Below, piece after piece: positions 1-64,000 of a stretch of 64,000 bases of DNA (positions are counted from its first letter, which is position 1; each line of letters begins with the position of its first letter). Under the pieces are notes generated by a model. It was not told the origin of the DNA. It ran no database searches and saw only the letters and a program-made list of their open reading frames with translations. A program made the position numbers and the translations under genes. Origin of the DNA: Acidobacteriota bacterium (GTDB taxonomy: Bacteria; Acidobacteriota; Holophagae; Holophagales; Holophagaceae); NCBI GenBank assembly GCA_016192145.1, contig JACPUT010000008.1:124001-188000 (forward strand). Direction: 5' to 3'.

Positions 1-1720
1 GGGCCAGGGGGCCATGGGGGAGGTGTTCCTCGCGGAGGACCCCGTGCTCGGCCGGGAAGTGGCCATCAAGACGATCCGCCCCGGGGGAACCTTCGGCGAG
101 GACGCTTGGGCCCGCTTCCAGCACGAGGCGCGGGTCGTGGGGGGGCTCAACCACCCCCACATCGTGACCATCTACGACTTCGGGGATGACGGTGGCACCC
201 ACTACCTGGTGATGGAGTTCGTGCCCGGCAAGGATCTGGAGAGGCTCGTCCAGGCGGGGCATCCGAAGGTGGCCCTCATCGAGCTGCTGGCCCAGGCCCT
301 GGAAGGGCTGGCCGTGGCGCACGCCAAGGGCATCGTCCATCGGGATCTGAAGCCCGCCAACATCCTCGTGCGAACGGATGGCAAGCGGTGGCTGGCCAAG
401 TTGACCGACTTCGGCGTGGCGAAGGTGGAGGGTACCTCGCTCACCCAGGATGGCTCCTTCATGGGCACCCTCCACTACATGGCGCCCGAGTACCTGGACA
501 CGGGGAAGGCCAGCTCGAAATCGGATCTGTGGGCCTTCGGCGTGATGCTCTACGAGGTCATCAGCGCGGGCCGGAAGCCCTTCCCCGGGAACAGCCCCGG
601 GCCCATCCTCGGAGGCATCCTCAAGGATCAGATGGCGCCCCTGGTGGCCACGGATTGGGCGGGGCTGCCCCAGGGCCTGAGGGCCGTGCTCAAGCAGTCC
701 CTGGACAAGGATCCCCGGAAGCGCTTCGCGGATGCGGATGCCTTCGCGGATGCCCTGCGCCGGGTCCTGCGCGAGGGCGCCACCGCCAGCCAGGGCACCG
801 CCGCGACGGGGCCCAAGGCGACCACCGATGCGGCGCCGGATTCCCGGGAGGCGCCACCCCCTTCCGCGGGCGAACCCGATGATGGCCCGGACACGGACCG
901 CCTTCTGCGCGTGGGGAAGGGGGACGCCCGCTGGCTCAGCCTCCGGGTGGCCTTGCGGCAGGCGCCGGATGGCGCCCGGGTGATGGTCAAGCCAGGCACC
1001 TACATGGAAGCGCTCGTCGTGGAGCGGAGCATCACCCTGGTGGCCATGGGGGGCCCGGGCAGCGTCACCGTGGATGGGGGCCAGAACCCGGCGGTGATCT
1101 TGAAAGCAGGCACTCTCCGGCTGGAGGGCTTCAACCTCCGGTCCATCGGGGCCATGCCCTTGCTGCAGGAGGGGGGCGATCTGGAACTCCTGGATACCCA
1201 AGTGACGACGGGCCTCGAGGCGGGGATTGAAGCCCATGGGGGCACCCTGCGCCTGGAAGGCTGTGGCTTCGAGGGGGCCGCGGTGGGGTTGCGGATGGTT
1301 CAAGTACCCGCCCAGCTCACGAGGTGCACCTTCACCAGACTCGGTGGTGGAGGAATCGAAGCGGGTGGAGACATGGACCTTCAGCTCCAAGGCTGCTCGT
1401 TCAGCCAGTGCGCCTTCGCGGGCCTCATCGGGCTGGATGGGGCCCGGATCACGATCCAGGACTGCACCTTCGAGGCGTGTGAGGATGCGGGGGTCCACCT
1501 CGACCGGGGGAGTCAGGGCCTTTTCACTGCGTCGACCCTCCAGGCGGCACAAGGCTATGGCCTCTCCCTTGTGAAGGGAGCCACGGCCCGATTGGAAGGA
1601 TGCACCCTCAAGGGGAATGGGGCGGCACCCATCCTGCTGGGAAAAGGGGCCGGAGCACCGGAACTGGTGGCCTGTGTCGTGGAAGGCGCCACGGTGCGGG
1701 AGGAATCCGCTACAACCTGA
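1..1720 (+). CDS. Ser/Thr protein kinase with C-terminal beta-helix domain (5' partial)
   Basis: Hanks-type protein kinase that phosphorylates Ser/Thr of unidentified targets. The first ATG (14) is not the start: the frame is open to the window edge and the preceding codons complete the glycine-rich loop GQGAMGEVF, so the N-terminus lies outside. Counting from that Met, the beta-3 lysine is in VAIK (about 19), HRDLKPAN at 109-116, DFG at 132-134 and MAPEY at 156-160, so the kinase looks active. An Ala/Pro-rich linker (about 258-295) leads to about 270 residues of repeated short beta segments resembling a right-handed parallel beta-helix (pectate-lyase-like); no transmembrane helix separates the parts. 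The gene converges on the PilZ gene and overlaps its end by 11 bp. The kinase call is secure; the beta-helix is inferred from the repeat pattern. Confidence 0.9.
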   Translation, partial: GQGAMGEVFLAEDPVLGREVAIKTIRPGGTFGEDAWARFQHEARVVGGLNHPHIVTIYDFGDDGGTHYLVMEFVPGKDLERLVQAGHPKVALIELLAQALEGLAVAHAKGIVHRDLKPANILVRTDGKRWLAKLTDFGVAKVEGTSLTQDGSFMGTLHYMAPEYLDTGKASSKSDLWAFGVMLYEVISAGRKPFPGNSPGPILGGILKDQMAPLVATDWAGLPQGLRAVLKQSLDKDPRKRFADADAFADALRRVLREGATASQGTAATGPKATTDAAPDSREAPPPSAGEPDDGPDTDRLLRVGKGDARWLSLRVALRQAPDGARVMVKPGTYMEALVVERSITLVAMGGPGSVTVDGGQNPAVILKAGTLRLEGFNLRSIGAMPLLQEGGDLELLDTQVTTGLEAGIEAHGGTLRLEGCGFEGAAVGLRMVQVPAQLTRCTFTRLGGGGIEAGGDMDLQLQGCSFSQCAFAGLIGLDGARITIQDCTFEACEDAGVHLDRGSQGLFTASTLQAAQGYGLSLVKGATARLEGCTLKGNGAAPILLGKGAGAPELVACVVEGATVREESATT

Positions 1721-2807
1721 GGCCCAGCGCCGAGTCGAGCCTCCTCACCAGGGAACCGACCTGCTCACCCGCGTCGAAGGGCAGGGCGCCCTCCACCCCA
1801 TTGGCCAGCGTCTCGGGCGCGAGCACCACGTCCGCCGGAGGCAGCGAGGCGGCGGTGGGCGCCACCTTCAGCCGGAAATAACCCTCCCGGAGGAGTTCCA
1901 GCCGGAGCTTGTCGCGATCGGCCCCCTCGGGCATGAGCAGGCTCAGAGGCACGCACCGGCGCTTGAGCCGCAGGAGGTGGAGGGGTTGGCCTCCCACCGT
2001 TTCAGGCTCGGAGTCGCCGCTTGGGCCAGGCCTGCCCTTGCGCCCGGCCATTTTCTGGGGTTCCTTCTCGGGCAGCACGCTTTGGGCACCCTTGGAAACG
2101 ATCTCCCTGAATCGGAGGGCGGCTTCCAGGCTGGACTGGCCAATCTCGGAGAGGCCCGTGAACTCGCACCCCAAATGCACCACGCCGTTGAGGTCGTAGG
2201 CGCCGGCGATCCGGCCCCGCAACTCCAAGTACGGGGCCTTCTGAAGGTCTTGGACCTTCATGTCGAAGGCCCGGCCCCGATCGAACAGGGCGGTATCCAC
2301 CTTCAAGCGGGCATGGGTCTCCAGCTCCACGATGCGATCCACCCGGAATCCGAGGCCTCCGATGCTCAGGCTGGCCATGGGCCCGCTGGCCGCCAGGTAG
2401 CCATCCGTGATGGTGACGAAGACATTCTCCCGGGGACGGAAGGGATAGCGCTTCTGGCGCCGCCGATCGGCGAGGAACATCTGCTTCGGCCGGCCGAAAC
2501 GGTACTGGAGGTAGCCCTCCCGCCCCTGGAAGGGGACCAGCCCCTCGAACCGTTGATCCCCGTGGGTGACGACGAAATGGAACAGGGCACCCTTCAGGAG
2601 TTCCGGGGGCAGGGCCCGCTGGAGCTTCAGGATCCAATGGTCCTTGTGGATCCCATGGGCGGTGGAGGTATAGGGCAGGGTGGTGGCGCCTTCCACCTTG
2701 ATGGGGAATTCATCTTCCCGTTCATACAGGCCCTGCACCACCTCCTCGATGAAGGCGGGGGCGTCGATGGGGGTCTTCCGGTCCTCGGGCAGCTGGAAAT
2801 CAGGCAC
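1710..2807 (-). CDS. PilZ-domain protein (YcgR-like layout)
   Basis: Probable cyclic-di-GMP receptor. An N-terminal region of about 125 residues resembles the YcgR-N domain, followed by a PilZ-like domain with the arginine motif RRRQKRYPFRP near residue 137 and SLSIGG about 30 residues later, where the family usually has (D/N)xSxxG. The first position of that second motif is Ser, so ligand binding is likely but not certain. The last ~130 residues are an unrecognised extension. The start is GTG with a weak AGGG upstream. The tandem-repeat element at 2844-3009 separates it from ychF, which is transcribed the same way. 365 residues. Confidence 0.72.
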   Translation of the reverse strand: MPDFQLPEDRKTPIDAPAFIEEVVQGLYEREDEFPIKVEGATTLPYTSTAHGIHKDHWILKLQRALPPELLKGALFHFVVTHGDQRFEGLVPFQGREGYLQYRFGRPKQMFLADRRRQKRYPFRPRENVFVTITDGYLAASGPMASLSIGGLGFRVDRIVELETHARLKVDTALFDRGRAFDMKVQDLQKAPYLELRGRIAGAYDLNGVVHLGCEFTGLSEIGQSSLEAALRFREIVSKGAQSVLPEKEPQKMAGRKGRPGPSGDSEPETVGGQPLHLLRLKRRCVPLSLLMPEGADRDKLRLELLREGYFRLKVAPTAASLPPADVVLAPETLANGVEGALPFDAGEQVGSLVRRLDSALGLRL

Positions 2808-2843
2808 GGGAGCCCTATCGGCCAGCCCTGGCGAGGGCTTCAG

Positions 2844-3009
2844 TCTGGAGACTGGAGTCTGGAGTCTGGAGACTGGAGACTGGAGACTGGAGACTGGAGA
2901 CCGGAGGCTGGAGACCGGAGGCTGGAGACCGGAGGCTGGAGGTCAAGCGGCGTCCGACCCAAATTGGCCGTCTCGCCCTGGTGCGCCGGGCCCTACCTCC
3001 AGCCTCCGG
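2844..3009. repeat. Fourteen 7-nt tandem units plus short inverted arm (ychF/pilZ junction)
   Basis: Positions 2844-2941 are exactly fourteen consecutive 7-nt units of the form NNYGGAG (TCTGGAG, ACTGGAG, ACCGGAG, GCTGGAG). The last units (CCGGAGGCTGGAGGT, 2929-2943) are matched by the reverse complement at 2995-3009, across a 51-nt loop. The right arm ends 1 nt from the ychF stop codon and the array begins 36 nt before the PilZ start. This is the same placement as the palindromes in the leu-ilv block, so I read it as a family member with one arm expanded. Confidence 0.8.
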
Positions 3010-3010
3010 G

Positions 3011-4114
3011 CTAGACGTTGAACAGGAAGTGGAGGACGTCCCCATCCTTCACCACGTACTCCTTGCCTTCCGTGCGCTGGCGGCCGGCATCCTTGGCGCC
3101 CTGCTCCCCGCCGTACTGGATGAAATCCTCGTAGGCGATGGTCTGGGCCCGGATGAAACCCTTCTCGAAGTCGGTGTGGATGACCCCGGCGGCCTGGGGA
3201 GCGGTGTCGCCCTTGTGGATGGTCCATGCGCGAACCTCCTTCACGCCGGCCGTGAAGTAGGTCTGCAGGCCCAGCAGCCAGTAGCTCTCGCGGATGAGCG
3301 CGTTGAGGCCCGGCTCCTTGAGGCCGGCCTCCTCGAGGAACATGGGGCGGTCCTCGGCGGGGAGATCTTGGATCTCGGCTTCCAGCTTGGAGCAGATGGG
3401 GATCGCGTGGCAGCCGCGGGCCTGGGCGATCTCCTTGAGGGCGGCGAAGTGGGGATTCGCTTCGGGGTTGGCGATGTCGCCTTCGCCGATATTGCCCACG
3501 AAGAGCACGGGCTTGAGGGTGATGAGGCCGAAGCTCTTGATGAGGGCCAGCTCATCCTTGTCCAAGCCGGCCTTGGAGGCCCACTGGCCCTCGTTCACCA
3601 CGGCGAAGGCCTTCTCCAGGGCGGCCACCAGGGCGGTGGCTTCCTTGTTGGTGCCGCTCTTGGCGTTCTTGCGGGCGCGGTCGAGGCCCTTCTCCAGGGT
3701 CTCGAGATCTTTGAGCACCAGCTCCGTCTCGATGATGTTGATGTCCCGCTCGGGGTTCACGCCGCCTTCGACGTGGGTGATGTCGTCGTCCTCGAAGCAC
3801 CGCACCACCTGCACGATGGCATCCGTCTCGCGGATGTGCTGCAGGAAGGCGTTGCCCAGTCCCTCCCCCTTGGAGGCGCCACGCACGAGGCCCGCGATGT
3901 CCACGAACTCCTGGGCGGCGGGGAGGGTGCGCTGGGGCTTCACGATGACGGCCAGGTGTTCCAGGCGCTCATCGGGCACGTCCACCACCCCCGTGTTGGG
4001 TTCGATGGTGCAGAAGGGGTAGTTCGCGGAGGCCGCCCCGGCACGGGTCAGCGCGTTGAACAGGGTGGACTTGCCCACGTTGGGAAGCCCTACGATGCCA
4101 CAGGCGACGGCCAT
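3011..4114 (-). CDS. ychF: Redox-regulated Obg-family ATPase YchF
   Basis: Universally conserved YchF/OLA1 P-loop ATPase that associates with ribosomes. Visible are the G1 loop GLPNVGKST (residues 8-16), the N-terminal signature [12 protein letters not shown], and a C-terminal TGS domain ending in VLHFLFNV. Length 367 matches the family (about 363). The ATG at 4114 is preceded by a good Shine-Dalgarno (GGAGG, 4 nt away). It is transcribed toward the PilZ gene, separated by the tandem-repeat element. Confidence 0.96.
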
Positions 4115-4307
4115 GATTCCTCCAGACCCTCCAGTATCTCAGAGGGCCGGGCCTGCGTCAGCCTCCAACCTGTTCGTAGACGCCCCCGCCGCGGATCAGA
4201 CCCTCGATCGGCTTTCCTTCGGGGAATGTGACAATTATTTCGTCTGCCCCCTTGCGGTGGGCCTCCGCGCCCCCTAGCCTCCAAGCCGTACCCTCGGGAG
4301 GAGTGGG

Positions 4308-4544
4308 ATGATCGTACGTGCGGAATGGCCAGGCTATGTGGTGGATGTCCTCGTGAAGCCGGGCCAGGAGGTCGAGGAGGACGAAGCGCTCGTCCTGCTG
4401 GAACTCACCGACCAGGGGCGCACGCCCTTTTACGTGAATGCCCCCGAAGCGGGCAAGGTCCGCGAGGTGCTCATCGAGGAAGGGGACTTCGCCCAGGAAG
4501 ACGATGAACTGGTCGCCATCGGGGAATCCGATAGGGATGAGTAA
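4308..4544 (+). CDS. Biotinyl-like carrier domain protein lacking the acceptor lysine
   Basis: A 78-residue single-domain protein that aligns along its length with the BCCP encoded at 4657 (RAEWPGYVVDV versus RAEMAGKVLEV; both end in a D-E/P-V-x-IG-like strand). Where the neighbour has the biotinylation motif ESMKM, this protein reads ELTDQGRTPF: the lysine and flanking methionines are missing, so it should not be biotinylated or lipoylated. Good Shine-Dalgarno (GGAGG, 7 nt from ATG). It lies directly upstream of bccp, separated by a strong hairpin. It may be a structural or regulatory partner, or a decaying duplicate; the intact frame argues against simple decay. Confidence 0.7.
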   Translation: MIVRAEWPGYVVDVLVKPGQEVEEDEALVLLELTDQGRTPFYVNAPEAGKVREVLIEEGDFAQEDDELVAIGESDRDE

Positions 4545-4570
4545 TGCCGCCACGCCGTTGGCCCACGGCA

Positions 4571-4627
4571 TTAGGGGTCTTAACGAAAAATCCGGAATTC
4601 TTCCGGATTTTTCGCAACGGCCCCTAA
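4571..4627 (+). terminator. Nested perfect hairpin between the two biotinyl-domain genes
   Basis: A perfect 14-bp stem, CGAAAAATCCGGAA (4584-4597) and its complement (4601-4614) around a 3-nt TTC loop, ends in TTTTT. An outer TTAGGGG/CCCCTAA pair (4571-4577 and 4621-4627) encloses it. The A-run/T-run symmetry fits a bidirectional intrinsic terminator; partial read-through into the 4657 operon is possible. Confidence 0.65.
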
Positions 4628-4656
4628 ACTGGATCCCATCATCCGTGGAGTGAGCG

Positions 4657-4869
4657 ATGGCGGTAATTCGAGCCGAAATGGCCGGGAAAGTCCTCGAAGT
4701 TTGCGTGGTCGAGGGCGTGAGTGTCAGCGAGGACCAGGACCTGGTCATCATCGAGTCCATGAAGATGCAGATCCCCGTGGGAAGCCCCGAGGAGGGCACC
4801 GTGGTGAAGGTGTTCGTGGTCGCTGAGCAGTTTCTGAACGAAGGCGATCCCATCGTCGAATTGGGTTGA
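4657..4869 (+). CDS. Biotin carboxyl carrier protein (single domain)
   Basis: A 70-residue biotinyl domain with the canonical ESMKM motif (Lys at about residue 36) between two symmetric beta-hairpins. It would carry carboxyl-biotin between a biotin carboxylase and a carboxyltransferase, neither of which is in the window. The AUH-like hydratase starting 3 nt after its stop suggests an acyl-CoA carboxylase such as methylcrotonyl-CoA carboxylase, but that is inference from position only. GGAG lies 6 nt before the ATG. Confidence 0.87.
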   Translation: MAVIRAEMAGKVLEVCVVEGVSVSEDQDLVIIESMKMQIPVGSPEEGTVVKVFVVAEQFLNEGDPIVELG

Positions 4870-4872
4870 ATC

Positions 4873-5661
4873 ATGGCGGAAGTCCGGGTCGAACGGTTGG
4901 GGGGTGAAAACGAGGGCATCGTGCTCCTGGGCCTGGATCGGCCCGCCTCCAAGAACGCGCTGGGGCGGGAGATGATGCGGGCGTTCCGCGAGGCGCTCTC
5001 CACCCTGCGCTTCGATCCCGCCGTGCGGGTCGTGATCCTCCACAGCCTCGTGCCCGGGGTGTTCTGCGCCGGTGCCGATCTCAAGGAACGGGCCGAGATG
5101 GCGCCCCCCGAAGTGGCGGCCTTCGTCCATGGCCTGCGCGCCGCCTTCACCGAAGTGGAGGATCTGCCCATGCCGGTGATCGCGGCCCTGGAGGGCGCTG
5201 CCCTGGGCGGCGGCCTTGAGCTGGCCCTGGCCTGCGATTTCAGGGTGGTCGGTGCTGAGGCCCGATTGGGATTGCCCGAGACCAGCCTCGCCATCATTCC
5301 CGGTGCCGGCGGCACCCAGCGGCTGCCTCGCCTCATCGGTAAGGCCCGGGCCAAGGAGCTCATCTTCACCGGTCGTCGCATCGGCGCCCAGGAGGCCGAG
5401 TTGTTGGGCCTGGCGGAATATTGCGTCGGCGCAGGCCTGGCCCTGGAAAAGGCCCAGGCCTTGGCGCGCGAGATCCTCCCCAACGGCCCCATCGCCCTTC
5501 GGATGGCGAAGCAGGCCGTGAATCGGGGGGTGGAAGTGGACCGGGAGACGGGAATGGCCCTCGAACAGGCCTGTTACGCCCAGGTGATCCCCACGAAGGA
5601 TCGGCTGGAGGGCCTGCAGGCCTTCCGGGAGAAGCGCAAGCCCATCTACCGGGGCGAGTGA
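4873..5661 (+). CDS. Enoyl-CoA hydratase/isomerase, methylglutaconyl-CoA hydratase (AUH)-like
   Basis: Crotonase-fold enzyme that hydrates an enoyl-CoA. The oxyanion-hole segments are [12 protein letters not shown] (62-73) and [13 protein letters not shown] (110-122); the catalytic glutamates are expected at E116 and E136 ([12 protein letters not shown]). From memory, the C-terminal segment with [15 protein letters not shown] closely resembles human AUH, the leucine-degradation hydratase, favouring methylglutaconyl-CoA over straight-chain substrates. 262 residues, full length. It follows the BCCP gene by 3 nt with little Shine-Dalgarno of its own, suggesting translational coupling, and its stop overlaps the start of the next gene (TGATG). 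Confidence 0.88.
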
Positions 5662-6662
5662 TGGGCCACGATCACGGCCATGCCCATGGCGGGCACTCCC
5701 ACGGCCCCACCACCGTGGGCCGGCTGGCCTGGAGCGCGGGGATCTTCTTCACCAGCTTCGTGATCCAGGGATTGGGCGGACTTTGGACGGGCTCCATCGG
5801 CCTCGTCAGCGACAGCCTGGAAAACCTCAACGATGTGCTGGTGAACGTCCTTGGCATCCTCAGCCTCACCCTGGCGAACCGGCAGGAACCCAACGATCGC
5901 TGGGCCTTCGGGTGGCATCGCCTGGAGGTCTTCAACAGCCTCGTGGGCGCGGGGTTCCTGATCGTCCTGGGCAGCGCCGTGGGGTGGGAAGCCATCGATC
6001 GGTTCCGCAATCCCCATCCCATCCAGACGGGTTGGGTACTGGCTTTCGCATCGATGGGCCTGATCCTCAACATCCTGGCCACCGTGGTGTTGGTGCCCAA
6101 GGACAAGGATCTGCTCCAGAAGGACGCCAATCTCCGGGCGGCCTATCTCCACGCCTTCGCCGACAGTCTCACCTCCATCGCACTCGTGGTGAGCATGGTG
6201 GTGATCCGCATGACGGGGTGGAAGTGGGTGGATCCCGCCATCGCGCTGGTGATCCTCTGCGTCATCTCCCGTGGCGTCCTCCTCCTCCTCCGGGATGCCC
6301 TGGGAATCCTCATGCACCAGGCGGCCTTCGACCATGAGGCGGCCAAGTGCGATCTGCGCGCGTTGCCCGGAATCGTGGGGGTGGAGGACCTCCGCAGCTG
6401 GAAGATCTGCAGCCATCTCACCATCGCCACGGCCCACGTCATCGTGGAGGTGGAGCGATTGGAGGAGACCGAAGCTTTCCTGGAGGACATCGAGCACCTC
6501 CTCTGGGATCGATACGATGTGCGCCACCTGACCGTCCACTTCGAAACCGTCTCCATGGGCGAGCGGCACCATCACCGCTTCATCCATCGCCATGAGGCGG
6601 CAGGCTGCGAAGATCCGATCCATCACGGGGATCATCGTCACGAGCACGATCACGATCATTAG
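5661..6662 (+). CDS. Cation diffusion facilitator (Zn/Co/Cd efflux)
   Basis: Inner-membrane CDF-family divalent-metal/proton antiporter, 333 residues. It begins with a histidine-rich tail ([15 protein letters not shown]), followed by about six transmembrane helices. The metal-site motifs appear in the second (SDSLENLNDV) and fifth (HAFADSLTSI) helices; in the first, Ser replaces the more usual His. A cytoplasmic ferredoxin-like domain and a second His-rich tail (HRHEHDHDH) follow. The ATG at 5661 overlaps the stop of the hydratase gene; the frame is open upstream but that part is out-of-frame hydratase sequence. Confidence 0.9.
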   Translation: MGHDHGHAHGGHSHGPTTVGRLAWSAGIFFTSFVIQGLGGLWTGSIGLVSDSLENLNDVLVNVLGILSLTLANRQEPNDRWAFGWHRLEVFNSLVGAGFLIVLGSAVGWEAIDRFRNPHPIQTGWVLAFASMGLILNILATVVLVPKDKDLLQKDANLRAAYLHAFADSLTSIALVVSMVVIRMTGWKWVDPAIALVILCVISRGVLLLLRDALGILMHQAAFDHEAAKCDLRALPGIVGVEDLRSWKICSHLTIATAHVIVEVERLEETEAFLEDIEHLLWDRYDVRHLTVHFETVSMGERHHHRFIHRHEAAGCEDPIHHGDHRHEHDHDH

Positions 6663-6691
6663 ATGAGGGCCGCCCGGAATCGGCCCTCATC
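6662..6691. terminator. Hairpin between converging genes
   Basis: GATGAGGGCCG (6662-6672) pairs with 6681-6691 around an 8-nt loop. It sits between the convergent CDF and response-regulator genes. There is no clear T-run on either side, so its strength as a terminator is uncertain. Confidence 0.4.
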
Positions 6692-6707
6692 GTAGAGTCC
6701 CCGATCC

Positions 6708-7145
6708 TCACCCGACGGGCAGGGTGGCCAGGGTGAGCCAGAAGGACTGGATGGAGGAGAGCATTTCGGAAAAGGTGCCGAGGTCCGTGGGCTTCACGAG
6801 GTAGGCATTGGCCTGGGCCTCGTAGCACCCCTTGATGTCCCCGTTCCCCATGCTCGTGGTGAGGATCACCGTGGGAATGGTCTTCCACTCGGGCGAGGCT
6901 TTGATGGCCCTCAGCACCTCGAGGCCGCCCACCTTGGGCATGTTGAGGTCGAGGAGGATCAGGTCGGGCCGGGGCGCGCTTTCGAAGGGGGCCTGCCTGC
7001 GGAGGAAGGCGAGGGCCTCCTCGCCATCCCGGGCGGCGTGGATGCGGTTGGGCACGCGCCCATCCTTGAGGGATTCCTGGATGAGGCGGACATCTCCGGG
7101 ATTGTCATCGACGACGAGGATTTCGCAAGGTTGCAGGCCGCTCAT
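6708..7145 (-). CDS. Single-domain response regulator (Rcp1-like)
   Basis: A 145-residue receiver domain with no output domain. The acidic pair is VVDD (11-14), the phosphoacceptor Asp is in LLDLNMP (D66), Thr96/97 precede a Ser, and Lys118 is in LVKPT. The insertion after the acidic pair and the C-terminal extension resemble Rcp1-type regulators that partner phytochrome-like kinases. The ATG at 7145 overlaps the kinase stop by 4 bp (ATGA), so the two are co-translated; the kinase is its likely phosphodonor. Confidence 0.92.
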   Translation of the reverse strand: MSGLQPCEILVVDDNPGDVRLIQESLKDGRVPNRIHAARDGEEALAFLRRQAPFESAPRPDLILLDLNMPKVGGLEVLRAIKASPEWKTIPTVILTTSMGNGDIKGCYEAQANAYLVKPTDLGTFSEMLSSIQSFWLTLATLPVG

Positions 7146-8614
7146 GAGGGACTCCTGTCCATGGGGAGGGTGAAGAGGAACGTGGTGCCTTGATTCGGCG
7201 TGGATTCCACCCAGATCCGTCCGCCGTGGCGTTCGACGATCTTCTTGCAGAAGGCGAGGCCGATGCCGTTGCCCGGATATTCCGCCCGGGAGTGGAGACG
7301 CTGGAAGATGGTGAAGATGCGCTCCGCGTACTGGGGATCGAAGCCGATGCCGTTGTCCTTCACTGAGCAACGCCAGTGGCCGCCCTCCCTCTCGGCGCCC
7401 AGGGTGAGCTCAAGAGGACGGCCGGGGTGCCGGAACTTCAGGGCGTTGGCCAGGAGGTTCTGGTAGAGCAAGGTGAGGTGGCTTAGATCCCCCATGACCA
7501 CCGGCAGGGGGAAGCGGCGGATCGTGGGGGCCGCCTCCTTCACCGCGAGGCTGAGGTTGGCGAGGGCGGCGTCCAGGGCATCCTCCAAGTGGATCCGCTG
7601 GGTGCCTTCCATGGTGTTGCTCAGGCGGGCGTAGGCGAGGAGGTCCTGGATCATCACCTGCATGCGGAGGGCGCCCTGCATGGCGAAGTCGATGAATTCG
7701 TCGGCATCCGTATCGAGGCGGCCTTTGTAGCGTTTCGCCAACAGCTCCGTGAAACTGGAGACCATCCGCAAGGGCTCCTGCAGATCGTGGCTCGCCACGT
7801 AGGCGAACTGCTCAAGGTCCGCGTTGGAGCGGGCGAGCGCCGCGGCCCGTTCCTCGAGCTCGGCCTGCTTCTCCAGGAGGGCCTCCTCCACCCGCTTCCG
7901 CTCCGTGATCTCGAAGCGGATGGACATGTACTGCCAGGGGCGGCCGGAGGCGTCGAGGAAGGGGACGATGGTGGTGTCCACCCAGTAGTAACTGCCGTCC
8001 TTCGCCCGATTCTTGATCTCGCCACGCCACACGTGACCGCGGGCGATGGAAGACCAGAGGTTCGTGAAGAAGGCTTTCGGGTGGTAGCCGCTGTTGATGA
8101 TCCGGTGGTTTTTCCCGAGCAGCTCCTCGCGGCTGTATTGGGAGATTCGGCAGAAGCGGTCATTGGCGTAGGTGATGTCCCCCTTGGCATCCGTGATGGC
8201 CACGATGGCGCTCTCGTCCAGGGCCTGCCGCAGCTCCATGAGCTCCCGGACGGTCTCCTCCTTCGGCTGGGGGGTGCCGAGGGCCGGATGCATGAGGAGG
8301 AGGTGGCCTTCCGGCACGGGCAGGGTGATGAGCTGGGCCCGGAAGGTGGAGCCGTCCCGGCGCGTGAGGAGGCTCCAGGTCTCGGCCCGTTGGCCCAGGA
8401 GCGGCAGCGGCGACTCCGCCGGGATCCGGAGGAGGTCCGCAATGGGCCGGCCGACGGCTTCCTCCCGACCCTGCCCCAGAAGGGCGTGGGCCCCCTCTGT
8501 CCACTCCAGGACCTGGCCGCCCCCGCCGAGCAGGCAGGTCGCCAGCCCCGGTAGATCACCCAGGAGGAGGTGCAGGGTAATGGGGGAAATCGCGGGCGCA
8601 GGCGTCTGGGTCAA
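7142..8614 (-). CDS. PAS-domain sensor histidine kinase (cytoplasmic)
   Basis: 490-residue kinase without transmembrane segments. A degenerate PAS region (about 20-110) is followed by a clear PAS/PAC (about 133-240), a short coiled coil, HisKA with SHDLQEPLR (phospho-His276) and HATPase_c with N390 (LLANALKF), DNGIG (420-424) and GNGIGLA (448-454). The H-box type and the linked single-domain receiver match phytochrome-like kinases, but there is no GAF/PHY domain, so the signal is unknown (redox or small ligand via PAS). The start appears to be TTG with GGACT upstream. The regulator gene overlaps its end. Confidence 0.92.
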   Translation of the reverse strand: MTQTPAPAISPITLHLLLGDLPGLATCLLGGGGQVLEWTEGAHALLGQGREEAVGRPIADLLRIPAESPLPLLGQRAETWSLLTRRDGSTFRAQLITLPVPEGHLLLMHPALGTPQPKEETVRELMELRQALDESAIVAITDAKGDITYANDRFCRISQYSREELLGKNHRIINSGYHPKAFFTNLWSSIARGHVWRGEIKNRAKDGSYYWVDTTIVPFLDASGRPWQYMSIRFEITERKRVEEALLEKQAELEERAAALARSNADLEQFAYVASHDLQEPLRMVSSFTELLAKRYKGRLDTDADEFIDFAMQGALRMQVMIQDLLAYARLSNTMEGTQRIHLEDALDAALANLSLAVKEAAPTIRRFPLPVVMGDLSHLTLLYQNLLANALKFRHPGRPLELTLGAEREGGHWRCSVKDNGIGFDPQYAERIFTIFQRLHSRAEYPGNGIGLAFCKKIVERHGGRIWVESTPNQGTTFLFTLPMDRSPS

Positions 8615-8692
8615 GGTGGAGTCCGTTTGGGAATGGTAGGTGCCTGCGGGACCTTCGCAAAGGCTTTCATTTCAGACTTAACCATCAACAAC

Positions 8693-8714
8693 AGCGGCCC
8701 CCGAGGGGGCCGCT
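8693..8714 (-). terminator. Intrinsic-type hairpin after the SPFH gene
   Basis: AGCGGCCCCC (8693-8702) and AGGGGGCCGCT-like complement (8705-8714) form a 10-bp GC-rich stem 28 nt beyond the SPFH stop. On the minus strand it is followed by GTTGTTGATGG, a weak T-rich tract. Confidence 0.55.
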
Positions 8715-8741
8715 GGATTGAGCGGGGTCACGGAACCCGGA

Positions 8742-9797
8742 TCAGCCGCCCATGCCGTGTTTCTTCATGATCACGGCGCGCTGGGCGTCGTACTCGGCTT
8801 GATTGATCAGCTGGCCATCGAAGAGCTCTTTCAGGTCCGTGAGCTCTTCTTTGAGGCCCTTGGCGGGGGCGGCCGGGGCGGGGGGCGCGGCGGGGGCGTT
8901 GCCGGCGGGGTAGGGGGTCTGGGCCATCTGGCCCATGGCCCCGCCCATCTGCTGGCCCATGATGTTGCCCATGCCGACGCCCACGCCGAGGCCCATGCCC
9001 ATGCCGGCGAGGCCGCCGGGATTCTGGGCGGCGAGGGGCACGGAATCGGCGACCTGCATTTGCGTGTAGGCGCCCATGACGGGGGACATGATGCCCACGC
9101 TGGAGCGCTTGTCGAGCATGGCCTCCACTTCCTCGGGCAGGGCGATGTTCTTGACGACGAGCTTGGCGCAGTCGATGCCCATGGTCTGGAACTCGGGCGC
9201 CATCTTGGCCTTGAGCGCCTGGCTGATTTCCTCGTATTTCGACGCCAGGTCCAGGGCGGGGATCTTCATCTCGCCCAGCAGATCGCTGAAGGAGCTGAGG
9301 ATGGTGCCGCGGAGCTGACCCGTGATGTCGTCCACCGTGTAGACGCCGTTGGTGCCCACGAGTTCCTTGAGGAACTTGGCGCTATCCACGACCCGCAGGC
9401 TGAAGATGCCATGGGCGCGCAGGCGCACGGCGCCGAAGTCGGTGTCCCGCATCATCACGGGGTTCGTCGTGCCCCAGCCCAGATCGTTGTAGAGCCGGGT
9501 GTTCGTGAAGTAGACATCCGACTTGAAGGGGCTTTCGAAGCCGTACTTCCAGCCCTTCAGCGTGGCGAGGATGGGCAGGTTCTGGGTGGTCAGGTTGTGG
9601 GTGCCGGGCTTGAAGACATCCGCGAACTGACCCTCGTTGACGAACACGGCCTCCTGGCTCTCGCGCACCACGAGCTTGCCACCGTTTTGGATTTCCTGGC
9701 CCCGCATCGGAAAGCGCCAGGCCAGTACGTCGTTGGAATCATCCAGCCACTGGATGATGTCCAGAAATTGGGCTTTTCCCCAGTCCATCAGACCCAT
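8742..9797 (-). CDS. SPFH/band-7 domain protein with C-terminal SHOCT domain (YdjI-like)
   Basis: 351 residues. An SPFH core of the type annotated as virion core or YdjI-like protein (about 20-260) is followed by a Gly/Met-rich low-complexity linker (about 265-300, repeated GMGxG), a Pro/Ala spacer and a C-terminal SHOCT helix pair (DLKELFDGQLINQAEYDAQR). Such proteins oligomerise and are linked to membrane or stress responses; the specific role here is unknown. The true start is the ATG at 9797 with GGAGG 6 nt away; the open frame upstream reads through the 9882 palindrome. Confidence 0.85.
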   Translation of the reverse strand: MGLMDWGKAQFLDIIQWLDDSNDVLAWRFPMRGQEIQNGGKLVVRESQEAVFVNEGQFADVFKPGTHNLTTQNLPILATLKGWKYGFESPFKSDVYFTNTRLYNDLGWGTTNPVMMRDTDFGAVRLRAHGIFSLRVVDSAKFLKELVGTNGVYTVDDITGQLRGTILSSFSDLLGEMKIPALDLASKYEEISQALKAKMAPEFQTMGIDCAKLVVKNIALPEEVEAMLDKRSSVGIMSPVMGAYTQMQVADSVPLAAQNPGGLAGMGMGLGVGVGMGNIMGQQMGGAMGQMAQTPYPAGNAPAAPPAPAAPAKGLKEELTDLKELFDGQLINQAEYDAQRAVIMKKHGMGG

Positions 9798-9881
9798 GTA
9801 GGTCCTCCATGCGGCACTTGGCCGCGAATCCAAGTCTACGCCGGAGCGCAAGCCGGGTTGAGTGCCAGTGGGAAAAAAGAG

Positions 9882-9957
9882 AACCGGTGATGAACAGTGA
9901 TGAACGGTGATGGCACATCCTAGACCCATCACCGTTCATCACCGTTCATCACTGGTT
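9882..9957. repeat. Palindrome with tandem-repeat arms (peptidase/SPFH junction)
   Basis: Two 32-nt arms (9882-9913 and 9926-9957) are complementary with 2 mismatches around a 12-nt loop. Each arm is made of near-identical 10-nt units of the type GGTGATGAAC. It sits between two minus-strand genes, 64 nt after the M28 peptidase stop and 85 nt before the SPFH start, a looser placement than in the leu-ilv block. No T-run, so not a standard terminator. Confidence 0.8.
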
Positions 9958-10020
9958 ATGCTTTGTTTTCTTGCCTTTGAGCCCACTCCGGGGCTGGAAT
10001 TAGTCCCACCTGGATCGAAA

Positions 10021-11598
10021 TTAGCGTGTGATCCGAGGTTCGGCCGCCGTGGTAGTGCTGGCCCAGTTCCAGGCTTCGTAGATTTCCTTAGCGATCGGCT
10101 GGGGGCGCTCCGGGGCGTTGGCCACGCTGAGCGCCAGCTCCCGGGTCAGCTTCACGACCTTGGCCATTTTGGCGAAGTCGATCTTGTCGGGCGTATCCGT
10201 GGGTTGGTGGTAGTCCTCATGCATTCCGGCGAAGAAGAAGAGGGCGGGAATGCCCTTCTTCGCGAAGTTGAAATGGTCGGACCTGCGCCAGTACTGCTCG
10301 GCGCCGCTGCCGAGGGCCAGGCCCTGTTTTTCGGCGAAGCGGCGGGCATCGGCGGTGAGGGTGGTGACGGCGTCGGGGATGCGGGCGGGAGTGACGTGCA
10401 ACTCGTCGGCCTTGCCTCGACCGATCATGTCGAGGTTGAGGTTGGCCACCACGCGCTTGAGATCCAGGGGCGGGTTCTCGGTGAACGCCTGGCTGCCCAG
10501 GAGGCCGACCTCCTCGCCGCTGACGCTGAGGAACAGGATCGTGCGCCGGGGCTTGGAATTCGCCAGCAGGCGGGCCGTCTCCAGGATGCCGGCGGTGCCG
10601 CTGCCGTTGTCGTCGGCCCCTGGCCAGACCTTGCCGTCATGGGCTCCCAGGTGGTCGTGGTGAGCGCTGACGATGACGACCTCCTCTTTCAGCTTGGGAT
10701 CGGAGCCGGGGATGATGCCGAGGAGGTTGGAGGCCTGGACCTGATCCTTCCGGGCGGCCCAGTCGAGCTTGAGGGTGCCCAGGGATCGGGGCGCGACGGG
10801 CTTGCCGGCCTCGTCCAGGGCCTTCTGCATCGAATTCCCATCCAACCCGAAGGCCTTCATCCCGCTGGGGTGGACCGTGACCATCCTGGGGAGCTGGAAG
10901 GGCATGGAACCCTCCTTCAGCTGCATGCGGGGTTGGGTCAGGTAGCCCTGGATCATGGCGGCGTTCTTCTTCAGGTCCTGATCCTTGGGGTGGCTGCCCT
11001 GGAGCACGATGAGGCCGAAGGCCCCCGCTTCCTGGGCGGCCTTCTGCTTGGCCGCGTTGGAGGCGCTGACGTGGTTGGGGCTCTCCTTGAAGGGGCCTTC
11101 CGGGAGGGCCGGCTGGCCGCTGAAGATCACGGCCCACTTCCCCTTGAGATCCACGCCCTGGTAGTCGTCCCAGCCCAGCTCCGGGGCCTTGATGCCATAG
11201 CCCACCAGCACGGCCTCGGCCTCGTGGCTCTCGAAGATGAAGCTCATGAAATCCTCGCCCAGCTTGAGGCGGGCGCCGCCCAGGGAGAGGCCGCTAGCGG
11301 CCATGTCCAGGCTGGTGCGGTGCAGGCTGTAGGCGAAGTGGTAGGGGGAATCGCCGCCGATCCCGGGGCCTTTCATGGGGACCAGCCCGTTTTCCCGCAT
11401 GCGGCGGGCGATGTAGGCGGCGGCCTTCTTCTGCCCGGGTTCTCCGGTGCCCCGACCTTCGCCTTCAGGCCCCGCGAGGTAGAAAACATCCCGTTTCATG
11501 TGGGCCCGGCTGGCCTGCTCGGGGTTCCGGGAAGTGGGAGCGCCCGCCAGGAGGGGGAGGACGAGGGCGGGGACAAGCAGGGTGGTTCGAAAATGCAC
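10021..11598 (-). CDS. M28-family metallopeptidase with PA domain, secreted
   Basis: 525 residues with a signal peptide (residues 1-20, cleavage near LAGA). A PA-like insert spans about 125-290; the M28 catalytic domain follows. The zinc ligands of the family are present: HHD (313-315), D329 in PGADDNGSG, the EE pair in SGEEVGLLGS (362-363), D390 in NLDMIGR and the His in HEDYHQPTDT. It is expected to be an extracytoplasmic aminopeptidase. The downstream palindrome at 9882-9957 separates it from the SPFH gene; the PepSY-like gene lies 9 nt upstream. Confidence 0.9.
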   Translation of the reverse strand: MHFRTTLLVPALVLPLLAGAPTSRNPEQASRAHMKRDVFYLAGPEGEGRGTGEPGQKKAAAYIARRMRENGLVPMKGPGIGGDSPYHFAYSLHRTSLDMAASGLSLGGARLKLGEDFMSFIFESHEAEAVLVGYGIKAPELGWDDYQGVDLKGKWAVIFSGQPALPEGPFKESPNHVSASNAAKQKAAQEAGAFGLIVLQGSHPKDQDLKKNAAMIQGYLTQPRMQLKEGSMPFQLPRMVTVHPSGMKAFGLDGNSMQKALDEAGKPVAPRSLGTLKLDWAARKDQVQASNLLGIIPGSDPKLKEEVVIVSAHHDHLGAHDGKVWPGADDNGSGTAGILETARLLANSKPRRTILFLSVSGEEVGLLGSQAFTENPPLDLKRVVANLNLDMIGRGKADELHVTPARIPDAVTTLTADARRFAEKQGLALGSGAEQYWRRSDHFNFAKKGIPALFFFAGMHEDYHQPTDTPDKIDFAKMAKVVKLTRELALSVANAPERPQPIAKEIYEAWNWASTTTAAEPRITR

Positions 11599-11607
11599 GA
11601 TGGATTC

Positions 11608-11910
11608 CTAGCGGTGCTTGGTGCCGGGGTTGTCGATGCGGGTCTTGGTGTACACCGAGTGGGTGTCGGCGTCGATGATGCAGCGCCAGCCACGGGAATC
11701 CTTGGGCATGTGCACATCCACCTCCCAGCCGCCGGAGGCGCCGTTGAGGGGGACGCGGTTGGCGCTCACGGCCCGGCCACCCGTCTCCTGCTCGGCGATC
11801 CGCTTGGCCTCCTTGGAGGTGGAGACGGGGCCGCCCCCGCGCTTGTGGCGCTGGCCGGTGCCCGCGCTGAGGACGAGGACGGGAAGCAGGAGGAAGGGGA
11901 GAATCCGCAT
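11608..11910 (-). CDS. Small exported PepSY-like protein
   Basis: 100 residues: a signal peptide (MRILPFLLLPVLVLSAGTG) then one PepSY-like unit (EAKRIAEQETGG ... GWEVDVHMPKDSRGWRCIIDADT). PepSY units are known as inhibitory or chaperone-like domains of peptidases, and the gene sits 9 nt before an M28 peptidase, so a role in folding or restraint of that enzyme is a reasonable inference. Start ATG 11910 with AGGAG 7 nt away. Confidence 0.66.
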   Translation of the reverse strand: MRILPFLLLPVLVLSAGTGQRHKRGGGPVSTSKEAKRIAEQETGGRAVSANRVPLNGASGGWEVDVHMPKDSRGWRCIIDADTHSVYTKTRIDNPGTKHR

Positions 11911-11920
11911 GGAGGAACTC

Positions 11921-12844
11921 CTAGAGGAAGGCTTCGGTGAATCCGGCTTCACGGAGCCAGAGGGCGTGTTCGGTGGGGCGCTCGCTCCTCAGGTCGCCGC
12001 GCCGCAGGGCATGGAGCAGGAGCGCCCCATCCTGGAAGCCCAAAAGGGTGCCTTCCCCGCTCTGGCGGAAGCATCCAGAGGGGCAGGGAAGTGCCGTGGG
12101 CAGCGCCCAGGCCACTTTGAGGGGCCCCTTGGGCGTCTCGAGGAAGGCATTGGGCCAGGGATCGGCGACGGCCCGGATCTGGTTGAAGGCCTCGGTCACG
12201 GGCATGGCGAAGTCCAGGCGACTGTCGACGGGCTTCCGGCCGCCGAAGTAGGTGGAGGGGCCGAGCGTCTTCTGGTCCACGCGGGGGGCGGTGCCATCGG
12301 CGAGGTGGGGGGCGATGGCACGCACCAGCTCGCGACCCGCCTCCGCCGCGCGCCACGTGAGGCTGAGGGCCGTCTCGTCCCAGGCGATGGGGAGCCTCGA
12401 CTGGGCCACGATGTGGCCATCGTCGGGCTTGGGGGTCATGGCGTGAAGGGTGATGCCCGTCTCCGTCTCGCCCTTGACGAGCACCCAGTTGAGGGGAGCG
12501 CGTCCCCGGTACTTGGGGAGGAGGCTGCCGTGGAGGTTGAAGGCCCCCAGCCGGGGAAGGTCAAGGAAGCGGCCCTGGATCATCTCCCGGAAGTAGAAGC
12601 TGAGCAGGAGATCCGGTGCCTGGGCGCGGATTCGCTCATAAACTCCATCCGCGTTGAAGTTGGGTTCCAGGTGGATGGGGATGCCATGCCGCTCCGCCAC
12701 GGCGGCAGGGGCCGTGAACCAGGCTTCGTCGGCGCTTTGCGCGTAGGTGTAGAGCCCCAGCACCCGGATGCCCGTCTCCAGGAGGCCTTCCAGGGCGGAA
12801 GTCCCGACGGGGCTGTAGGCGCAGACGATGGCGGTGGCGGACAT
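11921..12844 (-). CDS. ArnA-type formyltransferase (stand-alone)
   Basis: 307 residues of the formyl-tetrahydrofolate-dependent transferase fold, with NLHGSLLPKYRGRAPLNWVL containing the Asn/His catalytic pair and the acidic residue in KPDDGHIVAQ. From memory, the run closely matches the N-terminal domain of E. coli ArnA, which formylates UDP-4-amino-4-deoxy-L-arabinose, and is more like ArnA than Fmt. No dehydrogenase half or other arn/pmr genes are nearby, so the sugar-nucleotide substrate is unknown. Start ATG at 12844; the divergent TPR gene begins 177 nt away. Confidence 0.8.
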   Translation of the reverse strand: MSATAIVCAYSPVGTSALEGLLETGIRVLGLYTYAQSADEAWFTAPAAVAERHGIPIHLEPNFNADGVYERIRAQAPDLLLSFYFREMIQGRFLDLPRLGAFNLHGSLLPKYRGRAPLNWVLVKGETETGITLHAMTPKPDDGHIVAQSRLPIAWDETALSLTWRAAEAGRELVRAIAPHLADGTAPRVDQKTLGPSTYFGGRKPVDSRLDFAMPVTEAFNQIRAVADPWPNAFLETPKGPLKVAWALPTALPCPSGCFRQSGEGTLLGFQDGALLLHALRRGDLRSERPTEHALWLREAGFTEAFL

Positions 12845-13021
12845 TCAAACTCCAGTTCCGCGGCGATTCGAATGGACACGGGGCGCGGAGGGGTGGGGCC
12901 AGGATAACAAGTCGTCCCGATCGTCAAAGTGAATGGGATAAACCGGATTTCCCTGGGGCGTAACCCCTTTCGCTGGGGTCGGTTTGGGCCGATGGTTGGG
13001 GTGGCCCCTGGGAGGTTTACC

Positions 13022-14095
13022 GTGCGCGCCGCGATCGTCAGTGCCCTGTTGATGATGTCCCCCTTGGTCGGGCAAGCTCCGGCGCGCCCCTTGAACTCAG
13101 GGCCCTTCCAGGCCCCGGAGGAGATGAAGGAATACGTGCGGCGGGTCACCCTCACTCATCTGGGGATGAAGCCCAAGGTAGAGGCCCTGATGAGGATGAC
13201 CTTCGCTCCCGTGGAGGAGGGCGGACTCGGGTTGCAGTACGACAATGGGCGAACCCGGTCCGTGCAGGAGGTTTGGCGGGACCGCCGGGCCAACTGCCTG
13301 GGGCTTACGGCCTATTTCGTGGCTTCCTGCCGCGTGATGGGGTTGGAGGCGGGCTTCGCGGAGGCCCCGGGCGTATCCCAGTGGCGGAAAGTCGGGGACC
13401 TGATCCGCAACGAGAAACACATGGTCGCCGTTTTGGATAACAAGCCCATGGGTGTGCTGGTGATGGATTTCGCCCCTGAACTGAGGCGGAGCTTCTACCA
13501 GGTGATCCCCCTGGGGGAGGATAAGGCCCTCGCCATGTTCCATAGCAACCGGGCCGTGGAAGCCTTGGATTCGGGGCTGGTGGAGGAGGCCTTCGCAGAG
13601 GCCCAGGCGGGTATCGCCGCGAGCCCCGCCGTGGGCGTGGCTTGGAATGTCCTGGGGGTCGTGCAGCGGGAGCGGCATGATGTGGCCGCTGCGGAAGCGG
13701 CCTTCCGCAAAGCCCTGGCGGTGGATCCCTGGGGTGGCTCGGCCTGCGGAAACCTCGAAAGCCTCTGCCAGAGCCAAGGGCGGGATGCGGAGGCGGAAGC
13801 CTTCCGGACCTTGGCCGTGAGCCTCCGCGCCAAGGACCCCTACTTCCACGCCTTCCTGGCGAAGGAGGCGCTGGGCCGGAACGATTTCAAGCTGGCTCGC
13901 AAAGAACTCAATGTCGCGCTCAAGATCTACAAGCAGGAGCCTGAGTTCTACATGCTCATGGCCATGGTTGAGATCCAGAGCGGCGAACAGCGCGATGCCG
14001 AACTGGCCCTTGAGGAAGCGAAGAAGTGGGCGAGTCCCGTGGACCGGGCCCGCCTAGACTCAAAACTCGCCCGGATCCGGAACCCCGGAAACTGA
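13022..14095 (+). CDS. Exported TPR protein with transglutaminase-like N-terminal region
   Basis: 357 residues. I choose the GTG at 13022 because GGGAGG lies 6 nt upstream and it begins a clean signal peptide (VRAAIVSALLMMSPLVGQAPA); the frame is open further upstream. Residues about 40-180 contain RRANCLGLTAYFVASCR, reminiscent of the Cys helix of transglutaminase-like proteins, with a later His (HMVAVLD) and Asp (VMDFAPE). Four or more TPR-like repeats follow (for example AEAAFRKALAVDPWGGSACG). Likely periplasmic scaffold; specific function unknown. Confidence 0.72.
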   Translation: MRAAIVSALLMMSPLVGQAPARPLNSGPFQAPEEMKEYVRRVTLTHLGMKPKVEALMRMTFAPVEEGGLGLQYDNGRTRSVQEVWRDRRANCLGLTAYFVASCRVMGLEAGFAEAPGVSQWRKVGDLIRNEKHMVAVLDNKPMGVLVMDFAPELRRSFYQVIPLGEDKALAMFHSNRAVEALDSGLVEEAFAEAQAGIAASPAVGVAWNVLGVVQRERHDVAAAEAAFRKALAVDPWGGSACGNLESLCQSQGRDAEAEAFRTLAVSLRAKDPYFHAFLAKEALGRNDFKLARKELNVALKIYKQEPEFYMLMAMVEIQSGEQRDAELALEEAKKWASPVDRARLDSKLARIRNPGN

Positions 14096-14137
14096 AGGCG
14101 AAGGATTGACCGGAGGGGGAGTACGATCCTCCTCCCC

Positions 14138-15832
14138 TCAGTTGGCTTCCAGCTCCGCCAAGCGATCCTGGGCCTCCGTGCTATCGGGATGGTGGAGCAG
14201 GCATTCGCGGAGGTAGCGGCGCGCGCCCTCGGGATCGGCCAGCTCCCCCCGGGCTTCGGCAAGGTGGATGAGGGCCTCCTCGCACTGGGGATCCACGGCG
14301 AGGGATTGGCGCCAGTGCATCTCGGCCCGATCCCACTCCCCCAGCTCGGCGCAGGCGTGGCCCGCATCCAGGAGCAGCCGCAGGCGCCCCGGATCCATGC
14401 GGGCGGCCCGCTCCAGATCCACGCGGGCCTTGAGGGGATCCCTGAGGTGGGCCAAGGCCAGGCCCCTCAGATGCCAGTAGGTGGCGTATTCCCGGCAGGG
14501 CTCGCCTAGGCCGTCCATGTAGGCGAGCAGGGGTTCCCAGGCCTCGAGGCCTGCCATGCAATCCGCCTGCATCAGGAGCAAGTGGACATCGTCGGGGCGG
14601 GCCTCGAGTAGGCGACGCACCTCTTCATAGGCGGGCTCGTAGTCTCCCAGGGCGGCCTGGAGTTGCAGGCGAAGCGGGGGATGGTGGTCCCCTTGGGCCT
14701 CCAAGGGAAGGGAAGACAGGTGCTTCCAGGCCTCCTCGGGATCATCATCCGTCCAGAAGGCGAATTCCGCTCGACGCAAGGCCCACTCGCGCCGGTGTTC
14801 CTCGCCGGCCTCCCCCAGGGGAATGAGCGGTTCGGCCTTGAGGAGGCTTTCATGCGCTTCGTCCTCATCCCTTCGCTCCAAGGCCACCAGGTAGCGTTCC
14901 ATCCAGAGCCTGAACGCCTCGGGGTACCTCTGGACGCCCGTTTCCACCGAGCTCCAGGCGGCTTCGCGATCCCCGAGCATCCGGTAGGCGGCACTGAGTC
15001 CGAGCCAGTGCATGGGCTGGGATCGGGCCGCTTCGGGCAGTGGTTCGAGCAGGGCGATCACCCGGGAGGGACGCCCGGCGCGGAGGAGATGGAATGCGGC
15101 CGCGGCGCGATCCCAGGAGAGCCGGGCATCTCCGTGGTGTTCCAGCAGGAGCCTCAGGGCCTTCTCGCCCAGTTCGGGCATGCCCTGGGCGAGGGCGGCG
15201 AGCATGAGGTCCTCCAGGACCAGGGGATCTTCCACGGAGAGGGGCAGGGCCTCCGCGAACCGCACCCAGGCGCGGGTGGAAGCGCCCTCCGCGGAGCGGC
15301 GCAGCTCCAGGATTCCCAGCAGATGGCGGAGGCGGCCCATCCAGGGGGCCCAGCGCAGGTAGCGTTCCCCGGCGCGGAGGTGCGCTTCGCTGGGATGCTC
15401 GGGTACGCGTCGAAAATAGCGGGTGATGGGGATGCGCTTCCAAAGGGGGAGCCGGCGGAGCTGGGCGTCGAGGTGATCGAGCCAGGCCTGGTCGCGGTTG
15501 CCCATGGCCCAATGGGCACGGCCCCTGAGCAGGGCGATCCGGTAACCCGCTTCTCCTTTGGACCAGGCTGTTTCGCCCAGTGCCTTGAGCACCTCGGCGG
15601 GGTGCGCCCCGGTGGACCAGAGGGCTTCGGCCCGGGGCAGGCGAGGCACCTCCCTGGCTCGGATCCGGAAGGCGATGCCCAGCCAGGCACCCAATAGGCC
15701 GGCTCCGGTGACAAAGGCGGAGGCTTCGAGGGTGGAGAGTCCCTTGGGAGGGGTGGTCAGTGAAATCAGGAGCTGCACCAACACCGCGAGGATGGCCATT
15801 CCGAACAGCGCTCTGGCCCACTTTGGGTTCAT
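14138..15832 (-). CDS. Membrane-anchored TPR-repeat protein
   Basis: 564 residues. Two N-terminal transmembrane helices (about 8-27 and 38-56) anchor a long cytoplasmic or periplasmic solenoid of TPR-like helical pairs, including classical repeats near the C-terminus (GHACAELGEWDRAEMHWRQ; EEALIHLAEARGELADPEGA). TPR arrays mediate protein assembly; no catalytic motif is visible and no partner is obvious. It converges with the preceding TPR gene (42-nt gap). Confidence 0.75.
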   Translation of the reverse strand: MNPKWARALFGMAILAVLVQLLISLTTPPKGLSTLEASAFVTGAGLLGAWLGIAFRIRAREVPRLPRAEALWSTGAHPAEVLKALGETAWSKGEAGYRIALLRGRAHWAMGNRDQAWLDHLDAQLRRLPLWKRIPITRYFRRVPEHPSEAHLRAGERYLRWAPWMGRLRHLLGILELRRSAEGASTRAWVRFAEALPLSVEDPLVLEDLMLAALAQGMPELGEKALRLLLEHHGDARLSWDRAAAAFHLLRAGRPSRVIALLEPLPEAARSQPMHWLGLSAAYRMLGDREAAWSSVETGVQRYPEAFRLWMERYLVALERRDEDEAHESLLKAEPLIPLGEAGEEHRREWALRRAEFAFWTDDDPEEAWKHLSSLPLEAQGDHHPPLRLQLQAALGDYEPAYEEVRRLLEARPDDVHLLLMQADCMAGLEAWEPLLAYMDGLGEPCREYATYWHLRGLALAHLRDPLKARVDLERAARMDPGRLRLLLDAGHACAELGEWDRAEMHWRQSLAVDPQCEEALIHLAEARGELADPEGARRYLRECLLHHPDSTEAQDRLAELEAN

Positions 15833-15882
15833 GCCCTGAGTATGGCCGCTCGGCGCCCGGGGCTGAACACCCCGGCCCCAAC

Positions 15883-15912
15883 GAAAAGCGGCCCCCGCAG
15901 GGGCCGCTTTTC
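15883..15912 (-). terminator. Terminator of the cold-shock gene
   Basis: GAAAAGCGGCCCC (15883-15895) pairs perfectly with 15900-15912 around CGCA. Read on the minus strand it ends in CTTTTCG, 15 nt past the csp stop. The A/T symmetry allows bidirectional action. Confidence 0.8.
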
Positions 15913-15927
15913 AATCCCGGGATGGGA

Positions 15928-16131
15928 TTAGAGCTTCTGGACGTTGGACGCCTGGGGGCCCTTGGGGCCCTGGGTCACGTCGAAGCTGACGCGCTGCTTC
16001 TCGTCCAGGGTGCGGAAGCCGCGATCCTGGATGGCGGTGTGATGAACGAAGAGATCCTGACCACCCTCGTCGGGGGTGATGAAGCCGAAACCCTTCTCGG
16101 CGTTGAACCACTTCACGGTGCCTTGAGCCAT
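15928..16131 (-). CDS. Cold-shock domain protein (CspA family)
   Basis: 67-residue single OB-fold that binds single-stranded nucleic acid. RNP1 is KGFGFI (13-18) and RNP2 LFVHH (27-31), both intact. It likely melts RNA secondary structure during cold or growth transitions. GAGGT lies 8 nt upstream of the ATG. The transcript is bounded by a strong terminator and, on the 5' side, by a structured promoter region (16154-16191). Confidence 0.95.
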
Positions 16132-16153
16132 TGTGACTACCTCAAATAAAACA

Positions 16154-16191
16154 CGCCTGGGGGGGTATAGCGTTGGTTCCTACCAGGCGAA
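16154..16191 (-). promoter_or_regulatory. Candidate csp promoter within an inverted repeat
   Basis: On the minus strand TTCGCC (16186-16191) and TATACC (16164-16169) are spaced by 16 nt, about 25 nt before the csp Shine-Dalgarno. A 7-bp inverted repeat, CGCCTGG (16154-16160) and CCAGGCG (16183-16189), spans the promoter. It could be an operator or fold the start of the transcript. Confidence 0.35.
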
Positions 16192-16328
16192 GGTGGCCAA
16201 GCTCGAACGTGATGTTCCCGACTAGTGTGGTCAGGTCCGCTGGGAATCACCACAAATTTTCAACATTTTTCTATCTCGGGCCGGGAACCTTCTCAAATCC
16301 CATGCAACGTAAGGGTTTCACGCCCCAC

Positions 16329-16351
16329 AAAAAGGGCCCCGAAGGGCCCTT
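16329..16351 (-). terminator. Terminator of the acyl-CoA dehydrogenase gene
   Basis: AAGGGCCC (16332-16339) pairs with GGGCCCTT (16344-16351) around CGAA. On the minus strand it runs into TTTTTGTGG, a typical intrinsic terminator 27 nt after the stop. Confidence 0.82.
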
Positions 16352-16377
16352 AGATGTCGGTATTACGAGGGACAGAA

Positions 16378-17523
16378 CTAATTACCCTGCTGGATTTCCT
16401 TGGCGATGACGAGGCGCTGGATCTGGTTCGTGCCCTCGTAGATCTGGAGGAGCTTGGCATCGCGCATGCACTTCTCCACCAGGAAATCGCGGGAGTAGCC
16501 GTTGCCTCCGAGGATCTGCACGGCGTCCGTGCTGACCTCCATGGCGGTGTCCGTGGCGAAGGTCTTGGCGATGGCGCTCTGCTTGGAGTTCTTGATGTTG
16601 TTGTCGGTCATCCAGGCGGCCTGCCAGGTGAGGAGGCGGCTGGCTTCGATCTTCTTGGACATGTCGGCGAGCATGAAGCTGATGGCCTGGTTGCTGAAGA
16701 TGGGCTGGCCGAACTGGATGCGGGTCTTGGCGTAGTCCAGGGCGATCTCGAAGGCGGCCCGGGCCACGCCCACACCCCCGGCGGCCACGGCCGCGCGGGT
16801 CTGATCCAGGGTCTTCATGGCGATGATGAAGCCCATGCCCTCCTTGCCCAGCAGGTTGGCGGCGGGCACCTCGGCGTTCTCGAAGTGGAGCTCCACCTGG
16901 TTGGAGGCGCGCTGGCCCATCTTGTCCAGGGCCTTGCCGATCTTCAGGCCGGGGGTGTCGCGGGGGACCACGATGCAGCTGGTGCCGCGGGCGCCTTTGT
17001 CGGGGTTGGTGCTGGCGAAGAGGGTGTAGAAGTCCGCGTAGCCGCCGTTGGTGCAGTAGCACTTGGTGCCGTTGATGATGTACTTGTCGCCTTTGAGCTC
17101 CGCGCGGCAGGTCATGCCACCGGCGTCGGAGCCGGCGTTGGGCTCGGAGAGGCTGAAGGCGGCGAAGACGGGGGCCTCCACCAGCTTGGTGAGCCACTGC
17201 TTCTTCTGGTCGTCGCTGCCGGCGATGAGGATGGGCGTGATGCCCAGGCCGTTGGCCATGATGGAGGTGTAGAGGCCGCCGCAGCCCCAGGCCAGCTCCT
17301 CGCAGACGAGGGCCTCTTCCACCTGGGTTTTGCCCGGGCCGCCGCAGGACTTGGGCACGAGGGCCTGCAGGAATCCCAGATCCCAGGCCTTGTTGTACAC
17401 GGGGGTCGCCCACTCACCGGTGTTGTCGTAGTGACGGGCCACGGGGCGCATCACGTTCACGGCGAAGTCATGGGCCTGGGCGCGCAGCTCGGCCTGTTCG
17501 GGGGTCAGGGTGAAATCCAACAT
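16378..17523 (-). CDS. Acyl-CoA dehydrogenase
   Basis: FAD-dependent enzyme that oxidises acyl-CoA to trans-2-enoyl-CoA, passing electrons to electron-transfer flavoprotein. About 381 residues, full length. Visible are FSLSEPNAGSDAGG (FAD and substrate contact), RIQFGQPI, and the catalytic base Glu in IYEGTNQIQR near residue 363. The best start is the ATG at 17523 (GGAAGG 5 nt away); a GTG two codons upstream is too close to that site. Butyryl- or short/branched-chain-type by motif spacing; substrate not determinable. Monocistronic, bounded by its own terminator. Confidence 0.92.
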   Translation of the reverse strand: MLDFTLTPEQAELRAQAHDFAVNVMRPVARHYDNTGEWATPVYNKAWDLGFLQALVPKSCGGPGKTQVEEALVCEELAWGCGGLYTSIMANGLGITPILIAGSDDQKKQWLTKLVEAPVFAAFSLSEPNAGSDAGGMTCRAELKGDKYIINGTKCYCTNGGYADFYTLFASTNPDKGARGTSCIVVPRDTPGLKIGKALDKMGQRASNQVELHFENAEVPAANLLGKEGMGFIIAMKTLDQTRAAVAAGGVGVARAAFEIALDYAKTRIQFGQPIFSNQAISFMLADMSKKIEASRLLTWQAAWMTDNNIKNSKQSAIAKTFATDTAMEVSTDAVQILGGNGYSRDFLVEKCMRDAKLLQIYEGTNQIQRLVIAKEIQQGN

Positions 17524-17653
17524 GGGCACCTTCCGGAAAGGGCCAGTTTATCGGCCCGGCAGGCGTGACCAAGGCCTCAATCCCGAATTCGGCAGATCGC
17601 CGCATACCGACCCCAGGTAGAATGGTCCGTTTGCTATTTCACAAGGAGCCGGG

Positions 17654-18766
17654 ATGCGCATCGGATGCCCCAGGGAGATCAAGAACAACGAGAACCGCGT
17701 GGGGCTCACCCCCGCCGGTGCCAAGGCCTACGTGGGGGCCGGGCATCAGGTCTTCGTGGAAACGAAGGCTGGTGAGGGCAGTGGCTTCACCGATGCCGAG
17801 TACGTGGCCGCCGGCGCCACCATCCTCGCCACCGCGAAGGAGATCTTCGACGGCGCCGAAATGGTGATCAAGGTGAAGGAGCCCCAGCCCGGCGAGATCG
17901 CGATGCTGCGCAAGGGGCAGATCCTCTTCACCTACCTCCACCTCGCCCCCGATCCGGCCCAGACCCAGGCCCTCCTGGCCTCCGGCGCCACCACCATCGC
18001 CTACGAAACCATCACGGATGCCCAGGGCCGCCTGCCCCTGCTCACGCCCATGTCCGAAGTGGCCGGCCGCATGGCCGTGCAGATCGGCGCCCAGTACCTC
18101 CAGAAGACCAACGGCGGCCGCGGCATGCTGCTGGGCGGCGTCCCCGGCGTTCCCCCCGCGCACGTGCTCGTCCTCGGCGGCGGTGTGGTGGGCGTCAATG
18201 CCATCAAGATGGCCGTGGGCCTCGGCGCCCGTGTGACGGTGCTCGATCGCAGCCTGCCCACCCTGCGTTACCTGGATGACATCTTCGGCAACCGCATCGA
18301 GACCGTGTGGAGTTCCGACGCCCACGTGGAGGAGCTGCTGCCCTCCACGGACCTCGTCATCGGGGCCGTGCTCGTCCACGGCGCCGCCGCCCCCAAGCTC
18401 ATCCGCAAGGACATGCTGAAGCTCATGAAGCAGGGCAGCGTCATCGTCGACGTGGCCGTGGATCAGGGCGGTTGCGTGGAGACCACCCACGCCACCACCC
18501 ACGCGGATCCCGTTTACTTCGTGGATGGCGTGCTGCACTACGGCGTGGCCAACATGCCCGGGGCCGTGCCCCGCACCTCCACCATGGCCCTCACCAACGC
18601 CACGCTGCCCTACGGGCTCAAGCTGGCCAACCTCGGCTGGAAGAAGGCGCTCGCCTCCGATCCCGGCTTCCTCCTGGGCCTCAACACCCACGAAGGCCAG
18701 ATGACCTGCGAGCCCGTGGCCCGCGATCAGAAGCTCACTTACGTGGATCCCAAGTCTCTGCTCTAG
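17654..18766 (+). CDS. ald: Alanine dehydrogenase
   Basis: NAD-dependent interconversion of L-alanine and pyruvate plus ammonia. 370 residues, matching the family. Key residues of known structures are present: R15 and K75 (VKEPQP context), H96 (YLHLA), the Rossmann motif [10 protein letters not shown] and [11 protein letters not shown] near residue 300. AAGGAG precedes the ATG and TAGAAT (17618-17623) is a plausible -10 element. Alone between two terminators, so a single-gene unit; possibly used for alanine use as carbon source or for NADH balance. Confidence 0.95.
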
Positions 18767-18798
18767 GCCGATTCGGCCTTCAAGCCTTCAGCTCCAGC

Positions 18799-18832
18799 CG
18801 CCCCGAGGCCTCCTGGCCCCGGGGCGTTTTTT
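18799..18832 (+). terminator. Terminator of ald
   Basis: CGCCCCGAGGCC (18799-18810) pairs with 18815-18826 (one mismatch) around TCCT and is followed by TTTTTT (18827-18832). Strong intrinsic terminator. Confidence 0.9.
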
Positions 18833-18955
18833 CGTCTCCAGGGGAAGGGCACTGGCCTCACCCGTTTCGACCTCGCGACCGGATGGGTCGGGTTGCCGCT
18901 CACCCATTTCCTTGAACCGCTCGTCCAGGGGCCCCAGTCGGCAGTCTTTTCAGAC

Positions 18956-18983
18956 TTGATCCTCTTGATGTTGAAACTAAGAT
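18956..18983 (+). promoter_or_regulatory. Candidate promoter of the cytochrome locus
   Basis: TTGATC (18956-18961) and TAAGAT (18978-18983) with a 16-nt spacer, in an AT-richer island between the ald terminator and the cytochrome gene. Start of transcription would be near 18990, leaving a leader of about 130 nt. The rest of the 355-nt gap (18767-19121) shows no gene. Confidence 0.45.
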
Positions 18984-19072
18984 GGGTTTAATTCTGCAAG
19001 GTTGGTTGAAATCAGGTCTTTAAGACTTCATCTCAGCGGGGGGGGAACCCCCGATTTCCCAGCGGTTCGCCG

Positions 19073-19121
19073 AGGGTTCACGCTCTCATTCGTCCGCCGG
19101 AATCCGTGTTCGGGTGAACCC
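19073..19121 (+). promoter_or_regulatory. Leader stem that overlaps the cytochrome ribosome-binding site
   Basis: GGGTTCAC (19073-19080) is complementary to GTGAACCC (19114-19121), which ends on the base before the ATG and includes the only Shine-Dalgarno-like sequence (GGGTGA). If it forms, the start site would be occluded. No known riboswitch consensus (for example GEMM) was recognised. Confidence 0.35.
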
Positions 19122-21461
19122 ATGCGCATTGGCCTTCCCTTCTTTCATGTTTCCCGGCACCTGCTGGGGGGCCTGGGTTTGGGCCTGTTGCTCGCTTGCG
19201 GGAGCTCGGACGGCCCCAAGAACATCCTGAACCACTACGGGAACTACCACCCCTCGAGCTGGGTCGACGACGGCACCGCCAAGCACGCCAACGATCACCA
19301 AGGCCAGGCCGTCACCCAGCTCACCAATTGCCTGGGCTGCCATGCCCTCACGAAGCAGCAGGCGGGCAGCGGGGTTCCCGGCTGCCTCACCACGGGCTGC
19401 CACCACCAGACGGTGCCCAACTTCCGCACCGTGAACCACCAGCTCATCGATCCGACCCGGGGCAATGCCTGCGTGATCTGCCACTACCCGGGCTCCCTCA
19501 ACAACCCGCCGGATACGCCCAACGTCATCGTGCCCTCGGCCGGGGCGTCACCCAACTGCTTCAACGGAACCCTCTGCCATGGGGACGTGGCCGCCCCCCA
19601 TCCGACCCGGGCCAACTCCGGCGGGTTGGACTTCTGGCGGGATCCCAAGGTCGGCGGCGGAGCCTTCCACGGCGACCAGGCCAAGCAGAACCTGCGCTAC
19701 TGCCAGGGCTGCCACGGTACGCCCGGCACGGCCCTATTCAATGGGGGACCCCAGAAGTGCACGGACTGCCATAACGCCGCCACCGGCGCCGCGGCCCATC
19801 CCTCCCTTGCGGACAACTACGCGGGCCTCAGCGCCGGGGTGAATCCCTCCGTCTGGAATCAGGCCCCCAGCGTGTCCCCCTACGTGCCTTCCCATCGGGA
19901 CATGGGCGATGCCGCGACGGCCGACTGGCAGGTCCGGGCCAATGGCGCCGGCTGCAACATCTGCCACAACACCGCCTCGCCCACGGCGAGCCCGCTCCCG
20001 GCGGCCCCCACCTGCTTCAGTGCCAACTTCGCGCCCGTAGGCAGCGCCACCACCGGATGCCACGCCAGCGGCCCCGGCTCGGCCCCCCATCCCCTGGGCG
20101 CCATCTGGAAGGATCCCGGGGCGGGGGGCGGCGGCCCCACCATCTTCCACGGCGCGATGGCCAAGCAGGATCTCCTCTACTGCCAGACCTGCCACGGCAC
20201 GCCCGGCACCGCCCTCTTCGACGGCGGAACGGCCGCCACCGCCTGCAGCACCTGCCACAAGACGGCTGGCGCCGGGGCCCATCCCTCCCTATTGGACGAC
20301 TACTCCAGCCTGGGCGTCGGCGCCCCCACGGCCAAGGTCTGGAACCCCTCGGGCTCCCCTTCACCCTACGTGCCCTCGCACCGCACTTCGGGCAACCTCA
20401 GCACCGCCTGCGCCATCTGCCACAAGACCACGGCCCCCGCCACGGTGCCCTCCAGCGGCTTCGATGGTCCCTTGCCGGCCGCGCCCAACTGCTGGAGCGT
20501 CACGGTCACCCCGGCGGGCGGGGTCGCCACCAGCTGCCACGCCAACGGCCCCAGCGCCGCACCGACCCACCCCGTCCCCTTCCTGGCCGCCGATCGCACC
20601 ACGCCCCTCAACAACGGCCATATGAATGCCACTTCCGCCACCTTCACGGCCGAGTGCAGCACCTGCCATGTGCTGACGGGGACCTCCACCAACTCGGCCC
20701 CGGCCTGCGTCGTCTGCCACACTTCCGCGGCGACGAACTCACCCCTGGTCCCCGCCACGGGCACGGGCACCTGCCTCTCCTGCCACAGCAATGGGCCCTC
20801 GGCCCTGCCGGCCGGACCCACGGGCAGCACCTATCCCAACATCGCCGGTGCCCACGCCAAGCACCAGGCCCTTCCCGGGGTCGCTTGCGCCACCTGCCAC
20901 AACAACCTGGGGTCGGGCACCCTGGGCCACTACACCGCCGCCAACGCCCGCGTCACGGCGCCCACGGCCCCGGGGGCCATGAGCTTCCTGCCCGCCTATA
21001 ACGCCAAGTCCGGAGCCATCTCCGCCTCCGCGGCCGTGGCCCCCACCTGCTCCAACGTGGCCTGCCACGGTGGCAAGGTGACCCCGGTGTGGACGGGCTC
21101 CCTGCCCGCCATCTCCGATTCAAGCACCAGCAACACCTACTGCCTCGCATGCCACGCCTCCGGCACCAGTCAGTTCAACAGCTGGTTCAGCGGCGAGCAC
21201 ATCAAGCATGTGGGAAGCTCGGGCAGCGGCGGTGCGGGCTCCATGTGCACGGACTGCCACAACGTCACCACCGGCGCCGCGGGCGCGGCCCACTGGTCGC
21301 ACCTGGAGACCACGATCTTCGAAGGGACCCCCGCAGCCACCATCCAGTTCAGCGCCCGCGCCGCCTTCGGCGTGACCCCCACTTACGTCGGAGGCCGCTG
21401 CAACCTCACCTGCCACACCGCCACCGGCGAGCAGAAGAGCCACTCCTCCGAGCCCTGGTAG
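19122..21461 (+). CDS. Multihaem c-type cytochrome lipoprotein (CxxxxCH/CxxCH family)
   Basis: 779 residues, exported as a lipoprotein (lipobox LLLAC, Cys26). I count 14 canonical CxxCH haem motifs, plus CX3CH (CNLTCH), two CX4CH (CLTTGCH, CSNVACH) and CX5CH (CFNGTLCH). The CX4CH...CXXCH pairing is the hallmark of a family known mainly from Geobacter. Residues about 170-325 and 330-480 are an internal duplication: each has W(R/K)DP, FHG, AKQ, a CQxCHGTPGTALF haem site, AHPSL and SPYVPSHR. It should act in electron transfer in the periplasm or at the outer membrane, perhaps to extracellular acceptors. It heads a co-directional set with further cytochromes. The ATG at 19122 is chosen for the lipoprotein signal. 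Confidence 0.9.
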   Translation: MRIGLPFFHVSRHLLGGLGLGLLLACGSSDGPKNILNHYGNYHPSSWVDDGTAKHANDHQGQAVTQLTNCLGCHALTKQQAGSGVPGCLTTGCHHQTVPNFRTVNHQLIDPTRGNACVICHYPGSLNNPPDTPNVIVPSAGASPNCFNGTLCHGDVAAPHPTRANSGGLDFWRDPKVGGGAFHGDQAKQNLRYCQGCHGTPGTALFNGGPQKCTDCHNAATGAAAHPSLADNYAGLSAGVNPSVWNQAPSVSPYVPSHRDMGDAATADWQVRANGAGCNICHNTASPTASPLPAAPTCFSANFAPVGSATTGCHASGPGSAPHPLGAIWKDPGAGGGGPTIFHGAMAKQDLLYCQTCHGTPGTALFDGGTAATACSTCHKTAGAGAHPSLLDDYSSLGVGAPTAKVWNPSGSPSPYVPSHRTSGNLSTACAICHKTTAPATVPSSGFDGPLPAAPNCWSVTVTPAGGVATSCHANGPSAAPTHPVPFLAADRTTPLNNGHMNATSATFTAECSTCHVLTGTSTNSAPACVVCHTSAATNSPLVPATGTGTCLSCHSNGPSALPAGPTGSTYPNIAGAHAKHQALPGVACATCHNNLGSGTLGHYTAANARVTAPTAPGAMSFLPAYNAKSGAISASAAVAPTCSNVACHGGKVTPVWTGSLPAISDSSTSNTYCLACHASGTSQFNSWFSGEHIKHVGSSGSGGAGSMCTDCHNVTTGAAGAAHWSHLETTIFEGTPAATIQFSARAAFGVTPTYVGGRCNLTCHTATGEQKSHSSEPW

Positions 21462-21500
21462 TCCTCATATCCCTGAATCCACCCCCATAAGGAGGCCCCC

Positions 21501-21857
21501 ATGGCCCGAATCACCCGAATCCTCGTTCCCATGCTCCTGCTCGGTTCCATGAACCTCATGGCCGACGACAAGGAGGCCCCCAAGTTCACCGGCGGCGATC
21601 TGAAGAAGTATTGGACCGACGCCTGCGCCCGCTGCCATGGCGCCACCGGCAACGGTCGGGATGCCAACGGCAAGCAGCTGCCCGATGCCGGTTTCGACTT
21701 CACCGAGGCCCGCAAGGCCAATAAGAAGAAGGATGCCGACTGGGTGAAGGTCACCCTCGAGGGCAAGGACAAGATGCCCGCCTTCAAGGGGAAGATGACC
21801 GAAGCGGACGTCCAGAAGATGATCACCGAGGTGCTCCGGAAGTTCGCGGCTAGGTAG
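21501..21857 (+). CDS. Monohaem c-type cytochrome, periplasmic
   Basis: 118 residues with a signal peptide (cleavage near NLMA-DDK), one haem site CARCH (42-46) and a probable axial Met in DKMPAF (Met92). It is a small class I-like cytochrome c. 39 nt after the multihaem gene with its own AAGGAGG, so it likely shares its transcript and shuttles electrons to or from it. Confidence 0.9.
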   Translation: MARITRILVPMLLLGSMNLMADDKEAPKFTGGDLKKYWTDACARCHGATGNGRDANGKQLPDAGFDFTEARKANKKKDADWVKVTLEGKDKMPAFKGKMTEADVQKMITEVLRKFAAR

Positions 21858-21906
21858 CCGCCGCGAACCCTGCCAGGATCTGCCCGAACCCGAATCCGGA
21901 GTCCCC

Positions 21907-22830
21907 ATGCCGTCCCGTTTGAACGTCTCCCTCCTCGCCTGCGGCCTCCTGGCCGGGGGCGTCCTCCAGGCCCAATCCTCCGAGTACCCCCTGGCCATCA
22001 ATCTGCCCACGGTGGATCGGATGCAATTCTGGGATCTGGGCGTGGCCTTCACCCACCGCTTCGCGGCGCCGGTGAAGGACCACGGGAAGGATGCCTACGG
22101 GCTGGACGGCCTGGCCTATGCCGGCGTGGGGGTGGCCATCGGATTCAAGCCCGTCAAGGGGCTCAACATCCTGCTCTATCGCACGGCCGACAACAAGACC
22201 TTCACCCTCGGCTTCCAGCAGCAGGTGATGGACACGGAGTTCTTCCGCATGGCCTTCCGGGCCGAACGCTATGACGAAGTGGTGGATCGCTACGCGCCTC
22301 CCGCCGGCGCCACGCTGAACAACGCCACCGCCTACGAACGGGGCGTCATCGGCGGCAGCTTCCAGGTGCCCATGGAGATTTTCTTCCCGGGTGACCGGGT
22401 GATGCTCACCCTGGTGCCCACCTACCTGACCCGCACCACCACGAGCAACTTCAAATTCTCCTCGGATGGCGCGACGCCGCCGGTCTACCAGCCGGGTCTC
22501 ACGCCGGCGAAGAAGGGCAGCGGCGTCTTCAACCTTGGCGTGGGCGTGCGGGTGAACTTCACCGAGGCCTTCGGATGGGTCACCGAGTTCTACCCCAAGC
22601 CCTCCCGGTTGCCTTCGGACACCTTCAGGGCGGGGTTCGCCACGGGCATCACCTACAAGACCTTCAAGCACCGCTTCACCCTGACGGCCAGCAACGTTCA
22701 CGGCACGACCGCGAACCAGGTTCTGGGGGGGGATTACGACCACTACCGCACCACCGACGGGAAGGATGGGGCGGGTCCCTGGCCTTCCTCCCAGTGGTCT
22801 CTTGGCTTCAACGTGTCCCGCGTGTTTTGA
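21907..22830 (+). CDS. Outer-membrane beta-barrel protein (DUF5777-like)
   Basis: 307 residues with a signal peptide (cleavage after VLQA). Alternating hydrophobic strands run throughout and the C-terminal residue is Phe (NVSRVF), as in outer-membrane barrels. It resembles DUF5777 proteins often encoded beside cytochromes. Lying between a monohaem cytochrome and a membrane cytochrome, it may be a porin-like component of an electron conduit, but that is positional inference. 49 nt after the previous gene. Confidence 0.72.
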   Translation: MPSRLNVSLLACGLLAGGVLQAQSSEYPLAINLPTVDRMQFWDLGVAFTHRFAAPVKDHGKDAYGLDGLAYAGVGVAIGFKPVKGLNILLYRTADNKTFTLGFQQQVMDTEFFRMAFRAERYDEVVDRYAPPAGATLNNATAYERGVIGGSFQVPMEIFFPGDRVMLTLVPTYLTRTTTSNFKFSSDGATPPVYQPGLTPAKKGSGVFNLGVGVRVNFTEAFGWVTEFYPKPSRLPSDTFRAGFATGITYKTFKHRFTLTASNVHGTTANQVLGGDYDHYRTTDGKDGAGPWPSSQWSLGFNVSRVF

Positions 22831-22843
22831 GCGAGTCTCGACG

Positions 22844-23848
22844 ATGACCTCTCCCCTGCTCGATTTCATCGCCCGGGAGCACCCGGCCTTCGTCCATGTG
22901 CCCTTGGGGTTGGTGGTGACGCTTCCCCTGGCGATGTTGGGTTCCTTCCGCGCGAAGGGATCCCGTCGTTGGGTCCGCACCTCCTTCTTCATGGCGGTCG
23001 TGGGCCTCCTCGGGAGCATCGTCGCCCTGATCAGCGGCTTGATGTGGGGTCGGCAGATCAACCTCATCCCGGCCGGCGCCCTGTTCCCCACGGTGGCATC
23101 CGACACCCAGGTGCTCCAGCGGATGATGCAGCTCCACGAAATCGCCGCCGTGAGTGGCGTCGTGGTGGGTTCCATCTGTATCTGGCTGATCTGGCGCGTG
23201 TGGCACCCCATGGATGTGGCCAACGAGGACACGGCCATCCACTTCCGCCAGCAGATGGGCCGTCGCCTCTGGGAGCGGGGAGTGGGCGCGCCCGCCCTCG
23301 TGATGAGCCTGCTCTGGCTCGGCTGTTGGGGTTTCTGCGGGAAGCTGGGCGGCATCATGGTCTTCGGGAACGAGGAAACCAACAGGGCCGCGGCCGCGGC
23401 GGACGCCATCCGGAAGAACGATGTGGAGGCGGAACTCCCGATCCGCGCCCTGGATTACGCCAGCCTGGAACCGGTGCAGGCCGCGCCGTTCCTTTCGAAG
23501 GCCCACGGGGGCCACTGGGCGCGGGTGTGGGTGACGGCCTCCTTCGGCGCCGACAAGTACAAGGCGGGCGCGCCGCTGCCCTCCGGGGCCTACGTCGTCA
23601 TGAACACCGTGCTGGATGCCAAGGGCAAGCCCGGCTTCGAGAGCGGGCCCCTGCTCCTGCGGGAGACGAACGCCGACGGCAGCACGGGATTCGCCTACTA
23701 CTGGGGCCGGGTGCCCGAGGCGAACCGCGCCGAAACGGGCGGGGATGACATGCCCTACTGGCGCAGCGGCGATCCCAAGACCGCCCCCAAGGTGGCTGGC
23801 TGCGCGGGTTGCCACGCGGATGCGGGCCCGGCCAAACCGATGCCCTGA
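22844..23848 (+). CDS. Membrane protein: DUF2231-like domain fused to a P460-like cytochrome domain
   Basis: 334 residues. The N-terminal ~195 residues hold about four transmembrane helices and begin with the DUF2231-like EHPAFVHVPLGL; His residues in the helices could bind haem b. After a final helix (about 150-170), a soluble domain (about 205-334) resembles cytochrome P460: HGGHWARVWVT, LPSGAYVVMN, GFAYYWGR and one haem site CAGCH near the end. The fusion of a quinol-facing-like membrane domain to a periplasmic cytochrome would suit electron export from the membrane. Starts 13 nt after the barrel gene; the upstream part of the open frame is out-of-frame barrel sequence. Confidence 0.72.
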   Translation: MTSPLLDFIAREHPAFVHVPLGLVVTLPLAMLGSFRAKGSRRWVRTSFFMAVVGLLGSIVALISGLMWGRQINLIPAGALFPTVASDTQVLQRMMQLHEIAAVSGVVVGSICIWLIWRVWHPMDVANEDTAIHFRQQMGRRLWERGVGAPALVMSLLWLGCWGFCGKLGGIMVFGNEETNRAAAAADAIRKNDVEAELPIRALDYASLEPVQAAPFLSKAHGGHWARVWVTASFGADKYKAGAPLPSGAYVVMNTVLDAKGKPGFESGPLLLRETNADGSTGFAYYWGRVPEANRAETGGDDMPYWRSGDPKTAPKVAGCAGCHADAGPAKPMP

Positions 23849-23875
23849 GCGGATTTCCGCCCTTCGAGAGGTGCC

Positions 23876-24604
23876 ATGCGCCTGAATGTAGCAATGCTGA
23901 TGCTGGCGCTAAGTGCCTCGGGCTGCCGGAACAAACCGGGCACCGCCCAAGCGCCCCCTCCTGCCGCGGCCCCGGATGCCGAGGGCAGGCTCAAGGGGCG
24001 AGTGGCGGAGCGCATCGACGCACCCCCCTACAGCTACCTCCGGCTCACGGTCGGCCGGGGTGAAGCCTGGGCGGCCGTGCCCCAGGCAACCCTGGCGGCC
24101 GGCGCCGAGGTGGTGGTGATCGGGGCCGCCCCCATGGAAAACTTCGAATCCAAAACCCTCAATCGCAAGTTCCCGTTGGTCTACTTCGGCACCCTTGAAT
24201 CCCCGGGCGGGCCCACGGAACAACGCGGGATCCAGCACGCCCTGGCGGCGCAGGGACCATCGGACGTGGTGGTCCCCAGGATCTCGAAGGCCTCCGGCCC
24301 CGAGGCGCGCACGGTAGCTGAGGTTCACCAGCAGAAGGATGGGCTCAGGGATAAGGCCGTGGTGATTCAGGGCCAGGTGGTGAAGGTGAACAACGGCATC
24401 ATGGGCCGGAACTGGGTGCATCTCCGGGATGGAAGCGGGGCAGGGCCCACGGCCGACCTCACCTTCACCACCCGGCAGCAGGCCACGGTCGGGGAGGTTG
24501 TGATCTTGCGTGGCGTGGTTCGGATCGAGAAGGATTTCGGCGCGGGTTACCGATATCCCGTGATCATCGAGGACGGCACCATCACGCGGCCCAAGAGGCG
24601 GTAG
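23876..24604 (+). CDS. Lipoprotein with OB-fold domain
   Basis: 242 residues with a lipobox (LSASGC, Cys17) and a Pro/Ala linker. The first part forms a small beta domain (GRVAERIDAPPYSYLRL); residues about 140-235 resemble an OB-fold nucleic-acid-binding-like domain (VVIQGQVVKVNNGIMGRNWVHLRDG). Such lipoproteins occur beside cytochrome genes, possibly in haem-protein assembly. 27 nt after the P460-like gene, last of the co-directional cytochrome set. Confidence 0.65.
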   Translation: MRLNVAMLMLALSASGCRNKPGTAQAPPPAAAPDAEGRLKGRVAERIDAPPYSYLRLTVGRGEAWAAVPQATLAAGAEVVVIGAAPMENFESKTLNRKFPLVYFGTLESPGGPTEQRGIQHALAAQGPSDVVVPRISKASGPEARTVAEVHQQKDGLRDKAVVIQGQVVKVNNGIMGRNWVHLRDGSGAGPTADLTFTTRQQATVGEVVILRGVVRIEKDFGAGYRYPVIIEDGTITRPKRR

Positions 24605-24657
24605 CACCGTCGGCCGGGCCCGGATTTCACGCTAGGGTGTTTCCATAAGGAGAGCCC

Positions 24658-25422
24658 ATGCCCCGCCCCATCGCCCTCGTCACTGGTGCCAGCAGCGGAT
24701 TCGGCGAGGCCATTGCCCGCACCTTGGCCAAGGAGGGCTATGACCTCGCCCTCTGCGCCCGGCGCGGGGAGCGGTTGGAGGCCCTGGCCGCGCAGCTCCG
24801 GGCCGCGGGCAGCCAGGTCCACACGGGCACTTGCGATGTGCGGGAGCGCAAGCAGATCCTGGGTTTCGCGGATTCGGCGGCAAGGTCCCTGGGCGGCCTC
24901 AACCTCATCGTGTGCAACGCGGGGCTCGCGCGAGGCCTCGACAAGGTGGAGTCCATTCCCGAAGAGGATCTCGACCAGATGCTGGATACCAACGTGAAGG
25001 GGCTCGTCTTCACGATCCAGGCGAGCCTGCCCCACGTCCGCAAATCCGGCGGCGGCCACGTGATCCTCATCGGCAGCACCGCAGGGCACGCCACCTACGA
25101 GGGCGGCGGCGTCTACTGCGCCTCCAAGCACGGCGTGAAGGCCCTGGCCCAGACCCTTCGGCTGGAACTCTGCGGCGAGCCCATCCGCGTCACGAGCATC
25201 GACCCGGGCATGGCCGAGACGGAATTCAGCCTCGTCCGGTTCAAGGACGAGGCCAAGGCGGAAGGGGTTTACAAGGGCATGAACCCCCTCCAGGCCGGGG
25301 ACATCGCCGAGTGCGTGCGCTGGGTGGCCACGCTGCCAGCCCACGTCAACATCGACGAGATCATCGTGAAGCCCACGGATCAGGGCAGCCACACGGGGGC
25401 GAAGGTGCACCGACGGAGCTGA
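24658..25422 (+). CDS. Short-chain dehydrogenase/reductase (YdfG-like)
   Basis: 254 residues, classical SDR. Cofactor motif TGASSGFG (10-17) with Arg/Arg after the second strand (CARRGERL), favouring NADP; NAG near 87-90, catalytic Ser in IGSTAG and YCASK for Tyr/Lys. The C-terminal half (DPGMAETEFS) resembles E. coli YdfG, an NADP-dependent 3-hydroxy-acid/serine dehydrogenase. AAGGAG lies 6 nt before the ATG. It follows the cytochrome set by 53 nt but has no evident functional link to it. Confidence 0.88.
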   Translation: MPRPIALVTGASSGFGEAIARTLAKEGYDLALCARRGERLEALAAQLRAAGSQVHTGTCDVRERKQILGFADSAARSLGGLNLIVCNAGLARGLDKVESIPEEDLDQMLDTNVKGLVFTIQASLPHVRKSGGGHVILIGSTAGHATYEGGGVYCASKHGVKALAQTLRLELCGEPIRVTSIDPGMAETEFSLVRFKDEAKAEGVYKGMNPLQAGDIAECVRWVATLPAHVNIDEIIVKPTDQGSHTGAKVHRRS

Positions 25423-25468
25423 GGCCGGGCGGGGGGCTGCCCAGAATTTGATGGTCAATATAAAGAGC

Positions 25469-25496
25469 TTGAGACTGAGTCTCATCCATGTATATT
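25469..25496 (+). promoter_or_regulatory. Candidate promoter of the tonB operon
   Basis: TTGAGA (25469-25474) and TATATT (25491-25496) with a 16-nt spacer, in the AT-richest stretch of the neighbourhood. Predicted transcription start is 25501-25504, at or within 3 nt of the tonB ATG, and no Shine-Dalgarno is present, so the mRNA may be leaderless. Confidence 0.5.
25470..25484. promoter_or_regulatory. Fur-like box
   Basis: TGAGACTGAGTCTCA is a 7-1-7 palindrome, the layout of the Fur box core (TGATAATGATTATCA), keeping its outer TGA/TCA. It overlaps the -35 element and spacer of the tonB promoter, where a repressor would block RNA polymerase. Downstream TonB and siderophore-receptor genes are typical Fur targets. 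Confidence 0.55.
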
Positions 25497-25503
25497 TGAA
25501 ACC

Positions 25504-26250
25504 ATGGAAACCGAGACCCTCACCCCGCTGCTTGAACCTCCAAGCCTGGGCACCCTTCCCAAGGGCACCCGGGGGCGCGCTCTCGTCCTCTCCGCTGCGA
25601 TCTACGGGGGGCTTTTGGCGGGGGTGACCTCCTTGCTCCTCCCCTCGCGGCCGGCGGCCCCGACCCAGCGCACCCTTTCCGTGTCTTGGGATGACTTCGA
25701 CGCCTGTTCGGCTCCACCGGCCCCACCGCCTGCGTCCGGGGCCCCGGGCCCTGCCACCGCCTCGCCCCAAGCCCCCTCCCCGGTGGAGACGCCGAGTTCG
25801 CCGCTGCCTTTGGGGGAAGTGGATCCCGCGATTCACTTCCCGCTGCCAGCCCCCACCCCGGCCGCGGAAGGCCCGGGCGGGCCGCAGGGAAGCCCTTCGG
25901 GCGGGCAGGCGGGGGGCGTTGCCGGCGGGCAGGCCGGGGGTACGGTCGGAGGGCGGGTGGGGGGCATCGTCTCGCCCCGCTTCGATGCCGCCTACCTCCA
26001 GAATCCCGAGCCCGACTATCCGAGCATCTCCAAGCGTCTTGGGGAAGAGGGCCGCGTGGTCCTCCGGGTGCATGTCAACGAGGCGGGTCTCGCCGACCAG
26101 CTGGAGATCCGCCAAAGCAGCGGGCACCTCCGCCTCGATCAGGCGGCGCTCGGCACCGTGCGCCGTTGGCGCTTCATCCCCGCCCGCCGGGGTTCCGAAA
26201 CCCTCGCCGCCTGGGTGCTCGTTCCCCTCTCCTTCTCCCTCGACGCCTGA
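25504..26250 (+). CDS. TonB family energy-transducing protein
   Basis: 248 residues: a short cytoplasmic N-terminus, one transmembrane helix (about 26-46), a Pro/Ala then Gly-rich periplasmic spacer (about 70-155) and a C-terminal TonB domain (PEPDYPSISKRLGEEGRVVLR onward, including the VRRWRF motif). It transmits proton-motive force from an ExbB/ExbD complex (not in the window) to outer-membrane receptors. It lies upstream of a siderophore receptor, behind a Fur-like box. Confidence 0.87.
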   Translation: METETLTPLLEPPSLGTLPKGTRGRALVLSAAIYGGLLAGVTSLLLPSRPAAPTQRTLSVSWDDFDACSAPPAPPPASGAPGPATASPQAPSPVETPSSPLPLGEVDPAIHFPLPAPTPAAEGPGGPQGSPSGGQAGGVAGGQAGGTVGGRVGGIVSPRFDAAYLQNPEPDYPSISKRLGEEGRVVLRVHVNEAGLADQLEIRQSSGHLRLDQAALGTVRRWRFIPARRGSETLAAWVLVPLSFSLDA

Positions 26251-26257
26251 ACCCTCC

Positions 26258-26294
26258 GGATTCCCCGACCCGGCCTCACGAGGCCTGGGGATCC
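26258..26294 (+). other. Intergenic hairpin in the iron-uptake operon
   Basis: GGCCTC/GAGGCC (26272-26277, 26280-26285) forms the inner stem and GGATTCCCC/GGGGATCC (26258-26266, 26287-26294) the outer stem with one bulged T. No T-run follows. It may protect or separate the tonB and receptor messages. Confidence 0.35.
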
Positions 26295-26314
26295 CCTATC
26301 CGTATAGGACCGCC

Positions 26315-28432
26315 ATGCTCAGCTCCGCCCTCTTCTGCCTCGTCGCCGGAATGCCCGGCCAGGACCCCGCCCCCCAGGCGCCCCCGGCCACCGAAACCGC
26401 CCTCCCGGAAGTGAAGGTCAAGGGGAAGAAAGGCCTCAAAAAAGCCGATCCCAAGCAGGCCTACCATGAGCCCACGGCCACCACCGCGGCCAAGGTGGAT
26501 GCCCCCCTCAAGGACATTCCCCAAACCGTGAATGTGGTGACCGAAGCCCTGCTCCAGGACCAGGGGGCGAAGTCCATGCAGGACGCGCTGCGCACCGTGG
26601 CCGGCGTGGGCCTCAGCAGCGGCGACGGCCAGCGGGATCAGGTCTCCATCCGGGGCTTCTCGGCCATCGGCGATCAGTTCGTGGACGGACTTCGGGACGA
26701 CGCCATGTACTTCCGGGACCTCTCCAACGTGGCCCGGGTGGAGGTGCTGAAGGGGCCCGCTTCCGTGCTCTATGGCCGCGGCAGCTCCGGCGGCGTCATC
26801 AACCGCGTGACCAAGAAGGCCGACGGGGCGCGCCATGGGGACCTGGAGCTCATGGGCGGTTCCTTCGACCAAAAGCGGGCCGCCCTGGATTTCGGAAATA
26901 CGGCCACGGAGTCCATCTCCTACCGGGCCACCGCGGCACTGGAACGCAGCGGGGGGTTCCGGAACCAGGCCTTCCTGGAGCGCGAGGCCGTCACCCCCTC
27001 CGCCCTGTTCAATTTCGGCAAAGACACCAGCCTCGTGGTCCAGTTCGACCACCTCCGCGATAAGCGCACGACGGATTTCGGCATCCCCTCCCTGGACGGA
27101 CGTCCGGTGGACGTGCCCCGGGAAACCTACTACGGCTCGCCCGACGCCCGCCGCGAGGACTTCACGGAGTCCACCATGGAGGCTGGGTACCTCCGCTTCG
27201 ATCACCGATTCAGTCGAACGCTCGAACTGCGCAACACCATCCGCACCTACGATTTCGAGTTGGACCGCCACAACACCATGCCCGGCCAGGTGCTGGCCGC
27301 AACGCGGCAGGTGCGCCTCAATCACGGCGATGTCTCACGCCAGGAACGAGGCTGGTTCAATCAATTGGAGTTGGTGCACCGCGCCTCCACGGGTCCGGTG
27401 TTCCATGAGCTGCTCTACGGCGTGGAACTGGGCCATCAACGCAAATACGGACGCTTCGCCAGCTTCACCAACGTCGCCACCGTAGATCTTTTCAACCCCG
27501 TGCTGAAGCCGCTGACCCTGGGCACGCCTTCCGTGACCGAGACCGTGGCGGACCAAAGCACCACCGCCTTCTACCTTCAAGATCTCATCACCTTCTCGGA
27601 CCGTTGGAAGGCGCTGGTGGGCCTGCGCCATGACCGCTACCTCCAGGAGACCGAATTGCAGCGGCCCGCACCCGGCCGCCTGGAGCGCACGGACGCCGCC
27701 TGGAGCCCCCGGGCGGGCCTCGTGTTCCAGCCGGACGCGGTGCAGTCCTGGTACCTCTCCTTCAGCCGCAGCTTCCAACCCTCGGGCGAGCTCACCCAAT
27801 TGTCGGCCAACAACGCCAAGATCGAACCCGAGCAGACCCGCAACCTGGAAGCGGGCCTGAAATTGGACCTCCTCAAAGGCCGGGCCTCCGCCACCTTCTC
27901 GGTGTTCGACCTCCAACGGACGGGCATCAAAAGCTCGGATCCCGCGAATTCCGCCCTCCTCGTGCCCATCGGAACCCAGCGCACCCGAGGCCTCGAAGCC
28001 ACCTTCGACGGCCAGGTTGGCACCGCCTGGCGCCTGCACGGGGGCTACGCGTACCTGGACGCGCGGCTCACCAAGTCCACGCCCGGTACCAAGGTCGGGG
28101 GGGTTCCCGTGGAAGGTCACCGGCCCTCCCTCACCCCGCTGAACAGCGGGAATGTGTGGGCGGACTGGGCCTTCACCCCGGGGTGGAGCGCAGGCCTGGG
28201 CGTCAACGCCTCCGGGGACCGCTACGCATCCGCTTCCAACCTGGTGCGCCTGGGGGGGTACGTCACCTTCGACGCGGCCCTGCGCTTCCGCGCCCGGAGC
28301 TGGGAACTGGCCCTCAACGCCTACAACCTCACCAATCGGAAGTACATCGCGTCCGGCCATGGTGGCAGCGATATCCTGCTGCTCCCCGGAGGGCCCCTCG
28401 CCGCCCAGGTAACCGTTCGCATCCACTTTTAG
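26315..28432 (+). CDS. TonB-dependent siderophore receptor
   Basis: 705-residue outer-membrane receptor. A short signal region (ALFCLVAGMPGQ) and a linker precede the plug domain (about 60-190: KDIPQTVNVVTEALL, VSIRGFSAIGDQFVDGLRDD, VLKGPASVLYGRGSSGGVIN), followed by a 22-strand-type barrel ending in aromatic Phe (VTVRIHF). The plug motifs match FhuE/FptA-like ferric-siderophore receptors. The ATG at 26315 has AGGA 5 nt upstream; the frame is open further back only because it shadows tonB. Energised by TonB encoded just upstream. Confidence 0.92.
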   Translation: MLSSALFCLVAGMPGQDPAPQAPPATETALPEVKVKGKKGLKKADPKQAYHEPTATTAAKVDAPLKDIPQTVNVVTEALLQDQGAKSMQDALRTVAGVGLSSGDGQRDQVSIRGFSAIGDQFVDGLRDDAMYFRDLSNVARVEVLKGPASVLYGRGSSGGVINRVTKKADGARHGDLELMGGSFDQKRAALDFGNTATESISYRATAALERSGGFRNQAFLEREAVTPSALFNFGKDTSLVVQFDHLRDKRTTDFGIPSLDGRPVDVPRETYYGSPDARREDFTESTMEAGYLRFDHRFSRTLELRNTIRTYDFELDRHNTMPGQVLAATRQVRLNHGDVSRQERGWFNQLELVHRASTGPVFHELLYGVELGHQRKYGRFASFTNVATVDLFNPVLKPLTLGTPSVTETVADQSTTAFYLQDLITFSDRWKALVGLRHDRYLQETELQRPAPGRLERTDAAWSPRAGLVFQPDAVQSWYLSFSRSFQPSGELTQLSANNAKIEPEQTRNLEAGLKLDLLKGRASATFSVFDLQRTGIKSSDPANSALLVPIGTQRTRGLEATFDGQVGTAWRLHGGYAYLDARLTKSTPGTKVGGVPVEGHRPSLTPLNSGNVWADWAFTPGWSAGLGVNASGDRYASASNLVRLGGYVTFDAALRFRARSWELALNAYNLTNRKYIASGHGGSDILLLPGGPLAAQVTVRIHF

Positions 28433-28445
28433 TCGCCGGAATCCG

Positions 28446-29108
28446 ATGCACCCACCCCTTCACGCCACCGCCTACCGCCACCTCCCGAGGCGCTCCCGGA
28501 AGGCGCAAGTCCTGCGCCTCCTCCGGAAACTCCACGCCTGGATCGGCCTTGGTGGAGCTGCCTTCGGGCTCCTCTTCGGCCTCACGGGATTCCTGCTCAA
28601 CCACCGGGGCATGCTGAAGATCGAAGCGGGCCAGATCCAGGAGCGGAAGGTCGCGGTTGAATTGCCGGTGATCCCGGCGAGCCCCGAAGCCCTGGCGCGG
28701 GGGCTCGCGGCGCGCTTCAACGTGCCCATGGCCCGGGTGAAGTGGCTGACCAAGGCGGGGAAGGCGGGGCGCATCGGGGGCACCCCCCTCCAGACGGCGG
28801 ACCAGTGGACCGTGGCCTTCATGGGCCACGCCCACTTCGCCCTCGCCACCTACACGCCGGGCAACCGCACCGTGGAGCTGGAACAGAAGGATGCGAACTT
28901 CGTGCAGGCCCTAAAACGCCTGCACAAGGGCGATGGGGGGCAGCTGGGATGGATCCTGCTCTCGGATGCCTTCGCGGGAGCTCTCCTCTTCCTCACGCTG
29001 TCCGGGACCCTGCTCTGGACGCGATTGGCAGGCTCCAAGCTCCTCGCTGTGGGACTCGCAGGAGCGGGGCTACTGACGGGGATCTTGGTGCCCGCCCGGG
29101 GTTGGTGA
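28446..29108 (+). CDS. PepSY-associated membrane protein
   Basis: 220 residues. An N-terminal helix (about 33-53) opens the protein after KLHAWIGLGG, the start typical of PepSY-TM proteins, followed by a periplasmic PepSY-like region (about 60-150) and two C-terminal helices (about 175-215). PepSY-TM proteins in iron operons are proposed inner-membrane ferric-siderophore reductases. 13 nt after the receptor gene, so third gene of the operon. It is shorter than the usual four-helix form. Confidence 0.78.
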   Translation: MHPPLHATAYRHLPRRSRKAQVLRLLRKLHAWIGLGGAAFGLLFGLTGFLLNHRGMLKIEAGQIQERKVAVELPVIPASPEALARGLAARFNVPMARVKWLTKAGKAGRIGGTPLQTADQWTVAFMGHAHFALATYTPGNRTVELEQKDANFVQALKRLHKGDGGQLGWILLSDAFAGALLFLTLSGTLLWTRLAGSKLLAVGLAGAGLLTGILVPARGW

Positions 29109-29149
29109 CGAATTCCCTCTGCGTCTCTCGAGGTTGCAGGCTAAATGAA

Positions 29150-30298
29150 TCAGGTGCTGGCTGGCCGCACGAGCCGCACCGCCAGCGGCAGGCTCAGGGC
29201 CACGAGCAGCGCGCCCAGCAACCAGCCGGGCCTGAATCCGTAGCGGCCGATGAAGGCGCCCAGCGCGAAGCTGCCGAGGCCGATGCCGCTATCGAAGGCG
29301 AAGAGCAGGGCCCCGAAGGCACCGCCCCGCCGTTCGGCGGGAACCACCTCCAGCAGGCGGGCGGTCACGAGGGTGTGCACCATGCTGTAACCGGCGCCGT
29401 AGAGGGCCGCGGAGAGGGCGTGGCGCAGGAGGGTGCCGGGCAGGAGGCCCAGGAGCACCATGCCCGCGGCCGCGCCGGTGAGCATCCAGGGCAGGAGCCG
29501 GATGGGGCGGGCGCCGAAGCCCGTGCGGGCCATCACGAGCCGCATCACCACCATGCCGATGGCCATGGAGGTGAGGAAGGTGCCCGCCCAGGGGCCCGTG
29601 AGGCCGGCAGCTGAGGCCTCCTGCGGCGTGAAGGTGCTGAAGGTGCCGTAACCCAGGGCCGTGAGGAAGAGGATGAGGCAGGGCACCAGCACGGTGCCTG
29701 AGGGGAGTTGGAAGGGCGTGGGCGTCTCGTGGGCGGGGGGATCCGAGGGGAGCTTGCGGGCCAGCCAGGTGAGCACGACGAAGATCGCGGCGAGGCTCGC
29801 GCACATGGGCAGGAACCCGAGGGCGTGGAAACTCCAGAGACCGACCACGGGGCCCACCACCACACCGCCTGGGCTCGCGAGCCCATAGAGGGAGAGGCCC
29901 TGGGCCCGGCCTTCCTCCGGCAGCACCCGGCCCAGGAGGCTCATGGTGGCCGTCAGCACGCCGCTCCACACCACGCCGTGGGGGAAGGCGATCCAGAGGA
30001 AGGCGGTGGCCGTGGTGAGCCAGGGGTAGGCGAGGAGGAAGGCGCCGAAGCCCAACGTGCAGACCATGGCCATGCGGCGGGCGCCGAGGCGATCGCCCAG
30101 GGGGCCCGTGAGCAGCGCGCCCACGGCGCTGCCGCCGGTGAAGAGGCTCATGAAGCGGCCCCGCGCGCCGAGATCCAGCCCCAGTTCGCCCAGGCGGAAG
30201 GGCACCGTGGGGAAGAGCTGGAAGGCGGCGAAGAAGGTGAGGAAGGTCATCGCCCACACGAGCGTGAAGTTCCGGGACCAGAGGCGAGGTTCATTCAT
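29150..30298 (-). CDS. MFS transporter (paralogue 2 of tandem pair)
   Basis: 382 residues, twelve predicted helices. The loop 2-3 signature of the major facilitator superfamily is GPLGDRLGARR. Substrate unknown (drug or small metabolite). It starts 4 nt after the stop of the neighbouring MFS gene, which has the same length and a colinear sequence, so the pair arose by tandem duplication and is co-transcribed. It converges with the iron operon. Confidence 0.85.
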   Translation of the reverse strand: MNEPRLWSRNFTLVWAMTFLTFFAAFQLFPTVPFRLGELGLDLGARGRFMSLFTGGSAVGALLTGPLGDRLGARRMAMVCTLGFGAFLLAYPWLTTATAFLWIAFPHGVVWSGVLTATMSLLGRVLPEEGRAQGLSLYGLASPGGVVVGPVVGLWSFHALGFLPMCASLAAIFVVLTWLARKLPSDPPAHETPTPFQLPSGTVLVPCLILFLTALGYGTFSTFTPQEASAAGLTGPWAGTFLTSMAIGMVVMRLVMARTGFGARPIRLLPWMLTGAAAGMVLLGLLPGTLLRHALSAALYGAGYSMVHTLVTARLLEVVPAERRGGAFGALLFAFDSGIGLGSFALGAFIGRYGFRPGWLLGALLVALSLPLAVRLVRPAST

Positions 30299-30302
30299 TG
30301 AA

Positions 30303-31451
30303 TCAATCTCTCACGCCGAAGCGCTTGGCGAGCCGAGCCGCCAGGGGGATGGCCAGCAGGAGGGCCAGCGACCCCACGGCCCACCCATGCCGAAAGGACC
30401 AGCGCTCCATCACGGGGCCGATGGCCCAGGCGCCGAGGGCGCTGCCCGCGTCGAAGCTGAAGTAGAGCAGTCCCACGCCGGCGCCGCGCCGGGCGGGCAC
30501 CGCCTTACTCAACACAGCCGTGAAAACGAGGGTGTGCACCATGCCGTAGCCCGCGCCGTAGACGAGGGCCCCCAGCACGTGCCGGCCCAACCCGCCGGGC
30601 AGGAGCACGAGCAGCAGGTTGCCGGCCGCGGCCAGCGCCAGCATCCAGGGGAGCAGGCGGAGTGGATCCCGCCCCATGCCCGTGAAGCCCAGCAGGAAGC
30701 GCAGGCTCACCATCCCCAGGGCGAAGCAGGTGAGCAGCGCCGAGGGCCAGGCCATGCCCAGGGCTTTGGCTTCCTGGGCGGCATAGGGGGGCATGGGGCC
30801 GTAGCTGAGGGCCAGCGCGAAGAGCAGCCCCGCCACGGGCCAGAGCCAGGGCTCCGGGGCCTGGAAGAGGGCGCGGCGCGGTCCCGTCGGGCCATCCTTG
30901 GGAAGTTGTTTCGCCAGGAGGGCTTCGCCCAGGAATCCCAGGGCGAGGATGCCCATGTGGAGTTGGATGCCCAGGTGGGGAAACAGGTAGAGGCCGACCA
31001 GGGGCCCGAGCCCCACGCCGCCGGGGCTCGCGAGGCCGAAGAGGGAGAGCCCCTCGGCTTTGTTCTCGTCGGGGAGGAGGGCGCCCACCTTGCTGATGCC
31101 GCTCGTGCGCAGGGCGCTCCACACGATGCCGTGCAGGGGTGCCAGCACCAGCAGCCAGATGGGCTTGGCCACGAAGGCGTAGGCTCCGAAGAAGGCAGCG
31201 CAGAGCAGGCTCGCGCCCATCATCACCCGTCGGGGCCCGAGGCGATCCCCCAGCGGTCCCGTGAAGAGGGCCCCGAGGCCCGAGCCCAGCATGAACAAGG
31301 CCATGAAGCGCCCGCTCTGGGCGAGGCTGGCGCCCAGATCCCGCAGATGGAGGGGCATCACGGGATAGAGCTGGTACCCCACTGCGAAGAGGCAGAAGTA
31401 GAAGGCCCAGGTGAGCCGGAAGGGCCGGGTGAGGAGGCGGGAAGGCGCCAT
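30303..31451 (-). CDS. MFS transporter (paralogue 1 of tandem pair)
   Basis: 382 residues, twelve predicted helices, MFS motif GPLGDRLGPRR. Shared landmarks with the next gene include GRFM(A/S)LF, LPxExxAxGLSLxGLASPGG and a YGAGYxMVHTLV segment near the C-terminus. Either the two proteins transport related compounds or they work as a heterodimer; the sequence does not decide. First gene of the pair; 60 nt from the HtrA gene stop. Confidence 0.86.
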   Translation of the reverse strand: MAPSRLLTRPFRLTWAFYFCLFAVGYQLYPVMPLHLRDLGASLAQSGRFMALFMLGSGLGALFTGPLGDRLGPRRVMMGASLLCAAFFGAYAFVAKPIWLLVLAPLHGIVWSALRTSGISKVGALLPDENKAEGLSLFGLASPGGVGLGPLVGLYLFPHLGIQLHMGILALGFLGEALLAKQLPKDGPTGPRRALFQAPEPWLWPVAGLLFALALSYGPMPPYAAQEAKALGMAWPSALLTCFALGMVSLRFLLGFTGMGRDPLRLLPWMLALAAAGNLLLVLLPGGLGRHVLGALVYGAGYGMVHTLVFTAVLSKAVPARRGAGVGLLYFSFDAGSALGAWAIGPVMERWSFRHGWAVGSLALLLAIPLAARLAKRFGVRD

Positions 31452-31511
31452 AGGCCAGGGTAGCCCGGCGAGGGCGCGGGCCCATCACGCCTGGGTCATC
31501 GGGTGGTCCAA

Positions 31512-32603
31512 CTATCGTTCGGGTTCGAGCTTCAGGGTAGTCTCGCCGGCCTTCCCATCCCGGGAGTAGCCGATGCGGACGCTGCTGCCCATGGGCTTCG
31601 CCTCCACGAGGTCCAGCAGGGTGTCCCATGAATCCACGGTCCTGCCATCCACGCTGGTGATGAGATCTCCGGCGAAGATGCGGCGGCCTTCGGTTTCCAC
31701 GCCTCGCAGGCCCGCCCGGGCGGCGGGGCCGCCCCGGATGAGGCGCCCCACCATCACGCCCTTGCGGGGGCCGAAGTAGCGCTCCACGGCGGCCGCGGAG
31801 ACGGGCTCGAAACCCAGGTCGGGGCGCTCCAAGCGGCCCTTGCTGATGAGCTGGGGCACCACCCGGTTCACGGTGTCCACGGGCACCGCGAAACCGATGC
31901 CGGCGGAGGCGCCACTGGGGCTCTGGATGGCCGTGTTCACGCCGATGAGGCGGCCGGAGCTGTCCAGCAGGGGCCCTCCGCTGTTGCCGGGATTGATGGC
32001 CGCATCGGTCTGGATGACGCCGCGGATCTCCCGGCCCTCGGGGCTTTGGATGGCCCGGCCCAGGGCGCTCACGACCCCCGTGGTGAGGGTCTGATCCAGG
32101 CCGAAGGGATTGCCGATGGCCAGCACGCCCTGGCCCACCTGGATATCGCCGCTGGAGCCCATGGGGATGGGGCGCAGCTTGCGGGGGGGTTGGTGGATCT
32201 TGAGCACGGCGAGATCCTTGTCGCCGGCCGAGCCCACGTAGGAGGCCTCGTGCACGGCGCCATCGCTGGTGGTGACGAAGGCCCTGCGCGCGTTCTGGAT
32301 CACGTGGAAGTTGGTCACCACGTGGCCGCCCTCATCCCAGATGAAGCCCGTGCCGCTGCCCGAGGGGACTTCCACCCGGCTGAAGCCGAAGAGGTCGCGG
32401 GCGCGTTCCTCGGTGGTGGTGATGTAGACGACGGAAGGTGCCGCCTCCTTGAACCGCTGGATGGTGATCTTCTCCTGCTCGAGCAGCGGACCCCTCGGGT
32501 CCACGGGTCGAGGGCGGCCCGCGTCGGAGAGGGCATGGGTGCTGCACCAGCCCACGAGGACTCCGGTGGTCAGCAGGGTGATGAAGACGAGGGCACGGCG
32601 CAT
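31512..32603 (-). CDS. HtrA/DegQ-type serine protease with one PDZ domain
   Basis: 363 residues with an N-terminal hydrophobic segment (4-20) that is a signal anchor or signal peptide. Trypsin-like catalytic triad H100 (VVTNFHVI), D130 (DKDLAVLKI) and S208 (NPGNSGGPL), followed by one PDZ domain (about 255-355). One PDZ instead of two resembles DegS or short HtrA proteins, so it could be a stress-sensing or quality-control protease of the periplasm. Monocistronic by position. Confidence 0.92.
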   Translation of the reverse strand: MRRALVFITLLTTGVLVGWCSTHALSDAGRPRPVDPRGPLLEQEKITIQRFKEAAPSVVYITTTEERARDLFGFSRVEVPSGSGTGFIWDEGGHVVTNFHVIQNARRAFVTTSDGAVHEASYVGSAGDKDLAVLKIHQPPRKLRPIPMGSSGDIQVGQGVLAIGNPFGLDQTLTTGVVSALGRAIQSPEGREIRGVIQTDAAINPGNSGGPLLDSSGRLIGVNTAIQSPSGASAGIGFAVPVDTVNRVVPQLISKGRLERPDLGFEPVSAAAVERYFGPRKGVMVGRLIRGGPAARAGLRGVETEGRRIFAGDLITSVDGRTVDSWDTLLDLVEAKPMGSSVRIGYSRDGKAGETTLKLEPER

Positions 32604-32688
32604 GCTAAGTCTCCTGGAGTCCTATCTTGGGCGTATCGGCAGCGAATTAACAGCGGGGGATCCCAGGGCCGAAACATCCTGAGACCCG

Positions 32689-33276
32689 ATGCGACCCCTG
32701 ACACTCTCCCCCACCTGGTGCCTCCCGCTGGCGGGCGCCGGGCTCATGCTCCTGGGCTGGCTGGAGAGCCAAACGCCGGTAACGCTCACCTTCAGCAGCT
32801 ATTACTTCCTCCCCGTGGCCCTCGCCTCCTGGAGTGGAGGGCGCCATTGGGGTTACGCCTTCGCCTGGCTCACGGGCCTCACCTGGCTCGCGGCGGACCT
32901 GAACATGGGCTACCCCCCGGAAGGCCAAACGCTATTTCGGGGCATCAGCGTCTTCAACCACTGCCTGGCCTATAGCGCCGCAGCCTGGATCGTGGATGGG
33001 CTGCGGGGTGCCCTCGTGGAAATTCAAAACCGGAACGCGGCCCTGGAAGCCGCCGTGGAGGAAGTGAACCGCCTCCAGGACCTGCTGCCCGTCTGCGCCT
33101 GGTGCCGGAAAGTGCGCGATGACCATGGGCTGTGGCAGGGCGTGGAAAGCTACCTCCAGGCCAAGGGGACCAAGCTCACCCATGGCATCTGCCCGAGATG
33201 CCAGGAACAGGCCCGCCGTGAGATGGACACCCTCAAGGCCCAGGTGGTCACTCTCTATTCCGAGCCCCGGAAATAG
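32689..33276 (+). CDS. Membrane protein with C-terminal Cys-rich signalling-associated motif
   Basis: 195 residues: about four transmembrane helices (residues 10-105), a short coiled coil (about 105-130: EIQNRNAALEAAVEEVNRLQ) and a compact tail with VCAWCRKVRDD ... GICPRCQEQ. This tail (two Cys pairs and a conserved W) is common at the ends of bacterial sensor kinases and receivers, where it may bind zinc or haem. Here no kinase domain is attached, so it may be a degenerate or split sensor. Divergent from htrA (85-nt gap). Confidence 0.65.
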   Translation: MRPLTLSPTWCLPLAGAGLMLLGWLESQTPVTLTFSSYYFLPVALASWSGGRHWGYAFAWLTGLTWLAADLNMGYPPEGQTLFRGISVFNHCLAYSAAAWIVDGLRGALVEIQNRNAALEAAVEEVNRLQDLLPVCAWCRKVRDDHGLWQGVESYLQAKGTKLTHGICPRCQEQARREMDTLKAQVVTLYSEPRK

Positions 33277-33285
33277 GGATCCTGT

Positions 33286-34461
33286 TCAATATCCGATGAA
33301 GGTGCCTGGCCCGAAACCCCCTGGGACGGTGGTGAGTTGTGGGCGCTGATAGGGCTTGCCGTCGGCCACCACGAGATCCAGGCGCCCGTCGTTGTTCAAG
33401 TCTCCCAAGGCGACTCCCAGGGGCCCCGTGTACCCGATGTAATTATCGGGGGCCAGGAAGGTTCCCAGGACCGCCGGGTCCTGCTTGAGCACACCCACGC
33501 TGCCGGGATCACCGGTCACGCCGGCGCAGGCCACGGCCAGATCCGGGTGGCCATCCCCATCCAGATCGCCCACGGCGATGCCCGCCGTGTAGTAGTCGCC
33601 CACATCATAATTGGCGCCGGCCGCGAACACGCCCGGGGCGGTCTGACGGAGCACGGTGATGCCATCGCCCGTCGCGGTGGCGCGGTAGTTGGCGGTGATG
33701 AGGTCGAGGCGGCCGGAGCCCGTCAGATCAACGGCCTTGAGGGCTACCGGCCGGGAGCCGACGGGCAGTTCCACCGCCGTGGCGAAGGTGCCCGCGCTCG
33801 CGTTCTGGAAGAGCAGGGACACGGTATCGGCGGTGGTGCTCACCGCGAGGTCGGTGCGCCCATCCCCGTTCAGGTCGGACACCACGATGGCCCGTGGATC
33901 CCCATGCACGACGAGGCTGGCCCCGAGGAGGAAGGAGCCGGGGGTGGCCGTCTGGTGGAAGATCTGGACCGTGTCGGAACCGGAGGTGGCTACGGCGATA
34001 TCGGCCCGACCATCCTGGTTGAGATCCCCCGCCGCCACGTCCAGGGGAGTCAGCACGCCCGTGTTGAGGGTGGTGGCCAGGGTGAAGGTGCCCGGCGTCG
34101 TGGCGCTCTGGAAGTAGACCGAGATGGTTCCACTGGCCGCGTTGGCCACCATCAGGTCGGGCCGGGAATCGCCGTTGAGGTCGCCCACGGCCAAGGCGGC
34201 GGGATCCCCGCCCACGGTGTAACGGGTGGGGGTGCCCAGGCTGCCCGGGGTGGTCTGGAGGGAGATCGAGGCATAGCCTGATTCGGCCCCGGCCTCCGCA
34301 TATAAACCATTCCCGGTCACGACATCCGAATGGCCGTCGCCGTCCAGGTCGGCCACCACCACGGCATTGGTGTAGCGCACCCGATATTCGGAGTGGGTGT
34401 CGGAAGAGGTGCAACCCAAGGCCAGCAAGACGAGCACAGGCAACAACAGTCGGATGCGCAT
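33286..34461 (-). CDS. FG-GAP/VCBS repeat lipoprotein
   Basis: 391 residues with a lipobox (LALGC, Cys17). Seven or so integrin-like FG-GAP repeats each carry a Ca-binding loop such as DLDGDGHSD, DLNGDSRPD, DLNQDGRAD and DLDGDGHPD, predicting a seven-bladed propeller at the outer membrane. Possible adhesion or ligand-binding role, unknown in detail. GGGAG 6 nt before the ATG. The 286-nt region upstream (34462-34747) shows no gene apart from a short GGGGGACCCCC palindrome near 34512. Confidence 0.82.
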   Translation of the reverse strand: MRIRLLLPVLVLLALGCTSSDTHSEYRVRYTNAVVVADLDGDGHSDVVTGNGLYAEAGAESGYASISLQTTPGSLGTPTRYTVGGDPAALAVGDLNGDSRPDLMVANAASGTISVYFQSATTPGTFTLATTLNTGVLTPLDVAAGDLNQDGRADIAVATSGSDTVQIFHQTATPGSFLLGASLVVHGDPRAIVVSDLNGDGRTDLAVSTTADTVSLLFQNASAGTFATAVELPVGSRPVALKAVDLTGSGRLDLITANYRATATGDGITVLRQTAPGVFAAGANYDVGDYYTAGIAVGDLDGDGHPDLAVACAGVTGDPGSVGVLKQDPAVLGTFLAPDNYIGYTGPLGVALGDLNNDGRLDLVVADGKPYQRPQLTTVPGGFGPGTFIGY

Positions 34462-34747
34462 GGTGGACTCCCAATCAACTCAATGTGAATTAACCCGATC
34501 GGTTGGACAAGGGGGGACCCCCCGCGGAGAGCCAGGCCCGGGGCGCGGACCCCTCCGGCTCGGATCGAAGGCTTGAACCCCCCTCGCCAAGGCGTGGTGA
34601 CCCGTCCGTGACCGTCCGCTCGCCAAGGGAATTCGGGCGTTCGCAGGGGAGCCCGGACTCCCCGGAAGGAAGGAAATCCCTGGCGGATGCGCGCTTCGAG
34701 GCGCACCCTAGGCTGGACGAACCTGACCCGATCCTATTGGAGGTTTC

Positions 34748-35899
34748 ATGAAAAACATGCATCGTTTCGCCTTGGGTGCCGCCCTGGCACTCACCCCCCT
34801 CGCCCTCACCTTGGGCTGCGATCGAAAGGCCGACCAGGCCGAGGCCGCCAAGGCCGAGGACCTCGTCCGCAAGGTCACCGAGGCTGAAAAAGCCGAAGGC
34901 CAGGTCAAGCAGGCCGCCCAGGCCCAGGCCCAGGCCCTGGGCCAGGCCGGCATGCAACCCAATGCCCCGGGCCCCCAGGGAGTGCAGCTCACGGAAGCCC
35001 AGCGGGGTCTCCTGGAAAAGCGAGTCAAGGAAGAGAAGGACAACGGCACCGCCTCCCTCATCCAGGAAATCCTCGATCGCGATAAGCAGATCAAGGACCT
35101 GGAGAGCCGGGTGGCCCGCCTGAAAGCCGAGCTGCCCAAACCCCAGATCGCCACGGAGAAGGACAACCACTTCGCCTTGGCCGTGCGCTTCCTCAAGGCC
35201 AAGGGCATCGGCGAGGACAAGGCCAAGACCCTCGCCGCCAAGGCGAACTTGATGGAAGAACTCCAGCCCGGCTGGCAGGTCTACCACCAGTACTTCAACG
35301 GCACCTACCTCACCACCGTCACCCAGGGCAAGGCGGACATCAGCCCCAGCGAATTCGTGAAGGGCCAGCGCATCGCCCTGGAGCGTGAGCGCGATGACAC
35401 CCGCGCCATCGCCCACGGCCTCGCCGATGAAGTTGACAGCCTCGTGGCCCAGCGCGTGAAGATCGAGGAGGAGATCAGCGCCCTCCGCACCGAGAAGAAC
35501 ACCCTGCAGAGCCAGGTGGGCGAGCTCACCAACCTCAGCGGCGCGCAGAAGGCCAAGCTGAACTCCATGCACTACCTCATCGGGGCCCGCAAGCAGCTGG
35601 AGCAGGATGGGGTCATCGTCGTTCCCGTCTTCACCAAGGATCGGATGGGCCCCAAGGCCACGGTCGCGAAGTTCGATAAGGATCTCCTGCTCGAAGGCAA
35701 CGGCAATCCGGAGGTGGTCATCCGCGCCTCCGAACTGGGCGTGAAGAAGATCAGCAAGATCAGCGTCATCCCGGGTTCCCTGGAAAAGGACAAGCACTAC
35801 TCCATCGCCTACGCCGAGGATAAATCCTCGGCCACGGTGAAGATCCTCGATTCCGAGCGCCTGAAGAACGACCGCGTCGTTTTCGCCGTCGCCGATTGA
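34748..35899 (+). CDS. Coiled-coil lipoprotein of unknown function
   Basis: 383 residues with a lipobox (LTLGC, Cys24). Residues about 27-135 and 215-270 are Ala/Glu/Lys-rich and predicted coiled coil (for example LEKRVKEEKDNG ... DKQIKDLESRVARLKAEL). The C-terminal ~100 residues are a compact alpha/beta region that I do not recognise. GGAGG lies 4 nt before the ATG. A strong terminator follows at once, so it is monocistronic. Likely a periplasmic, membrane-tethered structural protein. Confidence 0.72.
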   Translation: MKNMHRFALGAALALTPLALTLGCDRKADQAEAAKAEDLVRKVTEAEKAEGQVKQAAQAQAQALGQAGMQPNAPGPQGVQLTEAQRGLLEKRVKEEKDNGTASLIQEILDRDKQIKDLESRVARLKAELPKPQIATEKDNHFALAVRFLKAKGIGEDKAKTLAAKANLMEELQPGWQVYHQYFNGTYLTTVTQGKADISPSEFVKGQRIALERERDDTRAIAHGLADEVDSLVAQRVKIEEEISALRTEKNTLQSQVGELTNLSGAQKAKLNSMHYLIGARKQLEQDGVIVVPVFTKDRMGPKATVAKFDKDLLLEGNGNPEVVIRASELGVKKISKISVIPGSLEKDKHYSIAYAEDKSSATVKILDSERLKNDRVVFAVAD

Positions 35900-35921
35900 G
35901 TCCAATCGCGGCTTCGCATTG

Positions 35922-35947
35922 CGGCGGCCTTCGGGCCGCCGTTTTTT
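35922..35947 (+). terminator. Terminator of the coiled-coil lipoprotein gene
   Basis: CGGCGGCC (35922-35929) pairs with GGCCGCCG (35934-35941) around TTCG, followed by TTTTTT. Tetraloop plus T-run: a strong intrinsic terminator. Confidence 0.92.
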
Positions 35948-35969
35948 GGAAGTGGAAAGCGGCCCGGCG

Positions 35970-36911
35970 TTAGGTGTTTGTCCTTTCGTCCGAAGGCATC
36001 GCATCCACGTTGCCGCCGCAGAGGATGAGCCCCGCGACGCCCGTCGGTCTCCACCGACCTGACATGAGGGCGGCGAGCCCCGCGCAGGCGCCCGGTTCCA
36101 CCAGCAGTCGCGCCTCCCCCCAGAGCCAGGCCTGTGCAATGAGGAGCTCGGCATCGGAGACGAGCAGGGGCCATCCCACGCGCGTGCGGAGAATGCCGAA
36201 GGGGAGGTCGCCCACGCGGGGTGCGCCGAGGCTGCTGCGGGCGGGGCCCGAAGGCTCGATGGTGACGGGGGTGCCCGCGCGAAAGGCCGCGTCGTAGCAG
36301 GCGCAGGTTTCGGGTTCGATGGCCACCACGGAGGCGGCGCCCTCCAGCGCCAGGGCAAGGCCGGCGGCGAGGCCGCCACCCCCCAGGGCCACGGCCCATT
36401 CCGATGCCTCCGGCGCCTCCTCCCGCAACTCCAATCCAAGGGTGCCCTGACCCTCGAGAACCTCCGCCTGATCATAGGGATGGATCAGGGGAAGGCCTTC
36501 ATGGCGGGCAAAGGCGCGGGCCGATTGGAAGGCCCCGGCCATGGTCGGCTCACCCTGGAGCACGCGGGCCCCGAGTCGGAGCAGGCCTTCGACTTTGGTC
36601 CTGGGGGCGTCGCTGGGAAGGAACACCGTCGCGTGCCGGCCCAGGACCAGGGCGGCGTGGGCCACCCCGAGCCCGTGGTTCCCGCCACTGCAGGCCACCA
36701 CCGCCGGAGCCTCCGTGGCGGCGATGGCATTGAGGGCGCCCCGCACCTTGAAGGATCCCGTGATCTGCAGGCACTCCAGTTTCGCCACCGCGGGCACGGG
36801 GCCCCGGGGCGTGGGCACCCGCAGCCTCAGCAGGGGGGTCCGCCGAAGGTGCGGGCGTACCCGGTCCAGGGCCCCGGCGAAGTCCGGGGCCCACGTCTCA
36901 CCCACGGTCAT
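35970..36911 (-). CDS. ilvA: Threonine/serine dehydratase (PLP), last gene of the ilv operon
   Basis: PLP-dependent fold-type II enzyme, about 313 residues, likely deaminating threonine to 2-oxobutyrate for isoleucine synthesis. The PLP lysine is in GSFKVRG (near 55) and the phosphate loop in GGGGLAAG; the C-terminal ILCGGNVD is typical of the family. It lacks the C-terminal ACT-type regulatory domain of biosynthetic IlvA, resembling catabolic or serine-racemase-like relatives. The ilvE stop lies just 2 nt before the ATG at 36911 (a TTG two codons earlier is an alternative). Its place at the end of an ilv operon supports the IlvA role. Confidence 0.82.
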   Translation of the reverse strand: MTVGETWAPDFAGALDRVRPHLRRTPLLRLRVPTPRGPVPAVAKLECLQITGSFKVRGALNAIAATEAPAVVACSGGNHGLGVAHAALVLGRHATVFLPSDAPRTKVEGLLRLGARVLQGEPTMAGAFQSARAFARHEGLPLIHPYDQAEVLEGQGTLGLELREEAPEASEWAVALGGGGLAAGLALALEGAASVVAIEPETCACYDAAFRAGTPVTIEPSGPARSSLGAPRVGDLPFGILRTRVGWPLLVSDAELLIAQAWLWGEARLLVEPGACAGLAALMSGRWRPTGVAGLILCGGNVDAMPSDERTNT

Positions 36912-36913
36912 GG

Positions 36914-37795
36914 TCAACGCGCCAGCGCGGGCCGGAGCCGGGTGAGCCAGCCTTCCCGCGTGGGATCCCCTCCGCGCACCGCGGCCGCATAGCGGGCCTG
37001 CAAGGCGCGGGTGATGGGATTGGCGCCGAAGGGGTGCTGATCGAGGCGCGCCACGGCGGCCACTTCCGCCGAGGTGCCCGTGAGGAAGACCTCGTCGGCA
37101 TCCAGCACCTCCTTTCGGGTAAGGCCCTTCCGGACCGCCCCGGTGAGGGCGATGACGGAGTCCCGGGTGATGCCGGGCAGGGCATCCGGATGCTCGTTGG
37201 CCGTGACTTTGCCGCCCTTCACGATGAAGAGGTTCTCGCCCGTGGCCTCGACCACGCGCCCCTGCCGGTCCAGGAAGAGGGCTTCGTCATAGCCCAGTCC
37301 CGTGGCTTCGCGTTTGGCGAGGATGCTATTCACGTAGCCGCCGCAGAGTTTCAAGGGCGGCAGGGCATGGCGGCTGTTGCGGCGCCAGGCACTGCTGAGC
37401 AGGGCGACTCCCTTGGCGCCGGCTTCGCCCAGGTGGCTCTTCCAGGGCAGGGCGGCCACGAGCAGGCGGGGCTTGAGGTTGTGGACGTCCAGCCCGAGCC
37501 CCCCCGTTTCGAAGAAGGCCAGGGGGCGCAGATAGGCATCTTCCAGCCCGTTGGCTTCCAGCACCTCCAGGCAGGCCCGTTCCGCCACGGCTGGATCAAA
37601 GGGCAGGGCGATGATGGAGCAGCCCCGGGCCATGCGGTCCAAGTGATCCCGCAGGCGGAAGATGGCGGGGCCCTCCGGGGTCGCGTAGGCGCGGATGCCC
37701 TCGAAGACGCCGGTGCCGTAGTGCAGGCCGTGGGCCAGGGGGCTCACCCCCGCCTGATCCACGGGCAGGAGCTGTCCGTCGAGCCAGACCTTCAT
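36914..37795 (-). CDS. ilvE: Branched-chain amino-acid aminotransferase
   Basis: Class IV PLP aminotransferase, 293 residues, final step of Val/Ile/Leu synthesis. Landmarks: [13 protein letters not shown] near residue 25, the PLP lysine in [22 protein letters not shown] and LTGTSAEV. These match BCATs rather than D-amino-acid aminotransferase or aminodeoxychorismate lyase. The start overlaps the ilvC stop by 4 bp, consistent with translational coupling. Confidence 0.93.
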
Positions 37796-38817
37796 CGCGG
37801 CGTCCCCTCGAGCAGCGGGGCCTCCACGGGGTTCAGGAAGGGCATCATGGCCCGCAGCTTCCGGCCCACCTGTTCAAGCTGGTGCTCCTGTTCGGCGGCG
37901 CGCTGGCCTTCGAACCAGGCGCGGCCGGTCCGGTTCTCCTGGATCCAGGCGGCGGCGTAGCGGCCGTCCTGGATCTCCTTGAGGATCTCGCGCATCTCCT
38001 CCTTGATGGCGGCGGGCACCACCCGGGGGCCGCCCGTGTAGTCGCCGTACTCCGCGGTGTCGGACACGCTGTAGCGCATGTAGGAGAGGCCGCCCCGGTA
38101 CATCAGGTCCACGATGAGCTTCAGCTCGTGGAGGCACTCGAAGTAGGCGATCTCCGGTTGGTAGCCCGCCTCCACGAGGGTTTCAAAGCCCGCCTTCACG
38201 AGGGCCGCGGCGCCGCCGCAGAGCACGGCCTTCTCGCCGAAGAGATCCGTCTCCGTCTCCTCGGCGAAGGTGGTCTCCAGCACCCCGGCGCGGGTGAGGC
38301 CGATGGCCTTGGCATAGCTGAGGGCCAGATCCAGCGCCTTCCCGGAGGCGTCCTGGTGCACGGCCACGAGACCGGGGACGCCGCCCCCTTCCACGAAGAC
38401 CTCCCGCACGCGGTGGCCGGGGGCCTTGGGGGCCACGAGGCTGACGTCCACCCCCTCGGGCACGGCGATGGTGGCGTAGCGGATGTTGAAGCCGTGGGCG
38501 AACATCAGCGTCTTGCCTGGGGTCAGCGCGGGGCGGATGGCGGACTCATAGAGGGCCGCCTGACCCGTATCCGGCGTGAGGACCATGACGACGTCCGCCC
38601 AGGCGCAGGCTTCTTCGGGCGTGTTCACCGCGAGGCCCGCCGCTTCCGCCTTGGCGCGGCTGCGGCTGGCGGCGGGCAGGCCCACGCGGACTTCCACGCC
38701 GCTGTCCTTGAGGGAGAGGGCGTGCGCGTGGCCCTGGCTGCCGTAGCCGAGCACGGCGACCTTGCAGGCGCGGATGAGGCCGAGGTCGGCGTGGGAATCG
38801 TAGTAGAGGGTGGCCAT
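37792..38817 (-). CDS. ilvC: Ketol-acid reductoisomerase (class I)
   Basis: 341 residues. NADPH-binding loop [13 protein letters not shown] (residues 24-36) with Arg/Ser residues further on ([10 protein letters not shown]), then the knotted C-terminal domain with the Mg ligands in [14 protein letters not shown] and [12 protein letters not shown]. Converts acetolactate and acetohydroxybutyrate to dihydroxy acids. It is preceded by a palindrome and followed directly by ilvE. Confidence 0.96.
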
Positions 38818-38857
38818 GGGGGCTCCTGAGGGGGGGGTGGGAAGGGCAATGGGAGGG

Positions 38858-38948
38858 GTCCTTGGTCCCTTGTCCTTGGACCTTGGCTGGGCACGGTTGA
38901 TTGATTTGCACGGCCCTAGCTAAGGACCAAGGACCATGGACGAAGGAC
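38858..38948. repeat. Palindrome with tandem-repeat arms (ilvN/ilvC junction)
   Basis: Arms 38858-38882 and 38924-38948 are complementary at 21 of 25 positions around a 41-nt loop. Each arm is made of degenerate 7-9-nt units containing GTCCTTGG or its complement. The right arm ends 2 nt from the ilvN stop; the left begins 41 nt before the ilvC start. No T-run. Confidence 0.72.
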
Positions 38949-38949
38949 T

Positions 38950-39456
38950 TCAGGCGGGGATGCCGAGTGCGAGGGGTTCCGAATTCCGCGCCATGGCCAC
39001 GGCGCCGCTGCGGCCGAGATCCAGGAGGCCGTAGGGTCGGAGCACCTCGATGAAGCGATCCACCTTGGTGCGGTTGCCCGTGCATTCCAGCACGAGGCTG
39101 TCGGCGGCGAGGTCTACCACGCGGGCGCGGAAGACTTCCGCCAGTTGCAGCACGGCGGGCCGCGCAGCGGGGCCGCAGGCGACCCGCGCCAGGCATAGGT
39201 CCCGGGCCAGATCGCCACTCTGGAGGAGGTCGACGCTTTGCACGTTCACGAGCTTCTCCAGGTGGGCCACGACGCGGCGGGCGCCGATCTCCGTCGCCTC
39301 CACCACCAGCGTCATGCGGCTGGCGCCGGGCTCGGAGGCGGGGCTCACGGTGAGGCTTTGGATATTGAAGGCGCGGCGGCGGCAGAGGGCCGCCACGCGA
39401 TCCAGCACGCCGGGCTCGTCATCGAGGAGGGCGAGGATGCAGTGAGATTCGGTCAT
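38950..39456 (-). CDS. ilvN: Acetolactate synthase regulatory (small) subunit
   Basis: 168 residues: an N-terminal ACT domain (about 5-75: CILALLDDEPGVLDRVAALC) binding valine as feedback inhibitor, and a C-terminal ALS-associated domain. Length fits the 160-170-residue IlvH type. It lies after ilvB with a palindrome between them, an order (B then N) typical of bacterial operons. Confidence 0.94.
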   Translation of the reverse strand: MTESHCILALLDDEPGVLDRVAALCRRRAFNIQSLTVSPASEPGASRMTLVVEATEIGARRVVAHLEKLVNVQSVDLLQSGDLARDLCLARVACGPAARPAVLQLAEVFRARVVDLAADSLVLECTGNRTKVDRFIEVLRPYGLLDLGRSGAVAMARNSEPLALGIPA

Positions 39457-39487
39457 GGGGGGGACTCCGGTATGCGGGGAAAGGGCT

Positions 39488-39627
39488 GAACGCGGAGGGC
39501 GCGGAGGGGCGCGGAGAACGCGGAGGAAAAGAGAGAGAAGGAGGAGGAGGTGGAAGAGATGAGCGGCTAACTTATGGGAGATGCCTTTCTCCGCGTTCCT
39601 CCGCGGATCTCCGCGCCCTCTGCGTTC
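39488..39627. repeat. Palindrome with tandem-repeat arms (ilvB/ilvN junction)
   Basis: Left arm 39488-39531 consists of GCGGAG-type 8-9-nt units and ends in GGAAAAG; the right arm 39585-39627 begins CTTTCTC and is its imperfect complement. The loop is 53 nt. The arm ends 7 nt from the ilvB stop and starts 32 nt before the ilvN ATG. Related by units and by loop length to the 45313-45478 element. Confidence 0.82.
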
Positions 39628-39633
39628 GCTTTT

Positions 39634-41352
<1,719 letters not shown>

Positions 41353-41380
41353 GGGGGGCCCCAGTGGAAAGAACGGATGA

Positions 41381-41488
41381 ACCACCAAGACACCAAGACA
41401 CCAAGAAAAGATGAAAACGAGGAGGTAAAGCCTCGCCCATCTCATTTGCCCTCTTTTGCTTTTCTTGGTGTCTTGGTGTCTTGGTGGT
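41381..41488. repeat. 108-bp palindrome with CACCAAG repeat arms (ilvD/ilvB junction)
   Basis: Perfect 30-nt arms (41381-41410 and 41459-41488) made of three 8-nt ACACCAAG-type units plus AAAAG, around a 48-nt loop. The arms are identical to those of 46807-46914. It ends 18 nt from the ilvD stop and starts 29 nt before the ilvB ATG. Confidence 0.92.
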
Positions 41489-41505
41489 GATTCCTTTTGT
41501 ATCGT

Positions 41506-43236
41506 TCATGCCATCACCTCCTGCTTCGCTTCGGAGAACGGCACGCCGGCGCCGGCGCCTTGGCTCGCGCACTGGGCCGCCGCGGCGTAGCGGGCGAGGA
41601 CGCCGCGGCGGACCCTAGGCTGAGGCTCCGACCACTGGCCGCGGCGGCGCTCCAGTTCTTCGGGGGAGACGAGGAGGTCCAGGCGGCGGCTGGGGAGGTC
41701 CAGGAGGATGCTATCCCCTTCCCGGACGTGGGCGATGGGTCCGCCCACGGCGGCCTCGGGGGCCACATGGCCGGCCATGAGGCCCCGGGTGGCGCCGCTG
41801 AAGCGGCCATCTGTGAGGAGGGCCACGCTATCGCCGAGGCCCGCGCCCATGAGGGCGGCGGTGACGGCGAGCATCTCTCGCATGCCGGGGCCGCCCCGGG
41901 GGCCCTCGTAGCGGATGACGAGCACGTCGCCGGGCTGGATGGATCCCGCCTGCACGGCCTCGAAGGCGGCCTCCTCGCAGTCATAGACGCGGGCGGGGCC
42001 CAGGTGGTGGGTGCGGGGCGTGCTGGAGCTCTTCACGACGCAGCCATCGGGGGCGAGGCTGCCTCGCAGGATGGCGAGGCCGCCTTCGGTCTTGATGGGG
42101 CGATCCGTGGGGCGCAGCACTTCCTGGCCGGGCCGCTCCTTCGCGTGGGCGGAGGCCTCGGCGAGGGTCTGGCCCGTGACGGTGAGGGCGCGGCCATCCA
42201 CGCGGCCATCGGCGATGAGGCGATGGAGGAGGAGGGGGCCGCCGCCGGCGGCGTGGAGATCGGGGGCCGTGAAGCGGCCGCTGGGTTTGAGATCCGCCAG
42301 CAGCGGCGTGGTGCGGCTCACGAGGTCGAAGTCCTCCAGCTGGAGGGTGACCCCCGCTTCCCGGGCCAGGGCCATGAGGTGCAGCACGGCGTTGGTGCTG
42401 CCGCCACTGGCGGCCACGGCGGCGATGGCGTTGAGGAAGGCCGTGCGGGTGAGCAAGGTGGAGGGACGGCGTTCCGTGCGGGCGAGGGCCACGGCAAGGC
42501 GCCCCACGCTGCGAGCGGCTTCGGGCTTATCGGGATGGGTGGCCGGGATGCCGTTGAGGCCGGCGGGGCTGAGGCCCAGGGCCTCCAGCACGAGGCTCAT
42601 GGTGTTGGCGGTGAACTGGCCGCCGCAGGCGCCGGCGCCGGGGCAGGCGGCGTCCTCCACGCGGGTGAGCTCGGCCTCGGAGAGCCGGCCCGCCGAACAG
42701 GCGCCCACGGCTTCGAAGACGTCCTGGATGGTGAGGTCCTTACCGTCGCAGTGGCCCGCGTCGGTCGAGCCGCCATAGAGCACGACGCCAGGCAGGTCCA
42801 GGCGCGCGAGGGCCATGGCCACGCCGGGGTTGGTCTTGTCGCAGCCGCTGAGGGCCACGAGGGCATCGAATGGGTAGGCGAGGCCCACCAACTCGATGGA
42901 ATCGGCAATTAATTCGCGGCTCACGAGGGAAGTCCTCATGCCTTCGCTGCCCATGGTGATGCCGTCGGACACGCTGACGGTGTTGAACTCGAAGGGCGTG
43001 CCTCCCGCTTCCCGGATCCCCTCCTTCACGCGATCCGCCAGATCGCGCAGGTGGAAGTTGCAGGGCCCCACCTCGATCCACGTATTGGCGATGCCGATGA
43101 GGGGCTTCGCCAGATCCGCGTCGTCGAGACCCGTGGCCTTGAGCATGGCCCGGGCGGGGGCGCGGTGGGCGCCATCCACGAGGGCAGAGCTCCGCCGCCG
43201 GCCGCTGAGGCCGTTTTGATCACTGGGGGATGTCAT
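41506..43236 (-). CDS. ilvD: Dihydroxy-acid dehydratase
   Basis: 576 residues, iron-sulphur dehydratase making 2-oxo acids of Val/Ile synthesis. Cluster cysteines: the segment LSGCDKTNPG and the PGAGACGGQFTANTM segment; GGSTNAVLHL is the Mg/substrate region. First gene downstream of the ilv attenuator and so its direct target. AGGAA lies 6 nt before the ATG. Confidence 0.95.
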   Translation of the reverse strand: MTSPSDQNGLSGRRRSSALVDGAHRAPARAMLKATGLDDADLAKPLIGIANTWIEVGPCNFHLRDLADRVKEGIREAGGTPFEFNTVSVSDGITMGSEGMRTSLVSRELIADSIELVGLAYPFDALVALSGCDKTNPGVAMALARLDLPGVVLYGGSTDAGHCDGKDLTIQDVFEAVGACSAGRLSEAELTRVEDAACPGAGACGGQFTANTMSLVLEALGLSPAGLNGIPATHPDKPEAARSVGRLAVALARTERRPSTLLTRTAFLNAIAAVAASGGSTNAVLHLMALAREAGVTLQLEDFDLVSRTTPLLADLKPSGRFTAPDLHAAGGGPLLLHRLIADGRVDGRALTVTGQTLAEASAHAKERPGQEVLRPTDRPIKTEGGLAILRGSLAPDGCVVKSSSTPRTHHLGPARVYDCEEAAFEAVQAGSIQPGDVLVIRYEGPRGGPGMREMLAVTAALMGAGLGDSVALLTDGRFSGATRGLMAGHVAPEAAVGGPIAHVREGDSILLDLPSRRLDLLVSPEELERRRGQWSEPQPRVRRGVLARYAAAAQCASQGAGAGVPFSEAKQEVMA

Positions 43237-43256
43237 GGAGGGTTCCTGAAAAGGGA

Positions 43257-43290
43257 AAGGCCCCGCGTCCTGGTGGGAGCGCGGGGCCTT
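43257..43290 (-). terminator. ilv attenuator terminator
   Basis: AAGGCCCCGCG (43257-43267) pairs with CGCGGGGCCTT (43280-43290) around 12 nt. Read on the minus strand it runs into a pyrimidine tract with T-runs (CCTTTCCCTTTTC), 21 nt before ilvD. The alternative pairing is GCGCGGGG of the leader (complement of 43318-43325) with CCCCGCGC in the terminator 5' strand (43279-43286). Confidence 0.8.
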
Positions 43291-43311
43291 CCGGGTGGGA
43301 AGTGGACTCTC

Positions 43312-43473
43312 TTAGGTCCCCGCGCGCGTCCTGGGAATAATGACGATCAGGCTGGGAATGCTGATCGCCACGGGCGCCACGGGTACGAGGAACTCAACGG
43401 CGGAAGGGACGCCATGCGCCGTGCGGCCGACGAAGTCGGCGCGAAGCGCGGAGGTGGAAGTCCCGAAGGCCAT
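43312..43473 (-). CDS. ilv operon leader peptide (attenuation)
   Basis: A 53-residue open frame between leuB and ilvD. Its C-terminal half is dense in branched-chain residues, ending VAISIPSLIVIIPRTRAGT: 12 of the 21 residues from the first Val of that stretch to Ile-Ile are V, I or L. The last codons (CGC GCG GGG ACC TAA) provide the strand for an antiterminator. Ribosome stalling at the Ile/Val codons would free that strand and open ilvD; smooth translation would cover it and let the terminator form. This parallels the known E. coli ilv leader, which also ends in an isoleucine-rich run. No strong Shine-Dalgarno at the ATG (43473), so the exact start is less sure than the 3' part. Confidence 0.8.
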   Translation of the reverse strand: MAFGTSTSALRADFVGRTAHGVPSAVEFLVPVAPVAISIPSLIVIIPRTRAGT

Positions 43474-43506
43474 GCGTGGAGTCTAGGAGTCCGGAAGGCA
43501 AAGTCA

Positions 43507-43534
43507 AATCTAATTTTCAAAAATCGCTTGTTAA
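43507..43534 (-). promoter_or_regulatory. Candidate ilv promoter
   Basis: On the minus strand TTAACA (43529-43534) and TAGATT (43507-43512), spacer 16 nt, in an AT-rich island just after the leuB stop. Start of transcription would be near 43500, about 27 nt before the leader ATG. Confidence 0.45.
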
Positions 43535-43540
43535 AGAATG

Positions 43541-44644
43541 TCAGGGACCCACGACAAGCTCGGGCATGGTGCCGTGCCAGCAGAGTTGATAGCAGCGCTC
43601 GCGGATGCGGTCGCCCAGCTCGGCGGTGCCCACGGTGCGGGAGGCGCCCTTGAGGTCGGGTGTGCCGTAGCCTTCGCCCAGGACCTCCGTGATGGCCTGT
43701 TCCAGGAGGGAAGCCTCGGCTTCGAGCTTCAGGCTGTGGCGCAGCAGCAGGGCGGCGCTGGCAATGGCCCCGATGGGGTTGGCGACGTCCTGCCCCGCCA
43801 GGGAGGGCGCGGACCCGTGGACGGGTTCGTAGAGGCCCACGGGACCCCCAAGGGAGGCGCTGGGGAGGAAGCCCAGGGAACCGCCGAGCACGGCGGCCTC
43901 ATCGCTGAGGATGTCCCCGAAGAGGTTCTCCGTGAGCACGACGTCGAAGTGGGTGGGGTTCGTCACCAGGAGCATGGCCGCGCTATCCACGTACTGATGC
44001 TCCACCTTCACGTCGGGGTAGTCGGCGGCCACGCGATCCACGGTGGCGCGCCATAGGCGGGAGGCCTCCAAGACGTTGGCCTTGTCCACCGAGGTCACGA
44101 GCTTGCGCCGCTGACGGGCGGCCTCGAACGCGACCCGGGTCACGCGCTCCACCTCAGGGGCGGAATAGGCCATGGTGTTCACGCCGCGATCCGCATCCAG
44201 GGAGCGGGGATGGCCGTAGTACAGACCGCCGGCCAGCTCGCGGACGATGAGCAGATCCGTGCCCCGCACGATATGGGACTTCAGTGGACTGGAATCCACC
44301 AATGCTTCGAAGATCGCCACGGGGCGGAGGTTGGCGTAGCAACCCAGGGCCTTGCGCAGTCGCAGCAGCCCCGACTCCGGCCGTTGGTGGGCGGGAAGCT
44401 TGTCCCAGGAGGGACCGCCCACGGCGCCCAGGAGCACGGCACTGGAAGCCATGCAGGCGGCGAGGGTGCTGTCGGGCAGGGGGTCGCCGGACGCCTCGAA
44501 GCCAGCGCCTCCCATGGGGTGGGTCTCGAACACGAAGTCGTGCTGCCGTTCCCGCCCGATGAGTTCCAGACAGGCCACGGCCTCCCGGATCACCTCGGGG
44601 CCGATGCCGTCGCCGGGGAGGACGGTGATGCGATGGGTCGTCAT
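43541..44644 (-). CDS. leuB: 3-Isopropylmalate dehydrogenase
   Basis: 367 residues. NAD- and metal-dependent oxidative decarboxylation of 3-isopropylmalate. Landmarks: [10 protein letters not shown] near the N-terminus, [21 protein letters not shown] (substrate/NAD), [10 protein letters not shown] with the catalytic Lys, and [15 protein letters not shown] with metal-binding Asp residues. Full length. Fourth gene of the leu set, separated from leuD by a palindrome; the ilv leader promoter lies immediately beyond it. Confidence 0.96.
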
Positions 44645-44670
44645 GGGGCCTCGGAAGCGAAAAACGGAGT

Positions 44671-44759
44671 AACCGCGAATGACGCGAATACACGCGAATT
44701 AAAAACGCAATGCTGGAATGGGCGCATTTCATTCGCGCCCATTCGCGTCATTCGCGGTT
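44671..44759. repeat. Palindrome with CGCGAAT repeat arms (leuD/leuB junction)
   Basis: Arms 44671-44699 and 44731-44759 match at 26 of 29 positions around a 31-nt loop; each has three units of CGCGAAT with a 2-nt spacer. It ends 10 nt from the leuD stop and starts 27 nt before the leuB ATG. Confidence 0.9.
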
Positions 44760-44768
44760 CAAATTTAT

Positions 44769-45287
44769 TCACGCCGCCCCCCCTTTCATGCGGGCCACGA
44801 GGTAGGGCAGCAGTCCGCCCTCTGCGAGGAAGGCCTTGGCGAAATCGCTGAGGGGCACGAAGGTGAAGGTGGCGCCGGTTTCGTGGATGTGGAGGACGCC
44901 CGCTTCAAGGTCCAGCTGGAGGGTCTGGCCATCTTGGACGGCGGCGACGGCTTCGGGGCACTCCAGCACGAGGAACCCGTTGTTCACGGCGTTGCGGAAG
45001 AAGATGCGGGCGTAGCTGGAGGCGATGACGGCCTTCACGCCCGCGCCGCGCAGGGCCCAGATGGCGTGCTCGCGGCTGGAACCGCAGCCGAAGTCCTCGC
45101 CGCCCACGATGAAGTCGCCGGGCTGGACCTTCTTCACGAAGTCCACGTCGATGTCCTCCATGGCGTGCTTCGCCAGTTCCGCCTCCTCATGCACGTTGAG
45201 GTAGCGGGCGGGGATGATCTCGTCCGTGTTGATGTGGGCCCGGGCGTAGACGTGGGCGCGGCCTTGAAGAACGGTGGGCAGGCTCAT
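44769..45287 (-). CDS. leuD: 3-Isopropylmalate dehydratase small subunit
   Basis: 172 residues, swivel domain that with LeuC isomerises 2- to 3-isopropylmalate. The motif [11 protein letters not shown] and [13 protein letters not shown] are diagnostic. The short length (about 170) is like the archaeal-type small subunit and fits the short LeuC encoded upstream. Weak Shine-Dalgarno. Confidence 0.95.
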
Positions 45288-45312
45288 TTTGTGGGTCCAG
45301 TGTTTTGGGAAT

Positions 45313-45478
45313 GAAAACTACTAACGCGGAGGTGAGCGGAGAGAAGCCGGAGGTGAGCGGAGGAAAAGCGAGAAGGGAAAGAAGGGCAAAAGGTTGGGTC
45401 CGTTGGTTGAACGGGTTTTGTCTTTCTCTGCTCACCTCCGGCTCTTCTCCGCTCACCTCCGCGTTGGTAGTTGCTTTC
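45313..45478. repeat. Long palindrome with GGAGGTGAGC repeat arms (leuC/leuD junction)
   Basis: Arms 45313-45368 and 45422-45478 (56-57 nt) are mostly complementary; each contains two GCGGAGGTGA-type units with spacers. The left arm ends GGAAAAG, the right begins CTTTCTC. The loop is 53 nt, as in the ilvB/ilvN element. It ends 3 nt from the leuC stop and starts 26 nt before the leuD ATG. Confidence 0.9.
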
Positions 45479-45480
45479 CA

Positions 45481-46782
45481 TCACACCCCCCACATCTGCT
45501 GCTCTTCGGCCACAGGCTTGGGCAGGAAGTCGCGGGGATCTGCCAGGGCGCCGGTGATGGCGGTGGCGGCGGCGGTGGCGGGGCTGGCGAGGTAGACCTT
45601 GGAGGTGGGGTGGCCCATGCGGCCCGTGAAGTTGCGGTTGGTGGTGGAGAGGCAGGTCTCGTCGGCGCCGAGCACGCCCATGTGGCCGCCCAGGCAGGCG
45701 CCGCAGGTGGCGGTGGAGATGACGCAGCCGGCCTCGGCGAAGATGTCCATGAGGCCCTCCTTCATGGCCTGCTTCCACACGGTGGTGGTGGCGGGCACGA
45801 CGATGGCGCGGGTGCCGGCGGCGACCTTTTGGCCCTTGAAGACGGAAGCGGCGATGCGGAGGTCCTCGATGCGGCCGTTGGTGCAGCTGCCGATGTAGAC
45901 CTGATCCATCTTTACGGCCTTCGTCTGGGAGATGGGGGTGCCATTGCTGGGCAGGCCGGGCAGGGCCACCATGGGCTCCAGCTCATCCACGCGAAGGGTG
46001 TGGGTCTGGGCGTAGGTGGCATCCTCATCGCTCTCGAAACGGGTCCCCTTCTCGGGGGTGCGCTCCGCCAGGTAGGCCTCCGTGATGGCATCCACGGGGA
46101 AGATGCCGCTCTTGCCGCCGGCCTCGATGGCCATGTTCGTGATGGTGAAGCGGGCCTCCATGCTGAGGTGGGGCAGGGCGCTGCCCCGGTACTCCATGGC
46201 CATGTAGCGGGCCCCATCCACGCCGATGCGGCGGATGATCTCCAGAATGATGTCCTTGCTGAAGACGCCCCGCTGGGGCGCGCCTTCCAGATTGAAGAGG
46301 ATGGACTCGGGCACCCGGAACCACAGCTCGCCCGTGGCGAGGCCCGCCGCGAGATCCGTGCTGCCCACGCCCGAGGCAAAGGTCCCCAGGGCCCCCATGG
46401 TCGTCGTGTGGCTATCGCCGCAGATGATCGTCATGCCGGGGTGCACGTGGCCCTGCTCCGGCGCCAGGGCGTGGCAGATGCCGTGGTTGCCGATCTCGTA
46501 GTAGCGCTCGATGCCCTGCTCCTCCCGCCACTGGCGGAGGGCCTTCGTGAGCTCGGCGCTCTTGATGTCCTTGTTGGGCACGAAGTGGTCCGGCGTCACG
46601 AGGATCTTCGTGGGATCCCACACTTTCGTGATGCCCAGCTTGCGCAGCATCTCCACGGCGGGGGGCGTCGTCACCTCATGGCAGATGACGAGGTCCAGCC
46701 TCGCGTTCACGATTTCGCCGGGGCGCACGGACTCGCGGCCCGAGTGGGCGGCGAGGATCTTTTCGGTGATGGTCATCGGCAT
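45481..46782 (-). CDS. leuC: 3-Isopropylmalate dehydratase large subunit
   Basis: 433 residues, aconitase-family Fe-S enzyme. Cluster cysteines lie in [11 protein letters not shown] and CGACLGGH near the C-terminus; [13 protein letters not shown] and the HFVPNKD region are typical. Shorter than the E. coli LeuC (466), matching the archaeal-type/HACN-related subfamily that pairs with a ~170-residue LeuD. Start ATG 46782 with AAGG upstream; ATG two codons later is an alternative. Confidence 0.95.
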
Positions 46783-46806
46783 GGGAGCGCCTTAAGAAAC
46801 TGATTC

Positions 46807-46914
46807 ACCACCAAGACACCAAGACACCAAGAAAAGCTGGGTGTGGGTCGTGTGGCTCCGCATCAATGGGTTGAGAAGGTTTTGCTTTTCTTGGTGTCTT
46901 GGTGTCTTGGTGGT
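46807..46914. repeat. 108-bp palindrome with CACCAAG repeat arms (leuA/leuC junction)
   Basis: Arms 46807-46836 and 46885-46914 are perfect complements (30 nt), identical to those at 41381-41488. The loop is again 48 nt and, apart from the final TTTTG, unlike the other loop. It ends 10 nt from the leuA stop and starts 25 nt before the leuC ATG. Confidence 0.92.
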
Positions 46915-46923
46915 TCAAATCTT

Positions 46924-48468
46924 TTATGCCGTGACCGCTTGCCGCGACGCCTTGAGTTGCCGCGCATGCAAGGCTTTATTGACCGCGTTCAGATACGCCC
47001 GGGCGCTGCCTTCGATGATGTCGGTGCTGGCGGCCTTGCCCGTGAGGAGGGCGCCTTCGATCTCCACCTTCATGAAGACTTCGCCCACGGCGTCGCTGCC
47101 CTCGCTGACGGCGCGCACCTGGAAGTCCAGGATCTCGCCGCGCACGGAGGTGAGGCCGGCGATGGCGTCCACGAGGGCGGCCACCGGGCCATCGCCGTGG
47201 CCCGTACCGCTGGGTTCCTGCTCGGCGTGGCGGAGCTGCACGAGGGCGTGGCTGTAGCCCTGGGTGCCGGCGGTGACTTGGGCGAGGCGCAGCTTCCAGG
47301 TCTCGGGGATATCGCTGAGGCCGTCGCGCAGGATGGCCACGAGGTCTTCCTCAAAGACCTCCTTCTTCACGTCGCAGAGCTTGGTGAAGAGCTTGTAGGC
47401 CTTTTCCAGCTCGGGTTTGGCCAGGTCGTAGCCCAGCTCCTGGTAGCGCTGGGCCAGGGCGGCGCGGCCGCTGTGCTTGCCCAGCACGATGTGCTGCACC
47501 TTCACGCCCACGCTCTCGGGGGTCATGATCTCGTAGGTGGCGCGGTTGCGCAGGACGCCGTGCTGGTGGATGCCGCTCTCGTGGGCGAAGGCGTTCTTGC
47601 CGACGATGGCCTTGTTGGGCTGGGGGTGCACGCCCGTGATATTGGAGAGGAGCTGGCTGCTCTTGGCGATCTCCTCCGTGCGGATGCCGGAGACGTAGGG
47701 GAGGCGGTCCTGGCGCACCCTGAGGGCCATGACCACTTCCTCCAGGGCGGCGTTGCCCGCCCGCTCGCCGATGCCGTTGACGGTGCACTCCACCTGGCGG
47801 GCGCCCGCCTCGATGGCGGCGAGGCTGTTGGCCACGGCCAGGCCCAGGTCGTTGTGGCAGTGGACGCTAATGACGGCCCGCTCGATGTTCGGCACCTGCT
47901 CCACCAGGGTTCGGATGAGCTGGAAGTACTCGGTGGGGGTGGTGTAGCCCACGGTGTCGGGGATGTTCACGGTGGTGGCGCCAGCCTCGATCACGGCTTC
48001 GATGACCTTGCACAGGTAGGAGGCCTCCGTGCGCGTGGCATCCTCGGCGCTGAACTCCACGTCGGGGCAGAGGGCCCGGGCATGCCTCACGCCCGCCACG
48101 GCCATGGTCATGGCCTCCTCACGGCTGAGGCGGAGCTTGTGTTCCAGGTGGATGTCGGAAGTGGCCAGGAAGGTGTGGATGCGGGGGTGGGCGGCCTCCT
48201 TGAGGGCCTCCCAGGCGCGGTCGATATCGGCGGGCAGGGCCCGGCAGAGCCCCGCCACGATGGGCTGCCGCAGGGCCTTGGCGATGGCGCTCACCGCCTC
48301 GAAGTCGCCGTCCGAGGCCACGGGGAAGCCCGCCTCGATGATGTCCACGCCCAGGCGCTCCAGTTGCAGCGCCATGCGCAGCTTTTCCTCCAGGTGCATG
48401 GAGCAGCCGGGGGATTGCTCCCCATCGCGAAGGGTGGTGTCGAAGATTCGAATGCGAGCTGGGCCCAT
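46924..48468 (-). CDS. leuA: 2-Isopropylmalate synthase
   Basis: 514 residues, first committed step of leucine synthesis. TIM-barrel catalytic domain with [25 protein letters not shown] and the NGIGERAGN motif, then a C-terminal LeuA allosteric dimer domain (about 390-514) for leucine feedback. I place the start at the ATG at 48468 (GGGAG 6 nt upstream) rather than a TTG seven codons earlier. First gene of the leu-ilv block; the LysR gene is divergent. Confidence 0.95.
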
Positions 48469-48562
48469 CACGGACTCCCTTGCATCCAAGGCTAGGGAAG
48501 GTGCGTGATTTCAAAAAATGATTAAAATAAAGGGTATGATAAGAAAAACAAATAGGTGATCC
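48469..48562. promoter_or_regulatory. Divergent leuA/lysR control region
   Basis: A 94-nt AT-rich gap, the most AT-rich in the area. TATGAT (48535-48540) is a plausible -10 element for the regulator gene; the minus strand has T/A-rich sequence that could serve leuA. A regulator binding here could control both genes, as is usual for LysR-type proteins. No exact operator palindrome was defined. Confidence 0.5.
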
Positions 48563-49447
48563 ATGGAGTTCGATCAGCTGAGTTTCTTCCTGGCGGTGGT
48601 GGAGGAGGGGAATTTCTCCCGTGCGGCGGAGCGCGTGGGCCGCACCCAACCGGCGCTGAGCCTCGCCCTGAAGCGGCTGGAGGAGGAACTCGGAGAGCGC
48701 CTCCTGGATCGGAACCCCCGGAAGGTGGTGCCCACGGAGGCGGGTCGCCTGCTGCAGAACTACGCCCATCGCCTCATCTTCCTTCGGGAGGAGGCCCAGA
48801 CCTCCATCGCCGAGATGCGGGGCCTCATGCGGGGCCGCCTGCGCATCGGGGCCAATGAGAGCACCTCGCTCTACCTGCTTCCGGAATTGCTCGTCTCCTT
48901 CCGGAAGCGGCATCCGGGCATCAAGGTGGAGGTGTACCGCAGCACGTCGGAACAGATCCCGAGGCAGGTGCTCGAGTACGGGTTGGACGTGGGCTTCATC
49001 TCCTTCGACCCCGGCACGGCGGGCGTCACCAGCGACCTCATCCACCGGGATCCGCTGGTGCTGGTGGTGCCGCCCAAGCATCCCCTGGCGCGCCGCAAGG
49101 AGGTGCGGGTGGAGGAGCTGAGTTCCGAGACCTTCGTGGCCCACAACGCCCGCACTCCCGCCCGCACCCGGCTGGTGGATTTCTTCGCCGCCCATCGCAC
49201 GCCGCTGAACATCGCCGTGGAACTCTCCACCATCGAGACCATCAAGGCCTTCGTGATCCGGGGGGCGGGCCTCGCCATCCTGCCCCGCATGAGCGTGGCC
49301 GACGCGCTGAAGGACCGGCGCCTCAAGGAAGTGCGCATCCAGGGCATGACCATCGAACGGGCCATCCGCGTGGTCCACCGCCCCGAAGGGGAGCTGAGCC
49401 ACGCGGCGAAGGCCTTCCTGGAGCTGGTGATCAAAGCAGGAAAGTGA
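48563..49447 (+). CDS. LysR-type transcriptional regulator
   Basis: 294 residues. An N-terminal winged helix-turn-helix (about 1-60: FLAVVEEGNFSRAAERVGRTQPALS) and a two-subdomain periplasmic-binding-like effector domain (about 88-290). Divergent from leuA across a 94-nt AT-rich region, so likely controlling the leu genes; the effector may be a pathway intermediate such as 2-isopropylmalate (inference). AGGTGA precedes the ATG. Confidence 0.93.
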   Translation: MEFDQLSFFLAVVEEGNFSRAAERVGRTQPALSLALKRLEEELGERLLDRNPRKVVPTEAGRLLQNYAHRLIFLREEAQTSIAEMRGLMRGRLRIGANESTSLYLLPELLVSFRKRHPGIKVEVYRSTSEQIPRQVLEYGLDVGFISFDPGTAGVTSDLIHRDPLVLVVPPKHPLARRKEVRVEELSSETFVAHNARTPARTRLVDFFAAHRTPLNIAVELSTIETIKAFVIRGAGLAILPRMSVADALKDRRLKEVRIQGMTIERAIRVVHRPEGELSHAAKAFLELVIKAGK

Positions 49448-49457
49448 AGGGCGTTGC

Positions 49458-50507
49458 CTAGTAGACCTTCCACACGACGTGGTGGAATGCGTCCGTCACC
49501 AGAGCCACGTCGCCATCGAAGGCGACTTCGCCCAGCTCGACCATCCGGTAATAGAGGCCGGGGCCGCCGAGCTTGATGGTTTCCACTTCGCCCGTGGGCT
49601 TCACCCAGCGCATGAACCCATCGCCTTCGGACACGAGGATCCAGCCCGAGCGGTGCACGGCGATGCCGGTGATGCGGATGAACCGGGCCTGGTCCCCGGG
49701 GCCGTCGAGGGAGTAGCCACGGGAGCCGGGGATGCCCGCCAGGTGGCGGAGGGCCTTCGTGCGGGGATCCACTTCATAGATGGCCTCATCGGAGGCGACG
49801 ATGACGCGGTCGAGAGAGGGGTCGGCGGCTACGAGCGTGGGCTTGAAGGTTCCACCCTGGAAGGGCTCGGGGGTGCCTTTGGGAATCACGGAGGTCAACC
49901 CTGAGCCGGTGTTGGCATCGAGGAACTCGACCTCTTCACCATCGACGGCCCACAGCCGGTCGTGGCCATCCAGGGCCAGGCCCTTGGCTCGATTGCCGAT
50001 GGAGGGTTGGCTGGGCCACACCCAGGTCGCGAAGCGATCCGAGCGGACGATGGAGCCGCCCGATCCCTGGGCGATATCGGTATTGGGGAAGCCCGCGAGG
50101 GGCTCTGGGGTACCGCTGGGGACGAACCAGTGCCAGGCGTTGGTGCCGTCGATCAGTCGCACCTCCCCGTTCTCCTGCCCGACGAAGAAGGCGCCCCGGC
50201 CAATGGCCGTGATCCGCACGGGGCGGTAAAAGCAGGGCGCATAGAAGGCGAGGCCCTCCTGGCTTCCATCCTTGTCTGGCAGCCCGGCGAACACCTGGAA
50301 TCGGGAGAGGGGGGGCGGCGTGGGGCGGAAGATCTGAAGGTCGCCGACTTCCAGGTATTTCCGATCGAGGATGGGGATGGGCCTGGCGAGGTCGGCCCGG
50401 TTGAGGTTCTTATCCAGGTAGGGATTGTCGAAGGGGGGACGATCCTGGGCCAAGAGGGCGGCGCCGGCGAGGGCCAGCAGGGCGGCGAGGGCGGTCATGC
50501 GGGACAT
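49458..50507 (-). CDS. Exported beta-propeller-like protein
   Basis: 349 residues with a signal peptide (cleavage near ALLAQ). Repeated segments such as KGLALDGHDRLWAVDG and ITGIAVHRSGWILVSEGDGF resemble NHL or SMP-30 propeller blades. No catalytic motif recognised; a secreted binding protein is likely. AAGGAG lies 5 nt before the ATG. It follows the permease/adaptor block by about 100 nt on the same strand; function is unknown. Confidence 0.68.
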   Translation of the reverse strand: MSRMTALAALLALAGAALLAQDRPPFDNPYLDKNLNRADLARPIPILDRKYLEVGDLQIFRPTPPPLSRFQVFAGLPDKDGSQEGLAFYAPCFYRPVRITAIGRGAFFVGQENGEVRLIDGTNAWHWFVPSGTPEPLAGFPNTDIAQGSGGSIVRSDRFATWVWPSQPSIGNRAKGLALDGHDRLWAVDGEEVEFLDANTGSGLTSVIPKGTPEPFQGGTFKPTLVAADPSLDRVIVASDEAIYEVDPRTKALRHLAGIPGSRGYSLDGPGDQARFIRITGIAVHRSGWILVSEGDGFMRWVKPTGEVETIKLGGPGLYYRMVELGEVAFDGDVALVTDAFHHVVWKVY

Positions 50508-50604
50508 GGGGTCTCCTTGGGATGGGGTGGTGCTCCCCTACCTTCGGGTGAACTCATGCACTGCGGTGGGCACGCTTTGAAAAAGACGGCTGGGCCACTC
50601 CGCC

Positions 50605-51867
50605 CTATTCGTACCGCAGCGCCTCGATGGGATCCAGCTTGCTGGCCTTGGCGGCGGGGTACATCCCGAAGCCCAGACCCACGCCCGCGGGCACGAGGAA
50701 GGCGGCGGCGAGGGCCCAGGTGGGCACGCTGCCCATCTGCTTGAGGAGCAATTGGCTCAGCAGACTTCCCAGCGTAAGCCCCAGCACGAGACCGATGAGG
50801 CCCCCCACGAGACAAAGGAGGGTGGCTTCGATCAGGAACTGGGTGAGGATGTTCCAGCGCCGAGCGCCGAGCGCCTTGCGGATGCCGATCTCGCGGGTGC
50901 GCTCGGTGACACTCACCAGCATGATGTTCATCACGCCGATGCCCCCCACGAGGAGGCTGATGGAGACCATGCCGCCTGCCGCCACCATGAGGCTGCCCGT
51001 GAGCTTTTCCACCATCTCCACCTGCTTCTGGTTGGTGGAGAGGTCGAAGTTGTCCACGTCGTCTCCCCGCAGGCCCCGCACCCGGCGAAGGCTGGTCCGG
51101 AGGAGATCCTCGGCCTCCGCCGGGGAGAGGGTGGGCTCCACCTGGAGACGGTAGCTGATGTTGTTCAGCATCCAGGGCATCACGAATTCCCTGAAGCTGC
51201 CGAAGGGCAGGAAGACTTCGTTGTCAGGGCCCCAGCTGGCCTCGTCATCCTGGGGGACGAAGGGCATGTCCCCCTGCTTCTTAAGGATTCCCACCACCTC
51301 GGCCGTCTGGCCGTTGAGGGTAAAGGTTCGGCCCAGCCCCTTCTCCAGTCCAAGCTCTTCGGCGATGCGGGCCCCCAGCACCACCACCGGAGCCCGGGTG
51401 CTCCGGTCGGTGGCCGTGAAGGCACGGCCGTCCGCGAGCTTCAGGTTGGCGAGGTCCAGCCCCTGCTCTCCGATGGCGTGGAGCAACACGCGGCGGGTGA
51501 CATCGCCGGATTTGGCGGAGTTCCGGCCCCAAAGGTACATGTCCGGGGAGGCGACCTTCACTTGCGGCACCATTTCCTGGAGGTCGCGGATGGTCTCGGC
51601 ATCCAGGGGTTGGCGCTTGACCTTTTTTCCGGCGCGCCAAGCCTTGTTGGACATGCCCGAGCTCAGGAAAAACGTGAGGCTGCCCTCCTGATTCACGTCC
51701 GCCATGATCCGGGCCTCGAGGCTCTTGGTGAGGTTGACCACGGTGATGACGGAGGTGACGCCGATGATGATGCCCAGGGTGGTGAGCATGGACCGCATCC
51801 GGTGCGCCCAGATGCTCTGAAGCGCCGCCCGAAGTTGTTCCTTGCCCTGGTTGGACCAGCCCTTCAC
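50605..51867 (-). CDS. MacB-like ABC transporter permease (FtsX family), copy B
   Basis: 420 residues. N-terminal helix after LRAALQSIWAHRMRSMLTTLG, a periplasmic MacB_PCD domain (about 60-285) and three C-terminal FtsX helices with SVTERTREIGIRKALGA. No Walker motifs are present, so an ATPase must come from another gene, and none is in the window. The start overlaps the adaptor stop (GTGA). Such pairs move lipoproteins, peptides or drugs across the envelope with a MacA-like adaptor. Confidence 0.88.
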   Translation of the reverse strand: MKGWSNQGKEQLRAALQSIWAHRMRSMLTTLGIIIGVTSVITVVNLTKSLEARIMADVNQEGSLTFFLSSGMSNKAWRAGKKVKRQPLDAETIRDLQEMVPQVKVASPDMYLWGRNSAKSGDVTRRVLLHAIGEQGLDLANLKLADGRAFTATDRSTRAPVVVLGARIAEELGLEKGLGRTFTLNGQTAEVVGILKKQGDMPFVPQDDEASWGPDNEVFLPFGSFREFVMPWMLNNISYRLQVEPTLSPAEAEDLLRTSLRRVRGLRGDDVDNFDLSTNQKQVEMVEKLTGSLMVAAGGMVSISLLVGGIGVMNIMLVSVTERTREIGIRKALGARRWNILTQFLIEATLLCLVGGLIGLVLGLTLGSLLSQLLLKQMGSVPTWALAAAFLVPAGVGLGFGMYPAAKASKLDPIEALRYE

Positions 51868-53099
51868 TTCGAAGCTCCCGAATTCTCAGTCTTGGCCAGC
51901 TTCACCTTCTTGCCGGTGGCCAGGGTAGCCAGCCCCTTGGCGGGGCCGGTGATGACGAGCTCGCCTTCCTTGAGCCCTTCCAGCACCTCGGCATGGCGCC
52001 GCGTGGTGACGCCAAGACTGAGCACGCGCTCCTCGGCGGCGCCGTCCTTCAGCACGAAGATGGCCGTGCGGCTGCGGGCCACCAGGCCCAGGCCCCCGCT
52101 GCGGTCCTCCCGCTCCATGACGGCCTGCAGGGGAACGGTGACCGCCTGCTTGACTTCGTTGGAGAGCACCGCGACCCGGGCGCTCATGCCGGGCCTCAGG
52201 CGATCCAGATCCGAGCGGGCCCCCAGGAGCTGCACGCGCACCTTGTAATTCTGGACTTCCTGGCTGTTACCCATCATGCCGCTGCCGAGGGGTCGATCCA
52301 CGCTGTTGGCGACGTTGAAGACCTTGGCCTGAAACACCATGCCGGGCAGCGCATCCACCTGCACCTCCGCGGGCTGGCCGGCGTGCAGTTTGGAGACTTC
52401 GAGCTCCCCCACCTTGGATTCCGCGAGCATCTCGCCCATGTCGGAGATCACCAACAGGATGGCGCCGGCGACGTTCGTCTGCCCGGCGATGGCCATTTCG
52501 CCCTTCTCGGCCTTGAGGCCCGTCACGCGGCCCGTCATGGGGGCCCGGAGCACCGTCTTCTCCAGCGCATCCTGAGCCAGGGCCACCTGGGATTGGGCCT
52601 GTTGCACGGAGACTTTGGCCCGCTGGAGGGCGATGTCAGCACTATCCCGGGTGAGCTTGGAATCCTGGAACTGATCCACGGAGATGAGGCTCTGCTTGAA
52701 AAGGCTCTCCTGGCGCTGGAAGGTGGCGTCCTGCTTCCTGAAGGTGGCCTCGGCGTTCTCCTGGTCCTGGCGGGCCATGCGCAGGCCGAGCTCGGCGCGG
52801 TTGAGATCCTGCTTGAACCGCTCCTGGTCCAAGGTCACGAGGAGGTCTCCCGCCCTCACCATCTGGCCGTCCTTCACATGGATGACCTTGATCTCGCCGC
52901 TCACGCTCGTGCCCACGTTCACCCGGGTGAGGGCCTGGATCTCGCCATTGGCGGAGACGCTCTCCCGCAGATCCTGGCGGCGCACGGGCTCCGTGGTGAA
53001 GAGCACCTCGGCCTCGGCGCTGCTCCCGAAGGTTTTCCATCCGACCAGGCCCGCCACGAGCATGGCGCCGCCGAGCATCATCCAGGTTCTGCGTTTCAT
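51864..53099 (-). CDS. HlyD/MacA-like efflux adaptor, copy B
   Basis: 411 residues. An N-terminal membrane helix (about 5-22), then a beta-barrel/lipoyl half (VNVGTSVSGEIKVIHV), an alpha-helical hairpin coiled coil (about 95-190), the second lipoyl half (VLRAPMTGRVTGLKAE) and a membrane-proximal domain with a C-terminal LKEGELVITG. It bridges the permease to an outer-membrane channel. Start taken at the ATG 53099 (MKRRTW); others lie up to 12 codons upstream. It shares its order with the next pair. Confidence 0.85.
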   Translation of the reverse strand: MKRRTWMMLGGAMLVAGLVGWKTFGSSAEAEVLFTTEPVRRQDLRESVSANGEIQALTRVNVGTSVSGEIKVIHVKDGQMVRAGDLLVTLDQERFKQDLNRAELGLRMARQDQENAEATFRKQDATFQRQESLFKQSLISVDQFQDSKLTRDSADIALQRAKVSVQQAQSQVALAQDALEKTVLRAPMTGRVTGLKAEKGEMAIAGQTNVAGAILLVISDMGEMLAESKVGELEVSKLHAGQPAEVQVDALPGMVFQAKVFNVANSVDRPLGSGMMGNSQEVQNYKVRVQLLGARSDLDRLRPGMSARVAVLSNEVKQAVTVPLQAVMEREDRSGGLGLVARSRTAIFVLKDGAAEERVLSLGVTTRRHAEVLEGLKEGELVITGPAKGLATLATGKKVKLAKTENSGASK

Positions 53100-53239
53100 A
53101 GGGACATCCATGGCTGGCCCGGCGAGAGGACGCATCCGGACAAGGGGTTATTCCCTCATTGTGGGCGATCGTCAGCTTAGGTTCATGGAAAAACGCGAGG
53201 GACCAATGGCCCCTCGACAGGTTGTGCGTTTGATCCGAC

Positions 53240-54465
<1,226 letters not shown>

Positions 54466-54469
<4 letters not shown>

Positions 54470-55710
54470 TTCTTCCCCTTTTCCAGTGCCTGGGCCAGCT
54501 CAGCGTCGCTGCGGGCCTTCAGGGCGATGGAGGCCTTGTCCTTCAGCTCCTTCAGCTTGCGCAGGGGCCCCGTGAGCACCTGCTCGCCCTCGGTCACCCC
54601 TTCCAGCACCTCGATGAACTGGGTGCTGGCGATGCCCGTGCGGACCTCCCGCTCCTGGGCCTTGCCGGCCTTGGCCACCATGACGATGGTGCGGACGGCG
54701 GGAGCCAGCAGGCCCCGCTTCTTGGCCTCCTCCAGGCTGCCTTCCCGTTCCAGCACGGATTGCAAAGGCACCTGCAGGATGCCCTTGGCCTCGCTGGTGA
54801 GGATGACGCCCCGGGCGCTCATGCCGGGGCGCAGCTTGGCGATGTCCTCGGCTTTCATATCGAGCATCACCTTCACCTTGTAGAGGTTCGCGTCCTGGCC
54901 CGTCTTTTCCGCGCCCGTGGCCACTTCGGCCACGGTGCCCGGGAACACGCGCCCGGGCAGGGCCTCCACGGCCACCTGCGCCGTATGGCCCACTTTCGTG
55001 CGCACCACCTCGCCCTCGCTCACCTTGACCTCCGCCATGAGCTGGCTCATGTCGCTGATGACCATGAGCGTGGCGCCGGGCAGGTTGGAGACGCCGGGGA
55101 TGGCCATCTCGCCCATCTCGGCCTTGAGGCTCGTCACCCGCCCGCTGATGGGGGCCCGCAGGGTGCTCTTGGCCAGGCCATCCTGGAGACCGGCCACGCC
55201 GGCCTCGCTCTGGGCCACGTTGGCGCGGGAGGCGGCGGCGGCCAGCTCGCTGCTTTCGCGCGACAGCTTGGCTTGACGGTATTCCTCATCGCTGAGCAGC
55301 TTCTGCTTGAAGAGGGATTCGGTGCGCGCGAAGGATTCAAGGCTCCGCTTACGGGCGGCTTCGAGGCGCTCGCTCTCCTTGCGGGCCGCATCCAGCCCGG
55401 CCCGACCCTGGATGAGGGCCTGCTTCAGGCGTTCCTGGTCGATGGAGACGAGGAGGTCGCCCTTGCGGACGTCCTGCCCGTCCACCACGTGGAGGTGCTT
55501 GATCTCGCCCATGACGGTGGTGCCCACGTTGATCTGCACCTTGGCCCGGATCTCCCCGGAAGCCGTGAGGGTCTCGCGGATGTCGCCCCGGAGGACCTTG
55601 TCCCAGGTGAAGCGGTCGGATTCATCGCGGGGTCCCCCGGCCAGGAGGCCGGCGATGACGAGGACGACGAGCACTCCGCCGCCCCCCAGGAGGAGGTGCT
55701 TCTTCTGCAT
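54466..55710 (-). CDS. HlyD/MacA-like efflux adaptor, copy A
   Basis: 414 residues with a signal-anchor helix (about 6-24). Landmarks: VQINVGTTVMGEIKHLHV (lipoyl part), a long helical hairpin (about 100-185), RAPISGRVTSLKAEMGE and a C-terminal GVTEGEQVLTGPL. Paralogue of the copy-B adaptor. Its ATG at 55710 follows the Yip1 gene by 6 nt, so Yip1, adaptor and permease probably form one transcript. Confidence 0.87.
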
Positions 55711-55716
55711 GGATCC

Positions 55717-56472
55717 CTACTTGGCGAAGAGGATCTTGAGACCCGCCTGGAAGAAGACCAGGAGGAACGTGGCCAGCACTGCCCCGGAAAGTTTGAGCCT
55801 TAGCAGGTGGCGGAAGGCCAGGAAGCTGAGGACCCAGGTGGCAATGCCGAAGATGTCCAGGGCGAAGAGGGCGGTCACGACCTTCGGGCTCTCGGCGGCC
55901 ACGAAGTAGCCCACGGAGGTGGGCGTGAGTTTCTCGGGGGTTAGGCCCCCCACGGGGCGGAGGATTGCCATGAGGACCATGAGCCCTCCGTGCAACAGGC
56001 CGATGAGGGAGGGGACGGCCGAGGCGGTGAGGGCCTGCTCGAATGTCGGCGCCGTCTCCTCCGCCAAGCCGCGGCCCACCAGCCAGTAAAGGAATCCGGC
56101 GAAGAGGGTCCACAACCAGGGCACCGCGACGGCGAAGACGAGTCCGATGGGAACCATGAACTTCTTCTGCACCTCGATGATGCTGTCGATCTGCCCTGCT
56201 GAGATGTTGGGGTTCCGTTCCAGGGCCGGGCGGGCCATCGCGTCCACATCCACCTTCATGCCCCACACGAGGGTCACCAGGATGCCCAGCACGCAGAAGC
56301 TGATGACGGCCGGGATCCAGGACGGGGCCTGCCGGAGCTTTTGGAAGAGGGCGGTGGGTTCCGTGAAGACGCCCATCACCTGCTCCAGGAAGCTGGGCGG
56401 CTTGGGCGCGGGCGCGGCGGCGCCGCCTCCATAGAGCGGAGCTTCGGGGGCGGAGTAAGGATTTTCAGCCAT
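55717..56472 (-). CDS. Yip1-domain membrane protein
   Basis: 251 residues: a Pro/Ala-rich N-terminus (MAENPYSAPEAPLYGGGA) then about five transmembrane helices in a Yip1-like arrangement. Function unknown, often seen near transport genes. Start ATG 56472 with AGGAGA 7 nt upstream. First gene of the transport block; the region 56473-56627 toward the CNNM gene holds nothing clear. Confidence 0.75.
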   Translation of the reverse strand: MAENPYSAPEAPLYGGGAAAPAPKPPSFLEQVMGVFTEPTALFQKLRQAPSWIPAVISFCVLGILVTLVWGMKVDVDAMARPALERNPNISAGQIDSIIEVQKKFMVPIGLVFAVAVPWLWTLFAGFLYWLVGRGLAEETAPTFEQALTASAVPSLIGLLHGGLMVLMAILRPVGGLTPEKLTPTSVGYFVAAESPKVVTALFALDIFGIATWVLSFLAFRHLLRLKLSGAVLATFLLVFFQAGLKILFAK

Positions 56473-56627
56473 GGCACATCTCCTGGATCTAGGATCTGGA
56501 TCCATGATGCGCCTCCAGTCCACCCCCCGAGGGGATTCCGTTGAACGGGGCGGGCCTTCCGGTGAACGGTTGGAGGAGGCCGATCAGCCACCGTCGCGAA
56601 ACGGCCGATGGGCTGGGGATCACCCGG

Positions 56628-57875
56628 CTACGGGAGGGGCTCCACCTTCACCTGCAGGATCCGGGTGCCTTCCATGCGGAGGACGGTGAGGGTGGCGCCC
56701 TCCACGGCCACGCGATCCTGGGGCTTGGGAACGCGCCCGAGCCGCGACATCACGAGGCCTCCCACGGTGTCGAAGCCCTCGTGCTCCCAGGAGAGGCCCA
56801 ACTGCGCGGCCACGTCGTCCACGTGGGATTGGCCGCTCGCGAGCAGGCTGCCATCAGCCAGGGTCTGGATCTCCATGGCGCCTTCATGCTCATCGCGGAT
56901 CTCGCCGAACACCTCCTCCAGCAGATCCTCCATGGAAACGAGGCCGGAGACGGCGCCGAACTCATCCACCACCATGGCCAGCTGGGCGCGCTGCCGCTGC
57001 ATGTCCTTCATGAGCTCCGACACGGGTTTGCTCTCAGGCACGAAGAGCACCGGCTTGCAGAGGTCCCTGGCCAGGCGGGGGTCCTGGTCCGGCAGCTGCA
57101 TCAGATCCTTGAGCAGCAGGAGGCCCAAGGGGTGGTCGATGGCGCCGTCGAACACGGGAAGGCGGGCGTGCCGGCTCTGCATGAAGGCCTGCCAGGCCTC
57201 GGCCACCGTGGCCTCGCCGCTGAGCCCCTTGATCCGGGTGCGGGGGGTCATCACCTCCCGCACGACCGTATCGCCGAAGCTCACGACGTTGCGGATCAAC
57301 TCGGAGTCGGATTCCTCGAGGATGCCCTCGGCTTCGCCCTCCTCGATGAGGGCCGTGACGGCGTCCTCGCTGACGGGTTCATCCTCCCCTTCCCGGATCT
57401 TGTCGGCCTCCGCGCGCCGCCGCTCCAGGCGGCGGGCCAGGGGGGACACCAGCAGGTCGAAGATCGGATGGATCGGCGCGTAGATCGGCCAGATGCGGGC
57501 CAGCCAGAGGCCGGGTTCCTGGGCCGTGAGGATCGTGGGCAGGGCCATGTCCAGCCCCCAGAGGAAGGCGAGGGTGAGGACCGCCAAACTCGCCCAACCC
57601 CCGGGGATGGCCTCCTTCAGGGGCCAGCTGAGCACCAGGAGGGCCACCAGCAGGAACTGGGTGACGAGGGAAAGCCCCATGCCCAGCACGTGCGGGCGCT
57701 CCAGCAGCGCGGCCAGCTCCGGATCGCGGATGGCCTCCTCTTCCAGCAGCCGTCGCCGCTGCAGGCTCGTCAGCGCATGGTGGGCGCTCAGCATCATGGC
57801 CAGCGCGCTCCGGTACAGGAGCAGGCCGATGAGAAGGGCGATGAGCCAAGTCGGGGTACTGGGGCTGGAGGGCAC
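56628..57875 (-). CDS. CNNM/CorC-family protein with CBS pair
   Basis: 415 residues: an N-terminal region with about three transmembrane helices resembling a degenerate DUF21 domain, a CBS pair (about 207-320: VMTPRTRIKGLS ... MVVDEFGAVSGLVSMEDLLEE) and a C-terminal CorC_HlyC domain (about 335-415). Such proteins take part in magnesium or cobalt efflux and stress tolerance. The start is a GTG; the possible half-palindrome at 57903 lies 27 nt upstream. Confidence 0.85.
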   Translation of the reverse strand: MPSSPSTPTWLIALLIGLLLYRSALAMMLSAHHALTSLQRRRLLEEEAIRDPELAALLERPHVLGMGLSLVTQFLLVALLVLSWPLKEAIPGGWASLAVLTLAFLWGLDMALPTILTAQEPGLWLARIWPIYAPIHPIFDLLVSPLARRLERRRAEADKIREGEDEPVSEDAVTALIEEGEAEGILEESDSELIRNVVSFGDTVVREVMTPRTRIKGLSGEATVAEAWQAFMQSRHARLPVFDGAIDHPLGLLLLKDLMQLPDQDPRLARDLCKPVLFVPESKPVSELMKDMQRQRAQLAMVVDEFGAVSGLVSMEDLLEEVFGEIRDEHEGAMEIQTLADGSLLASGQSHVDDVAAQLGLSWEHEGFDTVGGLVMSRLGRVPKPQDRVAVEGATLTVLRMEGTRILQVKVEPLP

Positions 57876-57902
57876 GGGGACAGTTTAGCCGGGGAAGCGG
57901 CT

Positions 57903-57918
57903 GAACGCGGAGGGGCGC
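57903..57918. repeat. Possible half-palindrome (single repeat arm)
   Basis: GAACGCGGAGGGGCGC closely resembles the arm units of the ilvB/ilvN element (39488 onward) but has no complementary partner here. Placement follows the family rule: 3 nt from the upstream gene stop (57922) and 27 nt before the next start (57875). It could be a remnant or a chance match. Confidence 0.45.
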
Positions 57919-57921
57919 ACC

Positions 57922-59382
57922 CTACCGATTCCGGATCTGCTCCGCCCGCTTGGCCCTCGCCTCCGGCGTGACCACCCGGCCGAGCCGTTCCTCTTCCCGG
58001 AAGACCTCCTCGGGATCCCGGGGCAGCCCATCCACGGTGGCCTTGAGGCCCTTCCGCTCCCGGGCGGAATTGAGGAAGGGGTATGGCTCGCGGGCCAGCT
58101 CGGGGCTCTGGAGCAGGAAACGGAAGGTGAGCCAGCCGCCGGCGATGAAGTTGATCGCGAGCACCGCGAGGCCCGCCCGCTGCCAGGCGCGCATGCGGTC
58201 GTGGGTCAGGCGCATCCGCTGCCAGGCCACGCCGGCCCAGAGGCTGAATCCCATGATGGCGGCGGTGAGCAGGGCCGTGACGGCCCAGCCCTGGGTGTTC
58301 CAATCCCAGCCGGTGCGGCCGACCACGAACGACGTCATCAACACCCCGTAGATGAGGTTCAAGTGGAGCATGTAGAGGAGCAGGCTCTCGCGACCGGCGG
58401 CCTCCACGGGATTGGGGCCCGGCAGCTTGGGGCGCAAGGGGTCGAGCAGGCCCAGGAATGCGCCGCCCATGCAAATCCACCCGAGACGCTCGGCCACGGA
58501 GGGTAGGGTGGTGTTGTGGAAGGTGGTGAGCTCGCTCCAGGTGTAGCCGTTCAACATCCAGGTGCCGCCGGCGCTCTGCTTCCAGGTGCCCTCCCAGATC
58601 CAGCCGTGCTTCCGCAGGGAACCCCAGAGCATGAGGACGGCCCCCAGCCCGAGGAGGGATAGGAGGAAGCGGGCCTCGGTCCAGCGGGCCCGGGGTTGGC
58701 CGGGATCCCCCACGACTTCAGCCCGGAGGAACCGATAGGCCCCGCCCAGGAAGGCGCCGAAGCTCACGAAGGCCAGCCAGGGGAAGAGGGGGAAGAGCGC
58801 CTTGAGGCCGTGGTGGTCGTTGCCGTTGAGGAGGCCCCGCAGGGGCAGCCACACGCCCTCGCCCACGCCCTTGATCCAGAGGGTGGGACTCACGAGGGCC
58901 ACGAAGAGGGCCAGGGCCAGGGCCGCCAGGGTGAAGCGCCGGGCGGTGCCCAGGGTGCGGGCGATGGCCTGGAGGAGGAGGAGGCTGTAGACCGTGCACT
59001 GGAGCACGTCGATCTTGAAGAACTCGCGCATCTTGGCGGGGGTGCCCAGCACCGTCCACTCGGCCAGGGTGAGTCCCGGGGCGTGCAGCAGGTAGGCGCA
59101 GAGGAGGATGAAGCCCAGGCGCTTGGCCGTGTCGGGCCAGAAGGGGCGCAGGATGCCATCGATCTTGAAGGTGCTCAGCACGAGGGCGAAGCCCGCGCAC
59201 AAGAGGAAGCTCGGGGCCACGAGGCCGTTCACGTAATTCAGCCATTGGGGCCGCAGGTCCAGGCGCAGCCACGTGTTCACCACGTGGACCTCGATCATGA
59301 CGATGACGGCCAGGCCCCGGAGGAGGTCCACCCACTGGCAGCGGCGGGAGGGGCTGAGGTCGGTCCAGAGGCCGGAGGTCAT
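57922..59382 (-). CDS. Membrane acyltransferase-like protein (HGSNAT/DUF1624-like)
   Basis: 486 residues, about ten transmembrane helices. The N-terminus reads QWVDLLRGLAVIVMIEVHVVNTW, the start typical of acyltransferase-3/DUF1624 or HGSNAT-like proteins, with the catalytic-type His in the first helix. Possible transfer of acetyl groups across the membrane to a sugar; not provable here. The ATG at 59382 has AAGGA 5 nt upstream; the frame extends 70 codons further but without matching features. No Shine-Dalgarno supports those. Confidence 0.75.
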   Translation of the reverse strand: MTSGLWTDLSPSRRCQWVDLLRGLAVIVMIEVHVVNTWLRLDLRPQWLNYVNGLVAPSFLLCAGFALVLSTFKIDGILRPFWPDTAKRLGFILLCAYLLHAPGLTLAEWTVLGTPAKMREFFKIDVLQCTVYSLLLLQAIARTLGTARRFTLAALALALFVALVSPTLWIKGVGEGVWLPLRGLLNGNDHHGLKALFPLFPWLAFVSFGAFLGGAYRFLRAEVVGDPGQPRARWTEARFLLSLLGLGAVLMLWGSLRKHGWIWEGTWKQSAGGTWMLNGYTWSELTTFHNTTLPSVAERLGWICMGGAFLGLLDPLRPKLPGPNPVEAAGRESLLLYMLHLNLIYGVLMTSFVVGRTGWDWNTQGWAVTALLTAAIMGFSLWAGVAWQRMRLTHDRMRAWQRAGLAVLAINFIAGGWLTFRFLLQSPELAREPYPFLNSARERKGLKATVDGLPRDPEEVFREEERLGRVVTPEARAKRAEQIRNR

Positions 59383-59609
59383 GGGCATCCTTGGGAGAGA
59401 CGATAGTTTAGATGGCGGTTCCGAGGGCCCAAAGCTGTTTCGCGGCAAGGGATGGGGACCACGGGATCCTCCCACCCCTGTGCAGGCCCGCCCTGGATCG
59501 CCCCGGCAGGCCCCGCGCCTCGCCCCTGAAGGGTTCAAGGCCCATGACCGCCCTGTTACAGTGACTCCAGTCCAATTCCATATGTCCTGCAAGACCGGAG
59601 GCTCCTCCC

Positions 59610-61262
59610 ATGGGTGGTTTGTTCGTCAAAAAAGACCTGGCCCGGCTCATCGCCGACGCCAACGATCCCAATGCCGGTGAAGGTGGGCATGGGGGCGGCA
59701 CCTTTAAGCGCACTTTGGGTGCTGGCGGCCTGACGGCCCTGGGCATCGGCGCCATCATCGGAGCCGGCATCTTCTCTCTGACGGGTAACGCGGCGGCCTA
59801 CAACGCGGGTCCCGCCGTGGTCTTCAGCTTCATCATCGGCGGCATCCTCTGCGCCTTCGCCGGCCTCTGCTACGCCGAGATGGCGGCCATGATCCCGGTG
59901 AGCGGAAGCGCTTACGCATACTCCTACGCCACAATGGGCGAATTCGTGGCTTGGATCATCGGCTGGGATCTCATCCTCGAGTACGCATTTGGTGCCGTGA
60001 CGGTTTCCGCGTCCTGGTCCTCCTACCTGTATTCATGGCTCCACAAGACCATGCACATCCAGTTCAGCGACACGGTGATCCGCTTCACCAAAGGTCCCTG
60101 GGAAATGGTGGTTCTGAATGACGGAAGCAGTGTCCATGGTGTGTGGAACATTCCCGCGACCTTGATCGCATTGATCGTGTCGGCCATCCTCTTCCGCGGA
60201 ATGAAGGAAAGCGCGGTGGTGAACAACCTCATCGTGGTCACCAAGGTCACCATCGTCATCATCTTCATCGCTCTCGGCTGGGCGGTCGTCAGCAAGCAGC
60301 TCTGGATCGGTGATCCCACCGCCAGCGGAATCTCAAGCTTCATCCCAGTCCGTCAGGACGTGCTCCGCGGCACAGAAATGGTCAAGGGTTTCGGATGGCA
60401 AGGCGTAATCACCGGGGCAGGTGTCGTGTTCTTCGCCTTCATCGGGTTCGATGCAGTGAGTACCACGGCTCAGGAGTGCAAGAACCCTAAGCGGGATCTC
60501 CCCATCGGTATCCTCGCCTCCCTCGTGATCTGTACGATTCTCTACGTGTTGATCGCGCTGGTGCTGACGGGTGTCGTGCCCTTCAATCAGCTCGGTGTGG
60601 GTGATCCTGTCGCCGTGGGCATCGACCGCATCGTGGCTCTGCGTGGTTGGTCGATGCAGGCCCAACAGACCTTCACCTTCTTCATCAAGCTCGGAGCCCT
60701 AAGCGGTCTCACCAGCGTCATTCTCGTGATGATGATGGGCCAAACCCGCGTCTTCTACGCCATGAGCAAGGATGGCCTCCTGCCTTGGTTTGGGCAGCTG
60801 CACCCCAAGTTCGGGACCCCCCACATCGCGACCGTGCTCACAGGCCTCTTTGTGGCTCTTTGCGGTGGCTTGATGCCAATGCATCTAGTGGGCGAACTGG
60901 TGAGCATCGGCACACTGCTGGCCTTTGTTTTGGTTTGCATTGGTATCCCGCTGCTTCGCATCACCAGCCCGGAGATCGAGCGCCCTTTCAAAACTCCCCT
61001 CTACTGGTTTGTGGCGCCTGCGGGCGTGATTTCCTGCCTCTTTGTGATGTCATTCCTCCCGACCGACACTTGGATTCGATTGATCATCTGGTTGGAATTT
61101 GGCTTGGGGATCTACGCATTCTACGGATGGCGAAACAGTAAGACCTCCGATGGTTCCGCGGCACGCCAGAAGCCCCACATGGTCATCTTCATGGTTGCTC
61201 TGTTGGCCTTTATTCCTACCCTGATCTGGGCCATCAAGGTATTCGGCCACCACAAGGGCTGA
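59610..61262 (+). CDS. APC-family amino-acid permease (cationic amino-acid transporter type)
   Basis: 550 residues, about twelve helices. Landmarks: GIGAIIGAGIFSLTG near residue 50 and FFAFIGFDAVSTTAQECKNP, both typical of CAT/YfnA-like permeases. Substrate amino acid unknown. A GGAGG sits 9 nt before the ATG. GC content falls along the gene (28 of 60 in the 61081-61140 line, versus far higher in neighbours), and codons such as TTT, GTT and GGT are more frequent, which may mean a different origin. Followed immediately by a perfect hairpin. Confidence 0.9.
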   Translation: MGGLFVKKDLARLIADANDPNAGEGGHGGGTFKRTLGAGGLTALGIGAIIGAGIFSLTGNAAAYNAGPAVVFSFIIGGILCAFAGLCYAEMAAMIPVSGSAYAYSYATMGEFVAWIIGWDLILEYAFGAVTVSASWSSYLYSWLHKTMHIQFSDTVIRFTKGPWEMVVLNDGSSVHGVWNIPATLIALIVSAILFRGMKESAVVNNLIVVTKVTIVIIFIALGWAVVSKQLWIGDPTASGISSFIPVRQDVLRGTEMVKGFGWQGVITGAGVVFFAFIGFDAVSTTAQECKNPKRDLPIGILASLVICTILYVLIALVLTGVVPFNQLGVGDPVAVGIDRIVALRGWSMQAQQTFTFFIKLGALSGLTSVILVMMMGQTRVFYAMSKDGLLPWFGQLHPKFGTPHIATVLTGLFVALCGGLMPMHLVGELVSIGTLLAFVLVCIGIPLLRITSPEIERPFKTPLYWFVAPAGVISCLFVMSFLPTDTWIRLIIWLEFGLGIYAFYGWRNSKTSDGSAARQKPHMVIFMVALLAFIPTLIWAIKVFGHHKG

Positions 61263-61264
61263 AG

Positions 61265-61960
61265 GTGATCGGCTTCAAAAAGCTCCCCGGCCTTGCCGGG
61301 GAGCTTTTTGTCTGCCGGGGCTGCCTCCACCCCGCGGGCGCGGGTGGCGAAGCGGGGCTCTGCGCCCGGTGCTGGGAGGGGTTGGTCCCCTTGGATCCCG
61401 ATCGCTGCCCCCGCTGCGCGGTGCCCCATCTGGAAAACGCCTGCCCGGATCCCGTGGCCTGGGAGCATGGGGATGCCCTTTGGGACTATCACGGCGGCCG
61501 CCCGCCCCTGGGGGCGCTCCTCCTGCCGGGGCTGAAGCAGGGCGATCTGGGGTGGCGGGCGGCGCTGCTGCGGCGGGCGGGGGTGGCTCCGTTGCCGGAT
61601 TGGCTGGGGGATTGTGAGGGCTGCGTGCCCGTGCCCACTCATCCCTGGCGCCGTTGGCGCAGGGGCTTCGATATTGCCCGGGACGTGGCGGAGCTGATTT
61701 CACGCCGGACGGGGCTGCCGGTGCTGCTTCCGTTGCGCAAGGCCTGGCGGGCGCCCTCCCAGGCGGAGCGCAGTGAGGGCGCCCGGCGCCGGTTACCGAA
61801 GAAGGCCTTCCGGCTCCTGGATTCGGCGGATGTCTCCGGCAAGCGTCTGCTGCTGGTCGACGATGTCTGGACCACGGGTACGAGCCTGCTGCGGTGCGCC
61901 CAGGCCCTGCAGGCGGGTGGGGCCACCGTGGGGGCGTTCACCCTGTTCCGGGCCACCTGA
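61265..61960 (+). CDS. comF: ComF family phosphoribosyltransferase-like protein
   Basis: 231 residues. An N-terminal zinc-ribbon-like region (CRGC ... CARC ... CPRC) is followed by a PRTase fold with the PRPP loop LLLVDDVWTTGTSL near residue 200. ComF proteins support DNA uptake and are also found as GntX-like factors. The GTG at 61265 is 2 nt after the permease stop. A perfect terminator-type hairpin (61276-61310) lies inside its first 15 codons; residues from CRGC on are family-typical, so the start may be downstream, though no better start codon was found. Confidence 0.85.
   Translation: MIGFKKLPGLAGELFVCRGCLHPAGAGGEAGLCARCWEGLVPLDPDRCPRCAVPHLENACPDPVAWEHGDALWDYHGGRPPLGALLLPGLKQGDLGWRAALLRRAGVAPLPDWLGDCEGCVPVPTHPWRRWRRGFDIARDVAELISRRTGLPVLLPLRKAWRAPSQAERSEGARRRLPKKAFRLLDSADVSGKRLLLVDDVWTTGTSLLRCAQALQAGGATVGAFTLFRAT
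61276..61310 (+). terminator. Perfect hairpin with T-run at the permease/comF junction
   Basis: CAAAAAGCTCCCCGGC (61276-61291) pairs with all 16 bases of 61295-61310 around CTT and ends in TTTTTG. It is the likely terminator of the permease gene, but it overlaps the 5' end of the comF frame. It is similar in style to the hairpin at 4584-4614. Confidence 0.85.
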
Positions 61961-61974
61961 GGGCGCCTACTGGG

Positions 61975-62490
61975 TCAGGCATAATTCCGGGCGAAGAGGA
62001 GATCCGGGGGCTCCCCCTCGTAGAGCGAAGCGAACCCTTCGCGGTGCAGGCCCAGCCGCTCCAGTAGCGAGATGGAGGGCCCATTGTGGGGCTTGGTCAC
62101 GCCGAGGATCCGGTTCAAACCCAGCTTGCCGTGGCCCCAGGCCATGCAGGCCGCGGCCGCTTCGAAGGCGTAGCCGGATCCCCACCAGGCCGGTAGGAGG
62201 GCGAAGCCGATATCGGGATCCTCCAGAACCCCCGGCCGCCGCAGCAGCCCGCAGATCCCGATGGAGGTCCCGCTTTCCCGATGCCCCACATGCAATAGGC
62301 CGTGGCCGTGCCGGGCGTAGCTGTCCAGGGGGCCGGCCAGCAGGTAGGTGCGCGCGCTTTCGAGATCCCGCACGCCCTTGTCCCCGATGTATTCCAGGAA
62401 GGAAGGCTCATTGAGGAGCCCGAGGATGAAGGGGGCGTCCTCCAGGGCGAGGGGGCGTAGGCTCAGGCGTTCGGTTTCGAGAGGTTCCAT
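61975..62490 (-). CDS. GNAT acetyltransferase (RimJ/RimL type)
   Basis: About 171 residues. It begins METERL-like (MEPLETERLSLRPLALED), with the typical WGSGYAFEAAAACMAWGHGKLGLNRILGVTKPHN acetyl-CoA region near residues 105-140 and SISLLERLGL. Probably acetylates the N-terminus or a side chain of a protein; target unknown. The ATG 62490 has GGAG 4 nt upstream, preferable to a TTG eight codons earlier. Confidence 0.87.
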   Translation of the reverse strand: MEPLETERLSLRPLALEDAPFILGLLNEPSFLEYIGDKGVRDLESARTYLLAGPLDSYARHGHGLLHVGHRESGTSIGICGLLRRPGVLEDPDIGFALLPAWWGSGYAFEAAAACMAWGHGKLGLNRILGVTKPHNGPSISLLERLGLHREGFASLYEGEPPDLLFARNYA

Positions 62491-62531
62491 GGATCTCCAG
62501 GTCAGGGGGCTCAAATCGAGGGAGGAAAGGC

Positions 62532-62579
62532 GCCAAAATGGCGATCAAGGCTTGCGCGAAAAAAAGACGAACGTAGATT
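62532..62579 (+). promoter_or_regulatory. Palindrome and candidate promoter upstream of intI
   Basis: CGCCAAAATGGCG (62532-62544) is a perfect 5-3-5 palindrome. Downstream, TTGCGC (62552-62557) and TAGATT (62574-62579) form a promoter with a 16-nt spacer whose start would fall at the intI ATG (62587); no Shine-Dalgarno is seen, so a leaderless message is possible. No LexA-type CTGT...ACAG box was found. Confidence 0.35.
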
Positions 62580-62586
62580 GATTCCC

Positions 62587-63627
62587 ATGGACACCCCGGA
62601 TCAAGGTCAGAGGCCGACGCCGCGCCTGCTCGACAGCTTGCGGCAGGAGCTGCGGCTCCGCCATTACAGCTTGCGCACGGAAGGGGCCTATGTGGACTGG
62701 GTGCGGCGGTTCGTGAAGTTCCATGAGCTCCGGCATCCCCGCGACATGGGCGGGGGGGAGGTGGAGGCCTTTCTTTCGCACCTCGCCTCGGAGCGCAAGG
62801 TCTCCAGCTCCACGCAAAATCAGGCCAAGGCGGCCCTGCTCTTCCTTTTCAAGCATGTGGTGAAGGTGGACCTGCCCTGGCTGCAAACGGTGGTTCAAGC
62901 CAAGGGGCCCAAACGCCTGCCGGTGGTGCTCAGCCCGGGTGAAGTGCGCAAACTGCTCGATCAGCTGGATGGCACCATGGGCTTGGTGGCGCAGATGCTC
63001 TTCGGCACGGGCATGCGGCTCATGGAGGTGCTGCGCCTGCGGGTGAAGGATCTGGAGTTCGACCGCCTCGAGGTGGTGGTGCGGCAGGGCAAGGGCGGCA
63101 AGGACCGGGTGACCATGCTCCCCGAGGTGCTCGTGGGGCCCCTCACGGCCCACTTGGCGAAGGTGAGAGCGCTCCACGCGCGGGATCTGGAGCAGGGCTT
63201 CGGTGAGGTGTGGATGCCCGATGCGCTGGAGGCCAAGTTCCGCCACGCGGCGAAGGCCTGGGGGTGGCAGTGGGTATTCCCCTCGACGCTGCGCTCCCCG
63301 GATCCCCGCTCCGGCAAGGTGCGCCGGCATCACCTCTATCCGGAGAGCGTGCAGCGGGCGGTGCGGGAGGCCGCCCGGGCGGCGGAACTGGCCAAGCTGG
63401 TGACGCCCCACGCCCTGCGCCACTCCTTCGCCACCCACCTGCTGGCCTCCGGCCACGATATCCGCACGGTGCAGGAGCTGCTGGGGCACAAGGATGTGGA
63501 GACCACCATGATCTACACCCACGTGTTGAACCGGGGAGGCCGTGGCGTGCCGAGCCCGCTGGACATGGTGAAGGAGGATTCGGGACGCGGCGCCTATTCG
63601 GCCAAGGGCGGGGCGGGGGCGGCTTGA
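62587..63627 (+). CDS. intI: Integron integrase (IntI-type tyrosine recombinase)
   Basis: 346 residues. Catalytic residues of tyrosine recombinases are all present: R144 (GTGMRLMEVLRLRVKD), Lys in GKGGKDR, H275 and R278 (TPHALRHSF), H301 (LLGHKD) and Y310 (YTHV). The extra patch that defines IntI proteins is visible (EAKFRHAAKAWGWQWVFPS, about 215-233). From memory it resembles class-1-like IntI over this patch. Such enzymes recombine cassettes at attI/attC. No attC array or attI site was recognised inside the window. The next gene is convergent and overlaps its 3' end by 34 bp. Confidence 0.92.
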   Translation: MDTPDQGQRPTPRLLDSLRQELRLRHYSLRTEGAYVDWVRRFVKFHELRHPRDMGGGEVEAFLSHLASERKVSSSTQNQAKAALLFLFKHVVKVDLPWLQTVVQAKGPKRLPVVLSPGEVRKLLDQLDGTMGLVAQMLFGTGMRLMEVLRLRVKDLEFDRLEVVVRQGKGGKDRVTMLPEVLVGPLTAHLAKVRALHARDLEQGFGEVWMPDALEAKFRHAAKAWGWQWVFPSTLRSPDPRSGKVRRHHLYPESVQRAVREAARAAELAKLVTPHALRHSFATHLLASGHDIRTVQELLGHKDVETTMIYTHVLNRGGRGVPSPLDMVKEDSGRGAYSAKGGAGAA

Positions 63628-64000
63628 AGCGGCGCATCGGGGTGGGTGGAGGCGGGATACCTGAAGTGGCCCGTCAACGTGTAGACGAAGAGGCGATCCT
63701 GCTCCTGCGTGCCCCAACCGATGTTGTGGATTATCAAGGGGGTGCCGTTCGCGGTGCGGCGGTCCGAGATGAGCCCCGTGTGCGGCACTCCTGAGGCGAG
63801 CCGCCAGGTGACGACGTCTCCGGGAAGGTAGGCCTTGGGATCGCGACTTGGCGGCAAGGTGCGCCCATGGCGCATGAAAAAGGTGGCGAGGTTGGGCACC
63901 CGGCGGTGATCGATGTTCCGGTCGGGGGCCTTCAGGCCCCAGCTCTTGGGATAGGCATCCCAGGCGCGCCTCATGTCCTCATGCACGAGTTTCTGGAGGT
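63594..64000 (-). CDS. DUF1287-domain protein (5' partial)
   Basis: At least 135 residues; the frame is open to the right edge (LQKLVHEDMRRAWDAYPKSW...), so the start lies outside. Residues YPKSWGLKAPDRNIDHRRVPNL ... PGDVVTWRLASGVPHTGL, with a His near PLIIHNIGWG, match DUF1287, an NlpC/P60-like amidase-related domain. It could cut peptidoglycan or another amide, but no catalytic proof is visible. Its 3' end overlaps the intI 3' end antisense. Confidence 0.78.
   Translation of the reverse strand, partial: LQKLVHEDMRRAWDAYPKSWGLKAPDRNIDHRRVPNLATFFMRHGRTLPPSRDPKAYLPGDVVTWRLASGVPHTGLISDRRTANGTPLIIHNIGWGTQEQDRLFVYTLTGHFRYPASTHPDAPLQAAPAPPLAE

Follow-up and report, generated by a model that had tools for sequence, protein, structure and literature searches.

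Organization of the locus

The window analysed here, a stretch of 64,000 nucleotides, is carried by contig C6 of the 3.8-Mb genome G000, which was placed in the Holophagaceae, a family of the Acidobacteriota living in soil and sediment, because orthologues of the barrel protein described below were found in named Geothrix species and in Holophagaceae MAGs. Five genes lie head to tail on the plus strand (Table 1), with gaps of 39, 49, 13, and 27 nt between genes 1-2, 2-3, 3-4, and 4-5; the place and strand of these ORFs and the gap range of 13-49 nt had been given correctly in an earlier sequence-only reading. An alanine dehydrogenase (AlaDH) gene ends about 355 nt upstream of gene 1 and a short-chain dehydrogenase (SDR) gene begins 53 nt past gene 5. 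The promoter of the operon was not located, promoter-like matches in the region being confined to the vicinity of 25.47 kb.

Table 1 Genes and predicted features of the cytochrome locus, in positions of the window
Feature	Position	Strand	Remarks
Gene 1: multihaem c-type cytochrome lipoprotein, 779 aa, 20 CXnCH sites	19122..21461	+	
Gene 1, lipobox cysteine Cys26 (LLLAC-GSS), predicted lipidation site	19197..19199	+	From sequence; lipobox in nearly all orthologues
Gene 1, two tandem tetrahaem units, residues about 156-312 and 313-475	19587..20546	+	Spacing 2-2-2-14 each
Gene 1, non-canonical CX14CH haem site 1 (predicted)	20013..20063	+	Corresponds to CX9CH in other genera
Gene 1, non-canonical CX14CH haem site 2 (predicted)	20490..20540	+	
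Gene 2: periplasmic class-I monohaem cytochrome c, 118 aa	21501..21857	+	Haem site CARCH at 21624-21638
Gene 3: DUF5777 outer-membrane beta-barrel, 307 aa	21907..22830	+	12 strands in model
Gene 4: DUF2231 four-helix membrane domain and C-terminal P460-like c-type cytochrome domain, 334 aa	22844..23848	+	
Gene 5: OB-like lipoprotein, 242 aa	23876..24604	+	Adjacent here, outside the conserved module

Conservation and extent of the module

Since genes 1-4 have the same order and strand in 50/50 Holophagaceae locus records holding all four (many genomes are counted twice in the two overlapping collections, and Holophagaceae genomes are kin, so that conservation counts are not independent events), their clustering is far beyond chance. 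The median gaps in the orthologous loci are 48, 23, and 21 nt. Separation of the genes in all relatives, which the sequence-only reading had named as the outcome that would speak against it, is thus not what was found, and its view of a single electron-transfer unit is strongly supported as far as co-inheritance is concerned: among 39 sampled Holophagaceae, the same 22 have orthologues of both gene 2 and gene 4 and the same 17 have neither. At one locus (L164 of genome G061), gene 1 is directly followed by the barrel gene and genes 2 and 4 are not there, an arrangement that counts against the module.

The flanking genes do not share this conservation. AlaDH, SDR, acyl-CoA dehydrogenase, and gene 5 were found beside none of the 20 orthologous loci first fetched, and the upstream AlaDH and downstream SDR genes were rejected as module members on account of this absence. 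The fifth gene, read earlier as an OB-fold lipoprotein of the same cluster, does encode a lipoprotein adjoining gene 4, with OB-type matches that are all sub-threshold. Since its relatives in nine Geothrix-type loci are located over 6 kb downstream and on the opposite strand, and no other locus has it within the operon, gene 5 was placed outside the module.

The multihaem lipoprotein and its length variation

Past the lipobox cysteine, the gene 1 protein contains 40 cysteines, which make up exactly 20 CXnCH sites (14 CX2CH, two CX4CH, one CX3CH, one CX5CH, and two CX14CH, all of them motif predictions of haem sites) and leave none unpaired. The earlier count of 14 CxxCH and several CX3-5CH sites agrees with this; the two CX14CH sites had been overlooked. 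A CX14CH motif has been verified as a real haem site in the structure of OmcZ (PMC9473688; PMC11208441), and at one position of gene 1 the spacer length differs between species, at 14 or 9, with both ends conserved, which supports a true haem site at this position. Direct alignment of residues 156-312 with 313-475 revealed a clear tandem repeat; self-BLAST of gene 1 found no repeats. Against TIGR01904 (CxxxxCH/CxxCH cytochromes) the protein scored 24.2 bits, below the curated cut-off of 27, and a PDB sequence search returned a marginal cytochrome c3 match and nothing else.

In 25 distinct full-length orthologues, the number of sites spans 14-50 (14, 18, 20, 22, 26, 30, 34, 40, 42, or 50) with a common spacing code. 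According to our parsing of the spacer strings, nearly all orthologues can be described as 14 + 4a + 8b sites, in which an N-terminal cap (2422252...) and a C-terminal cap (...224223) enclose up to two tetrahaem units (222-14 or 222-9) and up to four octahaem units (22422[3/4]22). The code of the 40-site orthologue at L067 is identical to that of the 14-site form joined to that of the 26-site form, in this order, and the 20-site protein of the window looks like the 22-site form minus two early CX2CH sites. Almost all orthologues are free of unpaired cysteines, the exceptions being those at L058/L085 and L099, whose start is uncertain, and that at L092, which has one unpaired cysteine.

The cytochrome partners encoded by genes 2 and 4

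Gene 2, already taken for a monohaem cytochrome, encodes a class-I protein of this type according to its match to PF13442 (5e-10); its identity across the family is 61-74%, and the methionine in the motif KMPAFK is invariant. The gene 4 protein is composed of four membrane helices matching DUF2231 (7e-8) and, at its C terminus, a c-type domain whose single CxxCH motif lies at 23801-23815. Of its earlier designation as DUF2231/P460-like, the first half stands, whereas the second is weakly suggested by sequence: PF16694 (cytochrome P460) gave weak matches in 11 of 25 gene 4 homologues, the best with an E value of 0.003, and did not match the protein of the window itself. The residues H13 and H98, invariant in 25/25 homologues, would lie near the periplasmic side, given a periplasmic C-terminal domain, and possibly form a haem b or quinol site. 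A PDB sequence search with gene 4 found no useful relative, and a fold search with its model found generic four-helix bundles only; these include cytochrome b561 (Z ~10.5), CcmF, and oxidase subunits, at scores below the informative level for helical bundles.

The DUF5777 barrel

The gene 3 protein matches DUF5777, annotated as "membrane bound beta barrel" (PF19089; 3.9e-15, 56.2 bits at a curated cut-off of 23.1), as its sole Pfam match. An AlphaFold2 model built on a 59-sequence alignment has 12 strands (pLDDT 84.8, pTM 0.82), so that profile and model together bear out the barrel assignment made from the first inspection. A PDB sequence search gave no useful relative; the solved folds nearest the model are KdgM, NanC, FapF, COG4313, and NalP (Z ~17-19 over 166-220 residues, rmsd 2.1-4.7). 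Ten residues (H50, R51, D67, R92, E227, H255, G300, F301, N302, and R305) are invariant in 59/59 gene 3 relatives, which extend down to ~19% identity. Judging from strand order, H50, R51, D67, R92, and E227 would be oriented towards the outer side and H255 and R305 towards the periplasm, and the segment G300...F307 resembles a C-terminal beta-signal. A 12-strand barrel without its own cofactor has no obvious way to pass electrons across the membrane, a point that speaks against the module.

Two assignments to known families were rejected. Gene 3 is not an MtrB-type porin, as it has no MtrB/PioB family match in NCBIfam and 12 strands in the model; among the porins of known conduits, the comparison covered the MtrB/PioB family. 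Nor is it a Cyc2 homologue: Cyc2 is defined by the motif AXPXFAR[QK][TY] ahead of a single CXXCH (PMC8406198), and the core P.FAR[QK][TY] is absent from all ORFs of at least 60 aa in the loci examined.

Association of DUF5777 barrels with one-electron carriers

PF19089 was found in 116/396 sampled Acidobacteriota genomes (~30%). At 62/83 DUF5777 loci outside Holophagaceae, a carrier of the haem c, CuA, or blue copper type is fused to the barrel or encoded beside it; inspection adds six more, which are not part of this count, some neighbours having been masked by overlapping ORFs. An N-terminal haem motif is present in 29 of these barrels and an N-terminal CuA motif in two, and 31 more lie no more than 600 nt from a gene for a small secreted protein of the haem, CuA (CX3CX3HX2M), or blue copper type. 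When other genes from the same loci were scored identically, 2/60 had such a carrier fused or nearby, in what is a simple control that does not correct for phylogeny. About a fifth of the DUF5777 loci have no nearby carrier, which likewise counts against the module. Single-chain fusions confirmed by Pfam comprise cytochrome c with DUF5777 (L143) and cupredoxin with DUF5777 (L165). The second DUF5777 copy of Holophagaceae is adjoined by a Rieske protein at L155, in place of which the second copy of G053 (L163) has a monohaem cytochrome. On Bacteroidota plasmids, 4/4 DUF5777 loci have a small haem protein and YceI alongside, and one of the four has a Rieske protein as well (Rieske-DUF5777-YceI-cytochrome). 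The carrier varies and the barrel is constant, which is the pattern expected of a barrel interacting with a one-electron carrier, and the sequences show a general link between DUF5777 barrels and such carriers.

Proposed function and alternative explanations

We propose with moderate confidence that genes 1-4 encode an extracellular electron-transfer module that is specific to Holophagaceae and leads from the inner membrane to the outside. The sequences support it through the joint inheritance and constant order of the genes, the short gaps between them, the haem-site content, the modular length of the wire, the link of DUF5777 barrels to one-electron carriers, and the invariant H13 and H98 of gene 4; the barrel fold of gene 3 is predicted by the model. 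The inner-membrane cytochrome of the DUF2231/P460-like type (gene 4) would take electrons from the quinone pool, presumably by quinol oxidation; the monohaem cytochrome (gene 2) would ferry them across the periplasm; the 12-strand barrel (gene 3) would dock this carrier at the outer membrane and may be the place where electrons pass; and the gene 1 protein, if exposed at the surface, would act as a haem wire of species-specific length reaching acceptors outside. Both the electron path and its outward direction are what we infer from the properties of the four proteins. The gene 1 protein could also remain on the periplasmic face, an arrangement that would argue against the module.

The sequence-only reading had likened the locus to a conduit, and this comparison holds for a co-inherited electron-transfer unit but not for the barrel, which with ~12 strands is too small to enclose a multihaem protein, unlike the 26-strand MtrB/PioB. 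A classical porin-cytochrome conduit of the MtrCAB or OmbB-OmaB-OmcB kind, with part of the multihaem protein lying inside the barrel, is very unlikely for this operon. A resemblance to the Mtr/Pcc systems (MtrCAB, OmbB-OmaB-OmcB, Ext clusters) lies in the combination of an outer-membrane barrel and a candidate multihaem outer-membrane lipoprotein in one operon, and porin-cytochrome complexes of the MtrB and ExtB/E type have already been reported elsewhere in Holophaga genomes (PMC7399161). Mtr-type porins, however, have 26 strands and Cyc2 has 16 (PMC8406198), and since gene 3 has 12, an enclosed-haem conduit is disfavoured; the module has a DUF5777 barrel of 307 aa, with KdgM, NanC, FapF, and COG4313 as nearest folds, where Mtr/Pcc systems have a large porin. 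In addition, its separate periplasmic partner is the monohaem product of gene 2, no separate periplasmic multihaem protein being encoded in the operon, the DUF2231/P460-like gene is an extra component, and the host has its own MtrB homologue at another locus, where TIGR03509 maps to an MtrB-family porin on C7 with ten CxxCH sites just upstream.

The main mechanistic rival is a split Cyc2-like system. Here the DUF5777 barrel would admit a small soluble donor or shuttle (Fe(II), flavin, or quinone), electron exchange with the monohaem carrier would take place at the periplasmic opening of the barrel, and the multihaem lipoprotein would store electrons on the periplasmic side or at the surface; the flow may be inward. 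In Cyc2, a monohaem cytochrome and a porin form one fused protein, and Fe2+ has to get into the pore (PMC8406198); the likeness consists in a single-haem domain coupled to a modest outer-membrane barrel; many DUF5777 relatives are true N-terminal fusions, a haem or copper domain preceding the barrel in 31/83 loci, and the invariant charged residues in the barrel also fit. We nevertheless consider this explanation unlikely, given that the motif PXFAR[QK][TY] is missing from all loci examined, the strands number 12 rather than 16, and the additional giant multihaem protein would be superfluous for such a role. A further difference from Cyc2 itself is that the carrier has its own gene here. It is similarly improbable that the barrel is an ordinary channel for solutes, or an anchor, in an operon devoted to respiration or detoxification within the periplasm (e.g., P460-like hydroxylamine/NO chemistry or haem storage), with no electrons crossing the outer membrane. 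Known 12-strand barrel structures are mostly solute channels or translocators, and the weak P460 match of gene 4 would suit such chemistry; yet the one-electron carriers that accompany DUF5777 are chemically diverse, which sets it apart from a plain solute pore, and a lipoprotein with 14-50 haems is costly and strictly co-inherited.

Relation to known systems and significance

For the proposed module, further points of comparison exist. The mixture of CX4CH and CX2CH sites and the below-cutoff TIGR01904 match of gene 1 recall the large extracellular cytochromes of Geobacter, and its predicted CX14CH sites the structurally verified one of OmcZ; the gene 1 family differs from these in its range of 14-50 sites in a single module-built chain and in its conserved operon with a barrel. 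The role proposed for gene 4, that of a membrane cytochrome feeding periplasmic carriers, is that of the quinol oxidases ImcH and CbcL, whereas gene 4 combines the four helices of DUF2231 with a single c-type haem site. In the literature searched, which lacks most subscription papers, DUF5777 is unmentioned, the one paper naming DUF2231 is a general database article about domains of unknown function, no electron-transfer role of DUF2231 was found, and the work on Geothrix/Holophaga cytochromes does not describe the operon. Within this literature, a small outer-membrane barrel of the DUF5777 type appears not to have been linked to electron transport before, and genes 1-4 most likely represent a new kind of extracellular-electron-transfer module.

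A more far-reaching idea, which we regard as doubtful, is that the DUF5777 barrels of Acidobacteriota and Bacteroidota constitute a general class of small outer-membrane electron gates that has so far gone unrecognised, served by swappable periplasmic carriers (haem c, CuA, blue copper, Rieske) that are fused or separate; electrons would pass via the invariant His/Arg/Asp/Glu site or a bound cofactor in the 12-strand barrel, and in Holophagaceae this gate would supply a haem wire at the surface, the length of which depends on how many 4- and 8-haem units it contains. An uncharacterised barrel family present in ~30% of the sampled Acidobacteriota genomes is now tied to electron carriers, and the orthologous haem wires of 14-50 sites offer a natural series for the effect of wire length on long-range electron transfer. 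For Geothrix and its relatives, the module provides a specific, testable electron-transfer operon.

Paralogues and conduit genes outside the module

The predicted canonical conduit of the organism is an MtrB/PioB-family porin with ten CxxCH sites immediately upstream of it, which lies separate from the module, on another contig (C7) of the same genome (G000). A stand-alone paralogue of gene 4, combining DUF2231 with a P460-like cytochrome, occurs in almost every member of the Holophagaceae, in many cases with a divergent SIS/GmhA-like gene; neither a multihaem nor a barrel gene adjoins it in G000 or at its orthologous loci. Among the gene 1 orthologues, the 40-site cytochrome at locus L067 has a spacing code made up of exactly the 14-site code and then the 26-site code; judged from the haem spacing, it appears to be a tandem fusion of whole genes. 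Downstream of the module, TonB-like, TonB-dependent-receptor-like and PepSY-like genes appear to form a cluster for the uptake of iron or siderophores.

Locations of the features discussed
Feature	Location	Remark
MtrB/PioB-family porin and ten upstream CxxCH sites	G000:C7:203225-206513	porin match 256 bits
Stand-alone gene 4 paralogue	G000:C7:14086-14973	orthologues L039-L051
Gene 1 orthologue, 40 sites	L067, 896-4864
TonB-like protein, TonB-dependent-receptor-like ORF, PepSY-like membrane protein	window 25504-29108	ORF translations only
CuA-type cupredoxin and DUF5777 loci	L146, L149, L173, L179, L184, L193, L196, L200, L224

Electron carriers at other DUF5777 barrels

A second DUF5777 copy in Holophagaceae is adjoined by a Tat-type Rieske protein (L155, L158, L160, L161, L162); in genome G053 (L163) its neighbour is instead a monohaem cytochrome, and the electron carrier thus appears to have been swapped. 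On Bacteroidota plasmids, a small haem lipoprotein, YceI and DUF5777 form a recurring set (L232-L235), to which a Rieske protein is added in the Emticicia locus. In Acidobacteriota beyond Holophagaceae, CuA-type cupredoxins (CX3CX3HX2M) are fused to DUF5777 barrels or encoded just upstream of them, and an outer-membrane barrel with an adjoining CuA site is unusual.
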